From Candidatus Thiodubiliella endoseptemdiera (GTDB taxonomy: Bacteria > Pseudomonadota > Gammaproteobacteria > PS1 > Pseudothioglobaceae): a stretch of DNA of 64,000 nt. Every line of letters starts with the position of its first letter. The stretch's first letter is position 1. The stretch covers positions 310,001 to 374,000 of the forward strand of contig JACCHT010000002.1 in NCBI GenBank assembly GCA_013416635.1, written 5' to 3'. The position numbers and the translations under genes were made by a program. The notes beneath the pieces are model-generated. The model did no database searches, was not told the DNA's origin, and saw nothing but the letters and a program-made list of their open reading frames with translations. Of the stretch, positions 1 to 64,000 are shown in pieces.

Positions 1-484
1 TGTTGTCAATCGCCGACAAACGCACCGCCGTCTCTACCGACAAATCAACTGCCGTTCTACTTGGCACATTATATAAAATTTGGTCAATATCAACTGCGGC
101 TGCAATCGCCTTATAATGCTGATACAATCCTTCCTGCGTTGGTCTGTTGTAATACGGTGTTACCAATAAACACGCATCTGCACCTATATCTTTAGCAGCC
201 TGCGTCAGTTCAATCGCTTCAGAAGTGGAATTAGCGCCTGTGCCTGCAATAACAGGAATACGCCCCTTAGCAAACTCAACGGTTTTTTGCATTACTTTAA
301 TATGTTCAGGCTGATTTAGCGTTGCACTCTCGCCTGTCGTTCCCATAGAAACAATGGCTTTTGTGCCGCTCTCAATATGAAACTCAATCAAACCCGCAAG
401 GGCATCAAAATCCACCGAGCCGTCTTCCAACATTGGGGTAATTAGGGCGACTATTGCGCCTGTTAATGGGTGTTTAATTCGCAT
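1..484 (-). CDS. dapA: 4-hydroxy-tetrahydrodipicolinate synthase, N-terminal part (cut by window edge)
   Basis: DapA condenses pyruvate with aspartate semialdehyde in the lysine/diaminopimelate pathway in the cytoplasm. Translating the minus strand from the ATG at 482-484 gives [18 protein letters not shown], then a GTTGES motif (the active-site loop that holds the substrate-binding threonines) and YNVPSRT (with the Tyr of the catalytic triad). This is the classic N-terminal half of the aldolase TIM barrel. About 161 codons are present; the Schiff-base lysine and the C-terminus lie beyond position 1. The frame is clean. It is transcribed away from the window, 52 bp from the end of amtB. The family assignment is secure from motifs. 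Confidence 0.95.
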
Positions 485-536
485 TGCGTTATTATATATA
501 AACTACTCACCTTTTTAGACTAATTAAATAAGACCT

Positions 537-1811
<1,275 letters not shown>

Positions 1812-1820
1812 TTTATTTCC

Positions 1821-2159
1821 CTACAATGCGTCTTGATCAGTTTCTCCAGTGCGAATACGCACCACTTTCTCTAAATTACTAACAAAAATTTTGCCATCCC
1901 CTACTTTACCCGTATTGGCAACATTAGTAATGGTTTGAATAACTTCCTCCAACTTTGACGCTGGAATTGCAATCTCTAATTTAACCTTAGGCAAAAAATC
2001 CACCTGATACTCTGCACCACGATACAGCTCCGTATGCCCTTTTTGACGACCAAAGCCTTTAACCTCTGTTACCGTGATACCAGATACACCTGCCTCTGAC
2101 AAGGCCTCCCTCACATCATCCAACTGATGTGGTCTAAGAATTGCAGTTATAAATTTCAT
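1821..2159 (-). CDS. glnK: Nitrogen regulatory protein P-II (GlnK type)
   Basis: Small trimeric signal protein that reports nitrogen and energy state and controls AmtB and the NtrB/GlnE systems. At 112 residues it has the exact family length. The T-loop is intact, with the uridylylated tyrosine at position 51 (RGAEYQVDFLPK), and the C-terminal signature GKVGDGKIFV is present. The start MKFITAILRPHQLDDVR is typical. Position directly upstream of amtB favours GlnK over GlnB. Regulation probably starts from a TATAAT box at 2193-2198 on the minus strand. No convincing sigma-54 site was found. Confidence 0.95.
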   Translation of the reverse strand: MKFITAILRPHQLDDVREALSEAGVSGITVTEVKGFGRQKGHTELYRGAEYQVDFLPKVKLEIAIPASKLEEVIQTITNVANTGKVGDGKIFVSNLEKVVRIRTGETDQDAL

Positions 2160-2192
2160 ATCTATCCTGTTTACATATTAATATAAAAAGTC

Positions 2193-2198
2193 ATTATA
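2193..2198 (-). promoter_or_regulatory. Candidate -10 box of the glnK-amtB operon
   Basis: The minus strand reads TATAAT here, about 33 bp upstream of the glnK ATG, followed by an AGGA ribosome-binding site. No good -35 hexamer sits at the standard distance, and a nearby TGGCA lacks its sigma-54 partner at the right spacing. The call rests on a perfect hexamer in an AT-rich leader, so it is tentative. Confidence 0.35.
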
Positions 2199-2297
2199 CA
2201 AAAATTGCCAAACTAAATTTATCAATTTTACAAAAAATCAATGCATCAATACAAAGCCATTGAGTGGCAAAGCCTTTTTTAAAAAACATTAAAAAAT

Positions 2298-2345
2298 AAG
2301 TGGGCAACTATAAGTGGGCAACTAGGCAACTAGTGGGCAACTATA
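2298..2345. repeat. Short direct repeat of about 12 bp
   Basis: Four adjacent or near-adjacent copies of AGTGGGCAACTA (one reduced to AGGCAACTA) lie between glnK and gene A. They could be slippage products or repeated binding sites; the sequence does not say which. Confidence 0.6.
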
Positions 2346-2483
2346 AAATCTAAAATCTCTAAAAAACCAATACCTAATTTTATAAAAACTTTCTAGGGAT
2401 AACTTTACACAATGTATATTATTCCCCCCCATTTTTTTAAGGTATCATTATAATATTAAACATTACAACCAAAGGACAACCCC

Positions 2484-3308
2484 ATGCCAGGGCAAACAAA
2501 ATACTTCATCAGCAACACCAACGGCTTCTTCGTCAACTGGTATTCCGATATCACCGGAGTTGAATCTCACGGACAAGCATTAAAAGCATCTGGCAATAGT
2601 GGAGACGATGCCGTCTATGTAGGACAAGGCACCAAAGTCGATGCAACAGGGCTTACTTCAACAGGTGGCAATGATTCAATTTATTTAACCGGCACTTTTA
2701 ACAACTACGAACAAACACTAGATGGCAATACCTACACCTTCAAAAGAACTGTTAATATTAACGGTACTGGATACCAAGAAGAAGTCTCCTTCACAGCCTC
2801 TAATGGCGATAGGGTTTATTTTGCAGATGGTTTTTTTAAGATTGATATAACAGGCAATGATGGGCTATCAAATGCAGGCGTTTTTCAGAAAATTAAATCC
2901 ACTGATATTGACTCCAGTTCAAGCACACCCACCGACCCTTTAACCAGTCAACCCGCCATTGACAAAGGTGGTGCTACTAAAGTATTTATTTCTGATAACA
3001 ACGGTGAGCACATTACCCCTGGTGTCAAAGGCTCAGTATTTAAGATATCTGGCAATAGTGGCAATGACACGGTTTATGTTGCCAAAGGCACCAAAGTCGA
3101 TGCAACAGGACTTACCTCAACAGGTGGTAGTGATTCAATTTATTTAACCGGCACTTTTAACAACTACGAACAAACACTAGATGGCAATACCTACACCTTC
3201 AAAAGAACGGTTACTATTGGCGGTACCGATTACCAAGAAGAAGTCTCCTTCACAGCCTCTAATGGCGATAGGGTTTATTTTGCAGATGGTTTTTTAAGAT
3301 TGATATAA
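2484..3308 (+). CDS. Open 5' segment of gene A: duplicated N-terminal module
   Basis: A 274-codon uninterrupted stretch starting at the gene A ATG. It contains two copies of a module of about 150 residues: [10 protein letters not shown] or [10 protein letters not shown], then [46 protein letters not shown] and [15 protein letters not shown]. The same module opens genes B, C and D. The module is not one I recognise by name; its beta-rich, Gly/Asn/Asp-rich sequence with [10 protein letters not shown] resembles degenerate RTX/beta-roll repeats. The frame is lost at about 3292, where the T run after GATGG is one base short of the copy at about 2835. Confidence 0.7.
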   Translation: MPGQTKYFISNTNGFFVNWYSDITGVESHGQALKASGNSGDDAVYVGQGTKVDATGLTSTGGNDSIYLTGTFNNYEQTLDGNTYTFKRTVNINGTGYQEEVSFTASNGDRVYFADGFFKIDITGNDGLSNAGVFQKIKSTDIDSSSSTPTDPLTSQPAIDKGGATKVFISDNNGEHITPGVKGSVFKISGNSGNDTVYVAKGTKVDATGLTSTGGSDSIYLTGTFNNYEQTLDGNTYTFKRTVTIGGTDYQEEVSFTASNGDRVYFADGFLRLI

Positions 3309-6300
3309 CAGGCAATGATGGGCTATCAAATGCAGGCGTTTTTCAGAAAATTAAATCCACTGATATTGACAACAGTGAGTCAACTCCAGGTTTGGGGATT
3401 GGTTTAAGTATTACTGATGACAAGTCCGACACCGCTAAAGTTGGTGAAGTTATTACCTATACCTTTACTTTTGATGAAGCAGTTACAGATTTTGATATAA
3501 ATGATATTACAGTTACAGGCGGTACAAAAGGTACTTTTACCTCTGTTAATGGTAGTGAAAGTGTCTATACTTTAGAACTAACCCCTCCTGCAAACAGCAA
3601 AGGCATAATAAGCCTTACAGTAGCCGTTGATGCTGCTACTTCTAAAGTTAACAAGCACTAAAATCAGCTGTGCCAGCAATAATCAAAGTTTTGATACTCA
3701 AGCCTCAACTTTGATTATCAGCGATGACAAGGCTGATACTTTAACCCTTAAAACTGGCGATACAATCACCTATACCTTTCCCTTTTAGTGAAGCAGTAAC
3801 AGGTTTTGATAAAAGTGTTATCAACATCAGCAATGGTGCTATTAAGACAGGTACTGATTTAATTGCCAGCACAACACCTGCTGATGCAGGTAAAGTCTAT
3901 ACCTTAACTGTTGTACCTAGCAGTGACCTAGATGTAGGTTCTAACTTAACAGTGTCAGTGTCTGCTAATCCTGCAATTACAGACAGTGCGGGCAATGCTT
4001 ACAGCACAACAGCAGCAAATAACGAGCAAGCAATTGACACCAAAGCCCCAGTAGCAGAACTCAGTGGCAATATGGCACCTAATGCAAACTTAACGATGAC
4101 CTTTTTAGAGGCAGTTACAATAAACACAGCAGGCAGTATTGTCATTTATGATAAAGCCAACTCTGACACTCTTATTACGATTGATATAGCAACTGCTTAG
4201 TCTTGATAGCACCAAAAAATTATCACTATTAATCCAAGTAGTGATTTAATAGTCAATAAGAATTACTATGTCAAAATTGATGCAGGCACTTTTAAAGATA
4301 CCTGCAGGTAATAATTTGAGGGTATTGACAGCAATAGTGGTTGGGGCTTTCTGGTCTTCATTCACCACCACAGCACAATGGGTAGATGCAAGTGGTAACC
4401 TGTTAGCGACAATGGTATCAATGCCAGTGAATTTAGCACACTTGCCATTCAAGGCACATTAACAAATTCCTGGCGGTGCAACAGGCGTTGTTATCAGTGC
4501 TATTACATTTAAAGCGCCAGGGGAAAAACAGCCAAGACAAAGTTGTAGATACCAGTAACCTACCCACTTTTGCATCTGCCCAATGGACTGAATGGACATT
4601 AGCCAATAGTAAAATACCGGCTTTAGTCAGTGGCGAGACCTACACAATTGAAATAAATTTATCTTCAACAGGTGGCGGCACAAGCACAGGTGGTAATACC
4701 ACCCCTGTTTTAATTGACACTGCTGCCCCAATCATAACAAGCTGGCAGTCAACTCACCAACAGATGGGCAATCAGGCTTTAAAGTATGATGTTATTGAGT
4801 TAACCATGACAACCAATGAAGCACTCGTTAAGCAATGCTACCAGTAGCAAAGTGACCATTGGTAATAAGGAATTTACACTAGATACCGGCAAAGGTGCCG
4901 CCAAAGCGGGGCATCAGTAGATGAGTTAAAACAATTATTCTTTACTTACACTGTCAAAGTCGATGATAGTATCATAAAGCAGATTTTGAGATTACCAATG
5001 CAAGTGCAATTACCTTGACAGGGTAACCGATGTAGCAGGTAATATAGCTTGCCACCACAGGCACTTTATCCTATTGAATTAGACCGTAATGTTGATGGTG
5101 TTGTACCAACTATTGGAGACATTACACTAAACTGGGGAGATATTTTAAACGCTATTGAAGACAACAGCAATGGCACTGTAACAGTTGCCACAACTGGTGT
5201 AGAAAACAATCAAGAAGTCTCACTAGTTATTAACCAAAAAACTTATACAGGTACTGTTACCAGCAATAGTGCAACCATTACTGTTGCAGCCACAGATTTA
5301 CAAGCATTAACCCATGGACAAACTTACAGCTATAAAGTCAATATAAAAGATACTGCTGGTAACCCAGCGATAGAGAAAATAGGTGATTTTAAAGTTGATA
5401 CGGTTGCACCAACTGTAACCATTACTGACAATGAAGACGCTACAACCAAAGCAGGTGAAGAAATCATCTTTACCTTTGCCTTTAACGAGGCAGTAACAGA
5501 GTTTACCAAAGATGACATTGTTATTACTAATGGCGCTATTAAAAATGGTGCTGATTTAGTATTGGTTACCACAGGTGTTAATGCCAATAAAGCCTATACC
5601 TTAATTGTTGTGCCTAATACAGATACCGAAGGCAATTTAGAAGAAGCGTTGCTGCTGATAAATTTGTAGATATTGCTGGCAATAGAAATACGGTTGCAGC
5701 GAGTGATACTCAGGTTATTGATACCCTTGCGCCAAATGCACTCACTGCAACAGCAACACTTATTTCAAATACAGATTCTGATATCACAGTAACAAGCACA
5801 GATTCTAGTGTGGGTTATTTGGTTCACAACTCATTGTCTGGCGATGCGATTAATACAGTTGCTAAACTTGAAGCTTTAGTAGCTGGCAAAAAGTCAACAA
5901 AGTAACGGATTAGGGTGATGCTCGTAGTTTTAACCCGCATGATTTAATAGAGGGTACTTATAATTGGTATTTAGCTGACCAAGCAGGAAATATTTCAGCT
6001 GAAATCTAATGATGTGGTAATGGACAACACTGCCCCAATCCTAACAACACAACCCTTCGGCCGAATTGGTGAAACCTCAGACCTGATACTTGATTTTAAT
6101 GAAGACATTCAAGCAGGTAGTACAGGTAGTATTGTTATTAAAGGTAGTGATGATGGAGTAATAGCAACCATTAATATTACTGAGACAACTAAATTCAGCA
6201 TTGCTGGCGATAAACTCACCATTGATGTGTCAGCATTAGGTTTAACTGATAATAAATTAATCCAAGGCAGTTACTATATCACCATGGATGCAGGCACAGT

Positions 6301-9300
6301 AACTGACATAGCGGGTAACGATGCTGCTGCCATTACTAAAGATACTAACCAATGGGTATTTGCAACCAAAGCATTTTCTACCACAATCGCTTGATAGGTG
6401 CCGATGATAACTACATTAATGATAGTGAAAAGACGCAACCGCACCTCAGGCAAAGCAACTGAATAGGTACTTTAACGATTACCAAAATTGAGTTTTTGAA
6501 GGTAGTAATACAGTAGGCACAGCAATAACTTCAGGATTACCAGCTGTTGCAGCTGACGGCACTTGGGCACTCGCACATTCTGCTATGCCATCTGAATTAG
6601 CCGATGGAAAACCTACACGGCTGTAGTAACGCTTAGTGATGGCACCAGTTCAGCAATTAGCACTAGCACAGCAGTAACTTATGACACCATTAACCCAACC
6701 CCCAATCACGACCAATCCATGGACTTTAAGCGATATTCCAGCAGGACAATCTGCTTTTAAGGTAGGGGATGTTATCAGCCTAACACTGACAATGAGCGAG
6801 ACCTTGAAACTTAATAACACCACAGGCTCTAAAGTGGTCATTGCAGGCAAAGACTTTGTTTTGGATAAAACTGCCTCTACAACTGCAGGTGATAAGAAAC
6901 TGGTGTTTAAATATAGTGTTCAAGCTGGAGATAGCATTGCCGCTACAGACTTTGATATTGACAACCCAACAAGCGATATTACGCTAAATAATATAACAGA
7001 TGTCGCAGGTAATGCACCAGTATTTACCGCTGATAGAGTAGTGTTGACCAAGACTAAGCTTGAGTATATTGAAAAAACAGGTTTGGGCAATAATCCTTTT
7101 AATGGCATTGATGTGGGGAAATTTTCCGCACCAACCCTAGCCGATATTGACGGCGATGGCGACCTGGATTTGGTGGTGGGTAAGAATGTTGACCTTAAAT
7201 ACTATCAAAATACAAGCTCTACTTCTAACCCTGCTTATGAAGTAAAAACTGGAGATAGTAATCCTTTTAATGGCATTGATGTGGGATATTCTTCCAAACC
7301 AACCCTAGCCGATATTGACGGCGATGGCGACCTGGATTTGGTGGTGGGTGAGTATAATGGCACCCTTAAATACTATCAAAACACAGGCACTACTTCTAAC
7401 CCTGCTTATGAAGCAAAAACTGGAGATGACAATCCTTTTAATGGCATTAATGCGGGATATTCTTCCTCACCAATCCTAGTCGATATTGACGGCGATGGCG
7501 ACCTAGATTTGGTGATGGGTGAAGGTAATGGCACCCTTAAATACTATCAAAACACAGGCACTACTTCTAACCCTGCTTATGAAGCAAAAACTGGAGGTAG
7601 CAATCCTTTTAATGGCATTGATGTGGGGGATTTTGCTACGCCAACCCTAGCCGATATTGACGGCGATGGCGACCTAGATTTGGTGGTGGGTGAGAGGTAT
7701 GGCACCCTTAAATACTATCAAAATATAGGCACTACTTCTAACCCTGCTTATGAAGTAAAAACTGGAGACAGCAATCCTTTTGATGGCATTGATGTGGGGA
7801 TTTATTCCGCACCAAACTTGGCCGATATTGACGGCGATGGCGACCTAGATTTGGTGGTGGGTAAGTATGATGGCACCCTTAAATATTACTACAATCAACA
7901 ACCTTCTTCTGTAGATGGACAAGCCCCAACTCTAACAACACAAGCTAGCGTTATCTTAGAGGAAGCCTCAGATTTAGTGCTTGACTTTAGTGAAAATATT
8001 AAAGCAGGTACGGGCAGTATTCTCATCAAGAATAGTAGCGATGTAACAGTAGCAACTATTAATATCGCTAGTGATACAAATAAATTTAGCATTACCAATG
8101 ATAAACTTACTATTGATGTATCAGCATTAGGTTTAACCAATAATAAACTTACCGTAGGCAGTTACTATTTAGAAATGAACTCTGGTGCTATAACGGATAT
8201 GTCAGGCAACGATGCACGGTATGCTAAAACAGCAACCAATGGGATTTGAAATCATCGTCCTTACTACCGACATTGTTTGGGCAGGTGCCGATGATAATTA
8301 CATTAATAATAACGAGAAAGATGCAACCACACCTCAGGCACAGTAAAGGAGCAGGTACCTTATCTATTACTAAGATTGAATTTTTAAGGCAGTAATTCAG
8401 TAGCCACAGTTCAAGTTTGCCAACCATTGCGGATGATAAAACTTGACACTGGCACATGCCAATATGCCAACTGTACTAGTTGATGGAAAACCTACACGGC
8501 TGTAGTAACGCTTAGTGATGGCACCAATTCAACAATTAGCACAGCACAGCAGCAACTTATGACACCATTAACCCAACTCAACGGCTACTAACTCATGGAC
8601 TCTAAGCAATATTCCAAGTTGGACAATCTGCTTTTTAAGACAGGCGATGTTATCAGCCTAACACTGACAATGAGCGAGACCTTGAAACTTAATAACACCA
8701 CAGACTCTAAAGTGGTCATTGCAGGCAAAGACTTTGTTTTGGATAAAACTGCCTACAACTGCAGGTGATAAGAAACTGGTGTTTAAATATAGCGTTCGCT
8801 TGGGATAACATTGCCGCTACAGACTTTGATATTGGTAATCCAACAAGCGATATTACGCTAAATAATATAACAGATGTCGCAGGTAATGCACCAGTATTTA
8901 CCGCTGATAGAGTAGTGTTGACCAAGACTGCTTGAGTATATTGAAAAACAGGTTCGGGCAATAATCCTTTGAGGGTATTGATTGGGGAATACTGCGCCAA
9001 CCCTGCTGATATTGACGGCGATGGCGACCTAGATTTAGTGGTGGGGAGGAGAATCACACCCTTAAATACTATCAAAATACAGGCACTACTTAACCCTGCT
9101 TATGAAGCAAAAACTGAGGTAGCAATCTTTTAATGGCATTGATGTGGGTTTTGCTAGCCAACCCTAGCTCGATATTGACGGCGATGGCGACCTAGATTTG
9201 GTGGTGGGTGAGAATAATGGCACCCTTAAATACTATCAAAACACAGGCACTACTTAACCCCTGCTTATGAAGCAAAAACTGGAGATGACAATCCTTTTAA

Positions 9301-12300
9301 TGGCATTAATGCAGGATATTCTTCCTCACCAATCCTAGTCGATATTGACGGCGATGGCGACCTAGATTTGGTGATGGGTGAGGCTTATGGCACCCTTAAA
9401 TACTATCAAAATACAGGCACTACTTCTAACCCTGCTTATGAAGCAAAAACTGGAGATGACAATCCTTTTAATAGCATTGATGTGGGGGATTCTTCCAAAC
9501 CAACCCTAGTCGATATTGACGGCGATGGCGACCTAGATTTGGTGGTGGGTGAGTTTAATGGCACCCTTAAATACTATCAAAATACAGGCACTACTTAACC
9601 CTGCTTATGAAGCAAAACTGAGATGACAATCCTTTTAATGGCATTGATGGGGCGTTATTCCGCACCAGTCCTAGCCGATATTGATGGCGATGCGACCTAG
9701 ATTTGGTGGTGGGTGAGCAGAATGCACCTTAAATATTATTACAATCAACAACCTTCTTCTGTAGATGGACAAGCGCCAACTCTAACAACAACGAAGCCAG
9801 CGTTATCTTAGAGACCCCCAGATTTAGTGCTTGACTTTTAGTGAAAATATTAAAGCAGGTACGGGCAATATTCTCATCAAGAATAGTAGCGATGTAACAG
9901 TAGCAACTATTAATATCGCTAGTGATACAAATAAATTTAGCATTACCAATGATAAACTTACTATTGATGTATCAGCATTAGGTTTAACCAATAATAAACT
10001 TACCGTAGGCAGTTACTATTTAGAAATGAACCCTATGCTGTAACGGATATGTCAGGCAACGATGCACTGGTATTGCTAAAACAGCAACCAATGGCATTTG
10101 AAACCATCGTCCTTACTACCGACATTGTTTGGGCAGGTGCCGATGATAAATACATTAATAATAACGAGAAAGATGCAACCACACCTCAGGCACAGTAGCG
10201 AGAGCAGGTACCTTATCTATTACTAAGATTGAATTTTTTGAAGGCAGTAATTCAGTAGCCACAGTTTCAAGTTTGCCAACCATTGCGGATGATAAAACTT
10301 GGACACTAGCACATGCCAATATGCCAACTGCACTAGTCGGTGGAAAAACCTACACGGCTGTAGTAACGCTTAGTAATGGCACCAATTCAGCAATTAGCAC
10401 TAGCACAGCAGTAACTTATGACATCATTAACCCAACCCCAATCACGACCAATCCATGGACTCTAAGCGATATTCCAGCAGGACAATCTGCTTTTAAGACA
10501 GGCGATGTTATCAGCCTAACACTGACAATGAGTGAGACCTTGAAACTTAATAACACCACAGGCTCTAAAGTGGTCATTGCAGGTAAAGACTTTGTTTTGG
10601 ATAAAACTGCCTCTACAACTGCAGGTGATAAGAAACTGGTGTTTAAATATAGTGTTCAAGCTGGGGATAACATTGCCGCTACAGACTTTGATATTGACAA
10701 CCCAACAAACGATATTACGCTAAATAATATAACAGATGTCGCAGGTAATGCACCAGTATTTACCGCTGATAGAGTAGTGTTGGCTAAGACTAAGCTTGAG
10801 TATATTGAAAAAATAGGTTTGGGTAATAATCCTTTTGAGGGTATTGATGTGGGGAATGCTTCTGCGCCAACCCTGGCTGATATTGACGGCGATGGCGACC
10901 TAGATTTGGTGATGGGTAAGAATGATGGCACCCTTAAATACTATCAAAACACAAGCACTACTTCTAACCCTGCTTATGAAGTAAAAACTGGAGATAGCAA
11001 TCCTTTTAATAGCATTGATGTGGGGGATTATTCCAGACCAACCCTAGCCGATATTGACGGCGATGGCGACCTAGATTTGGTGATGGGTGAGTTTTATGGC
11101 ACCCTTAAATACTATCAAAACACAGGCACTACTTCTAACCCTGCTTATGAAGTAAAAACTGGAGATAGCAATCCTTTTAATAGCATTGATGTGGGGGATT
11201 ATTCCAGACCAACCCTAGCCGATATTGACGGCGATGGCGACCTAGATTTGGTGATGGGTGAGGCTTATGGCACCCTTAAATACTATCAAAATACAGGCAC
11301 TACTTCTAACCCTGCTTATGAAGTAAAAACTGGAGGTAGCAATCCTTTTAATAGCATTGATGTGGGGGATTTTTCCGCACCAACCCTAGTCGATATTGAC
11401 GGCGATGGCGACCTGGATTTGGTGGTGGGTAAGAATGATGGCACCCTTAAATACTATCAAAATACAGGCACTACTTCTAACCCTGCTTATGAAGCAAAAA
11501 CTGGAGACAGCAATCCTTTTGATGGCATTGATGCGGGGGATTATTCCTCACCAACCCTAGCCGATATTGATGGTGATGGCGACCTAGATTTGGTGGTGGG
11601 TAAGTATGATGGCAACCTTAAATACTACTACAATCAACAACCTGCTTCTGTAGATGGACAAGCTCAACAACCTTTGTCTGTAGATGAACAAGTTCCAACC
11701 TTTACAGAAAAAACCAGCGATACCAATGTCTTAGGCGAGCCTTCAAATCTAGTAATTGAGTTTTCTGAAAACATCAAAACAAATGGTGGCATTGTTGAAA
11801 TCTGGAATAGTGCAGAAAAAGTTGCAACTATTAGCATTACTAATGCTAATATTAGCGACACAACACTACTCTTAACCCAGAGTTTAACTTCAGGTGTTTA
11901 TTACATCAAAATGGCATCAGGCGTTATAACTGACACCTCGGGTAATGACTTTGCAGGTATTGATAATACCTCAGGTAAAACTTGGGCATTTGCATATAAT
12001 TTTTATATCGGCACCGATAACGCCGATACTATAACGGGTAGTGCAGGTGACGATACTATAAATGGCGGTGCAGGCAACGATACTATAAATGGCGGTGCAG
12101 GCAGTGATATTTTGTTTATGCAAATACAGATAATGGCGAAGACACCATAACTGGCTTCATATTTGGTGCTGGTGGCGATAAATTAGATTTAAAAAGATTT
12201 TATTACGCTAGTGGCAAACTCGTATACTTTTGCTAATATTGATAAATATATTACAGTAGTCAGATACTGGCACGCAGGTAGTGCCAAACTAACGATTGAT

Positions 12301-12432
12301 GCTGATGGCACGGTTACAGATGATGTTGCTGATTTGGTTATCAATCTACAAGGGTTTCTGGTATTGGTGGCCTCTACTCCTGACACAGTTGCATTAGGGC
12401 ACTTTATAACTGATAATCTTATTCTTGTATAA
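2484..12432 (+). CDS. Giant gene A: Ig-like / FG-GAP / RTX surface or secreted protein, frameshifted
   Basis: One long gene of about 3,300 codons, inferred by joining reading frames that share domain order and are interrupted by small indels. Order: two copies of an N-terminal module (2484 on and about 2950 on; [14 protein letters not shown] start), bacterial Ig-like domains (about 3380-6560), three repeats of [Ig-like domain + FG-GAP blade cluster] at about 6680-7890, 8600-9740 and 10440-11630, further Ig-like domains, RTX nonapeptides (12003-12120) and a type I secretion C-terminal region ending at TAA 12430-12432. AAAGGA precedes the ATG by 7 bp. By analogy with such proteins it is exported by a type I secretion system (none in this window) and may act as an adhesin or toxin-like factor. 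Long stretches are intact, so the breaks (for example T4 instead of T5 near 12110) are probably sequence errors. Confidence 0.75.
3392..3661 (+). CDS. Open segment of gene A: bacterial Ig-like domain
   Basis: In-frame continuation of gene A after a small frameshift. The sequence [39 protein letters not shown] is typical of bacterial Ig-like domains found in large RTX adhesins. The internal ATG is not a true start. Related copies follow at about 3715 and 5430 and in gene C at about 18800. Confidence 0.55.
   Translation: MGIGLSITDDKSDTAKVGEVITYTFTFDEAVTDFDINDITVTGGTKGTFTSVNGSESVYTLELTPPANSKGIISLTVAVDAATSKVNKH
5049..5669 (+). CDS. Open segment of gene A: tandem Ig-like domains
   Basis: A 206-codon intact stretch inside gene A with two Ig-like domains: one of the [25 protein letters not shown] type, which ends [21 protein letters not shown], and a second of the [19 protein letters not shown] type. 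The corresponding part of gene C lies at about 20525-21130 with more breaks. It is part of the giant gene and not an independent start. Confidence 0.55.
   Translation: MPPQALYPIELDRNVDGVVPTIGDITLNWGDILNAIEDNSNGTVTVATTGVENNQEVSLVINQKTYTGTVTSNSATITVAATDLQALTHGQTYSYKVNIKDTAGNPAIEKIGDFKVDTVAPTVTITDNEDATTKAGEEIIFTFAFNEAVTEFTKDDIVITNGAIKNGADLVLVTTGVNANKAYTLIVVPNTDTEGNLEEALLLINL
6014..6394 (+). CDS. Open segment of gene A: SwmB-like Ig domain
   Basis: A 126-codon intact stretch with the pattern [10 protein letters not shown], then [15 protein letters not shown]-like residues, [32 protein letters not shown] and [17 protein letters not shown]. This is the domain type that recurs after each FG-GAP cluster in this array and also in gene D (about 35720-36060). 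It is part of the giant gene. Confidence 0.5.
   Translation: MVMDNTAPILTTQPFGRIGETSDLILDFNEDIQAGSTGSIVIKGSDDGVIATINITETTKFSIAGDKLTIDVSALGLTDNKLIQGSYYITMDAGTVTDIAGNDAAAITKDTNQWVFATKAFSTTIA
6681..8249 (+). CDS. Open segment of gene A: Ig-like domain plus complete five-blade FG-GAP cluster
   Basis: The best-preserved unit of the array: 522 codons in one frame. An Ig-like domain ([22 protein letters not shown]) leads into five FG-GAP/VCBS blades whose [11 protein letters not shown] calcium loops start at 7143, 7311, 7482, 7653 and 7824. The last four spacings are exactly 171 bp, that is 57 residues; the first is one codon shorter. An SSVDGQAP linker and a SwmB-like domain follow. FG-GAP blades form integrin-like propellers that bind calcium. 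The unit is the reference from which the broken copies in B and C can be recognised. Confidence 0.7.
   Translation: MTPLTQPPITTNPWTLSDIPAGQSAFKVGDVISLTLTMSETLKLNNTTGSKVVIAGKDFVLDKTASTTAGDKKLVFKYSVQAGDSIAATDFDIDNPTSDITLNNITDVAGNAPVFTADRVVLTKTKLEYIEKTGLGNNPFNGIDVGKFSAPTLADIDGDGDLDLVVGKNVDLKYYQNTSSTSNPAYEVKTGDSNPFNGIDVGYSSKPTLADIDGDGDLDLVVGEYNGTLKYYQNTGTTSNPAYEAKTGDDNPFNGINAGYSSSPILVDIDGDGDLDLVMGEGNGTLKYYQNTGTTSNPAYEAKTGGSNPFNGIDVGDFATPTLADIDGDGDLDLVVGERYGTLKYYQNIGTTSNPAYEVKTGDSNPFDGIDVGIYSAPNLADIDGDGDLDLVVGKYDGTLKYYYNQQPSSVDGQAPTLTTQASVILEEASDLVLDFSENIKAGTGSILIKNSSDVTVATINIASDTNKFSITNDKLTIDVSALGLTNNKLTVGSYYLEMNSGAITDMSGNDARYAKTATNGI
7080..7890 (+). repeat. FG-GAP cluster A1: five 171-bp blades
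   Basis: Tandem blades share [27 protein letters not shown] and [15 protein letters not shown], with a 171-bp period measured between successive DIDGDGD loops. Variable residues are confined to the short strand after IDVG and after VVGE. Confidence 0.85.
8940..9740 (+). repeat. FG-GAP cluster A2 (broken frame)
   Basis: The same blade motif repeats with several one- or two-base losses relative to cluster A1, such as the TC missing from the CTTCTAACCC phrase near 9092, 9255 and 9595. A 76-codon stretch (9368-9598) remains open. Confidence 0.75.
10273..12150 (+). CDS. Open 3' segment of gene A: Ig-like domains, third FG-GAP cluster and RTX repeats
   Basis: A 625-codon intact stretch. It contains an Ig-like domain, five FG-GAP blades (10810-11630), a linker with repeated QQPxSVD motifs, a SwmB-like domain (about 11690-11995) and RTX repeats reading [20 protein letters not shown]. 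The frame is lost at about 12110: the T run after GATA has four T, whereas the copy in gene C (about 32650) has five and reads on into [15 protein letters not shown]. This places the RTX block and the type I secretion target at the C-terminus. Confidence 0.7.
   Translation: MPTIADDKTWTLAHANMPTALVGGKTYTAVVTLSNGTNSAISTSTAVTYDIINPTPITTNPWTLSDIPAGQSAFKTGDVISLTLTMSETLKLNNTTGSKVVIAGKDFVLDKTASTTAGDKKLVFKYSVQAGDNIAATDFDIDNPTNDITLNNITDVAGNAPVFTADRVVLAKTKLEYIEKIGLGNNPFEGIDVGNASAPTLADIDGDGDLDLVMGKNDGTLKYYQNTSTTSNPAYEVKTGDSNPFNSIDVGDYSRPTLADIDGDGDLDLVMGEFYGTLKYYQNTGTTSNPAYEVKTGDSNPFNSIDVGDYSRPTLADIDGDGDLDLVMGEAYGTLKYYQNTGTTSNPAYEVKTGGSNPFNSIDVGDFSAPTLVDIDGDGDLDLVVGKNDGTLKYYQNTGTTSNPAYEAKTGDSNPFDGIDAGDYSSPTLADIDGDGDLDLVVGKYDGNLKYYYNQQPASVDGQAQQPLSVDEQVPTFTEKTSDTNVLGEPSNLVIEFSENIKTNGGIVEIWNSAEKVATISITNANISDTTLLLTQSLTSGVYYIKMASGVITDTSGNDFAGIDNTSGKTWAFAYNFYIGTDNADTITGSAGDDTINGGAGNDTINGGAGSDILFMQIQIMAKTP
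12000..12120 (+). repeat. RTX nonapeptide repeats of gene A
   Basis: The translated stretch [22 protein letters not shown] followed by [13 protein letters not shown] contains three consecutive GGxGxD-type calcium-binding nonapeptides. Such repeats are typical of type I-secreted proteins. Confidence 0.85.
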
Positions 12433-12452
12433 AAGTAAGACACCTATAAAAC

Positions 12453-12479
12453 AAAACCCGTCTTATTTAGGCGGTTTTT
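12453..12479 (+). terminator. Rho-independent terminator after gene A
   Basis: An AAAACCC arm, a loop of TTATTT type and a GCGGTTTTT arm lie 21 bp after the stop of gene A. The matching hairpin after gene C (33163-33192) pairs slightly differently. Combining the two copies suggests the true stem is AAAACCCGCC / GGCGGGTTTT with single-base errors in both. Confidence 0.7.
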
Positions 12480-12534
12480 ATGGAAAAATATCAATCTTTT
12501 TAGCAATCTGTTAAGTGTTGTATGACGACTATTA

Positions 12535-12693
12535 GAGATCTTTGCATAAATATGAATAATCATCAAAATGTATCTTTCATCAAATTACAAACTTTTTAAA
12601 ACACCCTTAAGCCCTGCTAGAGTGGATTTAAAAATTTCCAATTTAATAAAAATCTGTCATTTTGCTAATCATCCCTATTTATGCAAAGGCCTC
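12535..12693 (+). mobile_element. MITE copy 1, between genes A and B
   Basis: Non-autonomous element of about 159 bp with the family ends (here GAGATC...GGCCTC, each one base off GAGACC/GGTCTC) and the internal ATGAATAATCATC stretch. It has replaced the AACTTGAAC part of the leader that precedes genes C and D, so it lies inside the presumed promoter region of gene B. The flanks are not a clean duplication: TTAGA follows the element, and TTAGA can be read at 12532-12536 on the left if two bases were lost. Confidence 0.85.
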
Positions 12694-12715
12694 TTAGAGG
12701 AATAAGTAAATTATG

Positions 12716-12754
12716 TATAATAATAATCAGTTATAACACCCAAAGGACAACCCC
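12716..12754 (+). promoter_or_regulatory. Duplicated leader with TATAAT box and ribosome-binding site of gene B
   Basis: TATAAT at 12716-12721 and AAAGGA at 12742-12747 precede the ATG at 12755. Nearly the same leader (TTAGAGGAATAAGTAAATTA then TGTATAATAATAATCAG) stands before genes C and D, so it was duplicated with the genes. Promoter activity is inferred, not shown. Confidence 0.45.
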
Positions 12755-13042
12755 ATGCCAGGACAAACAAAATACTTCATCAGCAACACCAACGGCTTCT
12801 TCGTCAACTGGTATTCCGATATCACCGGAGTTGAATCTCACGGACAAGCATTAAAAGTATCTGGCAATAGTGGAGACGATGCCGTCTATGTAGGACAAGG
12901 CACCAAAGTCGATGCAACAGGGCTTACTTCAACAGGTGGCAATGATTCAATTTATTTAACCGGCACTTTTAACAACTACGAACAAACACTAGATGGCAAT
13001 ACCTACACCTTCAAAAAGAACTGGTTACTATTGCGGTACTGA
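12755..13042 (+). CDS. Open 5' segment of gene B
   Basis: Intact first module of gene B with the same start, ribosome-binding site and sequence as gene A apart from very few changes (for example ALKVSGNSG against ALKASGNSG). The frame breaks at about 13013 because the A run after TTCAA is one base longer (AAAAAG) than in gene A (AAAAG). The remaining residues of this open frame are out of register. Confidence 0.6.
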   Translation: MPGQTKYFISNTNGFFVNWYSDITGVESHGQALKVSGNSGDDAVYVGQGTKVDATGLTSTGGNDSIYLTGTFNNYEQTLDGNTYTFKKNWLLLRY

Positions 13043-16000
13043 TACCAAGAAGAAGTCTCCTTCACAGCCTCTAATGGCGATAGGGTTTATTTTGCAAATG
13101 GTTTTTAAGATTGATATAACAGGCAAATGATGGCCATTAAATGCAGGCGTTTTTCAGAAAATTAACCACTGATACTAATTCCAGTTCAATAACACCCAAT
13201 CGACCCTTTAACCACTAACCCGCCATTGACAAAGGCACTGCCAGTGAAGTTGGTGCCACTCAAAGTGTTTATCTCTGATAACGACGGTGAGCACATTACC
13301 CCTGGTGTCAGCTCAGTATTTGATATCTGGCAATAGTGGCAATGACAGTTTATGCTGCCAAAGGCACAAAAGTTGATGCAACAGGACTCCACCTCAACAG
13401 GTGGCAATGATGTTGTTTATTTTAACTGGCACTTTAATGAATACACCAAACAAAACAGTAGTTGACAGCACCTACACTTTTGAAAGAACTGCTAATATTA
13501 ACGGTAAAATTGGATACCAAGAAGAAGTCTCCTTCTACAGCCTCTAATGGCGATAGGGTTTATTTTGCAAATGGTTTTGTTAAGATTGATATAACAGGCG
13601 ATGATGGCCATTAGAAGCAGGTGTTTTAAGAGAATAATTATATCCACTGATATTGACGGTAGTGGTGCTCAACCCAGGTTTGGGATTGGTTTAAGCATTA
13701 CCCTGATGATTTAGCAGAAACAAGCATTATTAACAAGGCAAAAGGTAGGTACAGATATTACCCAAGTACTTTTACTTTTAAAGATGATGTTACTGGTCTT
13801 TGATAAAAATGATATTGAAGTGACAGGTGGAAATCAAAGTGTTTGTGCGGCAGTGGCAGTGTTTATTCGTTAGTAGTCAGCGTGACAGATAACTCAACAA
13901 CTGACTTATTTGTTGGTGTGGCAAAAAGATGGCAATTGGAGTGAGGTATTGGCACAGAATACGCTAGTAATAGTCATAAAAGTTGATGTACCGGGTTAAA
14001 ATCTGGCAGCAAACCCATAAGTTTAGATTTAGCCACAGAGGACGATTCACAGGCACAAGTATAGTGACAAATTAACTAATAAAAACCTCAAACCTCACCA
14101 CATCATTGCAGTGCAGAAGTCGGTATACTATGTAAGATTATACAATGGTACCAACACAACAGCCATAGGCTCTGAAATAGTAAAGGATAATGGCAATACT
14201 CCCTCTATTGATATCAGTTTAACCCAAAGCACAACCCCCACACAGCATTACCGCAAGAGCAACAGATGTTGCGGGTAATGAAAGTTTGGTTTCTGATGCT
14301 TTGGCGATTACCGTGATACTACTGCTGCTGCTCCTCACCGCACAAGCAGTGAGTGTTATCTTGGGTGAATCCTCTAACCTAGTAATTGACCTTTAGCAAG
14401 TGAAAACATCAAAGCCGGCACAGGCAATATTGTCATTCATAAAGCCAGCGACAATAAATACCATTGTAGAAACCATTGCTATTGACAATAGTAAAATTAG
14501 CATTGGCAACGATAAACTTACTATTAATCCTACTGCTGATTTTAACTGAAGCTGCACTTATTACATCAAAATGGCATCTGGCGTAATCACCGATATGGCA
14601 GGCAAATGTCTTTGCAGGTATCAACACTAATTTAGGTGCTGACACCACTTGGGCATTTGAAACCAAAGCACTTTTACCACAATCGCTGGATAGGTGCCGA
14701 TGATAACCACATTAATGATAGTGAAAAAGACGCAAACTCACACCTCAGGCACAGTAGCGGAGCAGGCATTCCATTACTAAGATTGAGTTTTTGAAGGTAG
14801 TAATACAGTAGGCACAGCAATAACTTAGATTAACAGTTGTTGCAGCTGACGGCACTTAAGCACTCGCACATCTCTGCTATGCCATCTGAATTAGCCGATG
14901 GAAAACCTACACGGCTGCAGAAAAGTACCTAGTGATGGCAACCAATCCAACAATTAGCACTAGCACAGCAGTAAATTTATGACACACCATTAACCCAACC
15001 CCCAATCACGACCAATCCATGGACTTTAAGCGATACCCAGCGGACACCCGGCTTGATAGGCGATGTTATCAGCCTAACACTGACAATGAGCGCAGGACCT
15101 TTGAAACTTAACAACACCACAGACTCTAAAGTGGTCATTGCAGGCAAAGACTTTGTCTTTGATAAAACCGCCTCTTACAACCAGCAGGTGATAAGAAACT
15201 GGTGTTTAAATATAGTGTTCGTATGCTGAGATAGCATTGCCGCTACAGACTCTTTGATATTGACAATCCAACAAGTTTATATTACGCTAAATAATATAAC
15301 AGATGTCGCAGGTAATGCACCAGCATTTACTACGCTGATAGAGTGGTGTTGGCTAAGACTAAGCTTGGAGTATATTGAAAAATAGGTTTGGGCAATAATC
15401 CTTTTAATGGCATTGATGTGGGCGTTATTCCACACCAACCTTACGATATTGATTTGGCGATGACCTAGATTTGGTGGTGGGTGAGGAATGGCACCCCTTA
15501 AATACTCATCAAAATACAGGCACTACTTCTAGCCCCTGCTTAAGAAGCAAAACTGGAGGCAAATAACTTTAATGGCATTGATGGGAGGTTATTCCTCACC
15601 AACCCTAGCCGATATTGACGGCGATGGCGACCTAGGATTTGGTGGTGGGTGAGAATAATGGCACCCTTAAATACTATCAAAATACAAGCTCTACTTCTAA
15701 CCCTGCTTTGGTGAAGCAAAAACTGGAGATAGTAATCCCACAAGTACTTTGATGTGGATATTCTTTCCTCACCAACCCTAGCCGATATTGACGGCGATGG
15801 CGACCTGGATTTGGTGGTGGGTGAGAATTATGGCACCCTTTAAATACTATCAAAATATTGCGGCACTACTTCTAACCCCTGCTTATGAAGTAAAAACTGG
15901 AGATAGTAATCCTTTAATGGCATTGATGTGGGATATTCTTCCCAAACCAACCCTCTAGCCGATATTGACGGCGATGGCGACCTGATTTGCAGTGGGTGAG

Positions 16001-18247
16001 AATGATGGCACCCTTAAATACTATCAAAATACAGGCACTACTTCTAACCCCGCTTATGAAGCAAAAACTGGAGAGACAATCAATCCACACATGATGTGGG
16101 GATTCTTCCAGACCAACCCTAGCCGATAGCTACTTGGCGATGGTGATTTAGATTTGGTAGTGGGTGAGGGCTGATGGCACCCTTTAAATATTACTACAAT
16201 CAACAACCTTCTTCTGTAGATGGACAAGCCCCCAACTCCAACGGCTACTAACTCATGGACTGGGCAATAGCTCCAGCAGGACAATCTGCTTTTTAAGGCA
16301 GGGGATGTTATCAGCCTAACACTGACAATGAGTGAGACCTTGAAACGGCATCAACACCACACAGGCTCTAAAGTGGTCATTGCAGGCAAAAGACTTTGTT
16401 TTGGATAAAACTGCCTCTACAACTGCAGGTGATAAGAAACTGGTAAGCTAAATATAAAGGTTCAAACTGGAGATAGCATTGCCGCTACAGACTTTGATAT
16501 TGACACAATCCAAACAAGCGATATTACGCTAAATAATATAACAGATGTCGCAGGTAATGCACCAGTATTTACCGCTGATAGAGTGCGTTGACTAAGCCGG
16601 AGTATCTGGAAAAACAGGTTCGGGCAATAACTCTTGAGGGTATTGATGTGGGATTTTCCAAACCAACCCTAGCCGATATTGATGGCGATGGCGACCTGAT
16701 TGGGTGATAGTGAAGGTAATGGCACCTTTAAATACTATCAAAACACAGGCACTACTTTAACCTGCTTATGAAGCAAAAACTGAGGCAATAATCCTTTAAT
16801 GGTATTGATGTGGATATTCTTCCTCACCAACCCTAGCTGATATTGGACTAAGTGATATGACCTAGATTTGGTAGTGGGTGATAGTAATGGCACACTTAAA
16901 TACTATCAAACACAGGCACTACTTCTAACCCCGTTTATACAGCAAAACTGAGGTAGCAACCTTTAATGGCATTGATGCGGGAGATTCTTTTCACCAACCC
17001 AGCCGATACATTGACGCAGTGAAGGCGACCTAGATTTGGTGATGGGTGAGGCTATGCAAAATCTCTTTAAATACTATCAAAATACAGGCACTACTTCTAA
17101 CCCCCTGCTTATGAAGTAAAACTGGAGGTAGCAATCCTTTAATAGCATTGATGTGGGGGTTTTTCCGCACCAACCCTAGCCGCCGATATTGACGGCGATG
17201 TCTAGATTTGGTGGTGGGTAAGGATGACAGTAAACCCTTAAATACTATCAAAACACAGGCACTACTCTAACCCTGCTTATGAAGCAAAATTGGAGATGAC
17301 AATCCTTTAATGGCATTGATGTGGGGGATTGTTCTCACCAACCCTAGAAGCCGATATTGACGGCGATGGTGATTTAGATTTGGTGGTGGTGAGGCTAATG
17401 GCACCCCCTTTAAATACTACTACAATCAACAATCTTTTGTAGATGGACAAGCCTCAACAACCTTCAAGGTTCAGATTTAGAACAAGTTCCAACCTTTTGG
17501 CTATGAAAACCAGCGATACCAATGTCTTAGGTGAGCCTTCGCTAAATCTAGTAATTGAGTTTTCTGAAAACATCAAAACAAATGGCGGTACGTTGAAATC
17601 TGAATAGCGCAGAAAGTTGCAAACTATTAGCATTACTAATGCTACATGAAGGACACAAATTACCTTAACCCAAGTAGTTTAACTTCAGGTGTTTATTACA
17701 GATCAAAATGGCATCAGGCGTTATAACTGACACCTCGGGTAATGACTTTACAGTAATAGATGGCCTACCTCAGGTAAAACTTGGGCATTTGCATACTTTA
17801 TATCGGCACCGATAACGCCGCCAGGATACTATAACGGGTAGTGCAGGTGACGATACTATAAATGGTGGTGCAGGCAACGACACTATAAAATGGCGGTGCA
17901 GGCAGTGATATTTTGTTTATGCAAGGCAGATAATGGCGAAGACACCATAACTGGCTTCATATTTGGTGTGCTGGTGGCGATAAATCAGGGATTTAAAAGA
18001 TTTTATTACTGCTAGTGGTAACCGTTTATACTTTTCGCTAATATTGATAAATATATCAGCAGTGTCAGATACCGGCAATTGCAGGTAGTGCCAAACTAAC
18101 GATTGACGCTGATGGCACGGTTACAGATGATGCTGCTGGATTTGGTTATCAAATCTACAAGGGGTTTCTGTATTGGTGGCTCCTCTACCCCTGACACAGT
18201 TGCATTAGGGCAGCAATTTATAACCGGATAATCTTATTCTTGTATAA
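12755..18247 (+). CDS. Giant gene B: shorter RTX / FG-GAP paralogue, heavily frameshifted
   Basis: About 5.5 kb, opening with the same [14 protein letters not shown] module as gene A (first 88 codons intact to about 13010). The second module and the Ig-like block at about 13660-14320 resemble gene D (34190-34820), including the [22 protein letters not shown] type domain. From about 14340 it follows the A/C type: SwmB-like domain, Ig-like domain, FG-GAP cluster (about 15370-16230), Ig-like domain, second FG-GAP cluster (about 16600-17440), RTX repeats (about 17810-17910) and C-terminal target region ending at TAA 18245-18247. B is therefore a D/A chimera. Indels occur every few tens of bases. 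The conserved calcium-loop phrase survives, so error in the consensus is more likely than decay. Function as for gene A. Confidence 0.65.
15370..17440 (+). repeat. FG-GAP clusters B1 and B2 (broken frame)
   Basis: Two groups of blades separated by the Ig-like linker domain (about 16230-16600). The DIDGDGD coding phrase (GATATTGACGGCGATGGCG) is usually intact, while the blade linkers carry frequent one-base losses and short insertions. Confidence 0.7.
17810..18247 (+). repeat. RTX repeats and C-terminal secretion target of gene B
   Basis: Same order as the ends of A and [45 protein letters not shown] and GDKLDLKD, then the final [18 protein letters not shown], readable only by changing frames. 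It identifies the 3' end of gene B. Confidence 0.7.
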
Positions 18248-18345
18248 GGTAAAATTTTGTATAAGGTAAACTAAAAAAACTTGAACTTAGAGGAATGCGC
18301 AAATTATGTGTATAATAATAACGTTGCTGCTAAACCAAAGGACAC
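18248..18345 (+). promoter_or_regulatory. Leader of gene C
   Basis: Contains the conserved AACTTGAACTTAGAGGAAT stretch, a TATAAT about 35 bp before the start and CCAAAGGACACC just before the ATG at 18346. There is no recognisable terminator between B and C, unlike after A and C, so read-through from B to C is possible. Confidence 0.4.
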
Positions 18346-21300
18346 CATGCCGACAAACAAAATACTTCATCAGCAACACCAACGGCTTTTCGTCAACTGG
18401 TATTCCGATATCACCGAGTTGAATCTCACGGACAAGCATTAAAGCATCTGGTAAATGGTGGAGACGATGCCGTCTATGTAGGACAAGGCACCAAAGTCGA
18501 TGCAACAGGGCTTACTTCAACAGGTGGCAATAGATTCACCTTCATTTAACTGGCACTTTAACAATCCATGAACAAACACTAGATGGCAATACCTACACCT
18601 TCAAAAGAACTGTTAATATTAACGGTACTGAATACCAAGAAGAAGAAGTCTCCTTCATAGCCTCTAATGGCGACAAGGTTTATTTTGCAGATGGTTTTGT
18701 TAAGATTGATATAACCGGCAAATGACGGCCATTATTAAATTTAAATACAGGCGCTTTAAGAGAATTGAATCCACCGATATTGACAACAGTGAGTCAACCT
18801 AGGTTTGGGATTGGTTTAAGTATTACTGATGACAAGTCCGACACCGCTAAAGTTGGTGAAGTTATTACCTATACCTTTACTTTGATGAAGCAGTTACAGA
18901 TTTTACGATATAAAAGCATATTACAGTTACAGGCGGTACAAAAAAGGTACTTTTACCTCTGTTAATGGTAGTGAAAGTGTCTATACTTTAGCACTAACCA
19001 ACTCTCCTGCAAAACAGCAAAGGCATAATAAGCCTTACAGTAGCCGTTGATGCTGCTACTCTAAAGTTAACACAGCACCAAAATCAGTTGTTGCCAGCAA
19101 TAATCAAAGTTTTGATACTCAAGCCCCAACTTTGATTATCAGCGATGACAAGGCTGATACTTTAACCCTTAAAACTGGCGATACAATCACCTGCGCCCTA
19201 CCTTAGTGAAGCAGTAAATGTAAGTTTTGATAAAAGTGTTATCAACATCAGCAATGGTGCTATTAAGACAGGTACCGACTTAATTGTTGTAGCACAACAC
19301 CTGCTGATGCAGGTAAAAGCTCCATACCTTAACTTCGTTGTACCTGGCAGTGACCTAGATGTAGGTTCTAACTTAACAGTGTCAGTATCTGCTAATACGT
19401 ACTACAGACAGTGTGGGCAATGCTTACAGCACAGCAGCGGCAACGAGCAAGCAATTGACACCACAAAGCCCCAGTAGCAGCACCTGCGGCAATATGGCAC
19501 CTAATGAAAACTTAACGATGACCTTTTAGAGGCAGTTACACAAAACACAGCAGGCAGTATTGTCATTTATGATAAAAGCCAACTCTGACACTCTTATTAC
19601 GATTGATATAGCTAACCAAGTTAGTCTTGATAGCACTAACAAAATTATCACTATTAATCCAGGTAGTGATTTAACAGTCAATAAGAATTACTATGTCAAA
19701 ATCTGATGGCGGCACTTTGAAGATACTGCAGGTAATGATTAATACGAGGGTATTGACAGCGATAGTGGTTGGGCTTGGTCTATTCATTCACCTCACCACA
19801 GCACAATGGGTAGATGCAAGTGGTAACCTTGTTAGCGACAATGGTATCAATGCCAGTGAATTTAGCACACTCTGCCATTCAAGGCACATAATACTCCTTA
19901 GCGGTGCAGCAGGCGTTGTTAATAAAGTAATACATTTAAAGCAAATCCAGTGAACAAATAAAGCCAATAACAAAGTTGTAGAGAATCTCAGTAATCTACC
20001 CACTTTGCCCCCTGCCGATGGTACCGAATGGACATTGGGGCCACAGTAAAATGGTAGTTTTAGTCAGTGGCGAGACCTACACAATTGAAATAAATTTATC
20101 TTCAGCAGGTGGTGGCACGCTAACAGGTGGGCAATACCACCCCTCAGTTTAATTGACACTGCTGCCCCAATCATACCGTTTCAAGCAGTCAACCTCACCA
20201 ACAGATGGGCAATCAGGCTTTAAAGTGGATGATGTTATTGAGTTAATCCATGACAACCAATGAAGCACTCTCGTTACAATGCTACCGTGCGCGACCATTG
20301 GTAATAAGGAATTTACACTAGATACCGGCAAAGGTGCCGCCAAAGCAGGCATCAGTAGATGAGTTAAAACAATTATTCTTACCCACACCGTCGTCGATGA
20401 TATGTTAAAAGCAGATCTTTTGAGATTACCAGTGCAAGTGCAATTGCCTCTGACAGGGTAACCGATGTAGCAGGTAATAATATAGCTGCCACCCACAGGC
20501 AATTCTTATCCTACTGAATTAGACCGTAATGTTGATGGTGTTGTACCAACTATTGAGACATTACACTAAACTGGGGAGATATTTTCAAACGCTATTGAAT
20601 ATAAACAGCAATTTGGCACTGTAACAGTTGCCACAACTGGTGTAGAAAACAATCAAGAAGTCTCGCTAGTTATTAACCAAAAAAACTTATATACAGGTAC
20701 TGTTACCAACAATAGTGCAACCATTACTGCTGCAGCCACAGATTTACAAGCATTAACCCACGGACAAACTTTACAACTATAAAGTCAATATAAAGATACT
20801 GCTGGTAACCCAGCGATAGAGAAAAATAGGTACTTAAAGTTGATACGGTTGCACCAACCCTTGACCATTACCGATAATGAAGACGCTACAAACTTCAAAG
20901 CAGGTGAAGAAATCATCTTTACCTTTACCTTAACGAGGCAGTAACAGAGTTTTACCAAAGATGACATTGTTATTACTAATGGCGCTATTAAAAATGGTGT
21001 GCTGATTTAGTATTGGTTATTACCACAGGTGTTAATGCCAATAAAGCCTATACCTTAATTGTTGTGCCCAATACAGATAATTACAAGTATTCAGGAAGTT
21101 GAAGGTTGCTGCTGATAAATTTGTAGATATTGCTGGTAATAGAAATATGGTTGCAGCAAAATGATATTCAGGTTATTGATACCCTTTGCGCCAAAATGCA
21201 CTCACTGCAACAGCACTTATTTCAGCTGAATCTAATGATGTGGTAGTGGACAACACTGCCCCAATCCTAACAACACAAGCTTCGGCCGAATTGGGTGAAA

Positions 21301-24300
21301 CCTCAGGACCTGATGCTTGATTTTAATGAAGACACCAAGCAGGTAGTACAGGTAGTATTGTTATTAAAGGTGAAAGTGATGATGGAGGCACAGCAACCAT
21401 TAATATTACTGAGACGTTCAAATTCTAGCATTGCTGGCGATAAACTCACCATTGATGTGTCAGCATTAGGTTTAACTGATAATAAATTAACCCAAGGCAG
21501 TTACTATATCACCACATGGATGGCAAGTACAGTAACTGACATAAAGGGTAAACGATGCTGCCACACAAAGATACTAACCAATGGGTATTTGCAACCAAAG
21601 CACTTTTACCACAATCGCTTGATAGGTGCCGATGATAACTACATTAATGATAGTGAAAAAGACGCAACCGCACTCAGGCACAGTAGCGGAGCAGGTACCT
21701 TATCTATTACTAAGATTGAGTTTTTGAAGCGTAGTAATACAGTAGGTACAGCAATAACTTCAGGATTACCAGTTGTTGCAGCTGACGGCACCTGACACTC
21801 GCACATTCTGCTACATGCCATCTGAATTAGCTGATGAAAAACCTACACGGGTTGTAGTAACGCTTTGGTAGTGATGGCACCAATTCAACACCATCACTAG
21901 CACAGCAGTAACTTATGACATCATTAAATCCAACCCCAATCACGACCAATCCATGGACTTGCTTATTATTCCAGCAGGGCAATCTGCTTTTTAAGGCAGG
22001 CGATGTTATCAGCCTAACACTGACAATGAGTGAGACCTTTGAAACTTAATAACACCACAGGCTCTAGCAAGTGGTCACGGTAAAAGACTTTGTTTTGGAT
22101 ACAAAACTGCCTCTACAACTGCAGGTGATAAAGAACTCGGTGTTTTAAATATAGTGTTCGCTGGAGTATAGCATTGCCGCTACAGACTTTGATATTGACA
22201 ATCCAACAAAGCGATATTACGCTAAATAATATAACAGATGTCGCAGGTAATGCGCCAGTATTTACCGCTGATAGAGTAGTGTTGGCTATTAAGGTTGAGT
22301 ATACGAAAACAGGTTCGCACAATCCTTTGAGGGTATTGATGTGGGCATGTTTCCCCGTGCACCCATTGATATTGACGGCGATGGCGACTTGATTTGGTGG
22401 TGGGTAGTACGATGGCACCCTTTAAATACTATCAAATACAGGCTCTACTTCTAGCCCCGCTTATGAAACAAAAAAACTGAGGCAATAATCCTTTAATGGC
22501 ATTGATGTGGGAGGTTATTCCTACCAACCCTAGCCGATATTGACGGGCGATGGCGACCTGATTTGGTGGTGGGTGAGATTTATGGCACCCTTTAAATACT
22601 ATCAAAATACAGGCACTACCGAACCCTACTTATATGAAGCAAAAACTGGAGGTAGCAATCCTTAATGTAGTACTGATGTGGGGTATTATTCCAAACCAAC
22701 CCTAGCCGATATTGACGGCGATGCGACCTAGATTTGGTGGTGGGTGAGAAGTATAACTTTAAATACTATCAAAATACAGGCACTACTTCTAACCCCTGCT
22801 TAAGTAGCCAAAACTGGAGATAGCAATCCTTTGCATGCATTGATGTGGGATATTCTTTTCCAAACCCAACCCTAGCCGATATTGACGGCGATGGCGACCT
22901 AGATTTGGTAGTGGGTGGGAATGATGGCACCCCTTTTAAATACTATCAAAATACATGTGGCAATTCCTTCTAACCCTGCGAAGTAAAAACTGGAGATAGC
23001 AATCCTTTAATGGCATTGATGTGGGCGTTATTCCGCACCCGTCCTAGCCGATATTGATGGCGATGGTGATCTGATTTGTAGTGGGTGAGGTTTATGGCAA
23101 CTTTAAATACTACTACAATCAACAACCTTCTTTCTGTAGATGGACGTCCCCTAACCCAACGGTATTACTAACTCATGGACTCTAAGCAATATTCCAGCAG
23201 GACAATCTGCTTTAAGACAGGGATGTTATCAGCCTAACTTTGACAATGAGCGAGACCTTGAAACTTAATAACACCACAGGCTCTAGCGGTCATTGCAGGC
23301 AAAAGACCTTTGTTTTGGATAAAACCGCCCTTACAACTGCAGGTGATAAGAAACTGGTGTTTAAATATAGCGTTCAAGCCGGAGATAGCATTGCCGCTAC
23401 AGACTTTGATATTGACAACCCAACAAGCGATATTACGCTAAATAATATAACAGATGTCGCAGGTAATGTACCAGTATTTACCGCTGATAGAGTAGTGTTG
23501 CCAAGGTTGAGTATATTGAAAAAACAGGTTCGGGCAATAATCCTTTGAGGGTATTGATGTGGGGCATGTTTCAGCCAATCTTGGCTGATATTGACGGCGA
23601 TGGCGACCTAGATTTGTGGTGGTGAGACTTATGGCAACTTTAAATACTATCAAAAATACAGGCATTACTTAGCCCCTGCTGAAGCAAAACTGGAGGCAAT
23701 AATCCCTTTACGGTACTGATGTGGAGGTTATTCCGCGCCAACCCTAGCCGATATTGACGGCGATGGCTTAACGTTAGACGGTGGTGGGTGGGTATAATGG
23801 CACCCTTAAATACCATCAAAATACAGGCACTACTTAACCCTGCTTATGAAGCAAAACTGGAGGCAATAATCCTTTAATGGCATTGATGTGGGGTACTATT
23901 CCGCGACCAACCCTAGCCGATATTGACGGCGATGGCGACCTATGATTTGGTGGTGGGTGTGTGGCTTATGGCACCCTTAAATACTATCAAAAACACAGGT
24001 ACTACTTCTAACCCCGCTTATGAAGCAAAAACTGAGATATAGTAATCCTTTTAATGGCATTGATGTGGGGTATCATTCCAAACCAACCCTAGCCGATACA
24101 TTGACGGCGATGGCGACCTAGATTTGGTGGTGTGGGTGGAGGTAATGGCAAGTAACCCTTAAATACTATCAAAATAACAGGCACTACTTCTAACCCCGCT
24201 TATGAAGCAAAAAATTGAGATGACAATCCTTTAATGGCATTGATGTGGATACCCCTTCCAAACCAACCCTAGCTGATATTGACGGCGATGGCGACCTAGA

Positions 24301-27300
24301 TTTGGTGACAGGTGAGGAGAGAATGGCGCCCTTAAATACTACTACAATCAACAACCTGCTTCTGTAGATGGACAAGCCCAACCCAACGGCTACTAACTCA
24401 TGGACTCTAAGCAATATTCCAGCAGGACAATCTGCTTTAAGGTAGGGGATGTTATCAGCCTAACACTGACAACAATGAGTGAGATCCAAACTTAATAACA
24501 CCACAGGCTCTAAAGTGGTCACATTGCAGGCAAAGACTTTGTTTTGATAAACCGCCCCCTACAACCAGGCATAAGAAACTGGTGTTTAAATATAGGGGCA
24601 AGTGTTCGCTGAGATAGATGCATGCAGACCTGATATTGGATAATCCAACAAGCGATATTACGCCAAATAATATAAATAACAGATGTCGCAGGTAATGCAA
24701 CTGTATTTCACCGTTGATAGAGTAGTGTTGGCTAAGGCTGAGTATATTGAAAACAGGTTCGGGCACAATCCTTCTTTGAGGGTAATATTGATGTGGGGTA
24801 TTTTTCCTCCAAACCAACCCTAGCCGATATTGATTTGGCGATGGCGACCTGGATTTGGTGGTGGGTAAGGATGATGGCACCCCTTAAATACTATCAAAAA
24901 TACAGGCACTACTTCTAGCCCCTGCTTATGAAGTAAAAACTGGAGGCAGTAAAGTAATCCCTTTAATGGCATTGATGTGGGAGTTTTTCCCGCACCAACC
25001 CTAGTCGGTTGACGGCGATGGCGACCTGTAGGATTTGGTGGTGTGGGTGAGCGTGATGGCACCCTTAAATACTCATCAAAATACAGGCACTACTTCTAAC
25101 CCCGCTTATGAAGCAAAAACTGAGATGGCAATCCCTTTAATGGCATTGATGTGGGCTTAATTCCGTACCAGCGTCCTAGCCGATATTGACGGCGATGGCG
25201 ACCTGATTCGTGCGTAAGAATGATGGCACCCTTAAATACTATCAAAATACAGGCCTACTCTAGCCCTGCTTATGAAGCAAAACTGGAGGCAATAATCCTT
25301 TTAATGGCATTGATGTGGGAGATTATTCCCACAAACTTGGCTGATATTGACGGCATATGATGCTAGACCTAGGATTTGGTGGTGGGTGAGTTTAATGGCA
25401 CCTTAAATACTATCAAAATACAGGCACTTACTTCTAGCCCCGCTTATGAAGCAAAAAACTGGAGGCAATAATCCTTTTAATGGCATTGATGTGGGTGGTA
25501 TCGCTCCAAACCAACCCTAGCCGATATTGACGGCGATGGCGACCTAGATTTGCGGTGGGTGAGAATTCATGGGCACCTTGGGACACTACTACAATCAACA
25601 ACCTTCTTCTGTAGGATGACAAGCCCCCAACCCAACGGCTACTTCAACTCATGGACTCTAAGCAATATTCCAGCAGGACAATCTGTTTCTTAAGACAACA
25701 TTGCGGCGATGTTATCAGCCCAACACTGACAATGAGCGAGAGACCTTGAAAACTTAATAACACCACAGGCTCTGCAGTGGTCATTGCAGGCAAAAGACTT
25801 TGTTTTGATAAACTGCCTCTACAACTGCAGGTGATAAGAAACTGGTGTTTAAATATAGTGTTCAAGTTGAGATAGCATTGCCGTTACAGACTTTATACAT
25901 TGACAATCCAACAAGCGATATTACGCTAAATAATATAACAGATGTCGTAGGTAATGCGCCAGTATTTACCGCCGATAGAGTAGTGCTGTCTAAGATTGAG
26001 TATATTGAAAACAGGTTCAAGTAATAATCCTTTGAGGGTATTGATGTGGGGTATTATTCCAATAACTCAACCTTGGCTGATATTGACGGCGATGGCGACC
26101 TAGATTTGTAGTGGGTAAGGATGATGGCACCCTTTAAATACTATCAAAATACAGGCTCAGCCCCTGCTTATGAAGCAAAAAACTGGAGGCAATAATCCTT
26201 TAATGGCATTGATGTGGAGGTTATTCCTCACCAACCCTAGCCGATATTGACGGCGATGGCGACCTAGATTTGGTGGTGGGTGAGCAGGAATGCACCTTAA
26301 ATACTATCAAAATACAAGCTCTACTTAACCCTGCTTATGAAGCAAAACTAGAGATAGCAAATCCTTTTAATGGCATTGATGTGGATATTCTTTTCCTCAC
26401 CAACCCTAGCCGATATTGGCGGCGATGGCGACCTTAGACGGTGGTGGGTGAGAATTATGGCACCCTTTAAATACTATCAAAAATACAGGCACTACTTAAC
26501 CCCGCTTATGAAGCAAAAATTGAGATGACAACTCTTTAATGGCATTGATGTGGGTATTATTCCACACCAACCTTGGCTGATATTGATGGCGATGGCGACC
26601 TAGATTTGGTGGTGGGTGAGAAGAATGGCACCCTTAACAGCCTATCAAAATACAGATATCATACTTAACCCTGCTTATGAAGCAAAAATTGAGATGACAA
26701 CCTTTAATGGCATTGATGGGCGCGCGGTTATTCCGCAATCAACTCTAGCCGATATTGATGGCGATGGCGACCTAGATTGGTGGTGGGTGAGGGGCCGATG
26801 GCACCCCTAAATACTACTACAATCAACAACCTTCTTCTCAGATGGACAAGCCCCAACCCAACGGCTACTTCAACTCATGGACTCTACAAATATTCCAGCA
26901 GGACAATCTGCTTTAAGGCAGGCGATGTTATCAGCCTAACACTGACAATGAGCGAGACCTTGAAACTTAATAACACCACAGGCTCGAAAGTGGCTGGCTG
27001 CAGGCAAAGACTTTAAAGTTTTGATAAAACTGCCTCTACAACTGCAGGAGGTGATAAGAAACTGTGTTTAAACATAGCGTTCGCTGGGATAACATTGCCG
27101 CTACAGACTTTGATATTGACAATCCAACAAGCGATATTACGGGCCAAATAATATAACAGATGTCGCAGGTAATGCACCAGTATTTACCGCTGATAGAGTA
27201 GTGCGTTGGCTAAGACTAAGTTTGAGTATATTGAAAACAGGTTCGGGCAATAATCCTTTGAGGGTATTGATGTGGGGATTGTTCCGCCAATCTTTGGGTG

Positions 27301-30300
27301 ATATTGACGGCGATGGCGACCTAGATTTGGTGGTGGGTGAGAATATGGGACCCTAAATACTCATCAAAAACAGGCACTACTTTAACCCCGCTTATGAAGA
27401 AAAACTGGATGAAAACCTTTTAAAGGCATTGATGTGGGGCTTTTTTTCCCCCAACCCTAGCCGATATTGACGGCGATGGCGACCTAGATTTGGTGGTGGG
27501 TGAGGGTTATGGCACCCCTAAATACCATCAAAAACAGGCACTACTTCTAACCCTGCTTATGAAGAAAACTGGAGGAAACAATCCTTTAATGGCATTGATG
27601 TGGGATTTTCCTCACCAACCTAGCCCATATTGACGGCGAAAGGTGACTAGATTTGGTGGTGGGTGAGCAGTATGGCACCCTTAAATCATCAAAATAAGGC
27701 ACTACTCTAACCCCGCTTATGAAGCAAAACTGAGATGACAACCTTTAATGGCATTGATGTGGGGATTATTCCACCAACCCTAGCCGATATTGAGGCGATG
27801 GCGACCTAGATTTGGGGGGGGGTGAGATTTGGCACCCCAAATACTATCAAAATACAGGCACTACTTAACCCCCCTTTTGAAGCAAAAACTGGAGATACAA
27901 TCCTTTAATGGCATTGATGGGGGATTATTCCACCAACCCTGCCGATATGAGGGGATGGCGACCGATTTTGGGGGGTAAGGGTGGCACCTTTTAAAAATTA
28001 TTTCAATCAACAACTTTTGTAGATGGACAACCCCCAAACCCCAAAGGCTACTAACTCATGGACTCTAAGCAAATTTCCCGCAGGAAACTGCTTTTTAAAA
28101 CAGGCGATGTTATCACCAAATTTTACAATGAGGAGACCTTGTTAATAACACCACAGGTCTAAAAGGGGCATTGCAGGCAAAGACTTTTTTTTGATAAAAA
28201 TGCCTCTACAACCCGCGGTGATAAGAAACTGGTGTTTAAATATAGCGCGCTGGGGATACTTTCCAAGACTTTTATATTGAAACCAAAAGCGATATTACGC
28301 AAATAATATAACAGATGTCGCAGGTAATGCACCAGATTTACCCCCGGTAGAGTGTGTTTGGGAAGGGTGAGAAAGGGGAAAAAAGGTTTCCCAAAAACCT
28401 TTGAGGGATTTTGGGGGGATGTTTCTGTGCCAATCTTTTGATATTGACGGCGAATGACCAGATTTGGGGGGGTAGGTTTTTTTGGGACCCCAAATACCTA
28501 TCAAAATACAGGCACTACTTTTAACCCGCTTATGAAGCAAAAACTGAGATGACAACCTTTAATGGCATTGATGTGGATATTCCTTCCAACCAACCCTAGC
28601 CGATATTGATGGCGATGGCGACCTAGATTTGGTGGTGGGTGAGGATGATGGCACCCTAAATACTATCGTACCACAGCACTACTTAACCCCGCTTATGAAG
28701 CAAAACTGAGGTGGCAAATCCTTTAATTTAAGTATTGATGTGGGAAAATGCTGCTTCACCAATCCTAGCCGATATTGATGGCGATGGCGACCTAGATTTG
28801 GTGTAGGTAAGGAGGATGATGGCACCCTAAATACTACACAAAATACAGGCACTACTTCTAACCCTGCTTATAAAGTAAAAACTGAGATAACTTTAATGGC
28901 ATTGATGCGGATATTCTTCCTCACCAATCCTAGTCGCCCGACATTGACGGCGATGGCGACCTGGATTTAGTGATGGGTGAAGGTAATGGCATCCTAAATA
29001 CTATCAAAACACAGGCACTACTTAACCCCGCTTATGCAGCTAAAACCGAGGTGATAATCCTTGATGGCATTGATGTGTGGGGCGTTATTCCGCACCAGTC
29101 CTAGCCGATATTGATGGTTATGGCGACCTAGATTTGGTGGTGGGTAATAATGGTGGAAATCCTTAAATATTATCAACAACCTTTTGTAGATGGACAAGCG
29201 CCAACTCTAACAACACAAGCCAGCTGCTATCTAGGGGAAACCTCAGATTTAGTGCTTGACTTTAGTGAAAATATTAAAGCAGGTACGGGCAGTATTCTCA
29301 TCAAGAATAGTAGCGATGTAACAGCAACTATTAATATCGCTAGTGATACAAATAAATTTAGCAAGCATTGCTGGCGATAAACTCACCATTGATGTGTCAG
29401 CATTAGGTTTAACTGATAACAAAATTAACCTGCTGCAGCTACTACCTACCTGATGTAAGGGCACAGTAACTGACATAGCGGGTAACGATGCTGCTGCCAT
29501 TACTAAAGATACTAACCAATGGGTATTTTGCAACCAAAAGCACTTTCTACCACGATCGCTTGATAGGTGCCGATGATAACTACATTAATGATAGCGAAAA
29601 GACGCAACCGTACCAGGCAAAGCACCCGGAATAGGTACTTTAACGACAATAAAATTCGAGTTTTGTAGCTGCAGTAATACAGCAGGGCGCAGTAATAACT
29701 TCAGGATTACCAGTTGTTGCAGCTGACGGCACTTCTGGCACTCGCACATTCTGCTATGCCATCTGAATTAGCCGATGGAAAAACCTACACGGGTTGTAGT
29801 AATCGCTTTAGTACCATAATTAATTCAGCAATTAGCACTAGCACAGCAGTAACTTATGACACCATTAACCCAATCCCAATCACGACCAATCCATATTCTA
29901 CGATATTCCAGCAGGACAATCTGTTTTGAGTATACGTTATCAGCCTAACACTGACAATGAGCGAGACCTGAAACTTAATAACACCACAGGCTCTAAAGTG
30001 GTCATTGCAGGCAAAGACTTTGTTTTGGATAAAACTGCCTCTACAACTGCAGGTGATAAGAAACTGGTGGGGTTTAAATATATGTTCAAGCTGAGATAGC
30101 ATTGCCGCTACAGACTTTGATATTGACAATCCAACAAGCGATATTACGCTAAAATAATATAACAGATGTCGCAGGTAATGCACCAGTATTTACCGCTGAT
30201 AGGTAGTGTTGACGTTTACATATTGAAAACAGGTTCGGGGCAATAATCCTTTTGAAGGTATGATGTATGCTTTTTCCGCACCAGTCCTAGCTGATATTGA

Positions 30301-32979
30301 TGGTGATGTATGACCTAGATTTGGTGGTGGGTGAGGATGATGGCACCCCTAAATACTATCAAAATACAGGCACTAATAGCCCCAGTTTATAGCTAAAAAC
30401 TGGAGGCAATAATCCTTTTAATGGCATTGATGTGGAGGTTATTCTCACCAACCCTAGCCGATATTGACGGCGATGGCGACCTAGATTTGGTGGTGGGTGA
30501 GAGTGCTGGCACCCTTAAATACCATCAAAATACAGGCACTACTTCTAACCCTGCTTATGAAGCAAAACTGAGATGACAATCCTTTAATGGCATTGATGAC
30601 ATTATTCCACGCCAAACTTGGCTGATATTGATGGCGATGGTGACCTAGATTTCCAGGTAAGTAGCCTGCGGCACCCTTGTATCACTACATCAAAATGCAG
30701 GCACTACTTAACCCTGCTTATGAAGCAAAAACTGGAGATGACAATCCCTTTAATGGCATTGATGCGGATATTCTTCCTCACCAATCCTAGTCGCATATTG
30801 ACGGCGATGGCGACTTCAGATTTGGTGGTGGGTGAGCAGAATGGCACCCTAAATACCTTACCGCACAGGCACTACTTCTAACCCTGCTTATGAAGTAAAA
30901 ACTGGAGGTAGCAATCCTTTAATAGCATTGATGTGGGATATTCTTGCCAAACCAACCCTAGCCGATATTGACGGCGATGGCGACCTGGATTTGGTGGTGG
31001 GTAAGAATGATGGCACCCTTAAATACTACTACAATCAACAACCTGCTTCTGTAGATGAAACGCCCAACTCCAACGGCTACTAACTCATGGACTCTAAGCA
31101 ATATTCCAGCAGTGACAATCTGCTTAAGACAGGCGATGTTATCAGCCTAACACTGACAATGAGCGACCTGAAACTTAACACCACAGGCTCTAAAGTGGTC
31201 ATTGCAGGCAAAAGACTTTGTTTTGGATAAAACTGCCTCTACAACTGCAGGTGATAAGAAACTGGTGTTTAAATATAGCGTCTGCTGAGATAGCATTGCC
31301 GCTACAGACTTTGATATTGGATTAACCAACAAGCGATATTACGCTAACAATATAACAGATGTCGCAGGTACGCACCAGTATTTACCGCTGATAGAGTGGT
31401 GTTGACTAAGACTAAGCTTGAGTATATTGAAAACAGGTTTGGGCACAATCCTTTAATGGCATTGATGTGGAAGTTATTCCACGCCAATCTTGGCTGATAT
31501 TGACGGCGATGGCGACCGGATTTAGTGATGGGTGAAGCTGCAATGGCACTTTAAATACTATCAAAACACAGGCACTACTTCTAACCCTGCTTATGAAGTA
31601 AAAAACTGGAGATAGCAATCTTTTAACGCATTGATGTGGGTATTATTCACACACCAACCTTGGCTGATATTGACGGCGATGGCGACCTAGGATTTGGTAG
31701 TGGGTGAGCTTTATGGCACTCTCTTAAATACCATCAAAAATACAGGTACTACTTCAACCCTTATGAAGCAAAAACTGGAGATGACAATCCTTTAATGGCA
31801 TTGATGCGGATATTCTTCACCAATCCTAGTCGATATTGGATTTGCTGATGGTGACCTAGATTTGGTAGTGGGTGGGAATGATGGCACCCTTAAATACCAT
31901 CAAATACAGGCACTACTTTAACCCTGCTTTGCGAAGCAAAACTGGAGATAGCAATCCTTTAATGGCATTGATGTGGATATTCTTCCAAAACCAACCCTAG
32001 CTTCGATATTGACGGCGATGGCGACTCCAGACGGTGGCAGGGTGAGTATTATGGCACCCTTTAAATACTCATCGTGCGGTTGCAACTACTTCTAACCCCT
32101 GCTTATGAAGCAAAAACTGAGATGACAATCCTTTTAATGGCATTGATGTAGGGGATTCTTCCAGACCAACCCTAGCCGATATTGACGGCGATGGTGATTT
32201 AGATTTGGTGGTGGGTGAGGCTGATGGCACCCTAAATATTACTACAATCAACAACCTTCTTCTGTAGATGGGACAAGTTCCAACCTTTACAGAAAACCAG
32301 CGATACTAATGTCTGAAGTGAGCTCAAATCTAGTAATTGAGTTTTCTGAAAATACCAAACAAATGGCGGCATTGTTGAAACGGAATAGCGAAAAGCTGCA
32401 ACCATAAGCATTACTACTGAAGTAGCGCTTAACTTCAGGTGTTTATTACATCAAAATGGCATCAGGCGTTATAACTTCGACACCTCGGTAATGACTTTGC
32501 AGGTATTGGATACACCTCAGGTAAAACTTGGGCATTTGCATATACTTTATATCGGCACCGATAACGCCGATACTAACGGCAGTGCAGGTGACGATACTAT
32601 AAATGGTGGTGCAGGCAACGACACTATAAAATGGCGGTGCAGGCAGTGATATTTTTGTTTATGCAAATACAGATAATGGCGAAGACACCATAACTGGCTT
32701 CATATTTGGTGCTGGTGGCGATAAATTAGATTTAAAAGATTTATTACTGCTAGTGGTAACCAAGCGACACTTTTGCTAATATTGATAAATATATTGGCAG
32801 TGTCGGATACTGGCACTGCAGGTAGTGCCAAACCAACGATTGATGCTGATGGCACGGTTACAGATGATGTTGCTGATTTGGTTATCAATCTACAAGGGGT
32901 TTCTGGTATTGGTGGCTCCTCTACTCCTGACACAGTTGCATTAGGGCACTTTATAACTGATAATCTTATTCTTGTATAA
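18346..32979 (+). CDS. Giant gene C: expanded version of gene A, heavily frameshifted
   Basis: About 14.6 kb (near 4,900 codons if intact). The start has the module sequence with an early one-base loss (ATGCCGACAAAC where A has ATGCCAGGACAAAC). The Ig-like block at about 18780-21790 follows gene A 3380-6560 domain by domain. It then has eight FG-GAP clusters (from about 22290, 23500, 24735, 25990, 27220, 28370, 30200 and 31415) against three in A. Most are separated by an Ig-like domain of the [22 protein letters not shown] type. RTX repeats lie at about 32555-32650 and the secretion target ends with TAA 32977-32979. The final 200 bp are almost clean. Indels are dense throughout and worst at about 27,350-28,550. 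Predicted product: a very large calcium-binding exported repeat protein. Confidence 0.65.
22290..32270 (+). repeat. Higher-order tandem repeat in gene C: eight [FG-GAP cluster + Ig domain] units
   Basis: The Ig-like domain landmark (GGACAATCTGCTTT or close) occurs near 21975, 23200, 24430, 25675, 26900, 28085, 29920 and 31115, a period of about 1.2 kb. The longer step near 28.1-29.9 kb is filled by an extra SwmB-like block (about 29200-29560), as in gene A. Inside each unit the 171-bp blade repeats. The repeat is therefore nested. Confidence 0.75.
32555..32979 (+). repeat. RTX repeats and C-terminal secretion target of gene C
   Basis: The best-preserved copy of the A/B/C C-terminus. [20 protein letters not shown] is in frame here and is followed by GDKLDLKD. 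From 32773 the last 68 codons are open to TAA and read [14 protein letters not shown]-like residues and [18 protein letters not shown] (reading the codons, one frame change near 32760). It serves to correct the ends of A and B. Confidence 0.75.
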
Positions 32980-32980
32980 A

Positions 32981-33138
32981 GAGACCTTTGCATAAATATG
33001 AATAATCATCAAAACGCCATCTTTCATCAAATTACAAACTTTTTAAAAACACCCTTAGCCCTGCTAAGTGGATTTAAAAATTTCCCAAATTTTAATAAAA
33101 TCTGTCATTTTGCTAATCATCTATTTATGCAAGGTCTC
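32981..33138 (+). mobile_element. MITE copy 2, between the stop codon and terminator of gene C
   Basis: Same element as the other copies, about 158 bp, flanked by a perfect 5-bp duplication ATAAA (32976-32980 and 33139-33143). Gene A shows the matching empty site: its stop codon is followed directly by the AGTAAGACACC and terminator sequence found here on the far side of the element. The insertion separates stop codon and terminator by about 160 bp. Confidence 0.92.
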
Positions 33139-33162
33139 ATAAAGTAAGACACCCATAAAAAC

Positions 33163-33192
33163 AAAAACCCGCCTTATTAAAGGGGGTTTTTT
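33163..33192 (+). terminator. Rho-independent terminator after gene C
   Basis: AAAAACCCGCC, a short TTATTAAA loop and GGGGGTTTTTT form a stem with a terminal T run. It is the paralogue of the hairpin at 12453-12479, displaced from its stop codon by MITE copy 2. Confidence 0.75.
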
Positions 33193-33219
33193 ATGGAAAA
33201 ATATCAACCAAAAATTTAA

Positions 33220-33296
33220 AAATTTAAAAACTTGAACTTAGAGGAATAAGTAAATTATGTATAATAATAATCAGTTATAACACCAAAGGGCAACCC
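33220..33296 (+). promoter_or_regulatory. Leader of gene D
   Basis: Contains ACTTGAACTTAGAGGAATAA, TATAAT at 33260-33265 and CCAAAGGGCAACCC before ATG 33297. TTGAAC to TATAAT is 22 bp, too long for a classic sigma-70 promoter, so the promoter call is weak even though the block is conserved before B, C and D. Confidence 0.4.
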
Positions 33297-36200
33297 ATGC
33301 AGGACAAACAAAATACTTCATCAGCAACACCAACGGCTTCTTCGTCAACTGGTATTCCGATATCACCGGACTTGAATCTCACGGACAAGCATTAAAAGCA
33401 TCTGGCAATAGTGGAGACGATGCCGTCTATGTAGGACAAGGCACCAAAGTCGATGCAACAGGGCTTACTTCAACAGGTGGCAATGATTCAATTTATTTAA
33501 CCGGCACTTTTAACAACTACGAACAAACACTAGATGGCAATACCTACACCTTCAAAAGAACGGTTACTATTAACGATACTGAATACCAAGAAGAAGTCTC
33601 CTTCACAGCCTCTAATGGCGACAGGGTTTATTTTGCAGATGGTTTTTTTAAGATTGATATAACAGGCAATGATGGGCTATCAAATGCAGGCGTTTTTCAG
33701 AAAATTAAATCCACTGATATTGACCCCAGTTCAAGCACACCCACCGACCCTTTAACCAGTCAACCCGCCATTGACAAAGGTGGTGCTACTAAAGTATTTA
33801 TTTCTGATAACAACGGTGAGGCAATTACCTGGTGTCAAAGGCTCAGTATTTAAGATATCTGGCAATAGTGGCAATGACACGGTTTATGTTGCCAAAGGCA
33901 CAAAAGTTGATGCAACAGGACTCACCTCAACAGGTGGTAACGATGTTGTTTATTTAACCGGCACTTTTAACAACTACGAACAAACACTAGATGGCATTAC
34001 CTACACCTTCAAAAGAACTGTTAATATTAACGATACTGAATACCAAGAAGAAGTCTCCTTCACAGCCTCTAATGGCGATAGGGTTTATTTTGCAGATGGT
34101 TTTGTTAAGATTGATATAACAGGCGATGATGGGCTATTAGAAGCAGGTGCTTTTAAGAGAATTATATCCACTGATATTGACGGTAGTGAGTCAACTCCAG
34201 GTTTGGGGATTGGTTTAAGTATTACTGATGATTTAGCAGAAACAAGCATCATTAACAAGGCAAAGGTAGGCACAGATATTACCTATACTTTTACTTTTAA
34301 AGATGATGTTACTGGTTTTGATAAAACTGATATTGAAGTGACAGGTGGAACAAAAGGTGCTTTCAGTGGCAGTGGTAGTGTTTATTCGTTAGTAGTCAGA
34401 GTGACAGATAACTCAACAACTGACTTATTTGTTGGTGTGGCAAAAGATGCGGCAATTGGAGGAGGTGTTGGCACAGAATACGCTAGTAATAGTCATAAAG
34501 TTGATACCGTTGTACCCAGCAAACCCATAAGTTTAGATTTAGCCACAGAGGACGATTCAGGCACAAGTAATAGTGACAACCTAACTAATAAAACCTCAAA
34601 CCTCACCATCACAGGCAGTGCAGAAGTTGGTGCTACTATAAGATTATACAATGGTACCAACACAACAGCCATAGGCTCTGAAGTAGTAAAGGCTAATGGC
34701 ACATTCTCTATTGATATCAGTTTAACCCAAAGCACAACCCCACACAGTATTACCGCAAGAGCAACAGATGTTGCGGGTAATGAAAGTTTGGTTTCTGATG
34801 CTTTGGCGATTACTGTGGATACTACTGCTTTTGCCAAGCCAGTTATCACCGCAACTACAGTAGGTGCCTCTATCAATATCAATGTTACCACCACTGATAA
34901 TGGCACTATTTACTTGTCTAAAACCACCAGTAACCCATCACACACCTCACTTGAGGCTGAAGTTAGAGCGAACACAGCCACCAAAAACACCATAACCTCA
35001 AACAGTGGCGGCACTATAAATTCAGGCTCATTAGCAGAAGGCACTTATAAGATTTATTTGGTAGATGATGCAGGCAATGTATCAACCCCTTCTGATAACA
35101 CAGTTATAATTGACAAAACCCCGCCAGCATCTGTCGTTGACGCTATTACTGAAATCGCTGGCACTGAAAAAACTATCAATATTGCTGAAAAAGCAGCAGG
35201 GTTTACTATCAAAGGTACCATTAGCACCGTAGCAGGCGCAGGTGAAAAAGTCGTGGTAACCATTAACTCAAAGGATTATGACGCAACACTGAGTGGCATA
35301 AACTGGACAGTTGCCATCCCAGCAAGCGACATAACGACAATTGTTACTGGTGAGGTTACTGCCAAAGTAATTGATACAGCAGGCAATGCTTCGCCAACAA
35401 AAACGCAGGGTTTTACTGTGGATACAACCAAGCCAACAATAGAAATTATATATAAAGGACAAAACAGTGATAATATTGCTGAATACGAATTAAAGACTAA
35501 TAAGCCTTGGGCAGACATAGACAGTATTAGGAGGATGACTTTACAGTTACCCATGGCACAAGTGTCGTAAAAGTAGGCAATACACTTACTTTATTAGTTA
35601 CCCCTGATGATGATTTTGACGGTGATATGGTTATTAACCTTGCGGCTAATACATTTACTGATTTATCAGGCAATCCTAACACTGCAGCAGCGGAAGTTAC
35701 CACAGCAGTTGACAACAAAGCCCCAACACTAACGACACAAACCTCAGCTACCTTGGGTGAGACATCAAACTTGGTGCTTGATTTTAGTGAAAACATCAAA
35801 GCAGGCACAGGTGGCAGTATTGACATCAAGAACAGCAGTAACCAAATAATAGCAACCATTGACATCACCAAACCTAGTGAAAATAAATTTAGCATCACTG
35901 ACGACAAACTAACCATCAACATCGCAAGTTTAGGCTTAACCAATAACAAACTTGCCGAAGGCAATTATTATCTAGAAATGAACCCTGGTGCGATAACTGA
36001 CCTGGCAGGTAACGATGCATTAGGTATTGCCAAAGACAGCAACCAATGGGCATTTGAAACCAAAGCACTTGGTAGCACTTTGGTGATTTCAGGAGATGGT
36101 GATAGCAACAACTATATCAATGCCATTGAAAAAGTCAATTTTGCCTTATCAGGCGAGGTTACCAGTGCAACAACGGGCGCTACTGTAAAAGTTGAGTTTT

Positions 36201-39200
36201 TTAAAGACAGTGAAACTACTGCTATTAAAACTTTTAACCCAACTCCTGACGGCAGCAAAAATTGGTCAATTGCTAAGAGCAATACCGATCTTACGGGTCT
36301 TACAGATGGCACATACAACATTAAAGTAACCGTAACAGAAAATAGTGTTTCCACTGTCAATGAAACGACCATCACGATTGATACTGTTGCACCCACTAAG
36401 CCAACAAGCCTAAATTTGGAGGCGATAGACGATACAGGCAAATCTAACACCGATAACCTCACCAACAAAACCACAGGTTTAACCATCACAGGCACTGCAG
36501 AAGCAGGTTCAATCGTGCAGTTGTATAATGGCACTATTGCCATACCAAATGCAACAGCAACAGCAGATATTAATGGCATATTTACCATTGACATAGCTTT
36601 AGCTGAAAGCACAACCCCGCACAACATTACCGCAAAGGTAACAGACGCTGCGGGTAACCAAAGTATCCTCTCTGATTCACTAGCAATCACCGTAGATACA
36701 ACTGCAGCAGATAAACCAGTCGTTACCCTAAAAAATGACACAAGCATAAACGGCAATAATGCCGATAACATAACTAAGGACTGGACACTAAATACTTCAA
36801 CACTTGAAGCCAATAGTACGCGTGCATACCGTTTAACAAGAGCAGGTGTTGAAATAAGCACAGTAACTACAGCAGCAAGTTATGCTACCTATATGAGCAA
36901 TGCAACTGATGCTACTTACAAGCTCTTTATTACCGACACCGACGCAGCGGGTAATAAATCAGAAGAGGGAATAATTGAATTTACCCTTGATACCCAAGTT
37001 AATAATCCAATTATTACAGCCATAGCCACCGATAACATCATTAACGCCTCTGAAATTACCAATGGCTTCACCATCACTGGTAGCGGTGAATCAGGTGCAA
37101 GGATTAGTGTTAGTTTTGCAGGGCTGACTGGCAACAATACCGCCGTCGTTGGCAATGATGGCAACTGGAGATTGTCTGTAACAGCACCTACGCTAACTCA
37201 AGGCACTTTAAAAGTTGACATTACTCAAATAGACATTGCTGGCAATAGTAATACAGAAAGCACAACAGTCAAAGTAGATGCTGCCCCAACTGCCTTATAT
37301 GACGGCAACAAAGCAGACTTTGCTAATCAAATTGCTACAGATAGTAACATAACTCTATACTTTAACGAGGCTATTACACTGAGCACAGACAGCAATAAAA
37401 CCGTTCGTATTTACAAAGTTGATGGCGCAAACTCAACCCTAGTTGAAAGCATTGCCATCACCAATACACAACAAGCCAATTTAAGCGCAGACCAAAGAAC
37501 CTTAAGCATCAATCCTACTAATGCATTAATAGCAGGTGCTGATTACTATGTGCAAATCAGTTCAGGTGCAGTTGTAGATTCTATTGGTAATAATTTTGCT
37601 GGTATTGATGATACTACTACTTACAAGTTTGTCGCTGTTGACTCTGCCACAGTTCTTGCCAAAATTTATGCAGATTCTGGCTATTTTGGCAATGCCCCAG
37701 ATAATGACAAAACCACTGCTGAAGAGCTGTCTGTAGTTGCTACTGGGGTTAATCGTTATTTAATTGAGCGTTATCGTAGTGCAATTTTGGCAAAAACAGA
37801 TTTTACCAATCCAACAGATGATGCCAGCCGAGCGACTATGCTTGCTGAAGTGCAGGCATTGGTGAATACGCAAAGTGCCGATCTTTTTTACAAATTTTAC
37901 AGAGAGGAAGCTGTTTTAAACAATGATATTAGTGACATGGACACTTCACTAATGGCTGATACAAGTTCTATGTTTTTTCAAGCTAAAAATTTCAACCAAG
38001 ACATTGGTGGTTGGAATGTTGCAAATGTTACAGAAATGAGAAGTATGTTTGCTAATGCCACTGCCTTTGATCAAGATATTGGCAATTGGAATGTTGCAAA
38101 TGTTACAAATATGGAATATATGTTTACTGATGCCACTGCCTTTAACCAAGATATTGGCAATTGGAATGTTGCAAATGTTACAGAAATGAGAGGTGTGTTT
38201 TACAATGCCACTGCCTTTAACCAAGACATTAGTTCATGGAATACTGGTAAGGTTCAATATACAAATAATATGTTTAATGGTGCTACTGCCTTTAACCAAG
38301 ACATTAGTTCATGGAATATTAAGAGTTTGTCAATTGCTACTAACATGTTTAATAATGCTACTGCCTTTAGCACCAGCAACTACGACCTGCTGTTAGCAGG
38401 CTGGTCAGATATTGATGCCACTGTTGGTGAGAGCATTAAGAGTGGCGTTAAATTTGGTGCAAGCTCAACCCAATACACCAATGCCACTGCCCGCCAAGCA
38501 CTATCAAATAAAGGCTGGATTATCACTGATGCTGGATTACTTGCTGATAGCAATAATGACGGCACCACAGATGTTTTTGTTGGCAGTAATAATGCAACTA
38601 CTGATGACACAGCCACATTAAACAAAAGCACTGAATCCATATCCGTCAGCCTACACGGCTTAGGTGGTAACGACACACTAAAAGGTGGCTCAGGCGATGA
38701 CAAACTCTACGGTGGTGCGGGCGACGACACACTAAGAGGTGGTGCAGGAGCGGATACTTTCTTTTACGGCTACAAAAACGCAGGTAATGACACTATTACC
38801 GACTTTAACATCACTCAAGGCGATAAACTTGATTTAAGGTATTTACTCGATGGATATAATGGCATTGTTGCCGATTACATTCAAGTGTCAGGTGATGCTA
38901 ATAAAACCATACTAAGTATTGATGTCAATGGTAGTGTAGGCGGTAGTAATACAAATGTTACCATCACTTTGGACAACATTGATGCTGGCACTGTGGATGC
39001 TAACTGGCTAAAGAGTAATATTTTATTTTCCAATGTCCCCACTATTAAAAGTGTAGCAAGCAACAATATTATTGATTATGCTAAAGCAACCAATGGATTT
39101 ACCATTAACGGTATTGGCAAAGCAGGCGCCGAAGTTGTTATTAACTTTGAAGGCATCACTGGCAATACCACTACCTCAGTAGATAGTGCAGGCAACTGGT

Positions 39201-40981
39201 CTCTAAGAGCAACAGTCAATCTTGCAGCTCTTACCCAAGGTGATTTAACAATTTTTGCAAGAGAAACAGGCAGTGTTAGTTACGGCATAAAAACAGTAAC
39301 AGCAGATACCCTTGCCCCTGAGACGCTATACAACGGCAAGGCAGCAGGTGTGAGTAGTAAAATAATTGAAACTGGAGACTTGGTCTTATTTTTCAATGAA
39401 AAAATCAAACTTAGCACCGATAGCAGCAAAGTGATTAAAATCTACAACGGCACTGATGGCGGCAATCTTGTTGAAACCATCGCCATTACCTCTGATCAAA
39501 TCACTCTAGATACTGACCAAAGGACATTAAACATTGACCCTAGTAATAATTTGGCAGCAGGTAACTATTATGCTCAAATCAGTTCAAGTGCAATCACTGA
39601 TATTGCAGGTAATGACTTTGCTGGTATTAGCGACACGGATACTAGCACTTACCAATTTAAGGTGGTTGATTCTATTGGCATTATGGCTAAGATTTATGCA
39701 GATTCTGCTTATACAGGTAATACCCCCGATGCTGATAAAGCCACTGCTGAAGACTTGTCTAATATTGCCATTGGGGTGAACCGTTATTTAGAGTCGCGCT
39801 ATCAAACTGCCATTGCAGCAAAAACAGATTTTACCAATCCAACAGATGATGCCAGTCGAGCGACTATGCTTGCTGAAGTGCAGGCATTGGTGAATACGCA
39901 GAGTGCTAGTCTTGCTCGACTTTACAAAGAAAAACGCAATTTTAATGATGACATTAGTGATATGGATACTTCGTTGGCAACTAATATGAATCGTATGTTT
40001 CAGGGTGCTTCTTCCTTTAATCAAAAAATTAATAATTGGGATGTTAGCAAGGTTACGAATATGGGGCATATGTTTGCTGATGCCAGTGTCTTTAATTCTG
40101 ACATTGGTTTGTGGGATGTTAGTGAAGTGACTGATATGAATTATATGTTTGCTACTGCCTTTAGCTTTGATCAAGATATTGGTTCGTGGGATGTGAGCAA
40201 AGTTACAAATATGAATGGTCTGTTTTATCAAACTATATTTAACCAAGATATTGGTTCGTGGAATATCAAAAGTTTAACTAAAGCTGACGGTCTTTTTCAA
40301 CATAACTCTACTTTCACGACAAGTAATTACGACTTGCTGTTGGCAGGCTGGTCAGATGTTAATGCCACTATTGGTGAGAGCATCAAGAGCAATGTTTTAC
40401 TTACTGTAGATATAACCAAATACACCAATGCCACTGCCCGCCAAGCACTATTAGATAAAAACTGGACTATCGATGATGCTGGATTACTTGCTGATAGTAA
40501 TAATGACGGCACTACAGATGTTTTTGTTGGCAGTAATGATGTAGCTGTTGATGACGCAACCACATTAAACAAAAGCACTGAATCCATATCTGTTGTCCTA
40601 CACGGCTTAGGCGGTGATGACATACTAAAAGGTGGCTCAGGCAATGACAAACTCTATGGCGGTAGTGGTAACGATACGCTAACAGGTGGCACAGGAGCAG
40701 ATACTTTCTTCTACGGCTACAAAAACGCAGGTAATGATACCATTGCTGACTTTAACATCACTCAAGGCGATAAACTTGATTTGAGTTACTTACTAGATGG
40801 TTACACCGATGCTAAAGATATCAACGACTACATTACAGTTGAAAATAGCAGTGGTAAATCCAAACTGGTTATTGATGCGAATGGTATTACCGCCGATGTT
40901 AGTATTACTTTAAGCAATATTGACTATTCGGATGTCTTGTTAAATAACTTAATTTCTGCGGGTAGTTTGGTGCTTGAATAG
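33297..40981 (+). CDS. Giant gene D: Ig-like / BspA-like / RTX protein (three small frameshifts)
   Basis: About 2,560 codons. Domain order: two N-terminal modules (33297-34180), Ig-like domains (about 34195-37640, including [43 protein letters not shown] and SwmB-like types), then an internal duplication of [AKIYADS.YxGN alpha-helical module + BspA-like DUF285 repeats + RTX block] at 37650-38850 and 39690-40780, each RTX block followed by GDKLDL. There are no FG-GAP blades. Only three lesions are apparent: ATGCAGG for ATGCCAGG at the start, a 2-base loss near 33830, and one base off near 35535. BspA-like repeats are protein-binding surface repeats in other bacteria, so a secreted adhesin is plausible. 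Export by type I secretion is inferred from the RTX C-terminus. Confidence 0.8.
33771..35570 (+). CDS. Open segment of gene D: second N-terminal module and Ig-like domains
   Basis: A 599-codon stretch, correctly framed from about 33830. Codons before that are out of register, so the ATG at 33771 is not a true start. It carries the second N-terminal module and then Ig-like domains with [28 protein letters not shown] and [15 protein letters not shown] residues. It ends by a one-base shift near 35535, after which the next segment continues as [20 protein letters not shown]. Confidence 0.6.
35627..40981 (+). CDS. Open 3' segment of gene D: Ig-like domains, duplicated BspA-like and RTX modules
   Basis: The largest clean frame of the window, 1,784 codons. 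The frame is already open upstream to about 35535, so the ATG is internal. It contains SwmB-like and other Ig-like domains to about 37640, then two versions of a module: [34 protein letters not shown], BspA-like repeats (W.V..VT.M..MF.....FNQDI), [20 protein letters not shown], [15 protein letters not shown], and RTX LHGLGGxDxLKGGSG. Between the two lies an Ig-like pair (about 39030-39690). The two halves differ enough that the duplication is not recent. No homopolymer damage is visible, in contrast to genes B and C. Confidence 0.85.
37945..38370 (+). repeat. BspA-like (DUF285) repeats, first block
   Basis: Repeating residues [20 protein letters not shown] and variants (five units of 25 or more residues). 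The pattern W-NV-x-x-VT-x-M-x-x-MF-x-x-A-x-x-FNQDI is the BspA-like leucine-rich surface repeat. Confidence 0.85.
38650..38830 (+). repeat. Internal RTX block of gene D
   Basis: [19 protein letters not shown] and [18 protein letters not shown] are GGxGxD nonapeptides followed by [20 protein letters not shown], the usual sequence next to a type I secretion signal. It is internal in this protein, followed by another 700 residues. Confidence 0.85.
39955..40330 (+). repeat. BspA-like (DUF285) repeats, second block
   Basis: [36 protein letters not shown] and [14 protein letters not shown] show the same repeat. This block is closer to the family consensus (WDVSKVTNM) than the first. Confidence 0.85.
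40598..40780 (+). repeat. C-terminal RTX block of gene D
   Basis: [19 protein letters not shown] and [18 protein letters not shown] lead into [20 protein letters not shown] and about 65 further residues to the stop, the position expected for a type I secretion target. Confidence 0.87.
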
Positions 40982-40996
40982 AAATCATTGATAATT

Positions 40997-42383
40997 TTAT
41001 TTTTGGATTTCTCTGACTACAATCATTTTGTATTCCAATATATCACGCATAGAATAGCCAATACCTCCCGTGCCGTAGCCCGAGTGTTTTCTGCCACCAA
41101 ATGGCATCCAATCTACTCGGAATGTGGTGTAGTCGTTAATCATTACCGCAGAGGCTTCTAATCGTTTGGCAATATCTGTTGCTTTATTGATATCGTCGCT
41201 AAATACTGCCGATTGGAATGATACATTTAAACTATTGGCTTGTTCTATTGCCTCATCAATACTGTCATAGCCATAGATGCAGACCACGGGGGCGAAAATT
41301 TCTTGGGTTGAAACCTTGGCACTTTTTGGCGGGTTGAGCAATACTGTTGGTTCGTAAGCAACTTGGTTAATGCGTTTTCCGCCCGTCATCAATTGTGCAC
41401 CTGATGCGACTGCTTCATTGACCCATAATTCAATTCTATCGGTTTCTTTTGGGGATATTAGAGGTCCTAAATCGGAATCTTCGTTAATGGCATCGCCGAC
41501 AATTTGTTGGCTGGCAATTTTGGCAATTTTTTTTGCCAAATCTTCGGCTTTACTATTCGGTATATAAACGCGTTGCACGGAAACACAGACTTGCCCAGAA
41601 TGATACATACTGGCTTTAACCACACCGTTGATAAAACCCTGTTCATCTGCATATTCATCAAAAATTAAAGGAGCGACACCGCCGTGTTCCAAGGCACAAC
41701 GCACCCCTGGGGCAGAGTTTTGATTTTAGCAACCAGCCTACTTTAGCCGAGCCGATAAAACTGAAAAATCCTATCCTTTTATCGGTAACCAATTTCTCTG
41801 CATTTTCAGTATTGACCAAAGCCAATTGCACCCAACCTTTTGGCAATCCTGCTTGTTCTATTAACTCGGTAAGTCGTAGGGTGCAAAGTGGGGTTTTGCT
41901 GGCAGGCTTGATAATCACGGGGCAGCCTGTAGCAACGGCAGGAATGACCTGATGAATGGCTAAATTGAGCGGGTGATTAAAGGCACTGACTGCGACAACT
42001 ACGCCGATTGGTTCGAGTATCGTGTGTGCGGTATGCCCTGCCCCTGCTGGAGTGTAGTCCATTGGGATAGTTTCGCCTTTGATATTGCTAAGTTCAAGAA
42101 TGGCAATGTGGATACCACTAATGGCACGGGTAACTTCAATTCTAGCATCACGAATGGGTTTACCGCCTTCGTTGGCAATTAAGCGGGCAAAATCCTCCTG
42201 CTCATTTTTCACCAAATCTGCTAATTTTTGCAATATTTGGATGCGTTTTTGCTCTGGCAAGCACCCTGTTTTATGTAGTTGTTGTGCGGTTGATAGCATT
42301 TGTTCTACTTGCATACTATCGTGCATTTCTAATTTGGCTAATACTGCGCCTGTGTAAACTTGATTAACGGTTAATATTGCCAT
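40997..42383 (-). CDS. Aldehyde dehydrogenase family protein with a single-base frameshift
   Basis: NAD(P)-dependent aldehyde dehydrogenase of about 461 residues when the two open parts are joined (42383-41658 and 41704-40997). The N-terminal part carries the cofactor domain (PIGVVVAVSAFNHPLNLAIHQVIPA, then PVIIKPASKTP, and FFSFIGSAKVGW). The C-terminal part carries the catalytic cysteine in HSGQVCVSVQRVYIP and the PFGGRKHSGYG signature. The shift lies at about 41708-41716, where an extra T in CTCTGCCCC breaks KLAPGVRCALEHGG. Every catalytic feature is otherwise conserved, so sequencing error or very recent damage is likely. It starts 2 bp after the ThDP enzyme and is in one operon with it. 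The substrate is unknown; sequence style resembles lactaldehyde/phosphoglyceraldehyde-type enzymes. Confidence 0.8.
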
Positions 42384-42385
42384 AT

Positions 42386-44018
42386 TTATATCTCTTTTAG
42401 TTGATCAGGAAACAATTTTTCATTCTCATGATAATCAATAGGTGTGTCAATAATATGCACACCGCCCTGAGAAAAACAAGATTCAATCAATGACTTAAAT
42501 TCATCGGCACTTTGCACTTTATGTCCTTGTGCACCATAACTATGGGCATATTTAACAAAATCAGGGTTATTATAAGTCAAACCAAAATCCTCAAAACCAT
42601 TGCCTTCTTGCTTCCAACGAATCATACCGTAAGCACTGTCAGTAACAATTAATACGACCAAATTAAGTTTCAAACGCACTGCGGTTTCCATTTCTTGTGA
42701 ATTCATCATAAATCCGCCATCACCGCAAATTGCCATCACTTGTCGCTGGGGGTATAACAAGGCACAAGCCATTGCACTTGGCAGACCTGCACCCATGGTT
42801 GCCAAAGCATTATCCAGTAGCACTGTATTGGGCATATAAGTGTGATAATGGCGTGCAAACCAAATCTTATACATCCCATTATCGAGTGCAATGATTGCAT
42901 CTTCATTCAAGGCACGACGAACATCAGCAACGATTCTCTGTGGTAGCATAGGATATGCATCATCATTATCTTTCTCGTGGATTACTTTTTTGATGTCTGC
43001 TTTAAAGTTTAACAATTCTAATGAGCAGTTCGGTAACATGGAATCCAACGCTTGTGCCAAACGATCAACGGTGGTTTGAATGTCGCCAATAATTTCTAAT
43101 TGTGGGAAATAGACTTCGTCAACTTGTGCTGAATTAAAATTAATATGAATTACCTGAGTGCCACCTTTATGCATAAAAAATGGTGGTTTTTCCACCACAT
43201 CGTGACCAATATTGATAATCAAATCTGCCATTTTAACCGCTCTATGTAACACATCTCCGTCTGATAACGCCGCTGTGCCTAGGAATAAAGGATTTTTACA
43301 GCTAACTACGCCTTTGCCCATTTGGGTATTAAAAAATGGAATACAAGTTTTGTTAATGAAATCTTGCATGGGTCTAAATAACTTTTTTCGATTGGCACCA
43401 GCACCGATTAAAACCAATGGATTTTTAGCATTTTTAATCATTTCTACCGCAGTTTTTATGCTTTTTTTGTCCGCATCAGGACGACGCATTTCATGCACAG
43501 GAAATAAATGCCAATCCTTGATTTTTTCAGCCGCAACATCCTCAGGTAGTTCCAAATGCACAGCACCTGGTCTTTCCTCTTCCGCTAGACGAAACGCATC
43601 ACGCACCATTGACGGAATCATACCGCCATTTACAATTTGCTTACTGGATTTGGTCAGTGGCTCCATCATACGCACCAACATCAATAATTTGAAAACGCCC
43701 TTGTTTGCTAGAATGAATTGGCTTTTGTCCAGTAATCATTAACATTGGAAAAGCCCCAAGTTGGGCATACGCTGCACAAGTAACAAGATTAGTCGCGCCT
43801 GGTCCGAGTGTGGCAAGGCACACACCCGCCTTACCTGTCAAACGACCATAAGTTGCCGCCATAAATGCAGCCCCTTGTTCATGGCGGGTGAGGATAAATT
43901 GAATGGATGATGCTCTCAAAGAATCCAGTAAATCAAGGTTTTCTTCACCGGGTACGCCAAAAATATATTCAACGCCTTCGTTTTCAAGTGCTTTGACAAA
44001 TAAATTAGATGCTTTCAT
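42386..44018 (-). CDS. ThDP-dependent enzyme, acetolactate synthase large-subunit family, with a single-base frameshift
   Basis: About 543 residues when joined. The first part (44018-43641) has the Pyr domain with the catalytic glutamate in ILTRHEQGAAFMAATYGRLTG, and GPGATNLVT. The second (to 42386) has the FAD-domain-like middle and the PP domain with ALATMGAGLPSAMA and the ThDP motif ICGDGGFMMNSQEMETAVRLKLN. The shift is at about 43670, where GATGTTGGTGCG should read GATGTTGTGCG so that IIDV continues into VRMMEPLTKSSKQIV. No ilvN small subunit is adjacent, so this is more like the catabolic or orphan ilvB-like enzymes found next to an aldehyde dehydrogenase in proteobacteria. It is 1-2 bp from both neighbours, so one transcript with the gltB-like gene is likely. 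Confidence 0.8.
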
Positions 44019-44019
44019 A

Positions 44020-45537
44020 CTATTTCCCTAAATGTTGCATTGGATAAAGTTCACTCATTGGAATTGACCGACCATTGTTTTGCACAATACGCACATGATT
44101 GCGATTCAATTTTCTAGGTTCTGATACGCCACAAGAATGGGCAATAACTTCAACTGCATGATTCATATTGTGTACATAGTTGGCAACTTTGGTGGCTTTA
44201 CTTTTCGGGTCTAGTCCTTTTTGTAAGCGTTTATTGTGCGTAGTAATACCAGTTGGGCAGGTATTTTTATTGCATTTTAACGCTTGAATACAGCCAATTG
44301 AAAACATAAACCCTCTAGCAGAAGTGATAAAATCAGCGCCTGCACATAATGCCCAAGCTACTTCAGATGGGGTAATTAGTTTACCAGAGGTAATGACTTT
44401 AACACGCTCTTTGAGATTGTATTGAATAAGTTTATCAACCAATAAAGGTAGCGTTTCTTTAATGGGCAAACCGACATTGTCTAATAGTGGCATAGGTGCT
44501 GCCCCTGTGCCACCATCACCACTATCAAGCGTGATAAAGTCAGGTGCTGATGCTTCGCCTTGCTTGTTAATTTCCTGGAAAAAATCATCTAGCCAATCGG
44601 TCGCACCAACCACCGATTTAAACCCAGTAGGTTTACCAGTAACCTCGCGTACATGATTAATCATATTCAATAAATCTTTTACATTGCTAATTTCAATGTG
44701 TCGATTAGGTGATATGGAATCTCCACCAAGGCTAATACCACGAATTTGTGCAATCTCAGAAGTTACTTTAGCACCTGGCAAAATACCTCCTTTGCCAGGT
44801 TTTGCACCTTGACTCATTTTAATTTCAAACATTTTAACCTGCTCATATTTAGCAATCTCAATTAACTTTTCATCACTTAAATTACCTTGCTGATCACGCA
44901 CGCCATATTTTGCTGTGCCTATTTGAAAAACAATATCTGCACCGCCTTCCAAATGATAAGGCGACAAACCTCCTTCACCAGTGTTATACCAACAACCTGC
45001 CATTGCTGCACCATTTGAAAGTGCTAAAACTGCAGGTTTGGAAATGGCGCCAAAACTCATACCTGAAATATTAAAAAGTGATTTTGCAGTATAAGGTTTT
45101 TGACAAAAACCTTTGCCAATAGTAATCGGGCGAGTTTCAGATGCATCTTTATCTAAAGTTGGGAAAGGACAATTAGCAAAAATCGCAGTATTTACAGGGC
45201 TTAGGTTTTTAGTTGAGCCAAATGCAACGGTGGTGTCTGTATTATTAGCTGCTTTATGCACCCAATCACGCTCTGCACGATTAAATGGCATTTCCTCTCT
45301 ATCCATGGCAAAGAAATATTGACGAAAAAACTCACCCAAACTAGAAAAAATACTACGAAAATGTCCAACAACGGGATAATTGCGTAATACTGCGTTTTTT
45401 CTTTGGCTCATATCATAGATAAAAACAATAACAATGAGTAGAGCAAATAAACCAACTATAAAGACAAACAGTGTGGATAAAGCCTCCAAAATAGGCGTTG
45501 CTGTTTCAAGCATTTCTCTCATACCCTCCGCTTTCAT
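44020..45537 (-). CDS. FMN-binding glutamate-synthase-like protein, membrane anchored
   Basis: 505 residues. An N-terminal hydrophobic segment (about residues 18-42, LSTLFVFIVGLFALLIVIVF) is followed by a glutamate synthase central FMN domain: SFGAISKPAVLALSNGA, GEGGLSPYHLEGGADIVFQIGTAKYG, KMSQGAKPGKGGILPG, DSGDGGTGAAPMPLLDNVGL, and the Fe-S type cysteines CIQALKCNKNTCPTGITTH. It lacks the amidotransferase domain of true GltB, so it belongs to the stand-alone GltS-like family whose substrate is not settled. It overlaps the DoxX gene by 4 bp at its start and abuts the ThDP enzyme, indicating an operon. Confidence 0.85.
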   Translation of the reverse strand: MKAEGMREMLETATPILEALSTLFVFIVGLFALLIVIVFIYDMSQRKNAVLRNYPVVGHFRSIFSSLGEFFRQYFFAMDREEMPFNRAERDWVHKAANNTDTTVAFGSTKNLSPVNTAIFANCPFPTLDKDASETRPITIGKGFCQKPYTAKSLFNISGMSFGAISKPAVLALSNGAAMAGCWYNTGEGGLSPYHLEGGADIVFQIGTAKYGVRDQQGNLSDEKLIEIAKYEQVKMFEIKMSQGAKPGKGGILPGAKVTSEIAQIRGISLGGDSISPNRHIEISNVKDLLNMINHVREVTGKPTGFKSVVGATDWLDDFFQEINKQGEASAPDFITLDSGDGGTGAAPMPLLDNVGLPIKETLPLLVDKLIQYNLKERVKVITSGKLITPSEVAWALCAGADFITSARGFMFSIGCIQALKCNKNTCPTGITTHNKRLQKGLDPKSKATKVANYVHNMNHAVEVIAHSCGVSEPRKLNRNHVRIVQNNGRSIPMSELYPMQHLGK

Positions 45538-46003
45538 TTTTGATGGTGTTTGTTACAAATTAAAGCATCTATTGATATTCTGCCTTGCCCATAAATCACA
45601 ATAACTAAGAGCATTATGCCCCAAAGTTTATGGTCATAATAGCCTCCTTCCCATAAAACAGGATACGATACGACGGCAATGATGTTAAACAAAAATAATG
45701 CCAATGCCGATAAACGCGTTGCCAGTCCAAGCACCAAAAGCACAGGCAAAACGAGTTCCGCTGCTGTGGCTAAATAGGCTGCTAATTCCCAAGGAATCAG
45801 GGGGACGCTGTATTCGCTTTTAAATAAATATCGCGCACCTGAGGATAAGAAAGGCATCTGCGAATCCCAACTGCCGAGTTTTGTTAGCCCTGCACGAAAA
45901 AACGCATCTGCGACATAAAGAGCAAAAAAAGTTTAAAAATATCGTCGGTGTATTTATGTAATACTTCAAATATTTGATTGTATAAATTGGTTAATTTTCT
46001 CAT
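45534..46003 (-). CDS. DoxX family membrane protein, frameshift near its N-terminus
   Basis: About 156 residues with four hydrophobic segments after correcting one base. The ATG at 46001-46003 (MRKLTNLYNQIFEVLHKYTD) follows a good AAGGAG site. The frame fails in a T7 run at about 45929, where one more T restores FFALYVADAFFRAGLTKLGSWDSQ and joins the open frame MPFLSSGARYLFKSEYSVPLIP to the stop at 45534. DoxX proteins accompany MNIO (DUF692) and DUF2063 proteins in bufferin-type metal-response operons, and a DUF692 remnant lies immediately upstream here. Function is otherwise unknown. Confidence 0.75.
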
Positions 46004-46470
46004 TTTTTCTCCTTGAGACCTTTGCATAAATAGGGATGATTAGCAAAATGACAGATTTTATTAAATTGGAAATTTTTTAAATCCACTCCTAGCAGGGATA
46101 AGGGTGTTTTTAAAAAGTTTGTAATTTGATGAAAGATGGCGTTTTGATGATTATTCATATTTATGCAAAGGTCTCCATTAATACTTGACCAACTCAGGTG
46201 TTCTGAGATTAAATCAGGTTTAAACCGTTCAATAGTCTCTTTTAGATGTTGTAAATGCTGCAGGTTCAATTTGTCACTTGATCCAAGCGAAAGCCCCACA
46301 CCATGTAAACTAATTGGATAATGCTCGGCTATTTGCTCCAGTTGATAGGTAGCCAGATTGTCATAAAAAAAGTTTTCACTGTGTATTTCAAACCAGTCAA
46401 TATTCGGGCGATCATCTAACACTTGTTGCAAGTGCGGATGACGAAGTCCAATGCCGACACCTTTAATCAT
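46000..46470 (-). pseudogene. Truncated MNIO (DUF692) family protein
   Basis: The first 98 residues (46470-46176) are clearly DUF692: GVGIGLRHPHLQQVL, WFEIHSENFF, LHGVGLSLGSSDKLN and ISEHLSW, which contain metal-ligand candidates of the multinuclear iron oxidase family. Family members are about 270-300 residues. Here the frame enters MITE copy 3 and adds 50 element-derived residues plus KEKK before a stop that overlaps the DoxX start. The iron-site residues of the C-terminal two thirds are missing, so the enzyme should be dead. Intact relatives modify cysteines of small bufferin/methanobactin-like peptides. Confidence 0.85.
46015..46175 (-). mobile_element. MITE copy 3, at the junction of the truncated DUF692 gene and DoxX
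   Basis: 161 bp with both 18-bp ends GAGACCTTTGCATAAATA intact. The flanks differ (TCCTT on the left, CATTA on the right), so this copy has no target duplication. That is expected if it is the product of recombination between two copies that deleted the DNA between them. The DUF692 reading frame runs into the element and ends at 46000. Confidence 0.93.
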
Positions 46471-46474
46471 TCAA

Positions 46475-46918
46475 CTACCAAAACTGATACCAAGGCTTGC
46501 CATTATTAATGGGTATTTTTGTAGTGGGCAGGCCTTTGTCAATCCAGCCATAGTTGATGCCGCCCTTTAGTTCAAAAATATTTTTATAGTCAGTTTTTGT
46601 ATTTAAAAATTTACCAATAGTTTTAGTGCGATTGGAATGCGCGCAAACTAAAATAAAAGGCGTGTCTTTAGTTTTTATAATACGAGATAAATCTTTAAGC
46701 CATTTCTGCACATTATAATTACCTCGATGATCAAAAAATGTGAGTTTATATGCCCCCTTAATAATGCCATATCGCTCGTATTCATCTTGTCGACGAACAT
46801 CAATAACTGCAACACCTTCAGCTATTTTTGCCTGCACTTGCTTAGTCGAGAGAGTTGTAAAATCTGCTATTACATTCAAAGAGAATAACAACAAGAACAT
46901 TGATATTAATTTTTTCAT
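46475..46918 (-). CDS. Exported rhodanese-domain protein
   Basis: 147 residues with an N-terminal signal peptide (MKKLISMFLLLFSLNVIA) and a rhodanese fold: AVIDVRRQDEYERYGIIKGAY, the active-site loop LVCAHSNRTKTIGKFL with the catalytic cysteine, and FELKGGINYGW. Periplasmic sulfurtransferases of this type may handle thiosulfate or persulfide sulfur; the substrate cannot be read from sequence. The start ATG (46916-46918) lies inside a solo MITE end, so the region just upstream of the gene is element-derived. It ends 4 bp before the DUF692 remnant. Confidence 0.85.
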   Translation of the reverse strand: MKKLISMFLLLFSLNVIADFTTLSTKQVQAKIAEGVAVIDVRRQDEYERYGIIKGAYKLTFFDHRGNYNVQKWLKDLSRIIKTKDTPFILVCAHSNRTKTIGKFLNTKTDYKNIFELKGGINYGWIDKGLPTTKIPINNGKPWYQFW

Positions 46919-46935
46919 ATTTATGCAAAGGTCTC
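46916..46935 (-). mobile_element. Solo MITE end overlapping the rhodanese start
   Basis: On the minus strand GAGACCTTTGCATAAATATG matches the first 20 bases of the element exactly; the rest of the element is absent. It is either a deletion relic or an end formed when the element was lost. The ATG that would begin the element's own reading frame is now the start of the rhodanese gene. Confidence 0.75.
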
Positions 46936-46994
46936 TAATAGTTAATAAAATTTGTTACCATTCAATCTACGCATACTATTGACCAATAGTTGCA

Positions 46995-47483
46995 CTAATT
47001 TAGCGTTTTAAATTTATTTTTACCCAGCCAAAACTGGTCGGCTTTCACAATAAATCCAGGAATGTCTTTTTCCCAACGGCGTTTTGTTTCTTTGCTGTAA
47101 TTAAGATAAAGTTTGTCATCAACAATCGCCCAAAGTGTTGGGTCGCCATACACGCCTTCACCATCAATCCCCATACGCCAAGCACAATGTCCGCCATATT
47201 GCGGTGCATACTTTTCTGGATGGGCTTTAAATAGGGCTAAATTGCCTGCATCTTTAAAATGCCATTGTTTATTTTTATATTCCAATGCAAAATCGGCACT
47301 GCCTTCAACGCTGGTATTTTGTGTGAAATAATTAACCGCATCATAACCTTCAATAGCGTATTCATTGCCCTCACTCCCTGCACCAAACCATGCTTTTTTG
47401 GTATAGACAAAATCCAAGGAAAGCACATGCAATGCAAAAGTACTTAGCCCTATTAATGCGATTATTTTTAGTATTTTATTCAT
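46995..47483 (-). CDS. YHS domain-containing exported protein
   Basis: 162 residues, with an N-terminal hydrophobic signal segment (MNKILKIIALIGLSTFALHVLS). The body reads AIEGYDAVNYFTQ, EYKNKQWHFKDAGNLALFKAHPEKYAPQYGGHCAWRM, the pattern of the YHS family (metal-binding-like domain of unknown exact role, often near copper or redox genes). It faces the same way as the rhodanese gene with a 77-bp gap that contains the solo MITE end. Confidence 0.85.
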   Translation of the reverse strand: MNKILKIIALIGLSTFALHVLSLDFVYTKKAWFGAGSEGNEYAIEGYDAVNYFTQNTSVEGSADFALEYKNKQWHFKDAGNLALFKAHPEKYAPQYGGHCAWRMGIDGEGVYGDPTLWAIVDDKLYLNYSKETKRRWEKDIPGFIVKADQFWLGKNKFKTLN

Positions 47484-47529
47484 ATTTTCCCCTTTTTAAT
47501 TTTGGCTATTTTAACAGTATTAATACCAT

Positions 47530-47690
47530 GAGACCTTTGCATAAATAGGGATGATTAGCAAAATGACAGATTTTATTAAATTGGAAATTTTTTAAATCCA
47601 CTCCTAGCAGGGCTAAGGGTGTTTTTAAAAAGTTTGTAATTTGATGAAAGATGGCGTTTTGATGATTATTCATATTTTGTCAAAGGTCTC
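47530..47690 (-). mobile_element. MITE copy 4
   Basis: 161 bp, inverted ends, flanked by a perfect 5-bp target duplication ACCAT (47525-47529 and 47691-47695). The right end carries one change (TATTTTGTCAAAGGTCTC instead of TATTTATGCAAAGGTCTC). It lies between the YHS gene and the 3' end of the VTT gene. Confidence 0.95.
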
Positions 47691-47779
47691 ACCATTTTAA
47701 AAAAAATAATGGGGCAAAAAAAATGCTGATAATTGTTTGTTTTAGCGTGCTTAAAAAATCATTACTTTTTAAAATGGTA

Positions 47780-48346
47780 TTAGTTAAGCACATAGCTTGT
47801 GGATTCAAAAATACCAGTGATAATTGAGATGTAGATAATTGAGGTGATTGAGGTGCCAGAAATAATACCAATGAGAATATTTTTAAGCTTAATGTCAATG
47901 ATTGAGAGAAAATAAACCAACACATTAATTGAGATACCAGGGATAAAACAGAGGGCAAAAATGATGGGGATTTCTGTGTTTTTAATTTTTTGTTCAAAAT
48001 CGAGTATTTTTTGTGGTACTTTAAAGTTTAATTTATGGGAAAAATTATAAATAATGAAGCAGTAGCTGATAATGGCGATTTGAATAGCGATGAACACTTG
48101 GAGGAAGGAAAAAATATAAATGCCTGCTAACAAAAATGCCGTTCCCGGTAACAAGGTCAAACCCCTGACAATCAAAATTAGAATATAAGCAATGTATGAA
48201 ACTAAAAAATATTGTGTGTTTAACAGTGTTTTTAGCATTTTGACATCAATCTCATAACCGCTAAAATAGAGATAAACTAGCCCCATAATATTAAGTGCAA
48301 TAAAGCCATAAAATAAATATTTTTTATTAATATTTTTCATTGTCAA
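47780..48346 (-). CDS. Membrane protein, VTT/DedA-like
   Basis: 188 residues with about five or six hydrophobic segments. The stretch IVRGLTLLPGTAFLLAGIYI resembles the R-x-x-PG-x-x-x-x-x-x-G core of the VTT (SNARE-associated/DedA) family, and FALCFIPGISINVLVYFLS resembles its second half. Such proteins are lipid scramblases or transport-related factors in bacteria. The start overlaps the end of the ATP-grasp gene (stop at 48327), so it is translated from the same message. The family call is moderate. Confidence 0.6.
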   Translation of the reverse strand: MTMKNINKKYLFYGFIALNIMGLVYLYFSGYEIDVKMLKTLLNTQYFLVSYIAYILILIVRGLTLLPGTAFLLAGIYIFSFLQVFIAIQIAIISYCFIIYNFSHKLNFKVPQKILDFEQKIKNTEIPIIFALCFIPGISINVLVYFLSIIDIKLKNILIGIISGTSITSIIYISIITGIFESTSYVLN

Positions 48347-49224
48347 GCACTTCTAATTGGTTTAATTGATGATAAAAATCGACTAAATCTTTGGGTTTTT
48401 CGCCATATCTAGGATTGTCGTGCATTTTTAAAAAAGGACGGGAATTGAGTTCTAGAAAAATGCACGCTTGCGCTTTAAAATCAACTTCAATGCCTTGTTT
48501 ACAAATGACATCAATGCCTAAAATATTGGCATCAAAAAAATGCAGTATTTTCTCTAAATCTTGTTGGTTGCTGTCCGTTAGTTTCTTTTATCAATCACTT
48601 CAACACTAGAACCTAATTTAAGTGAGATTTTATGGTGTAGATAAACTTTTTGGTTAGACTTAGGCACGGTGGAGAGGTGCATTTTTTGCTGTTTTAGATG
48701 CTTTTTAATGGCATTATTTTTAGGGATTGGACGGGTAATGGGGGCGAGTTGCTTTTGCTTTCTGAGTTGGTTTTCAATGTCAATTAAATGGTCGATTGTT
48801 TGCAATCCGTCGCCTATAACAAAGGGCGGGTAGCGTCGCAGGACTGACATAACACCGAATTTTGTCATTACCACACGGTAGTTTTTGCCTAGCAAATATT
48901 CTTCTATAATACTATTTGACCACCATTTTTTAACACCGATACTTGCTTTGGCTAATTGTGCTTTATTTTCAATGGGAAAATAGGCACCACGGGAAAACCC
49001 ACCTACATTGGGCTTAATAACTAAGGGAAAACCGTATTGTTGATAAAATTGAAATGCTGAATAGGGGTTAATGAAAGTTCTGCCTTTGGCGTAAGGGTAA
49101 TGCGTTTTCTGCAAATGCCAATCTGGCTTGTTTTTTCGAACGACAAGCACGACGCACTTCAAGCGAATTATAATCACTACAGCCTGATAAAAGAACGTGA
49201 TAAAAATTGATGCAATACTTTCAT
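48327..49224 (-). CDS. ATP-grasp ligase (cyanophycin-synthetase-like), with about three frameshifts
   Basis: About 299 codons from ATG 49224 (MKVLHQFLSRSF) to TAA 48327-48329. Joined frames give SGCSDYNSLEVRRACRSKKQ, then YAKGRTF and the main open part (49118-48590) with ATP-binding FPLVIKPNVGGFSRGA, EEYLLGKNYRVVM and VIGDGLQTIDHLIDIENQLR as in cyanophycin synthetase. The last part is ILGIDVICKQGIEVDF and LELNSRPFLKMHDNPRYGEK with the metal-binding E-x-N. Shifts lie near 49185, 49110 and 48590. The core residues are kept, so error or recent damage is possible. Such enzymes join a carboxylate to an amine through an acyl phosphate. The operon setting suggests an amino acid or sulfur amine as substrate. 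Confidence 0.7.
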
Positions 49225-49231
49225 TATTTCT

Positions 49232-49330
49232 TAACTTTGATTGATAATGTTTGATAATTTTCCTAGAAAAAACAAAGTGATTAAAGTGATTTTAGGGGTG
49301 GTAGCACTCACTTTAACTAAATGCTTCATA
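49232..49330 (-). CDS. Possible 32-residue peptide between the two ATP-grasp genes
   Basis: Reading ATATGA at 49326-49331, the stop of the upstream ATP-grasp gene overlaps an ATG that opens a frame of 32 codons (MKHLVKVSATTPKITLITLF then FLGKLSNIINQS), ending 7 bp before the next gene's ATG. The ATGA overlap is typical of translational coupling. The peptide has a short hydrophobic centre and no cysteine. It may be a real small gene, for instance a ligase substrate or leader, or simply spacer; no homologue is known to me. Confidence 0.3.
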
Positions 49331-50038
49331 TTGTCCTTAATAAATTTATATTTACTTTTTTGGAAACTCTATTATCTAACAAATGAATGGGAAATGGTGC
49401 GAATAAATTAACTTCAATAATATGGAAAATACCTGCAATAATGCTTCCTTAGAATCGCTCTAAGTCCCCACTCTGGCAATACGAAAAGGGGGTAATTCTT
49501 GTAAATAGGTTTGTAGAATATCCAATTCTTTATCACAAAAATCTGGGGTAATGTCTTGATACATTGTGTTCTTATTGTAAATGCTGTTACTGGATAACGC
49601 TCGCCTGAGTGGTTTAGTGATTGGGATATTGAGCGTGCTTAAACAGGCTTTATTATCTGAATCACGAATATAGAAAATTTCATATTCTTGTTTTTCATGT
49701 GCGGCATATTGCACAATATAAGGAATTTTTTCACTTTCTGGATTGAAATTTAAAAAATCTTGTTGATTGTCAATTTTGATAATGCCATTGGAATTTTGAC
49801 CCCATTCTGGTTTTAAAAAGACGGGAAACGCTTTTGGCAAGTTGTTTTTTAAGTTGTTTTTATCCAAATAATTTTGTTCAAGACGCCACTTTTTTGGAAT
49901 ACGGGCATCCATATCAATTTTAGAATAGAAACCCTTGTTCTTGTTATACCACTCGGCATTAATCTGAAAATAATACCAAGGAGGAATGCCCAAGCGAATC
50001 GACCAAAAAATATAATAAAAAATCAATCTAAATGTCAA
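49326..50038 (-). CDS. ATP-grasp domain protein with damaged 3' end
   Basis: About 237 codons. The open part (50038-49460, 192 residues) begins with a short hydrophobic stretch (LIFYYIFWSIRLGIPPWYYF) and carries FPVFLKPEWGQNSNGI (ATP-binding lysine and glycine loop), YIVQYAAHEKQEYEIFYIRD and the LSTLNIP strand. After RVGT the frame is lost; the shifted frame continues to FHIIEVNLFAPFPIHLLDN with the expected E-x-N metal site and ends at 49326. A TAA also interrupts that frame near 49450, so at least two lesions are needed. Its ATG overlaps the cysteine dioxygenase stop by 11 bp. Function: amide-bond ligase, substrate unknown; possibly a partner or paralogue of the next ATP-grasp. Confidence 0.65.
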
Positions 50039-50516
50039 AAATTTCTCCTTTCATTGGATTGTCTGAATAATAATGTAGGCTGATGCTTTTTTGCGTTGCA
50101 CTAATTTGATGAATATAATTATCCATTTTTCCTTTTATACCTTTGTTGTAACGAAACTCTCTATTATTAATTTCCCTAAATTTAAGTTCGGTTAATGCAT
50201 CTTTGTCAAAACTTTTACAACTCAAAGAGCCTTCAAGTATATAAATAAAAGACTGCTCGGGGTGCCCATGAATGCGCGTTATTGCACCTTTATCCCAACA
50301 CAACAAACCCAGCCAACAATCCTTATTATCACGGATAATATTTCTGGTGTAATTACCCTTGTCAAAATATAAGTTTTTAGACTCTATTTCTTGTGCCAAG
50401 ACTTTGATTTGTTCAACCGCCAAACCATGCTGTTCATTGGCCAGTAATTCACATAAGACTTTGAAATCAAACTCAGTGGTATGTCTGTAATCGTAATTTT
50501 TAATTTCTTTAAACAT
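50028..50516 (-). CDS. cdo: Cysteine dioxygenase family protein
   Basis: 162-residue cupin that should oxidise cysteine to cysteine sulfinic acid with Fe(II) and O2. Motif 1 reads WDKGAITRIHGHPEQSFIYI, with two iron histidines. Motif 2 reads DNYIHQISATQKSISLHYYS, with the third iron histidine. The Ser-x-His-x-Tyr triad that activates the substrate is present as SLHYY. YTRNIIRD upstream corresponds to the family's substrate-binding arginine segment. Bacterial members lack the Cys-Tyr crosslink cysteine, and Gly occupies that place here (LEGSL). Its start overlaps the decarboxylase stop by 8 bp and its end overlaps the ATP-grasp start, so these genes are translationally coupled. Confidence 0.88.
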   Translation of the reverse strand: MFKEIKNYDYRHTTEFDFKVLCELLANEQHGLAVEQIKVLAQEIESKNLYFDKGNYTRNIIRDNKDCWLGLLCWDKGAITRIHGHPEQSFIYILEGSLSCKSFDKDALTELKFREINNREFRYNKGIKGKMDNYIHQISATQKSISLHYYSDNPMKGEIFDI

Positions 50517-51891
50517 TGTATTTTATTGACTTTCCTGTTTCAATAATGCGATTGAATAATTCAACTAATGTCGCTTGATTGATATTAACATTACTGATTA
50601 ACAGTCGAAATACCAATTTTTCTTCTATATAGGCACAAGCGAGTAAAGCCTGCTGCTCTTGTAACAATCTATTGCGTAAATTTTGATTAAAAGTATTGGC
50701 GTCTTTTGCTTTAAAGCGAAAACACACATTAAACGAACTGCGTTTAACCACCATTTCTAATTCATTACTGGTATTGATAAAATCCTCGGCAAATTTTGAC
50801 AACTGGTAATAATTTTCAACCCTGTCCGCAAAACCTTGTTTGCCATAAAATTTCCAATCTAAAAACCACTTTAAACTGTCCACACGACGACCGCATTGTA
50901 GAGAATTAACACCCAAATCAACTTTATTATCTCGAAAAATATAGCTATTATCGCCATCTGCACAAGTGCAGGATAATAAATTCTGATGGTTCAATAATAA
51001 AAAATTACACATTAAATTACTGCCCAGCATTTTATGAAAATCCATTGTAAAAGAATCTAATTGTTCAATACCCTTTAAAAATTTAGCTTTTAAAATTGAA
51101 CTCATTACCGCTGCTCCGCCCCAAGCACCATCACCATGTAACCAAAAATGGTGTTTGTCTCTTAACTTAGTTAAGTGTTTAATATCATCATAAGCACCAC
51201 GCACCGTTGCCCCTAAAGTGGCACAAACAAAAAAGGCGGTGCCGCCCTTTTTTTGGACGGCTCGAATGGCATCATCCAGTGCGGAAATATCCATTCCCCC
51301 CTTGTCCGTTGTCTGAATTTTAATCAAATGTTGCGTGCCGATACCCAAAATATTGGCCGCTTTATCCAATGAATAATGTGCATCGCAACTCACAAAAGCA
51401 AACAAAGGTTTCTGATTGAACAGCCCTTGTTGTTTGGTGTTTTTTGCCACTTGATTGCGTGCCACCATCATTGCAATCATATTGGCATTGCTGGAACCCG
51501 TTGTCATCTGCCCTTCGCCCTGTTTAAAGCCGACACAATCAAGCATTTGCTCAAGCATATAAGCCTCCATCAAAGTGGCAACGGGTGCAGATTCAAAGGT
51601 GCAGGCAGAAGTGTTGCTCAGGGCAGTCACAATCTCGCCCACTATGGAAGGAGGATTGGCACCCGACCACATACGATTGGCAAAATTAGGGTGGCTGGTG
51701 TCAGGAGAATATTCTAAATATTGTGCTACCCAAGTGAACAATTGCTGCCAATCTTGCACACCTGATTGGTTTAAATCAAGTTGCTTGCTTAACGCCTCAA
51801 TTGACTGATAATTAACCAAAGAGTTACTAGACTTCAGTTTTGTTTGTTGTCGGGTTTGTGCTATTTTTTTAAGCAGATCACTTTCTTGCAT
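50509..51891 (-). CDS. Group II PLP decarboxylase, glutamate / cysteine-sulfinate decarboxylase type
   Basis: 460 residues. Conserved blocks are HPNFANRMWSGANPPSIVGE, ACTFESAPVATLMEAYMLEQM, GQMTTGSSNANMIAMMVARN, AHYSLDKAANILGIG, GATVRGAYDDI, WLHGDGAWGGAAVMS (the Asp and Ala that hold PLP) and SFTMDFHKMLGSNLMCNFLL with the Schiff-base lysine. SLQCGRRVDSLKWFLDW is the signature of the animal GAD/CSAD branch. With cysteine dioxygenase directly downstream and overlapping, the natural substrate is probably cysteine sulfinate, giving hypotaurine. Glutamate or aspartate cannot be excluded from sequence. It begins 12 bp after the DoxX-like gene. Confidence 0.85.
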   Translation of the reverse strand: MQESDLLKKIAQTRQQTKLKSSNSLVNYQSIEALSKQLDLNQSGVQDWQQLFTWVAQYLEYSPDTSHPNFANRMWSGANPPSIVGEIVTALSNTSACTFESAPVATLMEAYMLEQMLDCVGFKQGEGQMTTGSSNANMIAMMVARNQVAKNTKQQGLFNQKPLFAFVSCDAHYSLDKAANILGIGTQHLIKIQTTDKGGMDISALDDAIRAVQKKGGTAFFVCATLGATVRGAYDDIKHLTKLRDKHHFWLHGDGAWGGAAVMSSILKAKFLKGIEQLDSFTMDFHKMLGSNLMCNFLLLNHQNLLSCTCADGDNSYIFRDNKVDLGVNSLQCGRRVDSLKWFLDWKFYGKQGFADRVENYYQLSKFAEDFINTSNELEMVVKRSSFNVCFRFKAKDANTFNQNLRNRLLQEQQALLACAYIEEKLVFRLLISNVNINQATLVELFNRIIETGKSIKYNV

Positions 51892-51902
51892 AGTGCCGCT
51901 AT

Positions 51903-52364
51903 TTATGCTTTTTTATTTAACCAAACCAATACTAGACCTAATAACAAAATAGACAAGGCGGCATTGGCTAAACCAGCATCAGTTTGTATTTGTCCATCTT
52001 CACTCCATTTGACTACCCATCCTAAGGGGGTGAATAAATGGAAAAAGACAGCACCTGCCATTACCGATGATGCCATTAAACCGCCAATACAGTGTAATTT
52101 TTCTCTTTTTTGCCGCCATATGATAGGCGACAATAAAACCAAAGCGGTCAATAACTCAAAACCACCAACGATATAAGCACCATATTGAACAAACAACCCG
52201 CCAATTGTTTCACCTAAAAAGCCACTCATCCATGCACCCAAAGTGGTGAAAATATGCAAAGGCTCTGCTGCCCCACTGAATTTATATGGCAATGAACTTA
52301 GGAAAATATACGCCGCCCATAAGGCAATCAACCAACTCACACTAACTTTAACAATATTATTCAT
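51903..52364 (-). CDS. DoxX-like four-helix membrane protein
   Basis: 153 residues, four hydrophobic helices (about residues 8-26, 58-78, 90-110 and 130-148). IFLSSLPYKFSGAAEPLHIF and YIVGGFELLTALVLL are typical of DoxX-like proteins. It is separated from the decarboxylase by only 12 bp and preceded by an AAGGAG site, so it belongs to the same operon. Its role there is unknown. Confidence 0.7.
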   Translation of the reverse strand: MNNIVKVSVSWLIALWAAYIFLSSLPYKFSGAAEPLHIFTTLGAWMSGFLGETIGGLFVQYGAYIVGGFELLTALVLLSPIIWRQKREKLHCIGGLMASSVMAGAVFFHLFTPLGWVVKWSEDGQIQTDAGLANAALSILLLGLVLVWLNKKA

Positions 52365-52389
52365 TTTTACTCCTTATTTTAATTATGCC

Positions 52390-53451
52390 TTATAGGCGAT
52401 TTAATACTTTACCAGAATTGAGAGCTTCTCTGGCCATTTGTGCCGCCTCTTCAAGAGATTTTACCTGCTTAGTGTGCCATAAAACCAAACTGGCTGACAA
52501 AACCAAACCATCATAAAATAAACCTTTCTCTCCTGAAAGTGCTGCTTTCCCGAGTGAAACGGTATATTCAGCCAATGCCTCAATGTCATTTTCAACCGTT
52601 AATCCTTCGGGGAAAGCAATTGCACGGACATCTTGCTCAATACCGAGTGATTTAGGTTCAATATCCACACGATTTTTTTCCTCAACACCTTGATACGATA
52701 CCATTAGACCTTTTTGACGCAAAGATGGAATTACCCCCCCTTCAACGCCACGCACCAACAATGCCGTATCCATACCCGATGCGTTAACCAAATGTGCATA
52801 AATTGGCGGATACGGTTTATGCACATAGCCCAAAATTGCGTGTGTGGTTTTGCCTCTCAACGGAGCAATTAATGTTTCTACGGTATTAATCACGGTGCGT
52901 TTAATAATGCGATCACGCAATGACACCAAATCGTGTAACCCACTGCAATAACTGGCTTGGTCAATATAACTCCAGCCAATTGCATCGTTTTCTAATCGTG
53001 CTTTCGCCTCTGCGGTTGAGTGATCAACGCTTAACCCTAGCGCTTGATTGATATGGCGATGTGTCAATCCAAATTTTGGTGAAACGCTGTCCAATCCGTG
53101 AATGACCGTCGGCAAACCGAGTTCTGCCAAAACAGGGGGCAGGAACGATGACACGGGAATTGAGCGATTATAACCACTGTATGGGTCACCCAAATCTACC
53201 AAGTTTTCAACTGCCACCGCTTGCTTGTCGCTCTCTAACAGAATAGCAGCTAAAATACCTTCATTTTCGTCCATACTCTCGCGTTTCATTCGCAAAGCAA
53301 TTAAGAAAATTGCCGATTGCACATCATCAATCTCGCCACGCAAAATAGCTTGCATACCATCTCTAGCTTCTTCAAAAGCGATATCCTTACTTAGATCTGG
53401 ACCTGTGGCAATGCGTTGAATAATGGATTTTAATAATGCTTGTGAATTCAT
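52390..53451 (-). CDS. Anthranilate phosphoribosyltransferase-like protein (TrpD2/YbiB family)
   Basis: 353 residues. It has the small helical N-domain with AFEEARDGMQAILRGEIDDVQSAIFLIALRMK and the nucleoside phosphorylase-like alpha/beta body of the TrpD family (VIHGLDSVSPKFGLTHRHIN, TLIAPLRGKTTHAILGYVHKPYPPIYA, ALLVRGVEGGVIPSLRQKG). The phosphate loop GTGGD of true TrpD is replaced by GDPYSGYNRS, so it is not the tryptophan enzyme. Family members of this type have been described as nucleic-acid binding; the role is unclear. The start overlaps the Rieske stop by 4 bp (ATGA), so the two are co-translated. Confidence 0.75.
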   Translation of the reverse strand: MNSQALLKSIIQRIATGPDLSKDIAFEEARDGMQAILRGEIDDVQSAIFLIALRMKRESMDENEGILAAILLESDKQAVAVENLVDLGDPYSGYNRSIPVSSFLPPVLAELGLPTVIHGLDSVSPKFGLTHRHINQALGLSVDHSTAEAKARLENDAIGWSYIDQASYCSGLHDLVSLRDRIIKRTVINTVETLIAPLRGKTTHAILGYVHKPYPPIYAHLVNASGMDTALLVRGVEGGVIPSLRQKGLMVSYQGVEEKNRVDIEPKSLGIEQDVRAIAFPEGLTVENDIEALAEYTVSLGKAALSGEKGLFYDGLVLSASLVLWHTKQVKSLEEAAQMAREALNSGKVLNRL

Positions 53452-53759
53452 AATTGTATATATATTTGGTGATTTTTTTGTTTGACAGCGTAGGTTTGCA
53501 TATTGTCTACATCGGCTTCTGAACTGTCGCCTGTGGCTAAATCAAAACTGTAACCGTGCAATGAACATTTAACGCGATTGCCTTTTAAACAACCTAATGT
53601 CAACTCAATGTCTTCGTGTGGGCAACGATTTTCTGCTGCATATAACACGCCGTTGTTTGTCGTTACAAATATTTTCTTACCTTCGATAGTGGCTTCAACC
53701 ATCGTGCCTTCTTTGGGCGCGGCATCCAATACCTTAACCCACATTAAAAGTAACTCCAA
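53448..53759 (-). CDS. Rieske [2Fe-2S] ferredoxin
   Basis: 103 residues, or 97 if the second in-frame ATG at 53741 (MWVKVLDAAPKEG) is the start, which also avoids overlap with the transglycosylase. The cluster ligands are CPHEDIELTLGCLKG (C-x-H) and VKCSLHGYSFD (C-x-x-H). It resembles small ferredoxins of dioxygenase type rather than NirD. A dedicated partner is not visible; the TrpD2-like gene follows directly with overlapping codons. Confidence 0.85.
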   Translation of the reverse strand: MELLLMWVKVLDAAPKEGTMVEATIEGKKIFVTTNNGVLYAAENRCPHEDIELTLGCLKGNRVKCSLHGYSFDLATGDSSEADVDNMQTYAVKQKNHQIYIQL

Positions 53760-54512
53760 ACACTATTTTTATCCAATTGTGCGCTACATTGTTGTAATTG
53801 TCGCTGATAGCGTTTGGCGTTTCCTTCCACTTTTTTGGCAACGCTTATGAGCCAGTCTTTTTCCTTATAAGTTTTGCGATTAAAACCACCATGACCTTCG
53901 TGATAAGCCAAATATTGGTTATAAGCATCACGCTTACTAATTTTTGAGAGTTTCTTAGATTTGCTGATATACCAACCCACAAAATCAGCAGCATCGGCAA
54001 ATTTATCACGCATTGCGTCATAATTGCCTGTGTCCTTCTGATACCATTCCCAGGTTTCCATTTTGACCTGTGCAAAACCATACGCATTGCTTGGTCTGGT
54101 CCAAGGAATAATGCCAAATAAAGAATCTCTTGGTGGTCTTGCATCTGATTCAAAATGCGACTCTTGATAAATAATCGCAAGCTGCACATAAGCCGGTACG
54201 CCGTATTTTTTTTCTGATGTTTTGACTGCTTTATACCAACGAACTTCCTCGTCCATTAAAACACAAATATTATCAACCGTGATTGCGGGCGTGGAAAAAC
54301 AACCTGCTAAAAATAATGGCAAAAATAACAAGGTGAGACCTTTGCATAAATAGGGATGATTAGCAAAATGACAGATTTTATTAAATTGGAAATTTTTTAA
54401 ATCCACTCCTAGCAGGGCTAAGGGTGTTTTTAAAAAGTTTGTAATTTGATGAAAGATGGCGTTTTGATGATTATTCATATTTATGCAAAGGTCTCAAGGT
54501 TATTCTTTTCAT
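53744..54512 (-). CDS. Lytic transglycosylase (SLT domain) lipoprotein, signal peptide interrupted by a MITE
   Basis: Murein-cleaving enzyme. The SLT domain shows AIIYQESHFESDARPP with the catalytic Glu, NAYGFAQVKMETWEWY and YLAYHEGHGGF. The ancestral start is ATG 54510-54512: removing MITE copy 5 plus one 5-bp duplication gives MKRITLLFLPLFLAGC, a textbook lipobox ending in Cys. The insertion adds 166 bp, which shifts the frame, so the old start now ends after 13 codons. A new frame begins at the element's ATG (54478), reading 48 element residues in frame into TLLFLPLFLAGCF (244 codons). The protein could still be made but with a long extension before its lipobox. Lipid attachment is then doubtful, so the gene may be a pseudogene. 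Confidence 0.85.
54335..54495 (-). mobile_element. MITE copy 5, inside the transglycosylase signal peptide
   Basis: 161 bp with both 18-bp inverted ends intact and a perfect 5-bp target duplication AAGGT (54330-54334 and 54496-54500). The minus strand provides an ATG and an open frame that continues without stop into the host gene. Confidence 0.97.
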
Positions 54513-54829
54513 TATTGCCCTAAAAAGACCTGGTAAATAACCGCCGCTTGGGTGATAAATAAAACAGCAAAAAGTCCTTTAATAACACCATTAGACAACG
54601 GCCTAGATTGGGCAGCCATTTTACCACCGCCACTTGCCAATTCAACATCCGTTGCTACCCAGCCCTTATCAGAATTTTCTACATTAAACACCACACGAGC
54701 GCCTGTTTTTAAACGCGATTTATTAAATATATTTTTCTGATGCACAAAATACTGCTCATCATCATCCCCTGCAATAAAACCATATCCCTTTGTGCCGAAC
54801 TTGGCAACTTCACCTTCCATTTTAGCCAT
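54512..54829 (-). CDS. Cold-shock-domain protein with C-terminal membrane segment
   Basis: 105 residues from the ATG at 54829 (MAKMEGEVAKFGTKGYGFIA), chosen because an AGGAAG ribosome-binding site lies just upstream; a longer frame from 54874 lacks one. The cold-shock fold is visible (KGYGFIAGDDDEQYFVHQKNI with RNP-like residues, ARVVFNVENSDKGWVATDVEL). The last 25 residues are hydrophobic (GVIKGLFAVLFITQAAVIYQVFL), suggesting membrane attachment. The stop overlaps the old transglycosylase ATG by one base (TAATG), so these two genes were translationally coupled. Confidence 0.8.
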   Translation of the reverse strand: MAKMEGEVAKFGTKGYGFIAGDDDEQYFVHQKNIFNKSRLKTGARVVFNVENSDKGWVATDVELASGGGKMAAQSRPLSNGVIKGLFAVLFITQAAVIYQVFLGQ

Positions 54830-54839
54830 CTTTTTCTTC

Positions 54840-55487
54840 CTATTTTTTATGCAAATAATATGTTGCTTTTTCAATAAAATCTACACCTGCGTGTAGATAC
54901 TTTGGTTCATTTTTAATATCATTAAAACATTCTAACTGCTGATATTTAAACCTTTCAAACAGTGTATTTACCTCTGTTTCATCGACTGCAAACGGCGGTC
55001 CACTGATTTGTGCTTGCGGATAATTCAAAGTCAATAGTAACATCCGACAATTGCTTGGTATTATATCGTATAAATGTTGTGCATACTTCGTCCTTAACTC
55101 CTCAGGTAATGCGATCAATGAGGCTCTGTCATAAACGGCACTAACCACCTCCAAATGATAAGTATCAAGAGCAAAATAATCACCACAGAAAATACGGATA
55201 TTCTGTCCATTATAAACCGTGAAATCACGAGCTTTCTGAACTGTATAAGGTATTGCATTCTCTTTAAAAAAAGCATCCACCGCATCCGCACTCAATTCCA
55301 CGCCAATAACTTTATATCCTTGTTCAAGCAAATACACCATATCCTGACTCTTGCCACACAAAGGCACAAACACTGTCCCTGCCTTTCGCAACTGCAAACT
55401 GTCAATAAATTTCACTAGTCTCGTATTTGGTGTATCCCTATGCCACCCTGTCTCGCCGTCTTTCCAACGCTGTATCCAATCTGTCAT
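54840..55487 (-). CDS. tpm: Thiopurine S-methyltransferase
   Basis: 215 residues from ATG 55487 (MTDWIQRWKDGETGWHRDTPN), preceded by GGAG; a longer frame to 55550 has no ribosome-binding site and is not homologous. SAM-binding and family motifs are LVKFIDSLQL, VFVPLCGKSQDMVYLLEQGYKVIGVELS, IFCGDYFAL and YDRASLIALPEELR. Length equals the bacterial family. In bacteria it methylates thiopurine-like compounds and selenium or tellurium oxyanions; the natural substrate is uncertain. Confidence 0.93.
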   Translation of the reverse strand: MTDWIQRWKDGETGWHRDTPNTRLVKFIDSLQLRKAGTVFVPLCGKSQDMVYLLEQGYKVIGVELSADAVDAFFKENAIPYTVQKARDFTVYNGQNIRIFCGDYFALDTYHLEVVSAVYDRASLIALPEELRTKYAQHLYDIIPSNCRMLLLTLNYPQAQISGPPFAVDETEVNTLFERFKYQQLECFNDIKNEPKYLHAGVDFIEKATYYLHKK

Positions 55488-55511
55488 CTTTACTCCTATA
55501 TAATATGCACT

Positions 55512-56012
55512 ATGAACATTAAACGACCAAGCCGTAAAACCATAATGCAATTTATGATGGTTATTTTAGCCATTTTTGTCATTCGTGCGTGGCAACAACA
55601 AGATTTAAGTGTTGGCATGGTGCCGAGTTTCACATCCCAAACCCTAAGTGGTCAAGTTGTGAACAGTAATCCCCTGCCCGACCAGGCTATGCTAATACAC
55701 TTTTGGGCAACTTGGTGCAGTATCTGTCGATTAGAAAATGACAATATTCAAGCACTCAGCAAAGACTATAAAGTCCTCAACATCGCCATGCAATCAGGAA
55801 CCAATGCTGAACTCAAAAAATACGCTAACAAACACAATATGCGACTTGATAATATCATTAACGACAACTCAGGGTCTTTGGCAAAGTTATTTGGTGTTCG
55901 TGCCACACCGAGTAGTTTTTTCATTAACACCAAAGGCAAAATTCAATTTGTTGAAGTTGGCTATGTTACCACTTGGGGCTACAAACTTAGGCTTTGGTGG
56001 GCAGGATTGTGA
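55512..56012 (+). CDS. TlpA/ScsD-like membrane-anchored thiol-disulfide redox protein
   Basis: 166 residues from ATG 55512 (MNIKRPSRKTIMQF). An N-terminal membrane anchor (MMVILAIFVIRAW) is followed by a thioredoxin fold facing the periplasm: MLIHFWATWCSICRLENDNI with the CSIC active site, and the cis-proline segment VRATPSSFFINTKGKI. TlpA/ResA-like proteins reduce cysteines in cytochrome c maturation or other exported proteins. The nearby C-terminus overlaps the ung start by 4 bp, so the two are co-transcribed. It diverges from tpm. Confidence 0.85.
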   Translation: MNIKRPSRKTIMQFMMVILAIFVIRAWQQQDLSVGMVPSFTSQTLSGQVVNSNPLPDQAMLIHFWATWCSICRLENDNIQALSKDYKVLNIAMQSGTNAELKKYANKHNMRLDNIINDNSGSLAKLFGVRATPSSFFINTKGKIQFVEVGYVTTWGYKLRLWWAGL

Positions 56013-56665
56013 ATATTAAAGATTGGCATCCACAAGCAGAAGCCCTGCTAAAAACCGATTCTGCCAAACAACTCAAAACCTTTTTAACCTATCAAAAACA
56101 ACAAGAAATCACAATTTTTCCCCATTCTAGCAACTGGTTTAAAGCTTTTGATTTAACCCCTTTTGACCAAGTAAAAGTCGTGATTTTAGGACAAGACCCC
56201 TACCACGGCGATGGACAAGCACAAGGATTGAGTTTTTCCGTCCCTAATGGCATAAAAATTCCACCCTCACTCAGAAATATATACCAAGAATTAGAATCAG
56301 ATTTAGCTATCTCGCCCGCCCAAAGTGGCAACCTAGAACACTGGGCAAAACAAGGTGTCCTACTACTCAACAGCGTCCTAACTGTCGAAAAAAACACCCC
56401 AAACGCACATGCCAACTCAGGCTGGGTAGATTTTACCAATGGCATCATCACTCTCCTCAGCGAACAAAAAGAACACATAATTTTCCTGCTCTGGGGCGCC
56501 TATGCCCAACGCAAAACCGAACTCATCAACCCAGCTAAACACCTAATCTTGAGTGCTGCCCACCCCTCTCCATTCTCCGCCCACAAAGGTTTTTTTGGTT
56601 GCAAACACTTTTCAAAAACCAATGACTATCTTGAAAAATACAATCAACAGCCAATAGACTGGTAA
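56009..56665 (+). CDS. ung: Uracil-DNA glycosylase
   Basis: 218 residues from GTG 56009 (the same frame is open from TTG 55994, but GTG gives the family's usual N-terminus and overlaps the previous stop by 4 bp). It removes uracil from DNA. Family 1 motifs are complete: VVILGQDPYHGDGQAQGLSFSVP with the catalytic Asp, LLLNSVLTVEKNTPNAH, and HPSPFSAHKGFFGCKHFS with the catalytic His. Confidence 0.95.
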   Translation: MNIKDWHPQAEALLKTDSAKQLKTFLTYQKQQEITIFPHSSNWFKAFDLTPFDQVKVVILGQDPYHGDGQAQGLSFSVPNGIKIPPSLRNIYQELESDLAISPAQSGNLEHWAKQGVLLLNSVLTVEKNTPNAHANSGWVDFTNGIITLLSEQKEHIIFLLWGAYAQRKTELINPAKHLILSAAHPSPFSAHKGFFGCKHFSKTNDYLEKYNQQPIDW

Positions 56666-56693
56666 AAATATCATTTGACAATAGTATAATGTT

Positions 56694-56785
56694 GAGACCT
56701 TTACATAGTTAAGAGTGGATCTAAAAAATTCCAATTTAATAAAATCTGGCATTTTGCTAATCATCCCTATTTATGCAAAGGTCTC
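56694..56785 (+). mobile_element. MITE copy 6, internally deleted
   Basis: 92 bp. Both ends are recognisable (left GAGACCTTTACATA, right TATTTATGCAAAGGTCTC) but about 70 bp of the left half, including the ATG region, are gone. Flanks ATGTT and TTAGT do not match. It lies 23 bp upstream of the pdxB ATG and displaces whatever promoter lay upstream; a TTGACA at 56675-56680 is now separated from any -10 box. Confidence 0.88.
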
Positions 56786-56808
56786 TTAGTAAACAATAAA
56801 ATATAAAA

Positions 56809-57846
56809 ATGAAACTAATAATAGACGACGCATGCTATGCCTATGACAAAATATTTGGTGCTTTTGGGGATATTGTGGCTATTGCAGGGCGAGATATTAC
56901 GGCTACGACGGTGCGTGATGCAGATGTGTTGATTGTTAGGTCTCGGACTCAGGTTGATGCAGAATTGCTTGATGGTAGTTCGGTTAAATTTGTTGGCTCA
57001 ACGGTAGCGGGATTAGACCATGTGGATCAGAATTATTTGCAGGTGAATGGGATTACCTTTTTTTCAGCACAAGGGTGTAATTCAATGGCGGTAGCTGAGT
57101 TTGTTATTAGCACGATTGTCAATTTAGCTGATGAATTGGGTTTTAATTATCATACAAAAACTTTAGGGATTATCGGTGTTGGTAATGTAGGCTCACGGTT
57201 GGCGGCTAAGGCGGATTTATTGGGCATCAAAACTTTGCTTAATGATCCACTACGCCAAGAGCAAGGGAGTTTAGTCGATTTTGTGGATTTGAATACGGCA
57301 CTCAGTGCCGATATTGTCACTTTTCACACACCATTGACTAAAGATGGCAAGTACCCGTCTTATGGGTTGCTTAATGCGAGTAACTTTCATTGTATTACCG
57401 ATGAAACTATCTTGTTCAATGCTGCACGGGGTGGTGTAATTAATGAAAGTATTTGGGAGAATACACAAACCAAAGTTAATGTGATTGACTGCTGGGAAAA
57501 CGAGCCTAATATCAATCAAACACTACAGAAAAGTGCTTATTTGGCCACTCCACACATCGCTGGACATTCGATTGATGCTAAATTTCAAGGTAGTTTTATG
57601 GTGTATGCAGCACTCTGTGATTTTTTGGGTGAGCAACAAGATGAAAGCATAACAAATTTAATCAATCCTGCCGTATTCAACATTGAAAAAGATACGCTCA
57701 AAGACACTCTAAATACAATCTACGACTTTAAACAAGATACTGCCGCAATTACTGATATTGGTAACTTTGAACTTTATAGAAGAAACTATCCAATTCGTTA
57801 TGAATGGCATCATTATAAAAGTAGTATTAAATTGCCAATTGCTTAA
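56809..57846 (+). CDS. pdxB: Erythronate-4-phosphate dehydrogenase
   Basis: 345 residues, a D-2-hydroxyacid dehydrogenase of the DXP-dependent pyridoxal phosphate route. Visible features: [20 protein letters not shown] start, [28 protein letters not shown]-binding [20 protein letters not shown], catalytic Arg in [13 protein letters not shown], Glu in DCWENEPNI and His in [16 protein letters not shown]. It is slightly shorter than the enteric enzyme (about 380), mainly at the C-terminal dimer domain. It ends exactly against the nasA stop (convergent). Expression may depend on the MITE-altered leader. Confidence 0.93.
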
Positions 57847-59301
57847 TTAACCCTTGAAACAAGGCTGTTTAGAATATTTATCCAACTCGACTTCTTTGTC
57901 TTTGAATAATTCTGTATTGGTAATATGATGGATGGAGACAACTTCTTTGTTGATTTTTGTCATCTTGTTTAAAGTTTGGCTTTTGCCTGTTCTAGTCATA
58001 CCATGCCATTGTTCTAATAGGCGTACACTGTTGATTGGTTTTTGATTTTCTCTAGGTTGGGTTTGAATATTTACCAGCTCTTCTCGCACTTTTATTTGCG
58101 GTGTCCAAGTGGTGTCAATATTCATTTCTTGCCAGACTTCATCAGCTGTTTTAAAATCAAACCCTTCTAAATCTAATGCCTTAGCAAGCATACAGACGAT
58201 TTCCCAGTCAGGTTTTGACTCTCCCGCAGGAGGTAAAAAGGCATTTTGCTCTAAATAGCGTCTTTCTGAATTTTTCATGTGCCCTGTTTTTTCTGACCAA
58301 CTGCATACAGGTAAAACGATATCTGCAACTTCCGTGGTTAGGGTTTTAGTGAAATCTGAGACGATTAGATTGTCAATTTTTCGATAGTTAATCATACTGT
58401 GAACTGGATTTGTGCCCATTACCCACATTGTTTTAATTTGCTCGGTTGAAAAAAATTCAGTAGCGGTTAGGTCGCTAGTTCGAATACCGATTTCCCTTGC
58501 GCCCATCGCGTTACATTGCCCTGTTAATGACAATACGCCGCATCCGGGTTTGTTGATATTGCCTGTTTTAATATGAGCATTAATCAGTGCGTTAACTTTC
58601 TCTACTGCATCGGTTGACTGCGTCAATCCTTGCGAATAGACACTCAACGATTTCTTATTTTTGAACCATTCTTGATTGGGTAAATCATCAATAAGCTGCA
58701 TATCCATTGCGGGTTCAACTTGGATAAATAAGTCTGATTTCTTTGCAGTAGTGCTTTCATAGACATCAACACAAACCACGAAGGCTTTTGATTTTTTAAT
58801 ATGATTAAAGACAATTGGATGACAATCTGCGGTGTTACTGCCGATGATAAAAATGGTTTCTGCCTCATAAATATCGTCATAAGAAACAGGCACAATATCA
58901 TCACCATAGGCGCGTTTATTTGCTTCAACTGTAGAATACATACACAATCTGGAGTTGCTTTCAAGGTTCTTAATACCGAATGCATTGGTAAATTTCTTTG
59001 CCACATACAAATCTTCCATTAATAATTGTCCTGACAAATACAGAGCGATTTCATCTTTTGGCGTTGCAGTAAATAACGCTGCCATTTTCGCAATTGTTGT
59101 GTCCCAATCCCCTGAATTTGGCACTACCAACCTATTTTTATCGGTGCCAATAGTTTCTAATAAAGTTTGCCCTTTAATACAGAGCATACCTTTATTAACG
59201 GGCGAATTTTTATTGCCAATTAACTTCCACTCTGAGCCAACACGACTAATTTCAATGCCGCAACCGACACCACAATATGGACAAGTTGTTTTAAAACTCA
59301 T
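57847..59301 (-). CDS. nasA: Assimilatory nitrate reductase catalytic subunit, compact form
   Basis: 484 residues from ATG 59301 (MSFKTTCPYCGVGCGIEI). Molybdopterin oxidoreductase with the 4Fe-4S motif CPYCGVGC...MLCIKG, the domain III segment LFIQVEPAMDMQLI, CGVLSLTGQCNAMGAREIG and WVMGTNPVHSM, and VADIVLPVCSWSEKTGHMKNSERR near the C-terminus. NasA proteins are usually about 700-900 residues. Here roughly 100 residues seem absent between DMQLI and the SLSVYSQG strand, and the C-terminal cofactor domain is abbreviated. There is no frameshift. Context (nirB, narK, kinase) makes nitrate the likely substrate; a formate dehydrogenase-like role is less likely. Confidence 0.8.
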   Translation of the reverse strand: MSFKTTCPYCGVGCGIEISRVGSEWKLIGNKNSPVNKGMLCIKGQTLLETIGTDKNRLVVPNSGDWDTTIAKMAALFTATPKDEIALYLSGQLLMEDLYVAKKFTNAFGIKNLESNSRLCMYSTVEANKRAYGDDIVPVSYDDIYEAETIFIIGSNTADCHPIVFNHIKKSKAFVVCVDVYESTTAKKSDLFIQVEPAMDMQLIDDLPNQEWFKNKKSLSVYSQGLTQSTDAVEKVNALINAHIKTGNINKPGCGVLSLTGQCNAMGAREIGIRTSDLTATEFFSTEQIKTMWVMGTNPVHSMINYRKIDNLIVSDFTKTLTTEVADIVLPVCSWSEKTGHMKNSERRYLEQNAFLPPAGESKPDWEIVCMLAKALDLEGFDFKTADEVWQEMNIDTTWTPQIKVREELVNIQTQPRENQKPINSVRLLEQWHGMTRTGKSQTLNKMTKINKEVVSIHHITNTELFKDKEVELDKYSKQPCFKG

Positions 59302-59308
59302 AAATACC

Positions 59309-61006
59309 TCATTTAATAACCAACAATAATAATACAATATTAAGCGCAAAAGAAAAAGCGATTAGTAAACGATACTTTTTCAAAGCATTTTCTGGACTAC
59401 TTCCCTCTTTTACCGAGAATAATGCTTGATTGGGATGTGATAAATCATACAAAAACTCGCTCAATACTTCATAACGACCTGCTCTTTTTAGATTGCAGGC
59501 TTTTTGCACTGCTCCATCAATCCAAATCGGCACATGTGGATCGTACTTTAAAATAGAGTCATACGACAATTTTTCTAATTTTTTAATGCTCAAATTTCTG
59601 TCTAATTTATCTTTATAAGGCACGCAACCCGCCAACATTTCATACACAATCGCACCCAAACTAAACTGGTCTGATGCTTGTGAAACTTCATCATTTAAAA
59701 TTACTTCAGGGGCGGTGTAACCTTGCGTTCCTTGATTATTGCTGGCGTCAATTGGACTCAATAATTCTTCCACGCCAGCAATGCGTGCCGCACCAAAATC
59801 AATGAGTTTAATCTGCCCAATTTTATCAATCATAATATTTTCAGGTTTCAAATCACAGTGCAGCATTTCTTGTCTATGAAAAGCTCTGATACCACTAATA
59901 ATCTGCTTAACAATACTCAGCACTACATCCATATCAGGCGATGGGTTTTCATCTATCCATTGTCTCAGCGTCTTTCCTTTAATGTATTCCATCGCATAAG
60001 CAAGGAATTTATCTTGCATATTTGATTTGTGGATTTTTACCACATTTGGACTTTGAATGCGTTGCCCAACCCATTGTTCATACATAAAATATTGCAAATA
60101 TTGGGCATCGTCTTCAAAATTAATAGATGGTGTTTTCAACGCCACTAATTCGCTGGTAGTGATATTTTTTGCCAAATACAATTGAATTTTTGCCGTTGAT
60201 ACTAACAATGACTCTATCTCAAAACCATTAATTTTCATACCTTTTTCTAAATCGGGTGGCACGGGTTTTTGCGTCAATTCATCAAATACCTCGTTCAAAT
60301 TTTTCTCAGGCAATTGTTCTACTTGACAAATCATTGCTGAAATATTGTCTTTAGAACCTGCTTTTAATGCTTGTTCAACCAAATCTTCACAACTGCATTT
60401 TTCACCCAAACTCTGTTGCAACTCTTCTTTACGCAACACATCATGCACGCCATCAGTCGTTAATAAAAACAAATCCTGCGGCTGTATGTCAAAAGTTTGA
60501 TAATCAACGCTGACTTTTAAATCAAATCCGATGGCTCTTGATAAATAAGTTTTTTCTTTGTTAACATTCAGCACATGGTCTTGGGTAAGTTGCGTTAAAA
60601 CCCCATTACGATAACAATAAATACGAGAATCGCCCACATGAAAAATATGTGCGGTATTGGATTTAACAATCAAAATACTCAGCGTGGATAACATTGAGGA
60701 CTCTTCCCCAGCACGCATAGACTGCGAATAAAGCCAATTATTCAACGCTGAAATTACCTTGATAGCCGCATGTTCGGTACCCCAAGAATCGGGTGTGGCA
60801 TAATAATCACTCAGAAAACTCTTAACACAACAACTGCTGGCTTCTTTTGCCCTTGCCGACGCACTCACACCATCCGCCATCACGCTGGCAATGCCTTTGT
60901 ATTCTAACGCTTGGTCATCGGGTGTGTAATAAGCACAATTGTCCTGATTTTCAGGTTTAACACCTGCGATAGAATGAGAATTAATGGTGAGTTTAAGTGA
61001 TTGCAT
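59309..61006 (-). CDS. PP2C phosphatase / Ser-Thr protein kinase fusion with C-terminal membrane anchor
   Basis: 565 residues. N-terminal PP2C domain: ASVMADGVSASARAKEASS, FHVGDSRIYCYRNGVL, FLLTTDGVHDVL and GSKDNISAMICQVE, with the metal-binding aspartates. C-terminal kinase: LVALKTPSINFEDD with the ATP lysine, LHCDLKPENIMIDKIGQIKLIDFGAARIAG with catalytic HxD and DFG, and an APE-like TAPEVI. It ends in a membrane helix (LLIAFSFALNIVLLLLVIK). A combined kinase and phosphatase in one protein sits between narK and nasA, 15 and 7 bp apart, so it is in the nitrate assimilation operon and probably regulates it or the transporter. Confidence 0.9.
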   Translation of the reverse strand: MQSLKLTINSHSIAGVKPENQDNCAYYTPDDQALEYKGIASVMADGVSASARAKEASSCCVKSFLSDYYATPDSWGTEHAAIKVISALNNWLYSQSMRAGEESSMLSTLSILIVKSNTAHIFHVGDSRIYCYRNGVLTQLTQDHVLNVNKEKTYLSRAIGFDLKVSVDYQTFDIQPQDLFLLTTDGVHDVLRKEELQQSLGEKCSCEDLVEQALKAGSKDNISAMICQVEQLPEKNLNEVFDELTQKPVPPDLEKGMKINGFEIESLLVSTAKIQLYLAKNITTSELVALKTPSINFEDDAQYLQYFMYEQWVGQRIQSPNVVKIHKSNMQDKFLAYAMEYIKGKTLRQWIDENPSPDMDVVLSIVKQIISGIRAFHRQEMLHCDLKPENIMIDKIGQIKLIDFGAARIAGVEELLSPIDASNNQGTQGYTAPEVILNDEVSQASDQFSLGAIVYEMLAGCVPYKDKLDRNLSIKKLEKLSYDSILKYDPHVPIWIDGAVQKACNLKRAGRYEVLSEFLYDLSHPNQALFSVKEGSSPENALKKYRLLIAFSFALNIVLLLLVIK

Positions 61007-61021
61007 TTTATTTAGCGTGTC

Positions 61022-62485
61022 TTAATTGACCTTAATAACCTCGACAGTGCCGTCATCTAAAATTTCCGTCATATGCCCTTTTGGCTCTTCTAAAAACACC
61101 ACAATCAAGGTCAAAACCACCCCACTCACCAACCCAATCAACATAAAAAACTGGTCGTAATCCACTAAAGAGTTTGCCGTTAAAAACATCACTGCACCAA
61201 CATTACCAAACGCACCTGTCATCCCTGCAATCTGCCCCGTAAGCCGTCTTTGAATTAACGGCACCATTGCAAATATCGCACCCGAACCTGCTTTGGAAAA
61301 GATACCGCCAGCAATGGTTAAAAGGATAACCGAATAAATAGACCATTCTTTTTCCACAGTGCCCAACGCCAAAAAACTCAAAGCAACGCCTGAAAAAGTA
61401 ACGATTAAAATAATTTTCCTGCCAAATTTATCACTCAAATAACCGCCACCAGGGCGTGCAAATAAATTGATAAACGGATAAACACCCGCCAATAAAGCCG
61501 CATAAATTTTATCCAATCCAAACCAATCAACATAAAACATTGCTAAAATTGAAACCACGGCCAATTCTGTGCCAAAAGTAACAAAATACGCCCAATTTAA
61601 AATAGCCACTTGCTTAAATTTATATTGATGTTGTTTGGGTACACTGGCTTTTAAATGTTGTGCATTTAACTGCCAAGTTCTCAATGTCTGCACAATAAAA
61701 AGAGCGGCCAAAGTGGCAAAAACACTTAACGCCAGCGTGGCTGAAATCATCTCTATATCCCTCAATTTCCAAGTCATTAACGACAAAGCAAGATACAAAG
61801 GCACATTCATTGCAATATATAACGCCAAATCTGCATAACTGCTGACCTCCATTGCACCCGATTTTTTCGGCTTAAAATATGTCGAACCCTTTGGTGTATT
61901 GGTTACATTAAAGTAATAAAAAACACCGTAAGCAATCGCCACCACACTGGCAGCGGTAATCGCATAACGCCAACCATCAACCCCTGCAAAACTGCTGGCA
62001 ATAAAAGGCAAAGTCATCGCCGCACCGGCAGACCCAAAATTACCCCAGCCACCATAAATACCCTGTGCTACGCCCGTTTGTTTGGCGGGAAACCACTCAG
62101 AAATCAGGCGAATACCCACCACAAAACCCGCACCAATAAAGCCCGATAAAAAGCGTAATAATGCCAATTGTTCATAAGTTTGCATCCAACTAAACGCAAT
62201 GGAAACTAAACCGCCTAAAATTAAAATGCTAGAAAACATAATCTTAGGCCCGAACTTATCCACCAACATTCCCACCACAATCCTAGCTGGAATTGTCATT
62301 GCCACATTCAAAATTAATAAAACTTTGGCTTGTTGTTCGGTGAGTGATAACGCCTCACGAATAAACGGCATCATCGGCCCAAGACTGAGCCACACCACAA
62401 AGGTCATAAAAAAAGCAAACCAAGTTAGATGTAAAATCCGATACTTGCCTTTAAATGAAAATAGCGTTAATTTATCTTGCATCAT
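61022..62485 (-). CDS. narK: Nitrate/nitrite MFS transporter
   Basis: 487 residues with 12 hydrophobic segments. NarK/NasA signatures are visible: LTWFAFFMTFVVWLSLGPMMP in TM1, RFLSGFIGAGFVVGIRLISEWFPAKQTGVAQGIYGGWGNFGSAGAA (nitrate signature with RxxxxxFP), ARPGGGYLSDKFGRK, and GGIFSKAGSGAIFAMVPLIQRRLTGQIAGMTGAFGNVGAV. It imports nitrate for NasA. It lies between nirB and the kinase fusion. Confidence 0.93.
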   Translation of the reverse strand: MMQDKLTLFSFKGKYRILHLTWFAFFMTFVVWLSLGPMMPFIREALSLTEQQAKVLLILNVAMTIPARIVVGMLVDKFGPKIMFSSILILGGLVSIAFSWMQTYEQLALLRFLSGFIGAGFVVGIRLISEWFPAKQTGVAQGIYGGWGNFGSAGAAMTLPFIASSFAGVDGWRYAITAASVVAIAYGVFYYFNVTNTPKGSTYFKPKKSGAMEVSSYADLALYIAMNVPLYLALSLMTWKLRDIEMISATLALSVFATLAALFIVQTLRTWQLNAQHLKASVPKQHQYKFKQVAILNWAYFVTFGTELAVVSILAMFYVDWFGLDKIYAALLAGVYPFINLFARPGGGYLSDKFGRKIILIVTFSGVALSFLALGTVEKEWSIYSVILLTIAGGIFSKAGSGAIFAMVPLIQRRLTGQIAGMTGAFGNVGAVMFLTANSLVDYDQFFMLIGLVSGVVLTLIVVFLEEPKGHMTEILDDGTVEVIKVN

Positions 62486-62524
62486 CTTATTATCCCTATT
62501 GCCCTATTATTCTTGCTGCGTCCT

Positions 62525-64000
62525 TTACGCCGATTGCCTATGGTCAGTCGTTACCCACGGATTTTTAACCGTCTTAGGCAACGCATCCGCCCATTTTTTA
62601 ATCTGCTCAGGTGTGTCTAATTGCGATTGGATATAATCCAAACCCACGCGTTCCTCAAAATGCATCACCCGCTCAAGATAATTCGCCTCAATACGATACA
62701 ATTGCACAAACGCCTTCAAATATTCCACCACATCCGCTTCCTTTTCAAAAAAACGGTCTTTCAAACACGCTTTAGTGCGAATACCACACGCACCTGCCAC
62801 ATGAATTTCATAACCCTTTTCCGTGCAAATAACGCCGAAATCTTTAATCGTCGATTCCGCACAATTGCGTGGACAACCACTCACACCCATTTTAAATTTA
62901 TGCGGCATAAAGTGCGACCAAACCGCATCCTCCATCTTCACCGACAAACCCATTGAATCCTGCGTACCCATCATACAATGCTCAGTGCCAACGCAAGATT
63001 TACAAGTTCTAGTCGCCTTACCATACGCATAACCCGACGCCATACCCGCCGCCGCAATCTCATCCCACATATCATTTAGATTCTCCTTAGGAATACCGAG
63101 TAAATCAATGCGTTGCCCACCCGTTACCTTAACCGTTGGCACCTCATATTTAACCGCAATCTCTGCCAATGATTTGAGCTCTGCCGGCGTGGTCAAACCA
63201 CCCTGCATTTGAGGCACAATAGAATAAGTACCATCTCGTTGCTTATTGGCGTGCATTTTTTCATTATGCGGTCGCTCCGCATCATTATGCACATACGACG
63301 CATTAAATTGCGAGGATAAATAATAATTAATTGCCGCACCACAAGCATCACAAGCACCAGTGAAATCCATTGCCAAACGCACTTCGTCAATGCTTTTAAC
63401 CGTATCAAGCGCTCTAATATAATGTCGCACCTCCTCCGTTGAATGCGTACTACAATCACAAAGCGTGTCCTTGGTCACCAATTCTGCCCCCGACACAAAA
63501 CTGAATATTTGCTTAGCCACCGACTCACAACCGCCACAACCTGTGGCACAGCCCGTCTCCTCTTGCACCGCTTTAAACGAATCACAACCCCCTACAACAG
63601 CAGAGACAATATCGCCCTTAGTAACCCCCATACAACCACAAACCTGCTCATCATCTGCCATTTTTTCAACACCACCTGCCCCTGCACTGGCTGCATCAAC
63701 ACCAATATCGCCAAACAACAAAGTTTTACGCATATCGGTAATATCCGTTTGTTTTTTAATCAAATCAAAATAAAACAACCCATCGGTAGAATCGCCAAAC
63801 AATACCGCACCAACCAATTTATTACCCCGAATAGACAATCGTTTGCGTGTATTTAACGCATGATCTTTAGAACACATCACCTCATCATCTGCATTCGCAA
63901 ATTCACCCGCCGAAAACACATCCACCCCAGAAATCTTTAACTTAGTTGAAATATCCGACCCCGTATATATATGATGCGACACCTCACACACCTGCTCAGC
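62525..64000 (-). CDS. nirB: Nitrite reductase (NAD(P)H) large subunit, C-terminal part (cut by window edge)
   Basis: The frame is open to the window end, so the N-terminus lies beyond 64000; codons read AEQVCEVSHHIYTG at the edge. The BFD-like [2Fe-2S] domain shows QVCGCMGVTKGDIV and CATGCGGC. The siroheme/4Fe-4S site is complete: CKSCVGTEHCMMGTQDSMGL and GVSGCPRNCAEST. It reduces nitrite to ammonium in the cytoplasm. It is the first gene here of a nirB-narK-kinase-nasA set. The shortening of the C-terminus (HRQSA end) is ordinary for forms without a fused NirD. Confidence 0.95.
   Translation of the reverse strand, partial: AEQVCEVSHHIYTGSDISTKLKISGVDVFSAGEFANADDEVMCSKDHALNTRKRLSIRGNKLVGAVLFGDSTDGLFYFDLIKKQTDITDMRKTLLFGDIGVDAASAGAGGVEKMADDEQVCGCMGVTKGDIVSAVVGGCDSFKAVQEETGCATGCGGCESVAKQIFSFVSGAELVTKDTLCDCSTHSTEEVRHYIRALDTVKSIDEVRLAMDFTGACDACGAAINYYLSSQFNASYVHNDAERPHNEKMHANKQRDGTYSIVPQMQGGLTTPAELKSLAEIAVKYEVPTVKVTGGQRIDLLGIPKENLNDMWDEIAAAGMASGYAYGKATRTCKSCVGTEHCMMGTQDSMGLSVKMEDAVWSHFMPHKFKMGVSGCPRNCAESTIKDFGVICTEKGYEIHVAGACGIRTKACLKDRFFEKEADVVEYLKAFVQLYRIEANYLERVMHFEERVGLDYIQSQLDTPEQIKKWADALPKTVKNPWVTTDHRQSA

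Follow-up and report, generated by a model that had tools for sequence, protein, structure and literature searches.

A candidate amine-forming and ligating gene cassette in thiotrophic symbionts and distant bacteria, with decayed ATP-grasp genes in Candidatus Thiodubiliella endoseptemdiera

Introduction

What might a bacterium make with a decarboxylase, a cysteine dioxygenase and two ATP-grasp proteins encoded side by side? Such a set of genes lies in the 64,000-nucleotide stretch of DNA analysed here (the window; contig JACCHT010000002.1, positions 310,001 to 374,000, assembly GCA_013416635.1). A preliminary description had read it as a putative operon that produces hypotaurine and ligates it, or another amine, to an amino acid or peptide, and had connected it with the hypotaurine of animals hosting sulfur-oxidising symbionts. 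We examined the gene families, their integrity in the window organism and their distribution and co-occurrence across bacteria.

Results

The window assembly (G000) comprises 2.37 Mb in 24 contigs and is 87% complete; its closest kin by sequence are the thiotrophic symbionts of Bathymodiolus and of vesicomyids and Ca. Thioglobus. Every cassette gene lies on the minus strand in the order first described, and the 8-bp and 11-bp overlaps reported between neighbours are real. The minus-strand run starts with a Rieske gene (53448-53759), followed by an intact gene for a TrpD2-like glycosyltransferase-family protein (52390-53451) that is linked to the cassette in Thioglobaceae only and is probably outside the pathway. 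Next come an intact DoxX-like membrane protein of 153 aa (51903-52364; DoxX_2 match below the Pfam cut-off), an intact group II PLP decarboxylase of 460 aa (DEC, 50509-51891), an intact cysteine-dioxygenase-type cupin of 162 aa (CDO, 50028-50516), two ATP-grasp pseudogenes (AG1, about 49229-50038; AG2, about 48327-49228) and an intact VTT/TVP38-like membrane protein of 188 aa (47780-48346; VTT match just below the Pfam cut-off), so that membrane proteins flank both ends as described. At 46995-47483 follows a YHS-domain protein (NF041384, 143 bits), which probably carries a signal peptide. Outside Thioglobaceae, the slot of the VTT protein is taken by an MFS transporter. YHS-domain and DoxX-like proteins recur near AG1-AG2 loci, the former in SAR324 and Gammaproteobacteria and the latter upstream of AG1-AG2-MFS in loci L112 and L148. 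Scans for promoters and terminators found sites no more often than in shuffled sequence.

Assignment of DEC to the GAD/CSAD/GADL1 branch holds up well. The protein matches Pyridoxal_deC (PF00282, 4.9e-72), has GADL1 (240.6 bits), CSAD (235 bits) and GAD65/67 (about 205 bits) as its best PDB matches, and gives Foldseek E values of about 1e-34 against GAD65 and CSAD. It thus combines the fold and the PLP lysine of group II acidic amino acid decarboxylases: this lysine (K287, in DFHKM) is invariant in the alignment, and the HYS and DGAWGG motifs and the arginine of FRLLISN are conserved. Its substrate is less easily read. The residue triplet used to read specificity in this family, which reportedly goes back to Agnello et al. 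(2013), is W/S/C in 69 of the 74 alignment rows, as opposed to F/S/Y in human CSAD and Y/S/Y in GADL1; CSAD identity is therefore not established by sequence, although the genomic partner expected of a CSAD is present, CDO adjoining DEC in the window and in the majority of cassettes with AG genes. The substrate loops of DEC (residues 74-79 and 92-101) are precisely where its AlphaFold model is poor. Against the PanP aspartate 1-decarboxylase model TIGR03799, DEC scores 122.9 bits, below the cut-off of 606.

The context of PanD and PanC bears on the same question. PanD is found in 26 of the 30 relatives searched, G000 included, and Thioglobaceae are mostly PanD-positive, which makes DEC dispensable for CoA there; a role as PanD replacement in this family was rejected. 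Across 40 DEC-bearing genomes, PanD is absent from 30, including nearly all Desulfobulbales in which DEC stands alone, and PanC is present in almost all. In the lone-DEC genomes that lack PanD and have PanC, which are for the most part Desulfobulbales, this suggests decarboxylation of aspartate, which, with the W/S/C triplet, speaks against reading DEC simply as a CSAD. Outside Thioglobaceae, PanD occurs in 3 of 10 genomes with CDO and in 1 of 21 without it (p 0.09). Most simply, DEC would be an acidic amino acid decarboxylase that can use aspartate and is fed cysteine sulfinate in CDO-bearing cassettes.

CDO matches PF05995 at 1e-8, and alignment to rat CDO recovers the iron ligands H86/H88/H140, the triad S153-H155-Y157 and R60, all of which vary little or not at all in 19 relatives. 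In window numbering, H83, H85, H136, S146 and H148 are invariant and Y150 nearly invariant; the protein therefore carries the three-His iron site and the Ser-His-Tyr triad of thiol dioxygenases, as previously noted. The carboxylate-binding arginine of the Arg60 type (R58) is also nearly invariant, and its retention is typical of enzymes that use L-cysteine rather than 3-mercaptopropionate.

AG1 matches no family in a Pfam search and represents an ATP-grasp family without a Pfam model. An intact relative of 269 aa (L006:8857-9666) is predicted to adopt an ATP-grasp fold (pLDDT 88), with D-Ala-D-Ala ligases as top Foldseek matches (E 5.7e-7), and the ATP-grasp lysine K72 and the Mg-binding residues E206 and N208 are invariant in the intact relatives. 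AG2, intact in relatives with 299 aa (L006:9663-10562), is similar to the ATP-grasp domains found in cyanophycin synthetase, GshF and N-acetylglutaminylglutamine synthetase. Its score is about 108 bits against PDB 7ta5, which bears the name glutathione synthase, and 127.7 bits against TIGR02068, whose cut-off is 850; at 299 aa it falls short of the N domain, ATP-grasp and Mur-ligase domain that make up a cyanophycin synthetase.

Where the preliminary description had seen two working ATP-grasp proteins, the window holds two broken genes. Compared with loci L002, L003 and L012, AG1 has about five frame-breaking indels and AG2 about three; the reading frame of AG1 is interrupted at codon 193, AG2 is in pieces, and the open reading frames listed at 49460-50038 and 48578-49177 are fragments. 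These 8 frame-breaking indels fall within 1,695 bp, as against none in the 3,495 bp of DEC, CDO, VTT and TrpD2 relative to the nearest relatives compared; with the more distant L012 only, DEC shows two alignment gaps, the frame being intact in both sequences. The relatives show no frame-breaking indels against each other in these genes. Random placement over the genes would put all 8 indels in AG1 and AG2 with p ~1e-4, a clustering that points to decay and not to general read error. Assembly errors in an otherwise intact window cassette are accordingly a very improbable explanation, one that would concern the window copy only and is independent of how the pathway is read, even though the assembly is incomplete and fragmented and the acetolactate synthase gene at 42386-44018 in the window is frameshifted too. 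AG1 is free of internal stops in 9 of 11 other genomes of the same genus. One relative (G012) retains just a remnant of DEC and DoxX beside transposase-like ORFs. In the window organism, ligation thus appears to have been lost and the amine-forming genes kept; with AG1 and AG2 broken, only amine production would still be possible there.

The same gene order recurs within Thioglobaceae and far outside, and the cassette is not a peculiarity of that family. Symbionts of Bathymodiolus and of vesicomyids have DEC-CDO-AG1-AG2-VTT intact, and all five genes are kept in vesicomyid symbiont genomes of about 1.0 Mb (L008, L009). Desulfobulbales, SAR324, Thiolapillus and other Gammaproteobacteria carry DEC-(CDO)-AG1-AG2-MFS, and in four loci (L013, L019, L035, L063) no CDO adjoins DEC-AG1-AG2. 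The constant core is AG1-AG2-MFS: every intact locus that was read beyond AG1 has AG2 as its partner, mostly beside a transporter, and wherever the surroundings were read in Gammaproteobacteria AG1 adjoins AG2, with an MFS gene usually next. True AG2 occurs in 11 of 369 sampled Gammaproteobacteria and in none of 72,556 plasmids searched, which speaks against spread on plasmids.

DEC and AG2 go together even when unlinked. Among the 369 Gammaproteobacteria, 11 have AG2 and 8 have DEC, and 6 have both against 0.24 expected (Fisher p 4e-9, kinship ignored); the unlinked cases only give 3 overlaps against 0.09 expected (p 3e-5, kinship ignored). These three (G105, G247, G315) carry AG1-AG2-MFS alone and a separate DEC-CDO pair elsewhere in the genome. 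The separation is seen in a fourth genome, Gracilibacteria G065, where TGA encodes glycine: one contig bears DEC next to a CDO-like match, and a second bears DoxX-AG1-AG2-MFS. Of the 40 DEC genomes, 21 have AG genes, and 17 of these have CDO too, as against 1 of the 19 that lack AG genes (p 1e-6, kinship ignored). MAG binning errors are a possible contributor to such counts. The preliminary description had held that ATP-grasp genes clustering with an unrelated pathway in all relatives would undo its reading, and here the picture is mixed: in five of the 11 Gammaproteobacteria with AG2 (G325, G214, G410, G417, G352), neither DEC nor CDO was found. In these genomes the amine would come from elsewhere, or the ligases use another substrate.

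Discussion

From the gene content, conservation, lesions and co-occurrence observed directly, we infer the substrates, ligation and transport of a possible pathway. CDO would oxidise L-cysteine to cysteine sulfinate, and DEC would decarboxylate this to hypotaurine, a probable second reaction being that of aspartate to beta-alanine. Two ATP-driven amide bonds would then be formed by AG1 and AG2, so that the omega-amino acid becomes part of a small amide of peptide-like kind, which would be moved by the MFS transporter outside Thioglobaceae and possibly by the VTT protein within them. In the window organism, where AG1 and AG2 are pseudogenes, the amine-forming half alone would be left. We put this reading forward tentatively, at a little short of even confidence. 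For the family as a whole, an amine that is made and then ligated is the best reading of the recurrent gene order and of the co-occurrence of unlinked genes; the earlier proposal of hypotaurine ligation stands to that extent, but not for the window organism, whose ligases are broken.

An alternative reading places beta-alanine at the centre. DEC would then be a PanP-like aspartate 1-decarboxylase and the product of AG1 and AG2 a beta-alanyl peptide, like that of animal carnosine synthase, which is an ATP-grasp enzyme too; CDO would be accessory or act on a thiol of the product. The many DEC genomes that have PanC and lack PanD, the four cassette loci without adjoining CDO, GADL1 as best PDB match and the presence of AG1-AG2 and PanD without DEC in G325 and G214 all fit. 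Against this stand the retention of PanD alongside DEC in Thioglobaceae, the enrichment of CDO with the AG genes and not with DEC alone, the tendency of PanD to be commoner with CDO outside Thioglobaceae and the unlinked CDO-DEC pairs that accompany AG1-AG2 in four genomes, and we consider this alternative rather unlikely. More doubtful still is a locus of two functions, in which CDO and DEC supply hypotaurine or taurine that serves as a sulfur sink or an osmolyte, and AG1-AG2-MFS makes or modifies an unrelated compound. A common function is the easier explanation for linkage that repeats in distant bacteria, for overlapping frames and for four genomes in which the two gene sets co-occur in trans, even if 5 of the 11 AG1-AG2 genomes sampled in Gammaproteobacteria show neither DEC nor CDO and the pair has decayed in the window next to intact DEC and CDO.

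If hypotaurine is indeed made and ligated, the two-ligase pathway would offer reduced sulfur a new sink and yield a new class of natural product. Since the ligases are intact in relatives, a small molecule probably awaits discovery, and clam and mussel symbionts, SAR324, sulfate reducers and Gracilibacteria might, with slightly less than even likelihood, share widespread undescribed exported molecules in which a dedicated ATP-grasp pair places hypotaurine/taurine (or beta-alanine) in two amide bonds. The AG pair spans Gracilibacteria to clam symbionts and is retained by symbionts reduced to about 1 Mb. The DEC family offers a natural series for the evolution of aspartate versus cysteine sulfinate specificity.

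The proposed connection to host hypotaurine is weak: to judge from the title of a paper by Rosenberg et al. in the reference list of PMC4655397, vent gastropods without thiotrophic symbionts are rich in hypotaurine too, which leaves that connection unsupported. Several other readings were set aside. The locus has no PADLOC match as a defence system; the TPP enzyme encoded at 42386-44018 scores above cut-off as an acetolactate synthase (PRK08322) and is not a sulfoacetaldehyde acetyltransferase of nearby taurine breakdown; and partner genes of a mycosporine-type MysC/MysD pathway were not seen in the loci read. A literature search of partial coverage returned nothing relevant on the combination of CDO, a decarboxylase and two ATP-grasp proteins.

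Each component resembles a known enzyme up to a point. AG1 has the predicted ATP-grasp fold in common with D-Ala-D-Ala ligase but shares about 15% identity with it, belongs to no Pfam family and lacks a full N-terminal substrate domain. AG2 is like cyanophycin synthetase, CphA2, GshF and N-acetylglutaminylglutamine synthetase over the ATP-grasp part; it differs from them as a stand-alone protein of about 300 aa, without N domain or Mur-ligase half and far below all family cut-offs. GADL1, which acts on both aspartate and cysteine sulfinate, is the nearest solved sequence to DEC; GADL1 and PanP agree with DEC in fold and catalytic residues, whereas DEC falls below the family cut-offs and has another substrate triplet and another operon context. 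The closest pathway is the bacterial CDO-CSAD route to taurine, reportedly described by Agnello et al. in 2013 and of the Synechococcus PCC 7335 type. It likewise places CDO beside a GAD-like decarboxylase, and G105 (L132), whose DEC carries the CSAD triplet F/S/Y, is a plain example of it; the window differs by its W/S/C decarboxylase, and the cassette further encodes a pair of ATP-grasp proteins and a membrane protein of the MFS or VTT type.

Repeats and apparently decayed genes around the cassette

What remains of a bufferin-type copper RiPP cluster lies downstream of the cassette on the minus strand, where a shortened BufB/MNIO maturase (46000-46470; 125.7 of 310 bits) adjoins an HvfX-like DoxX fragment (45534-45857). 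Related pieces were also found downstream of the cassette in the relatives' loci L007 and L010. The BufB reading frame is terminated by one copy of a near-palindromic, MITE-like repeat of about 165 bp, and another reading frame (53744-54478) has one copy of the repeat as its start. Three copies, 98-99% identical, are present in the window (46014-46175, 47529-47690 and 54334-54495), together with a half copy at 56723-56785. A frameshift-split acetolactate synthase and a truncated aldehyde dehydrogenase (41658-44018, minus strand) are further signs of decay in this genome, or else local errors.

The YHS gene (46995-47483) runs in the same direction as the operon in the window but in the opposite direction in four loci of relatives (L002, L003, L010 and L013). 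Thus, the YHS side of the window locus has probably been inverted.

Cassette and neighbouring genes in distant bacteria

A possible further member of the set is a glutamate-synthase-like protein that carries a membrane segment at its N terminus and is encoded downstream of the cassette in Thioglobaceae (44020-45537 in the window) and beside AG1-AG2-MFS in Gracilibacteria (L148:4283-5944). The Gracilibacteria genome (G065), which is 1.2 Mb and reads TGA as glycine, carries DoxX-AG1-AG2-MFS (L148:1-15001); on a different contig, a CDO-like match adjoins DEC. Such biosynthetic content is unusual given so reduced a genome.

Desulfobulbales with a lone DEC (for example, loci L018, L024 and L032) lack PanD yet possess PanC. 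DEC is therefore a candidate to fill the beta-alanine gap in these sulfate reducers.
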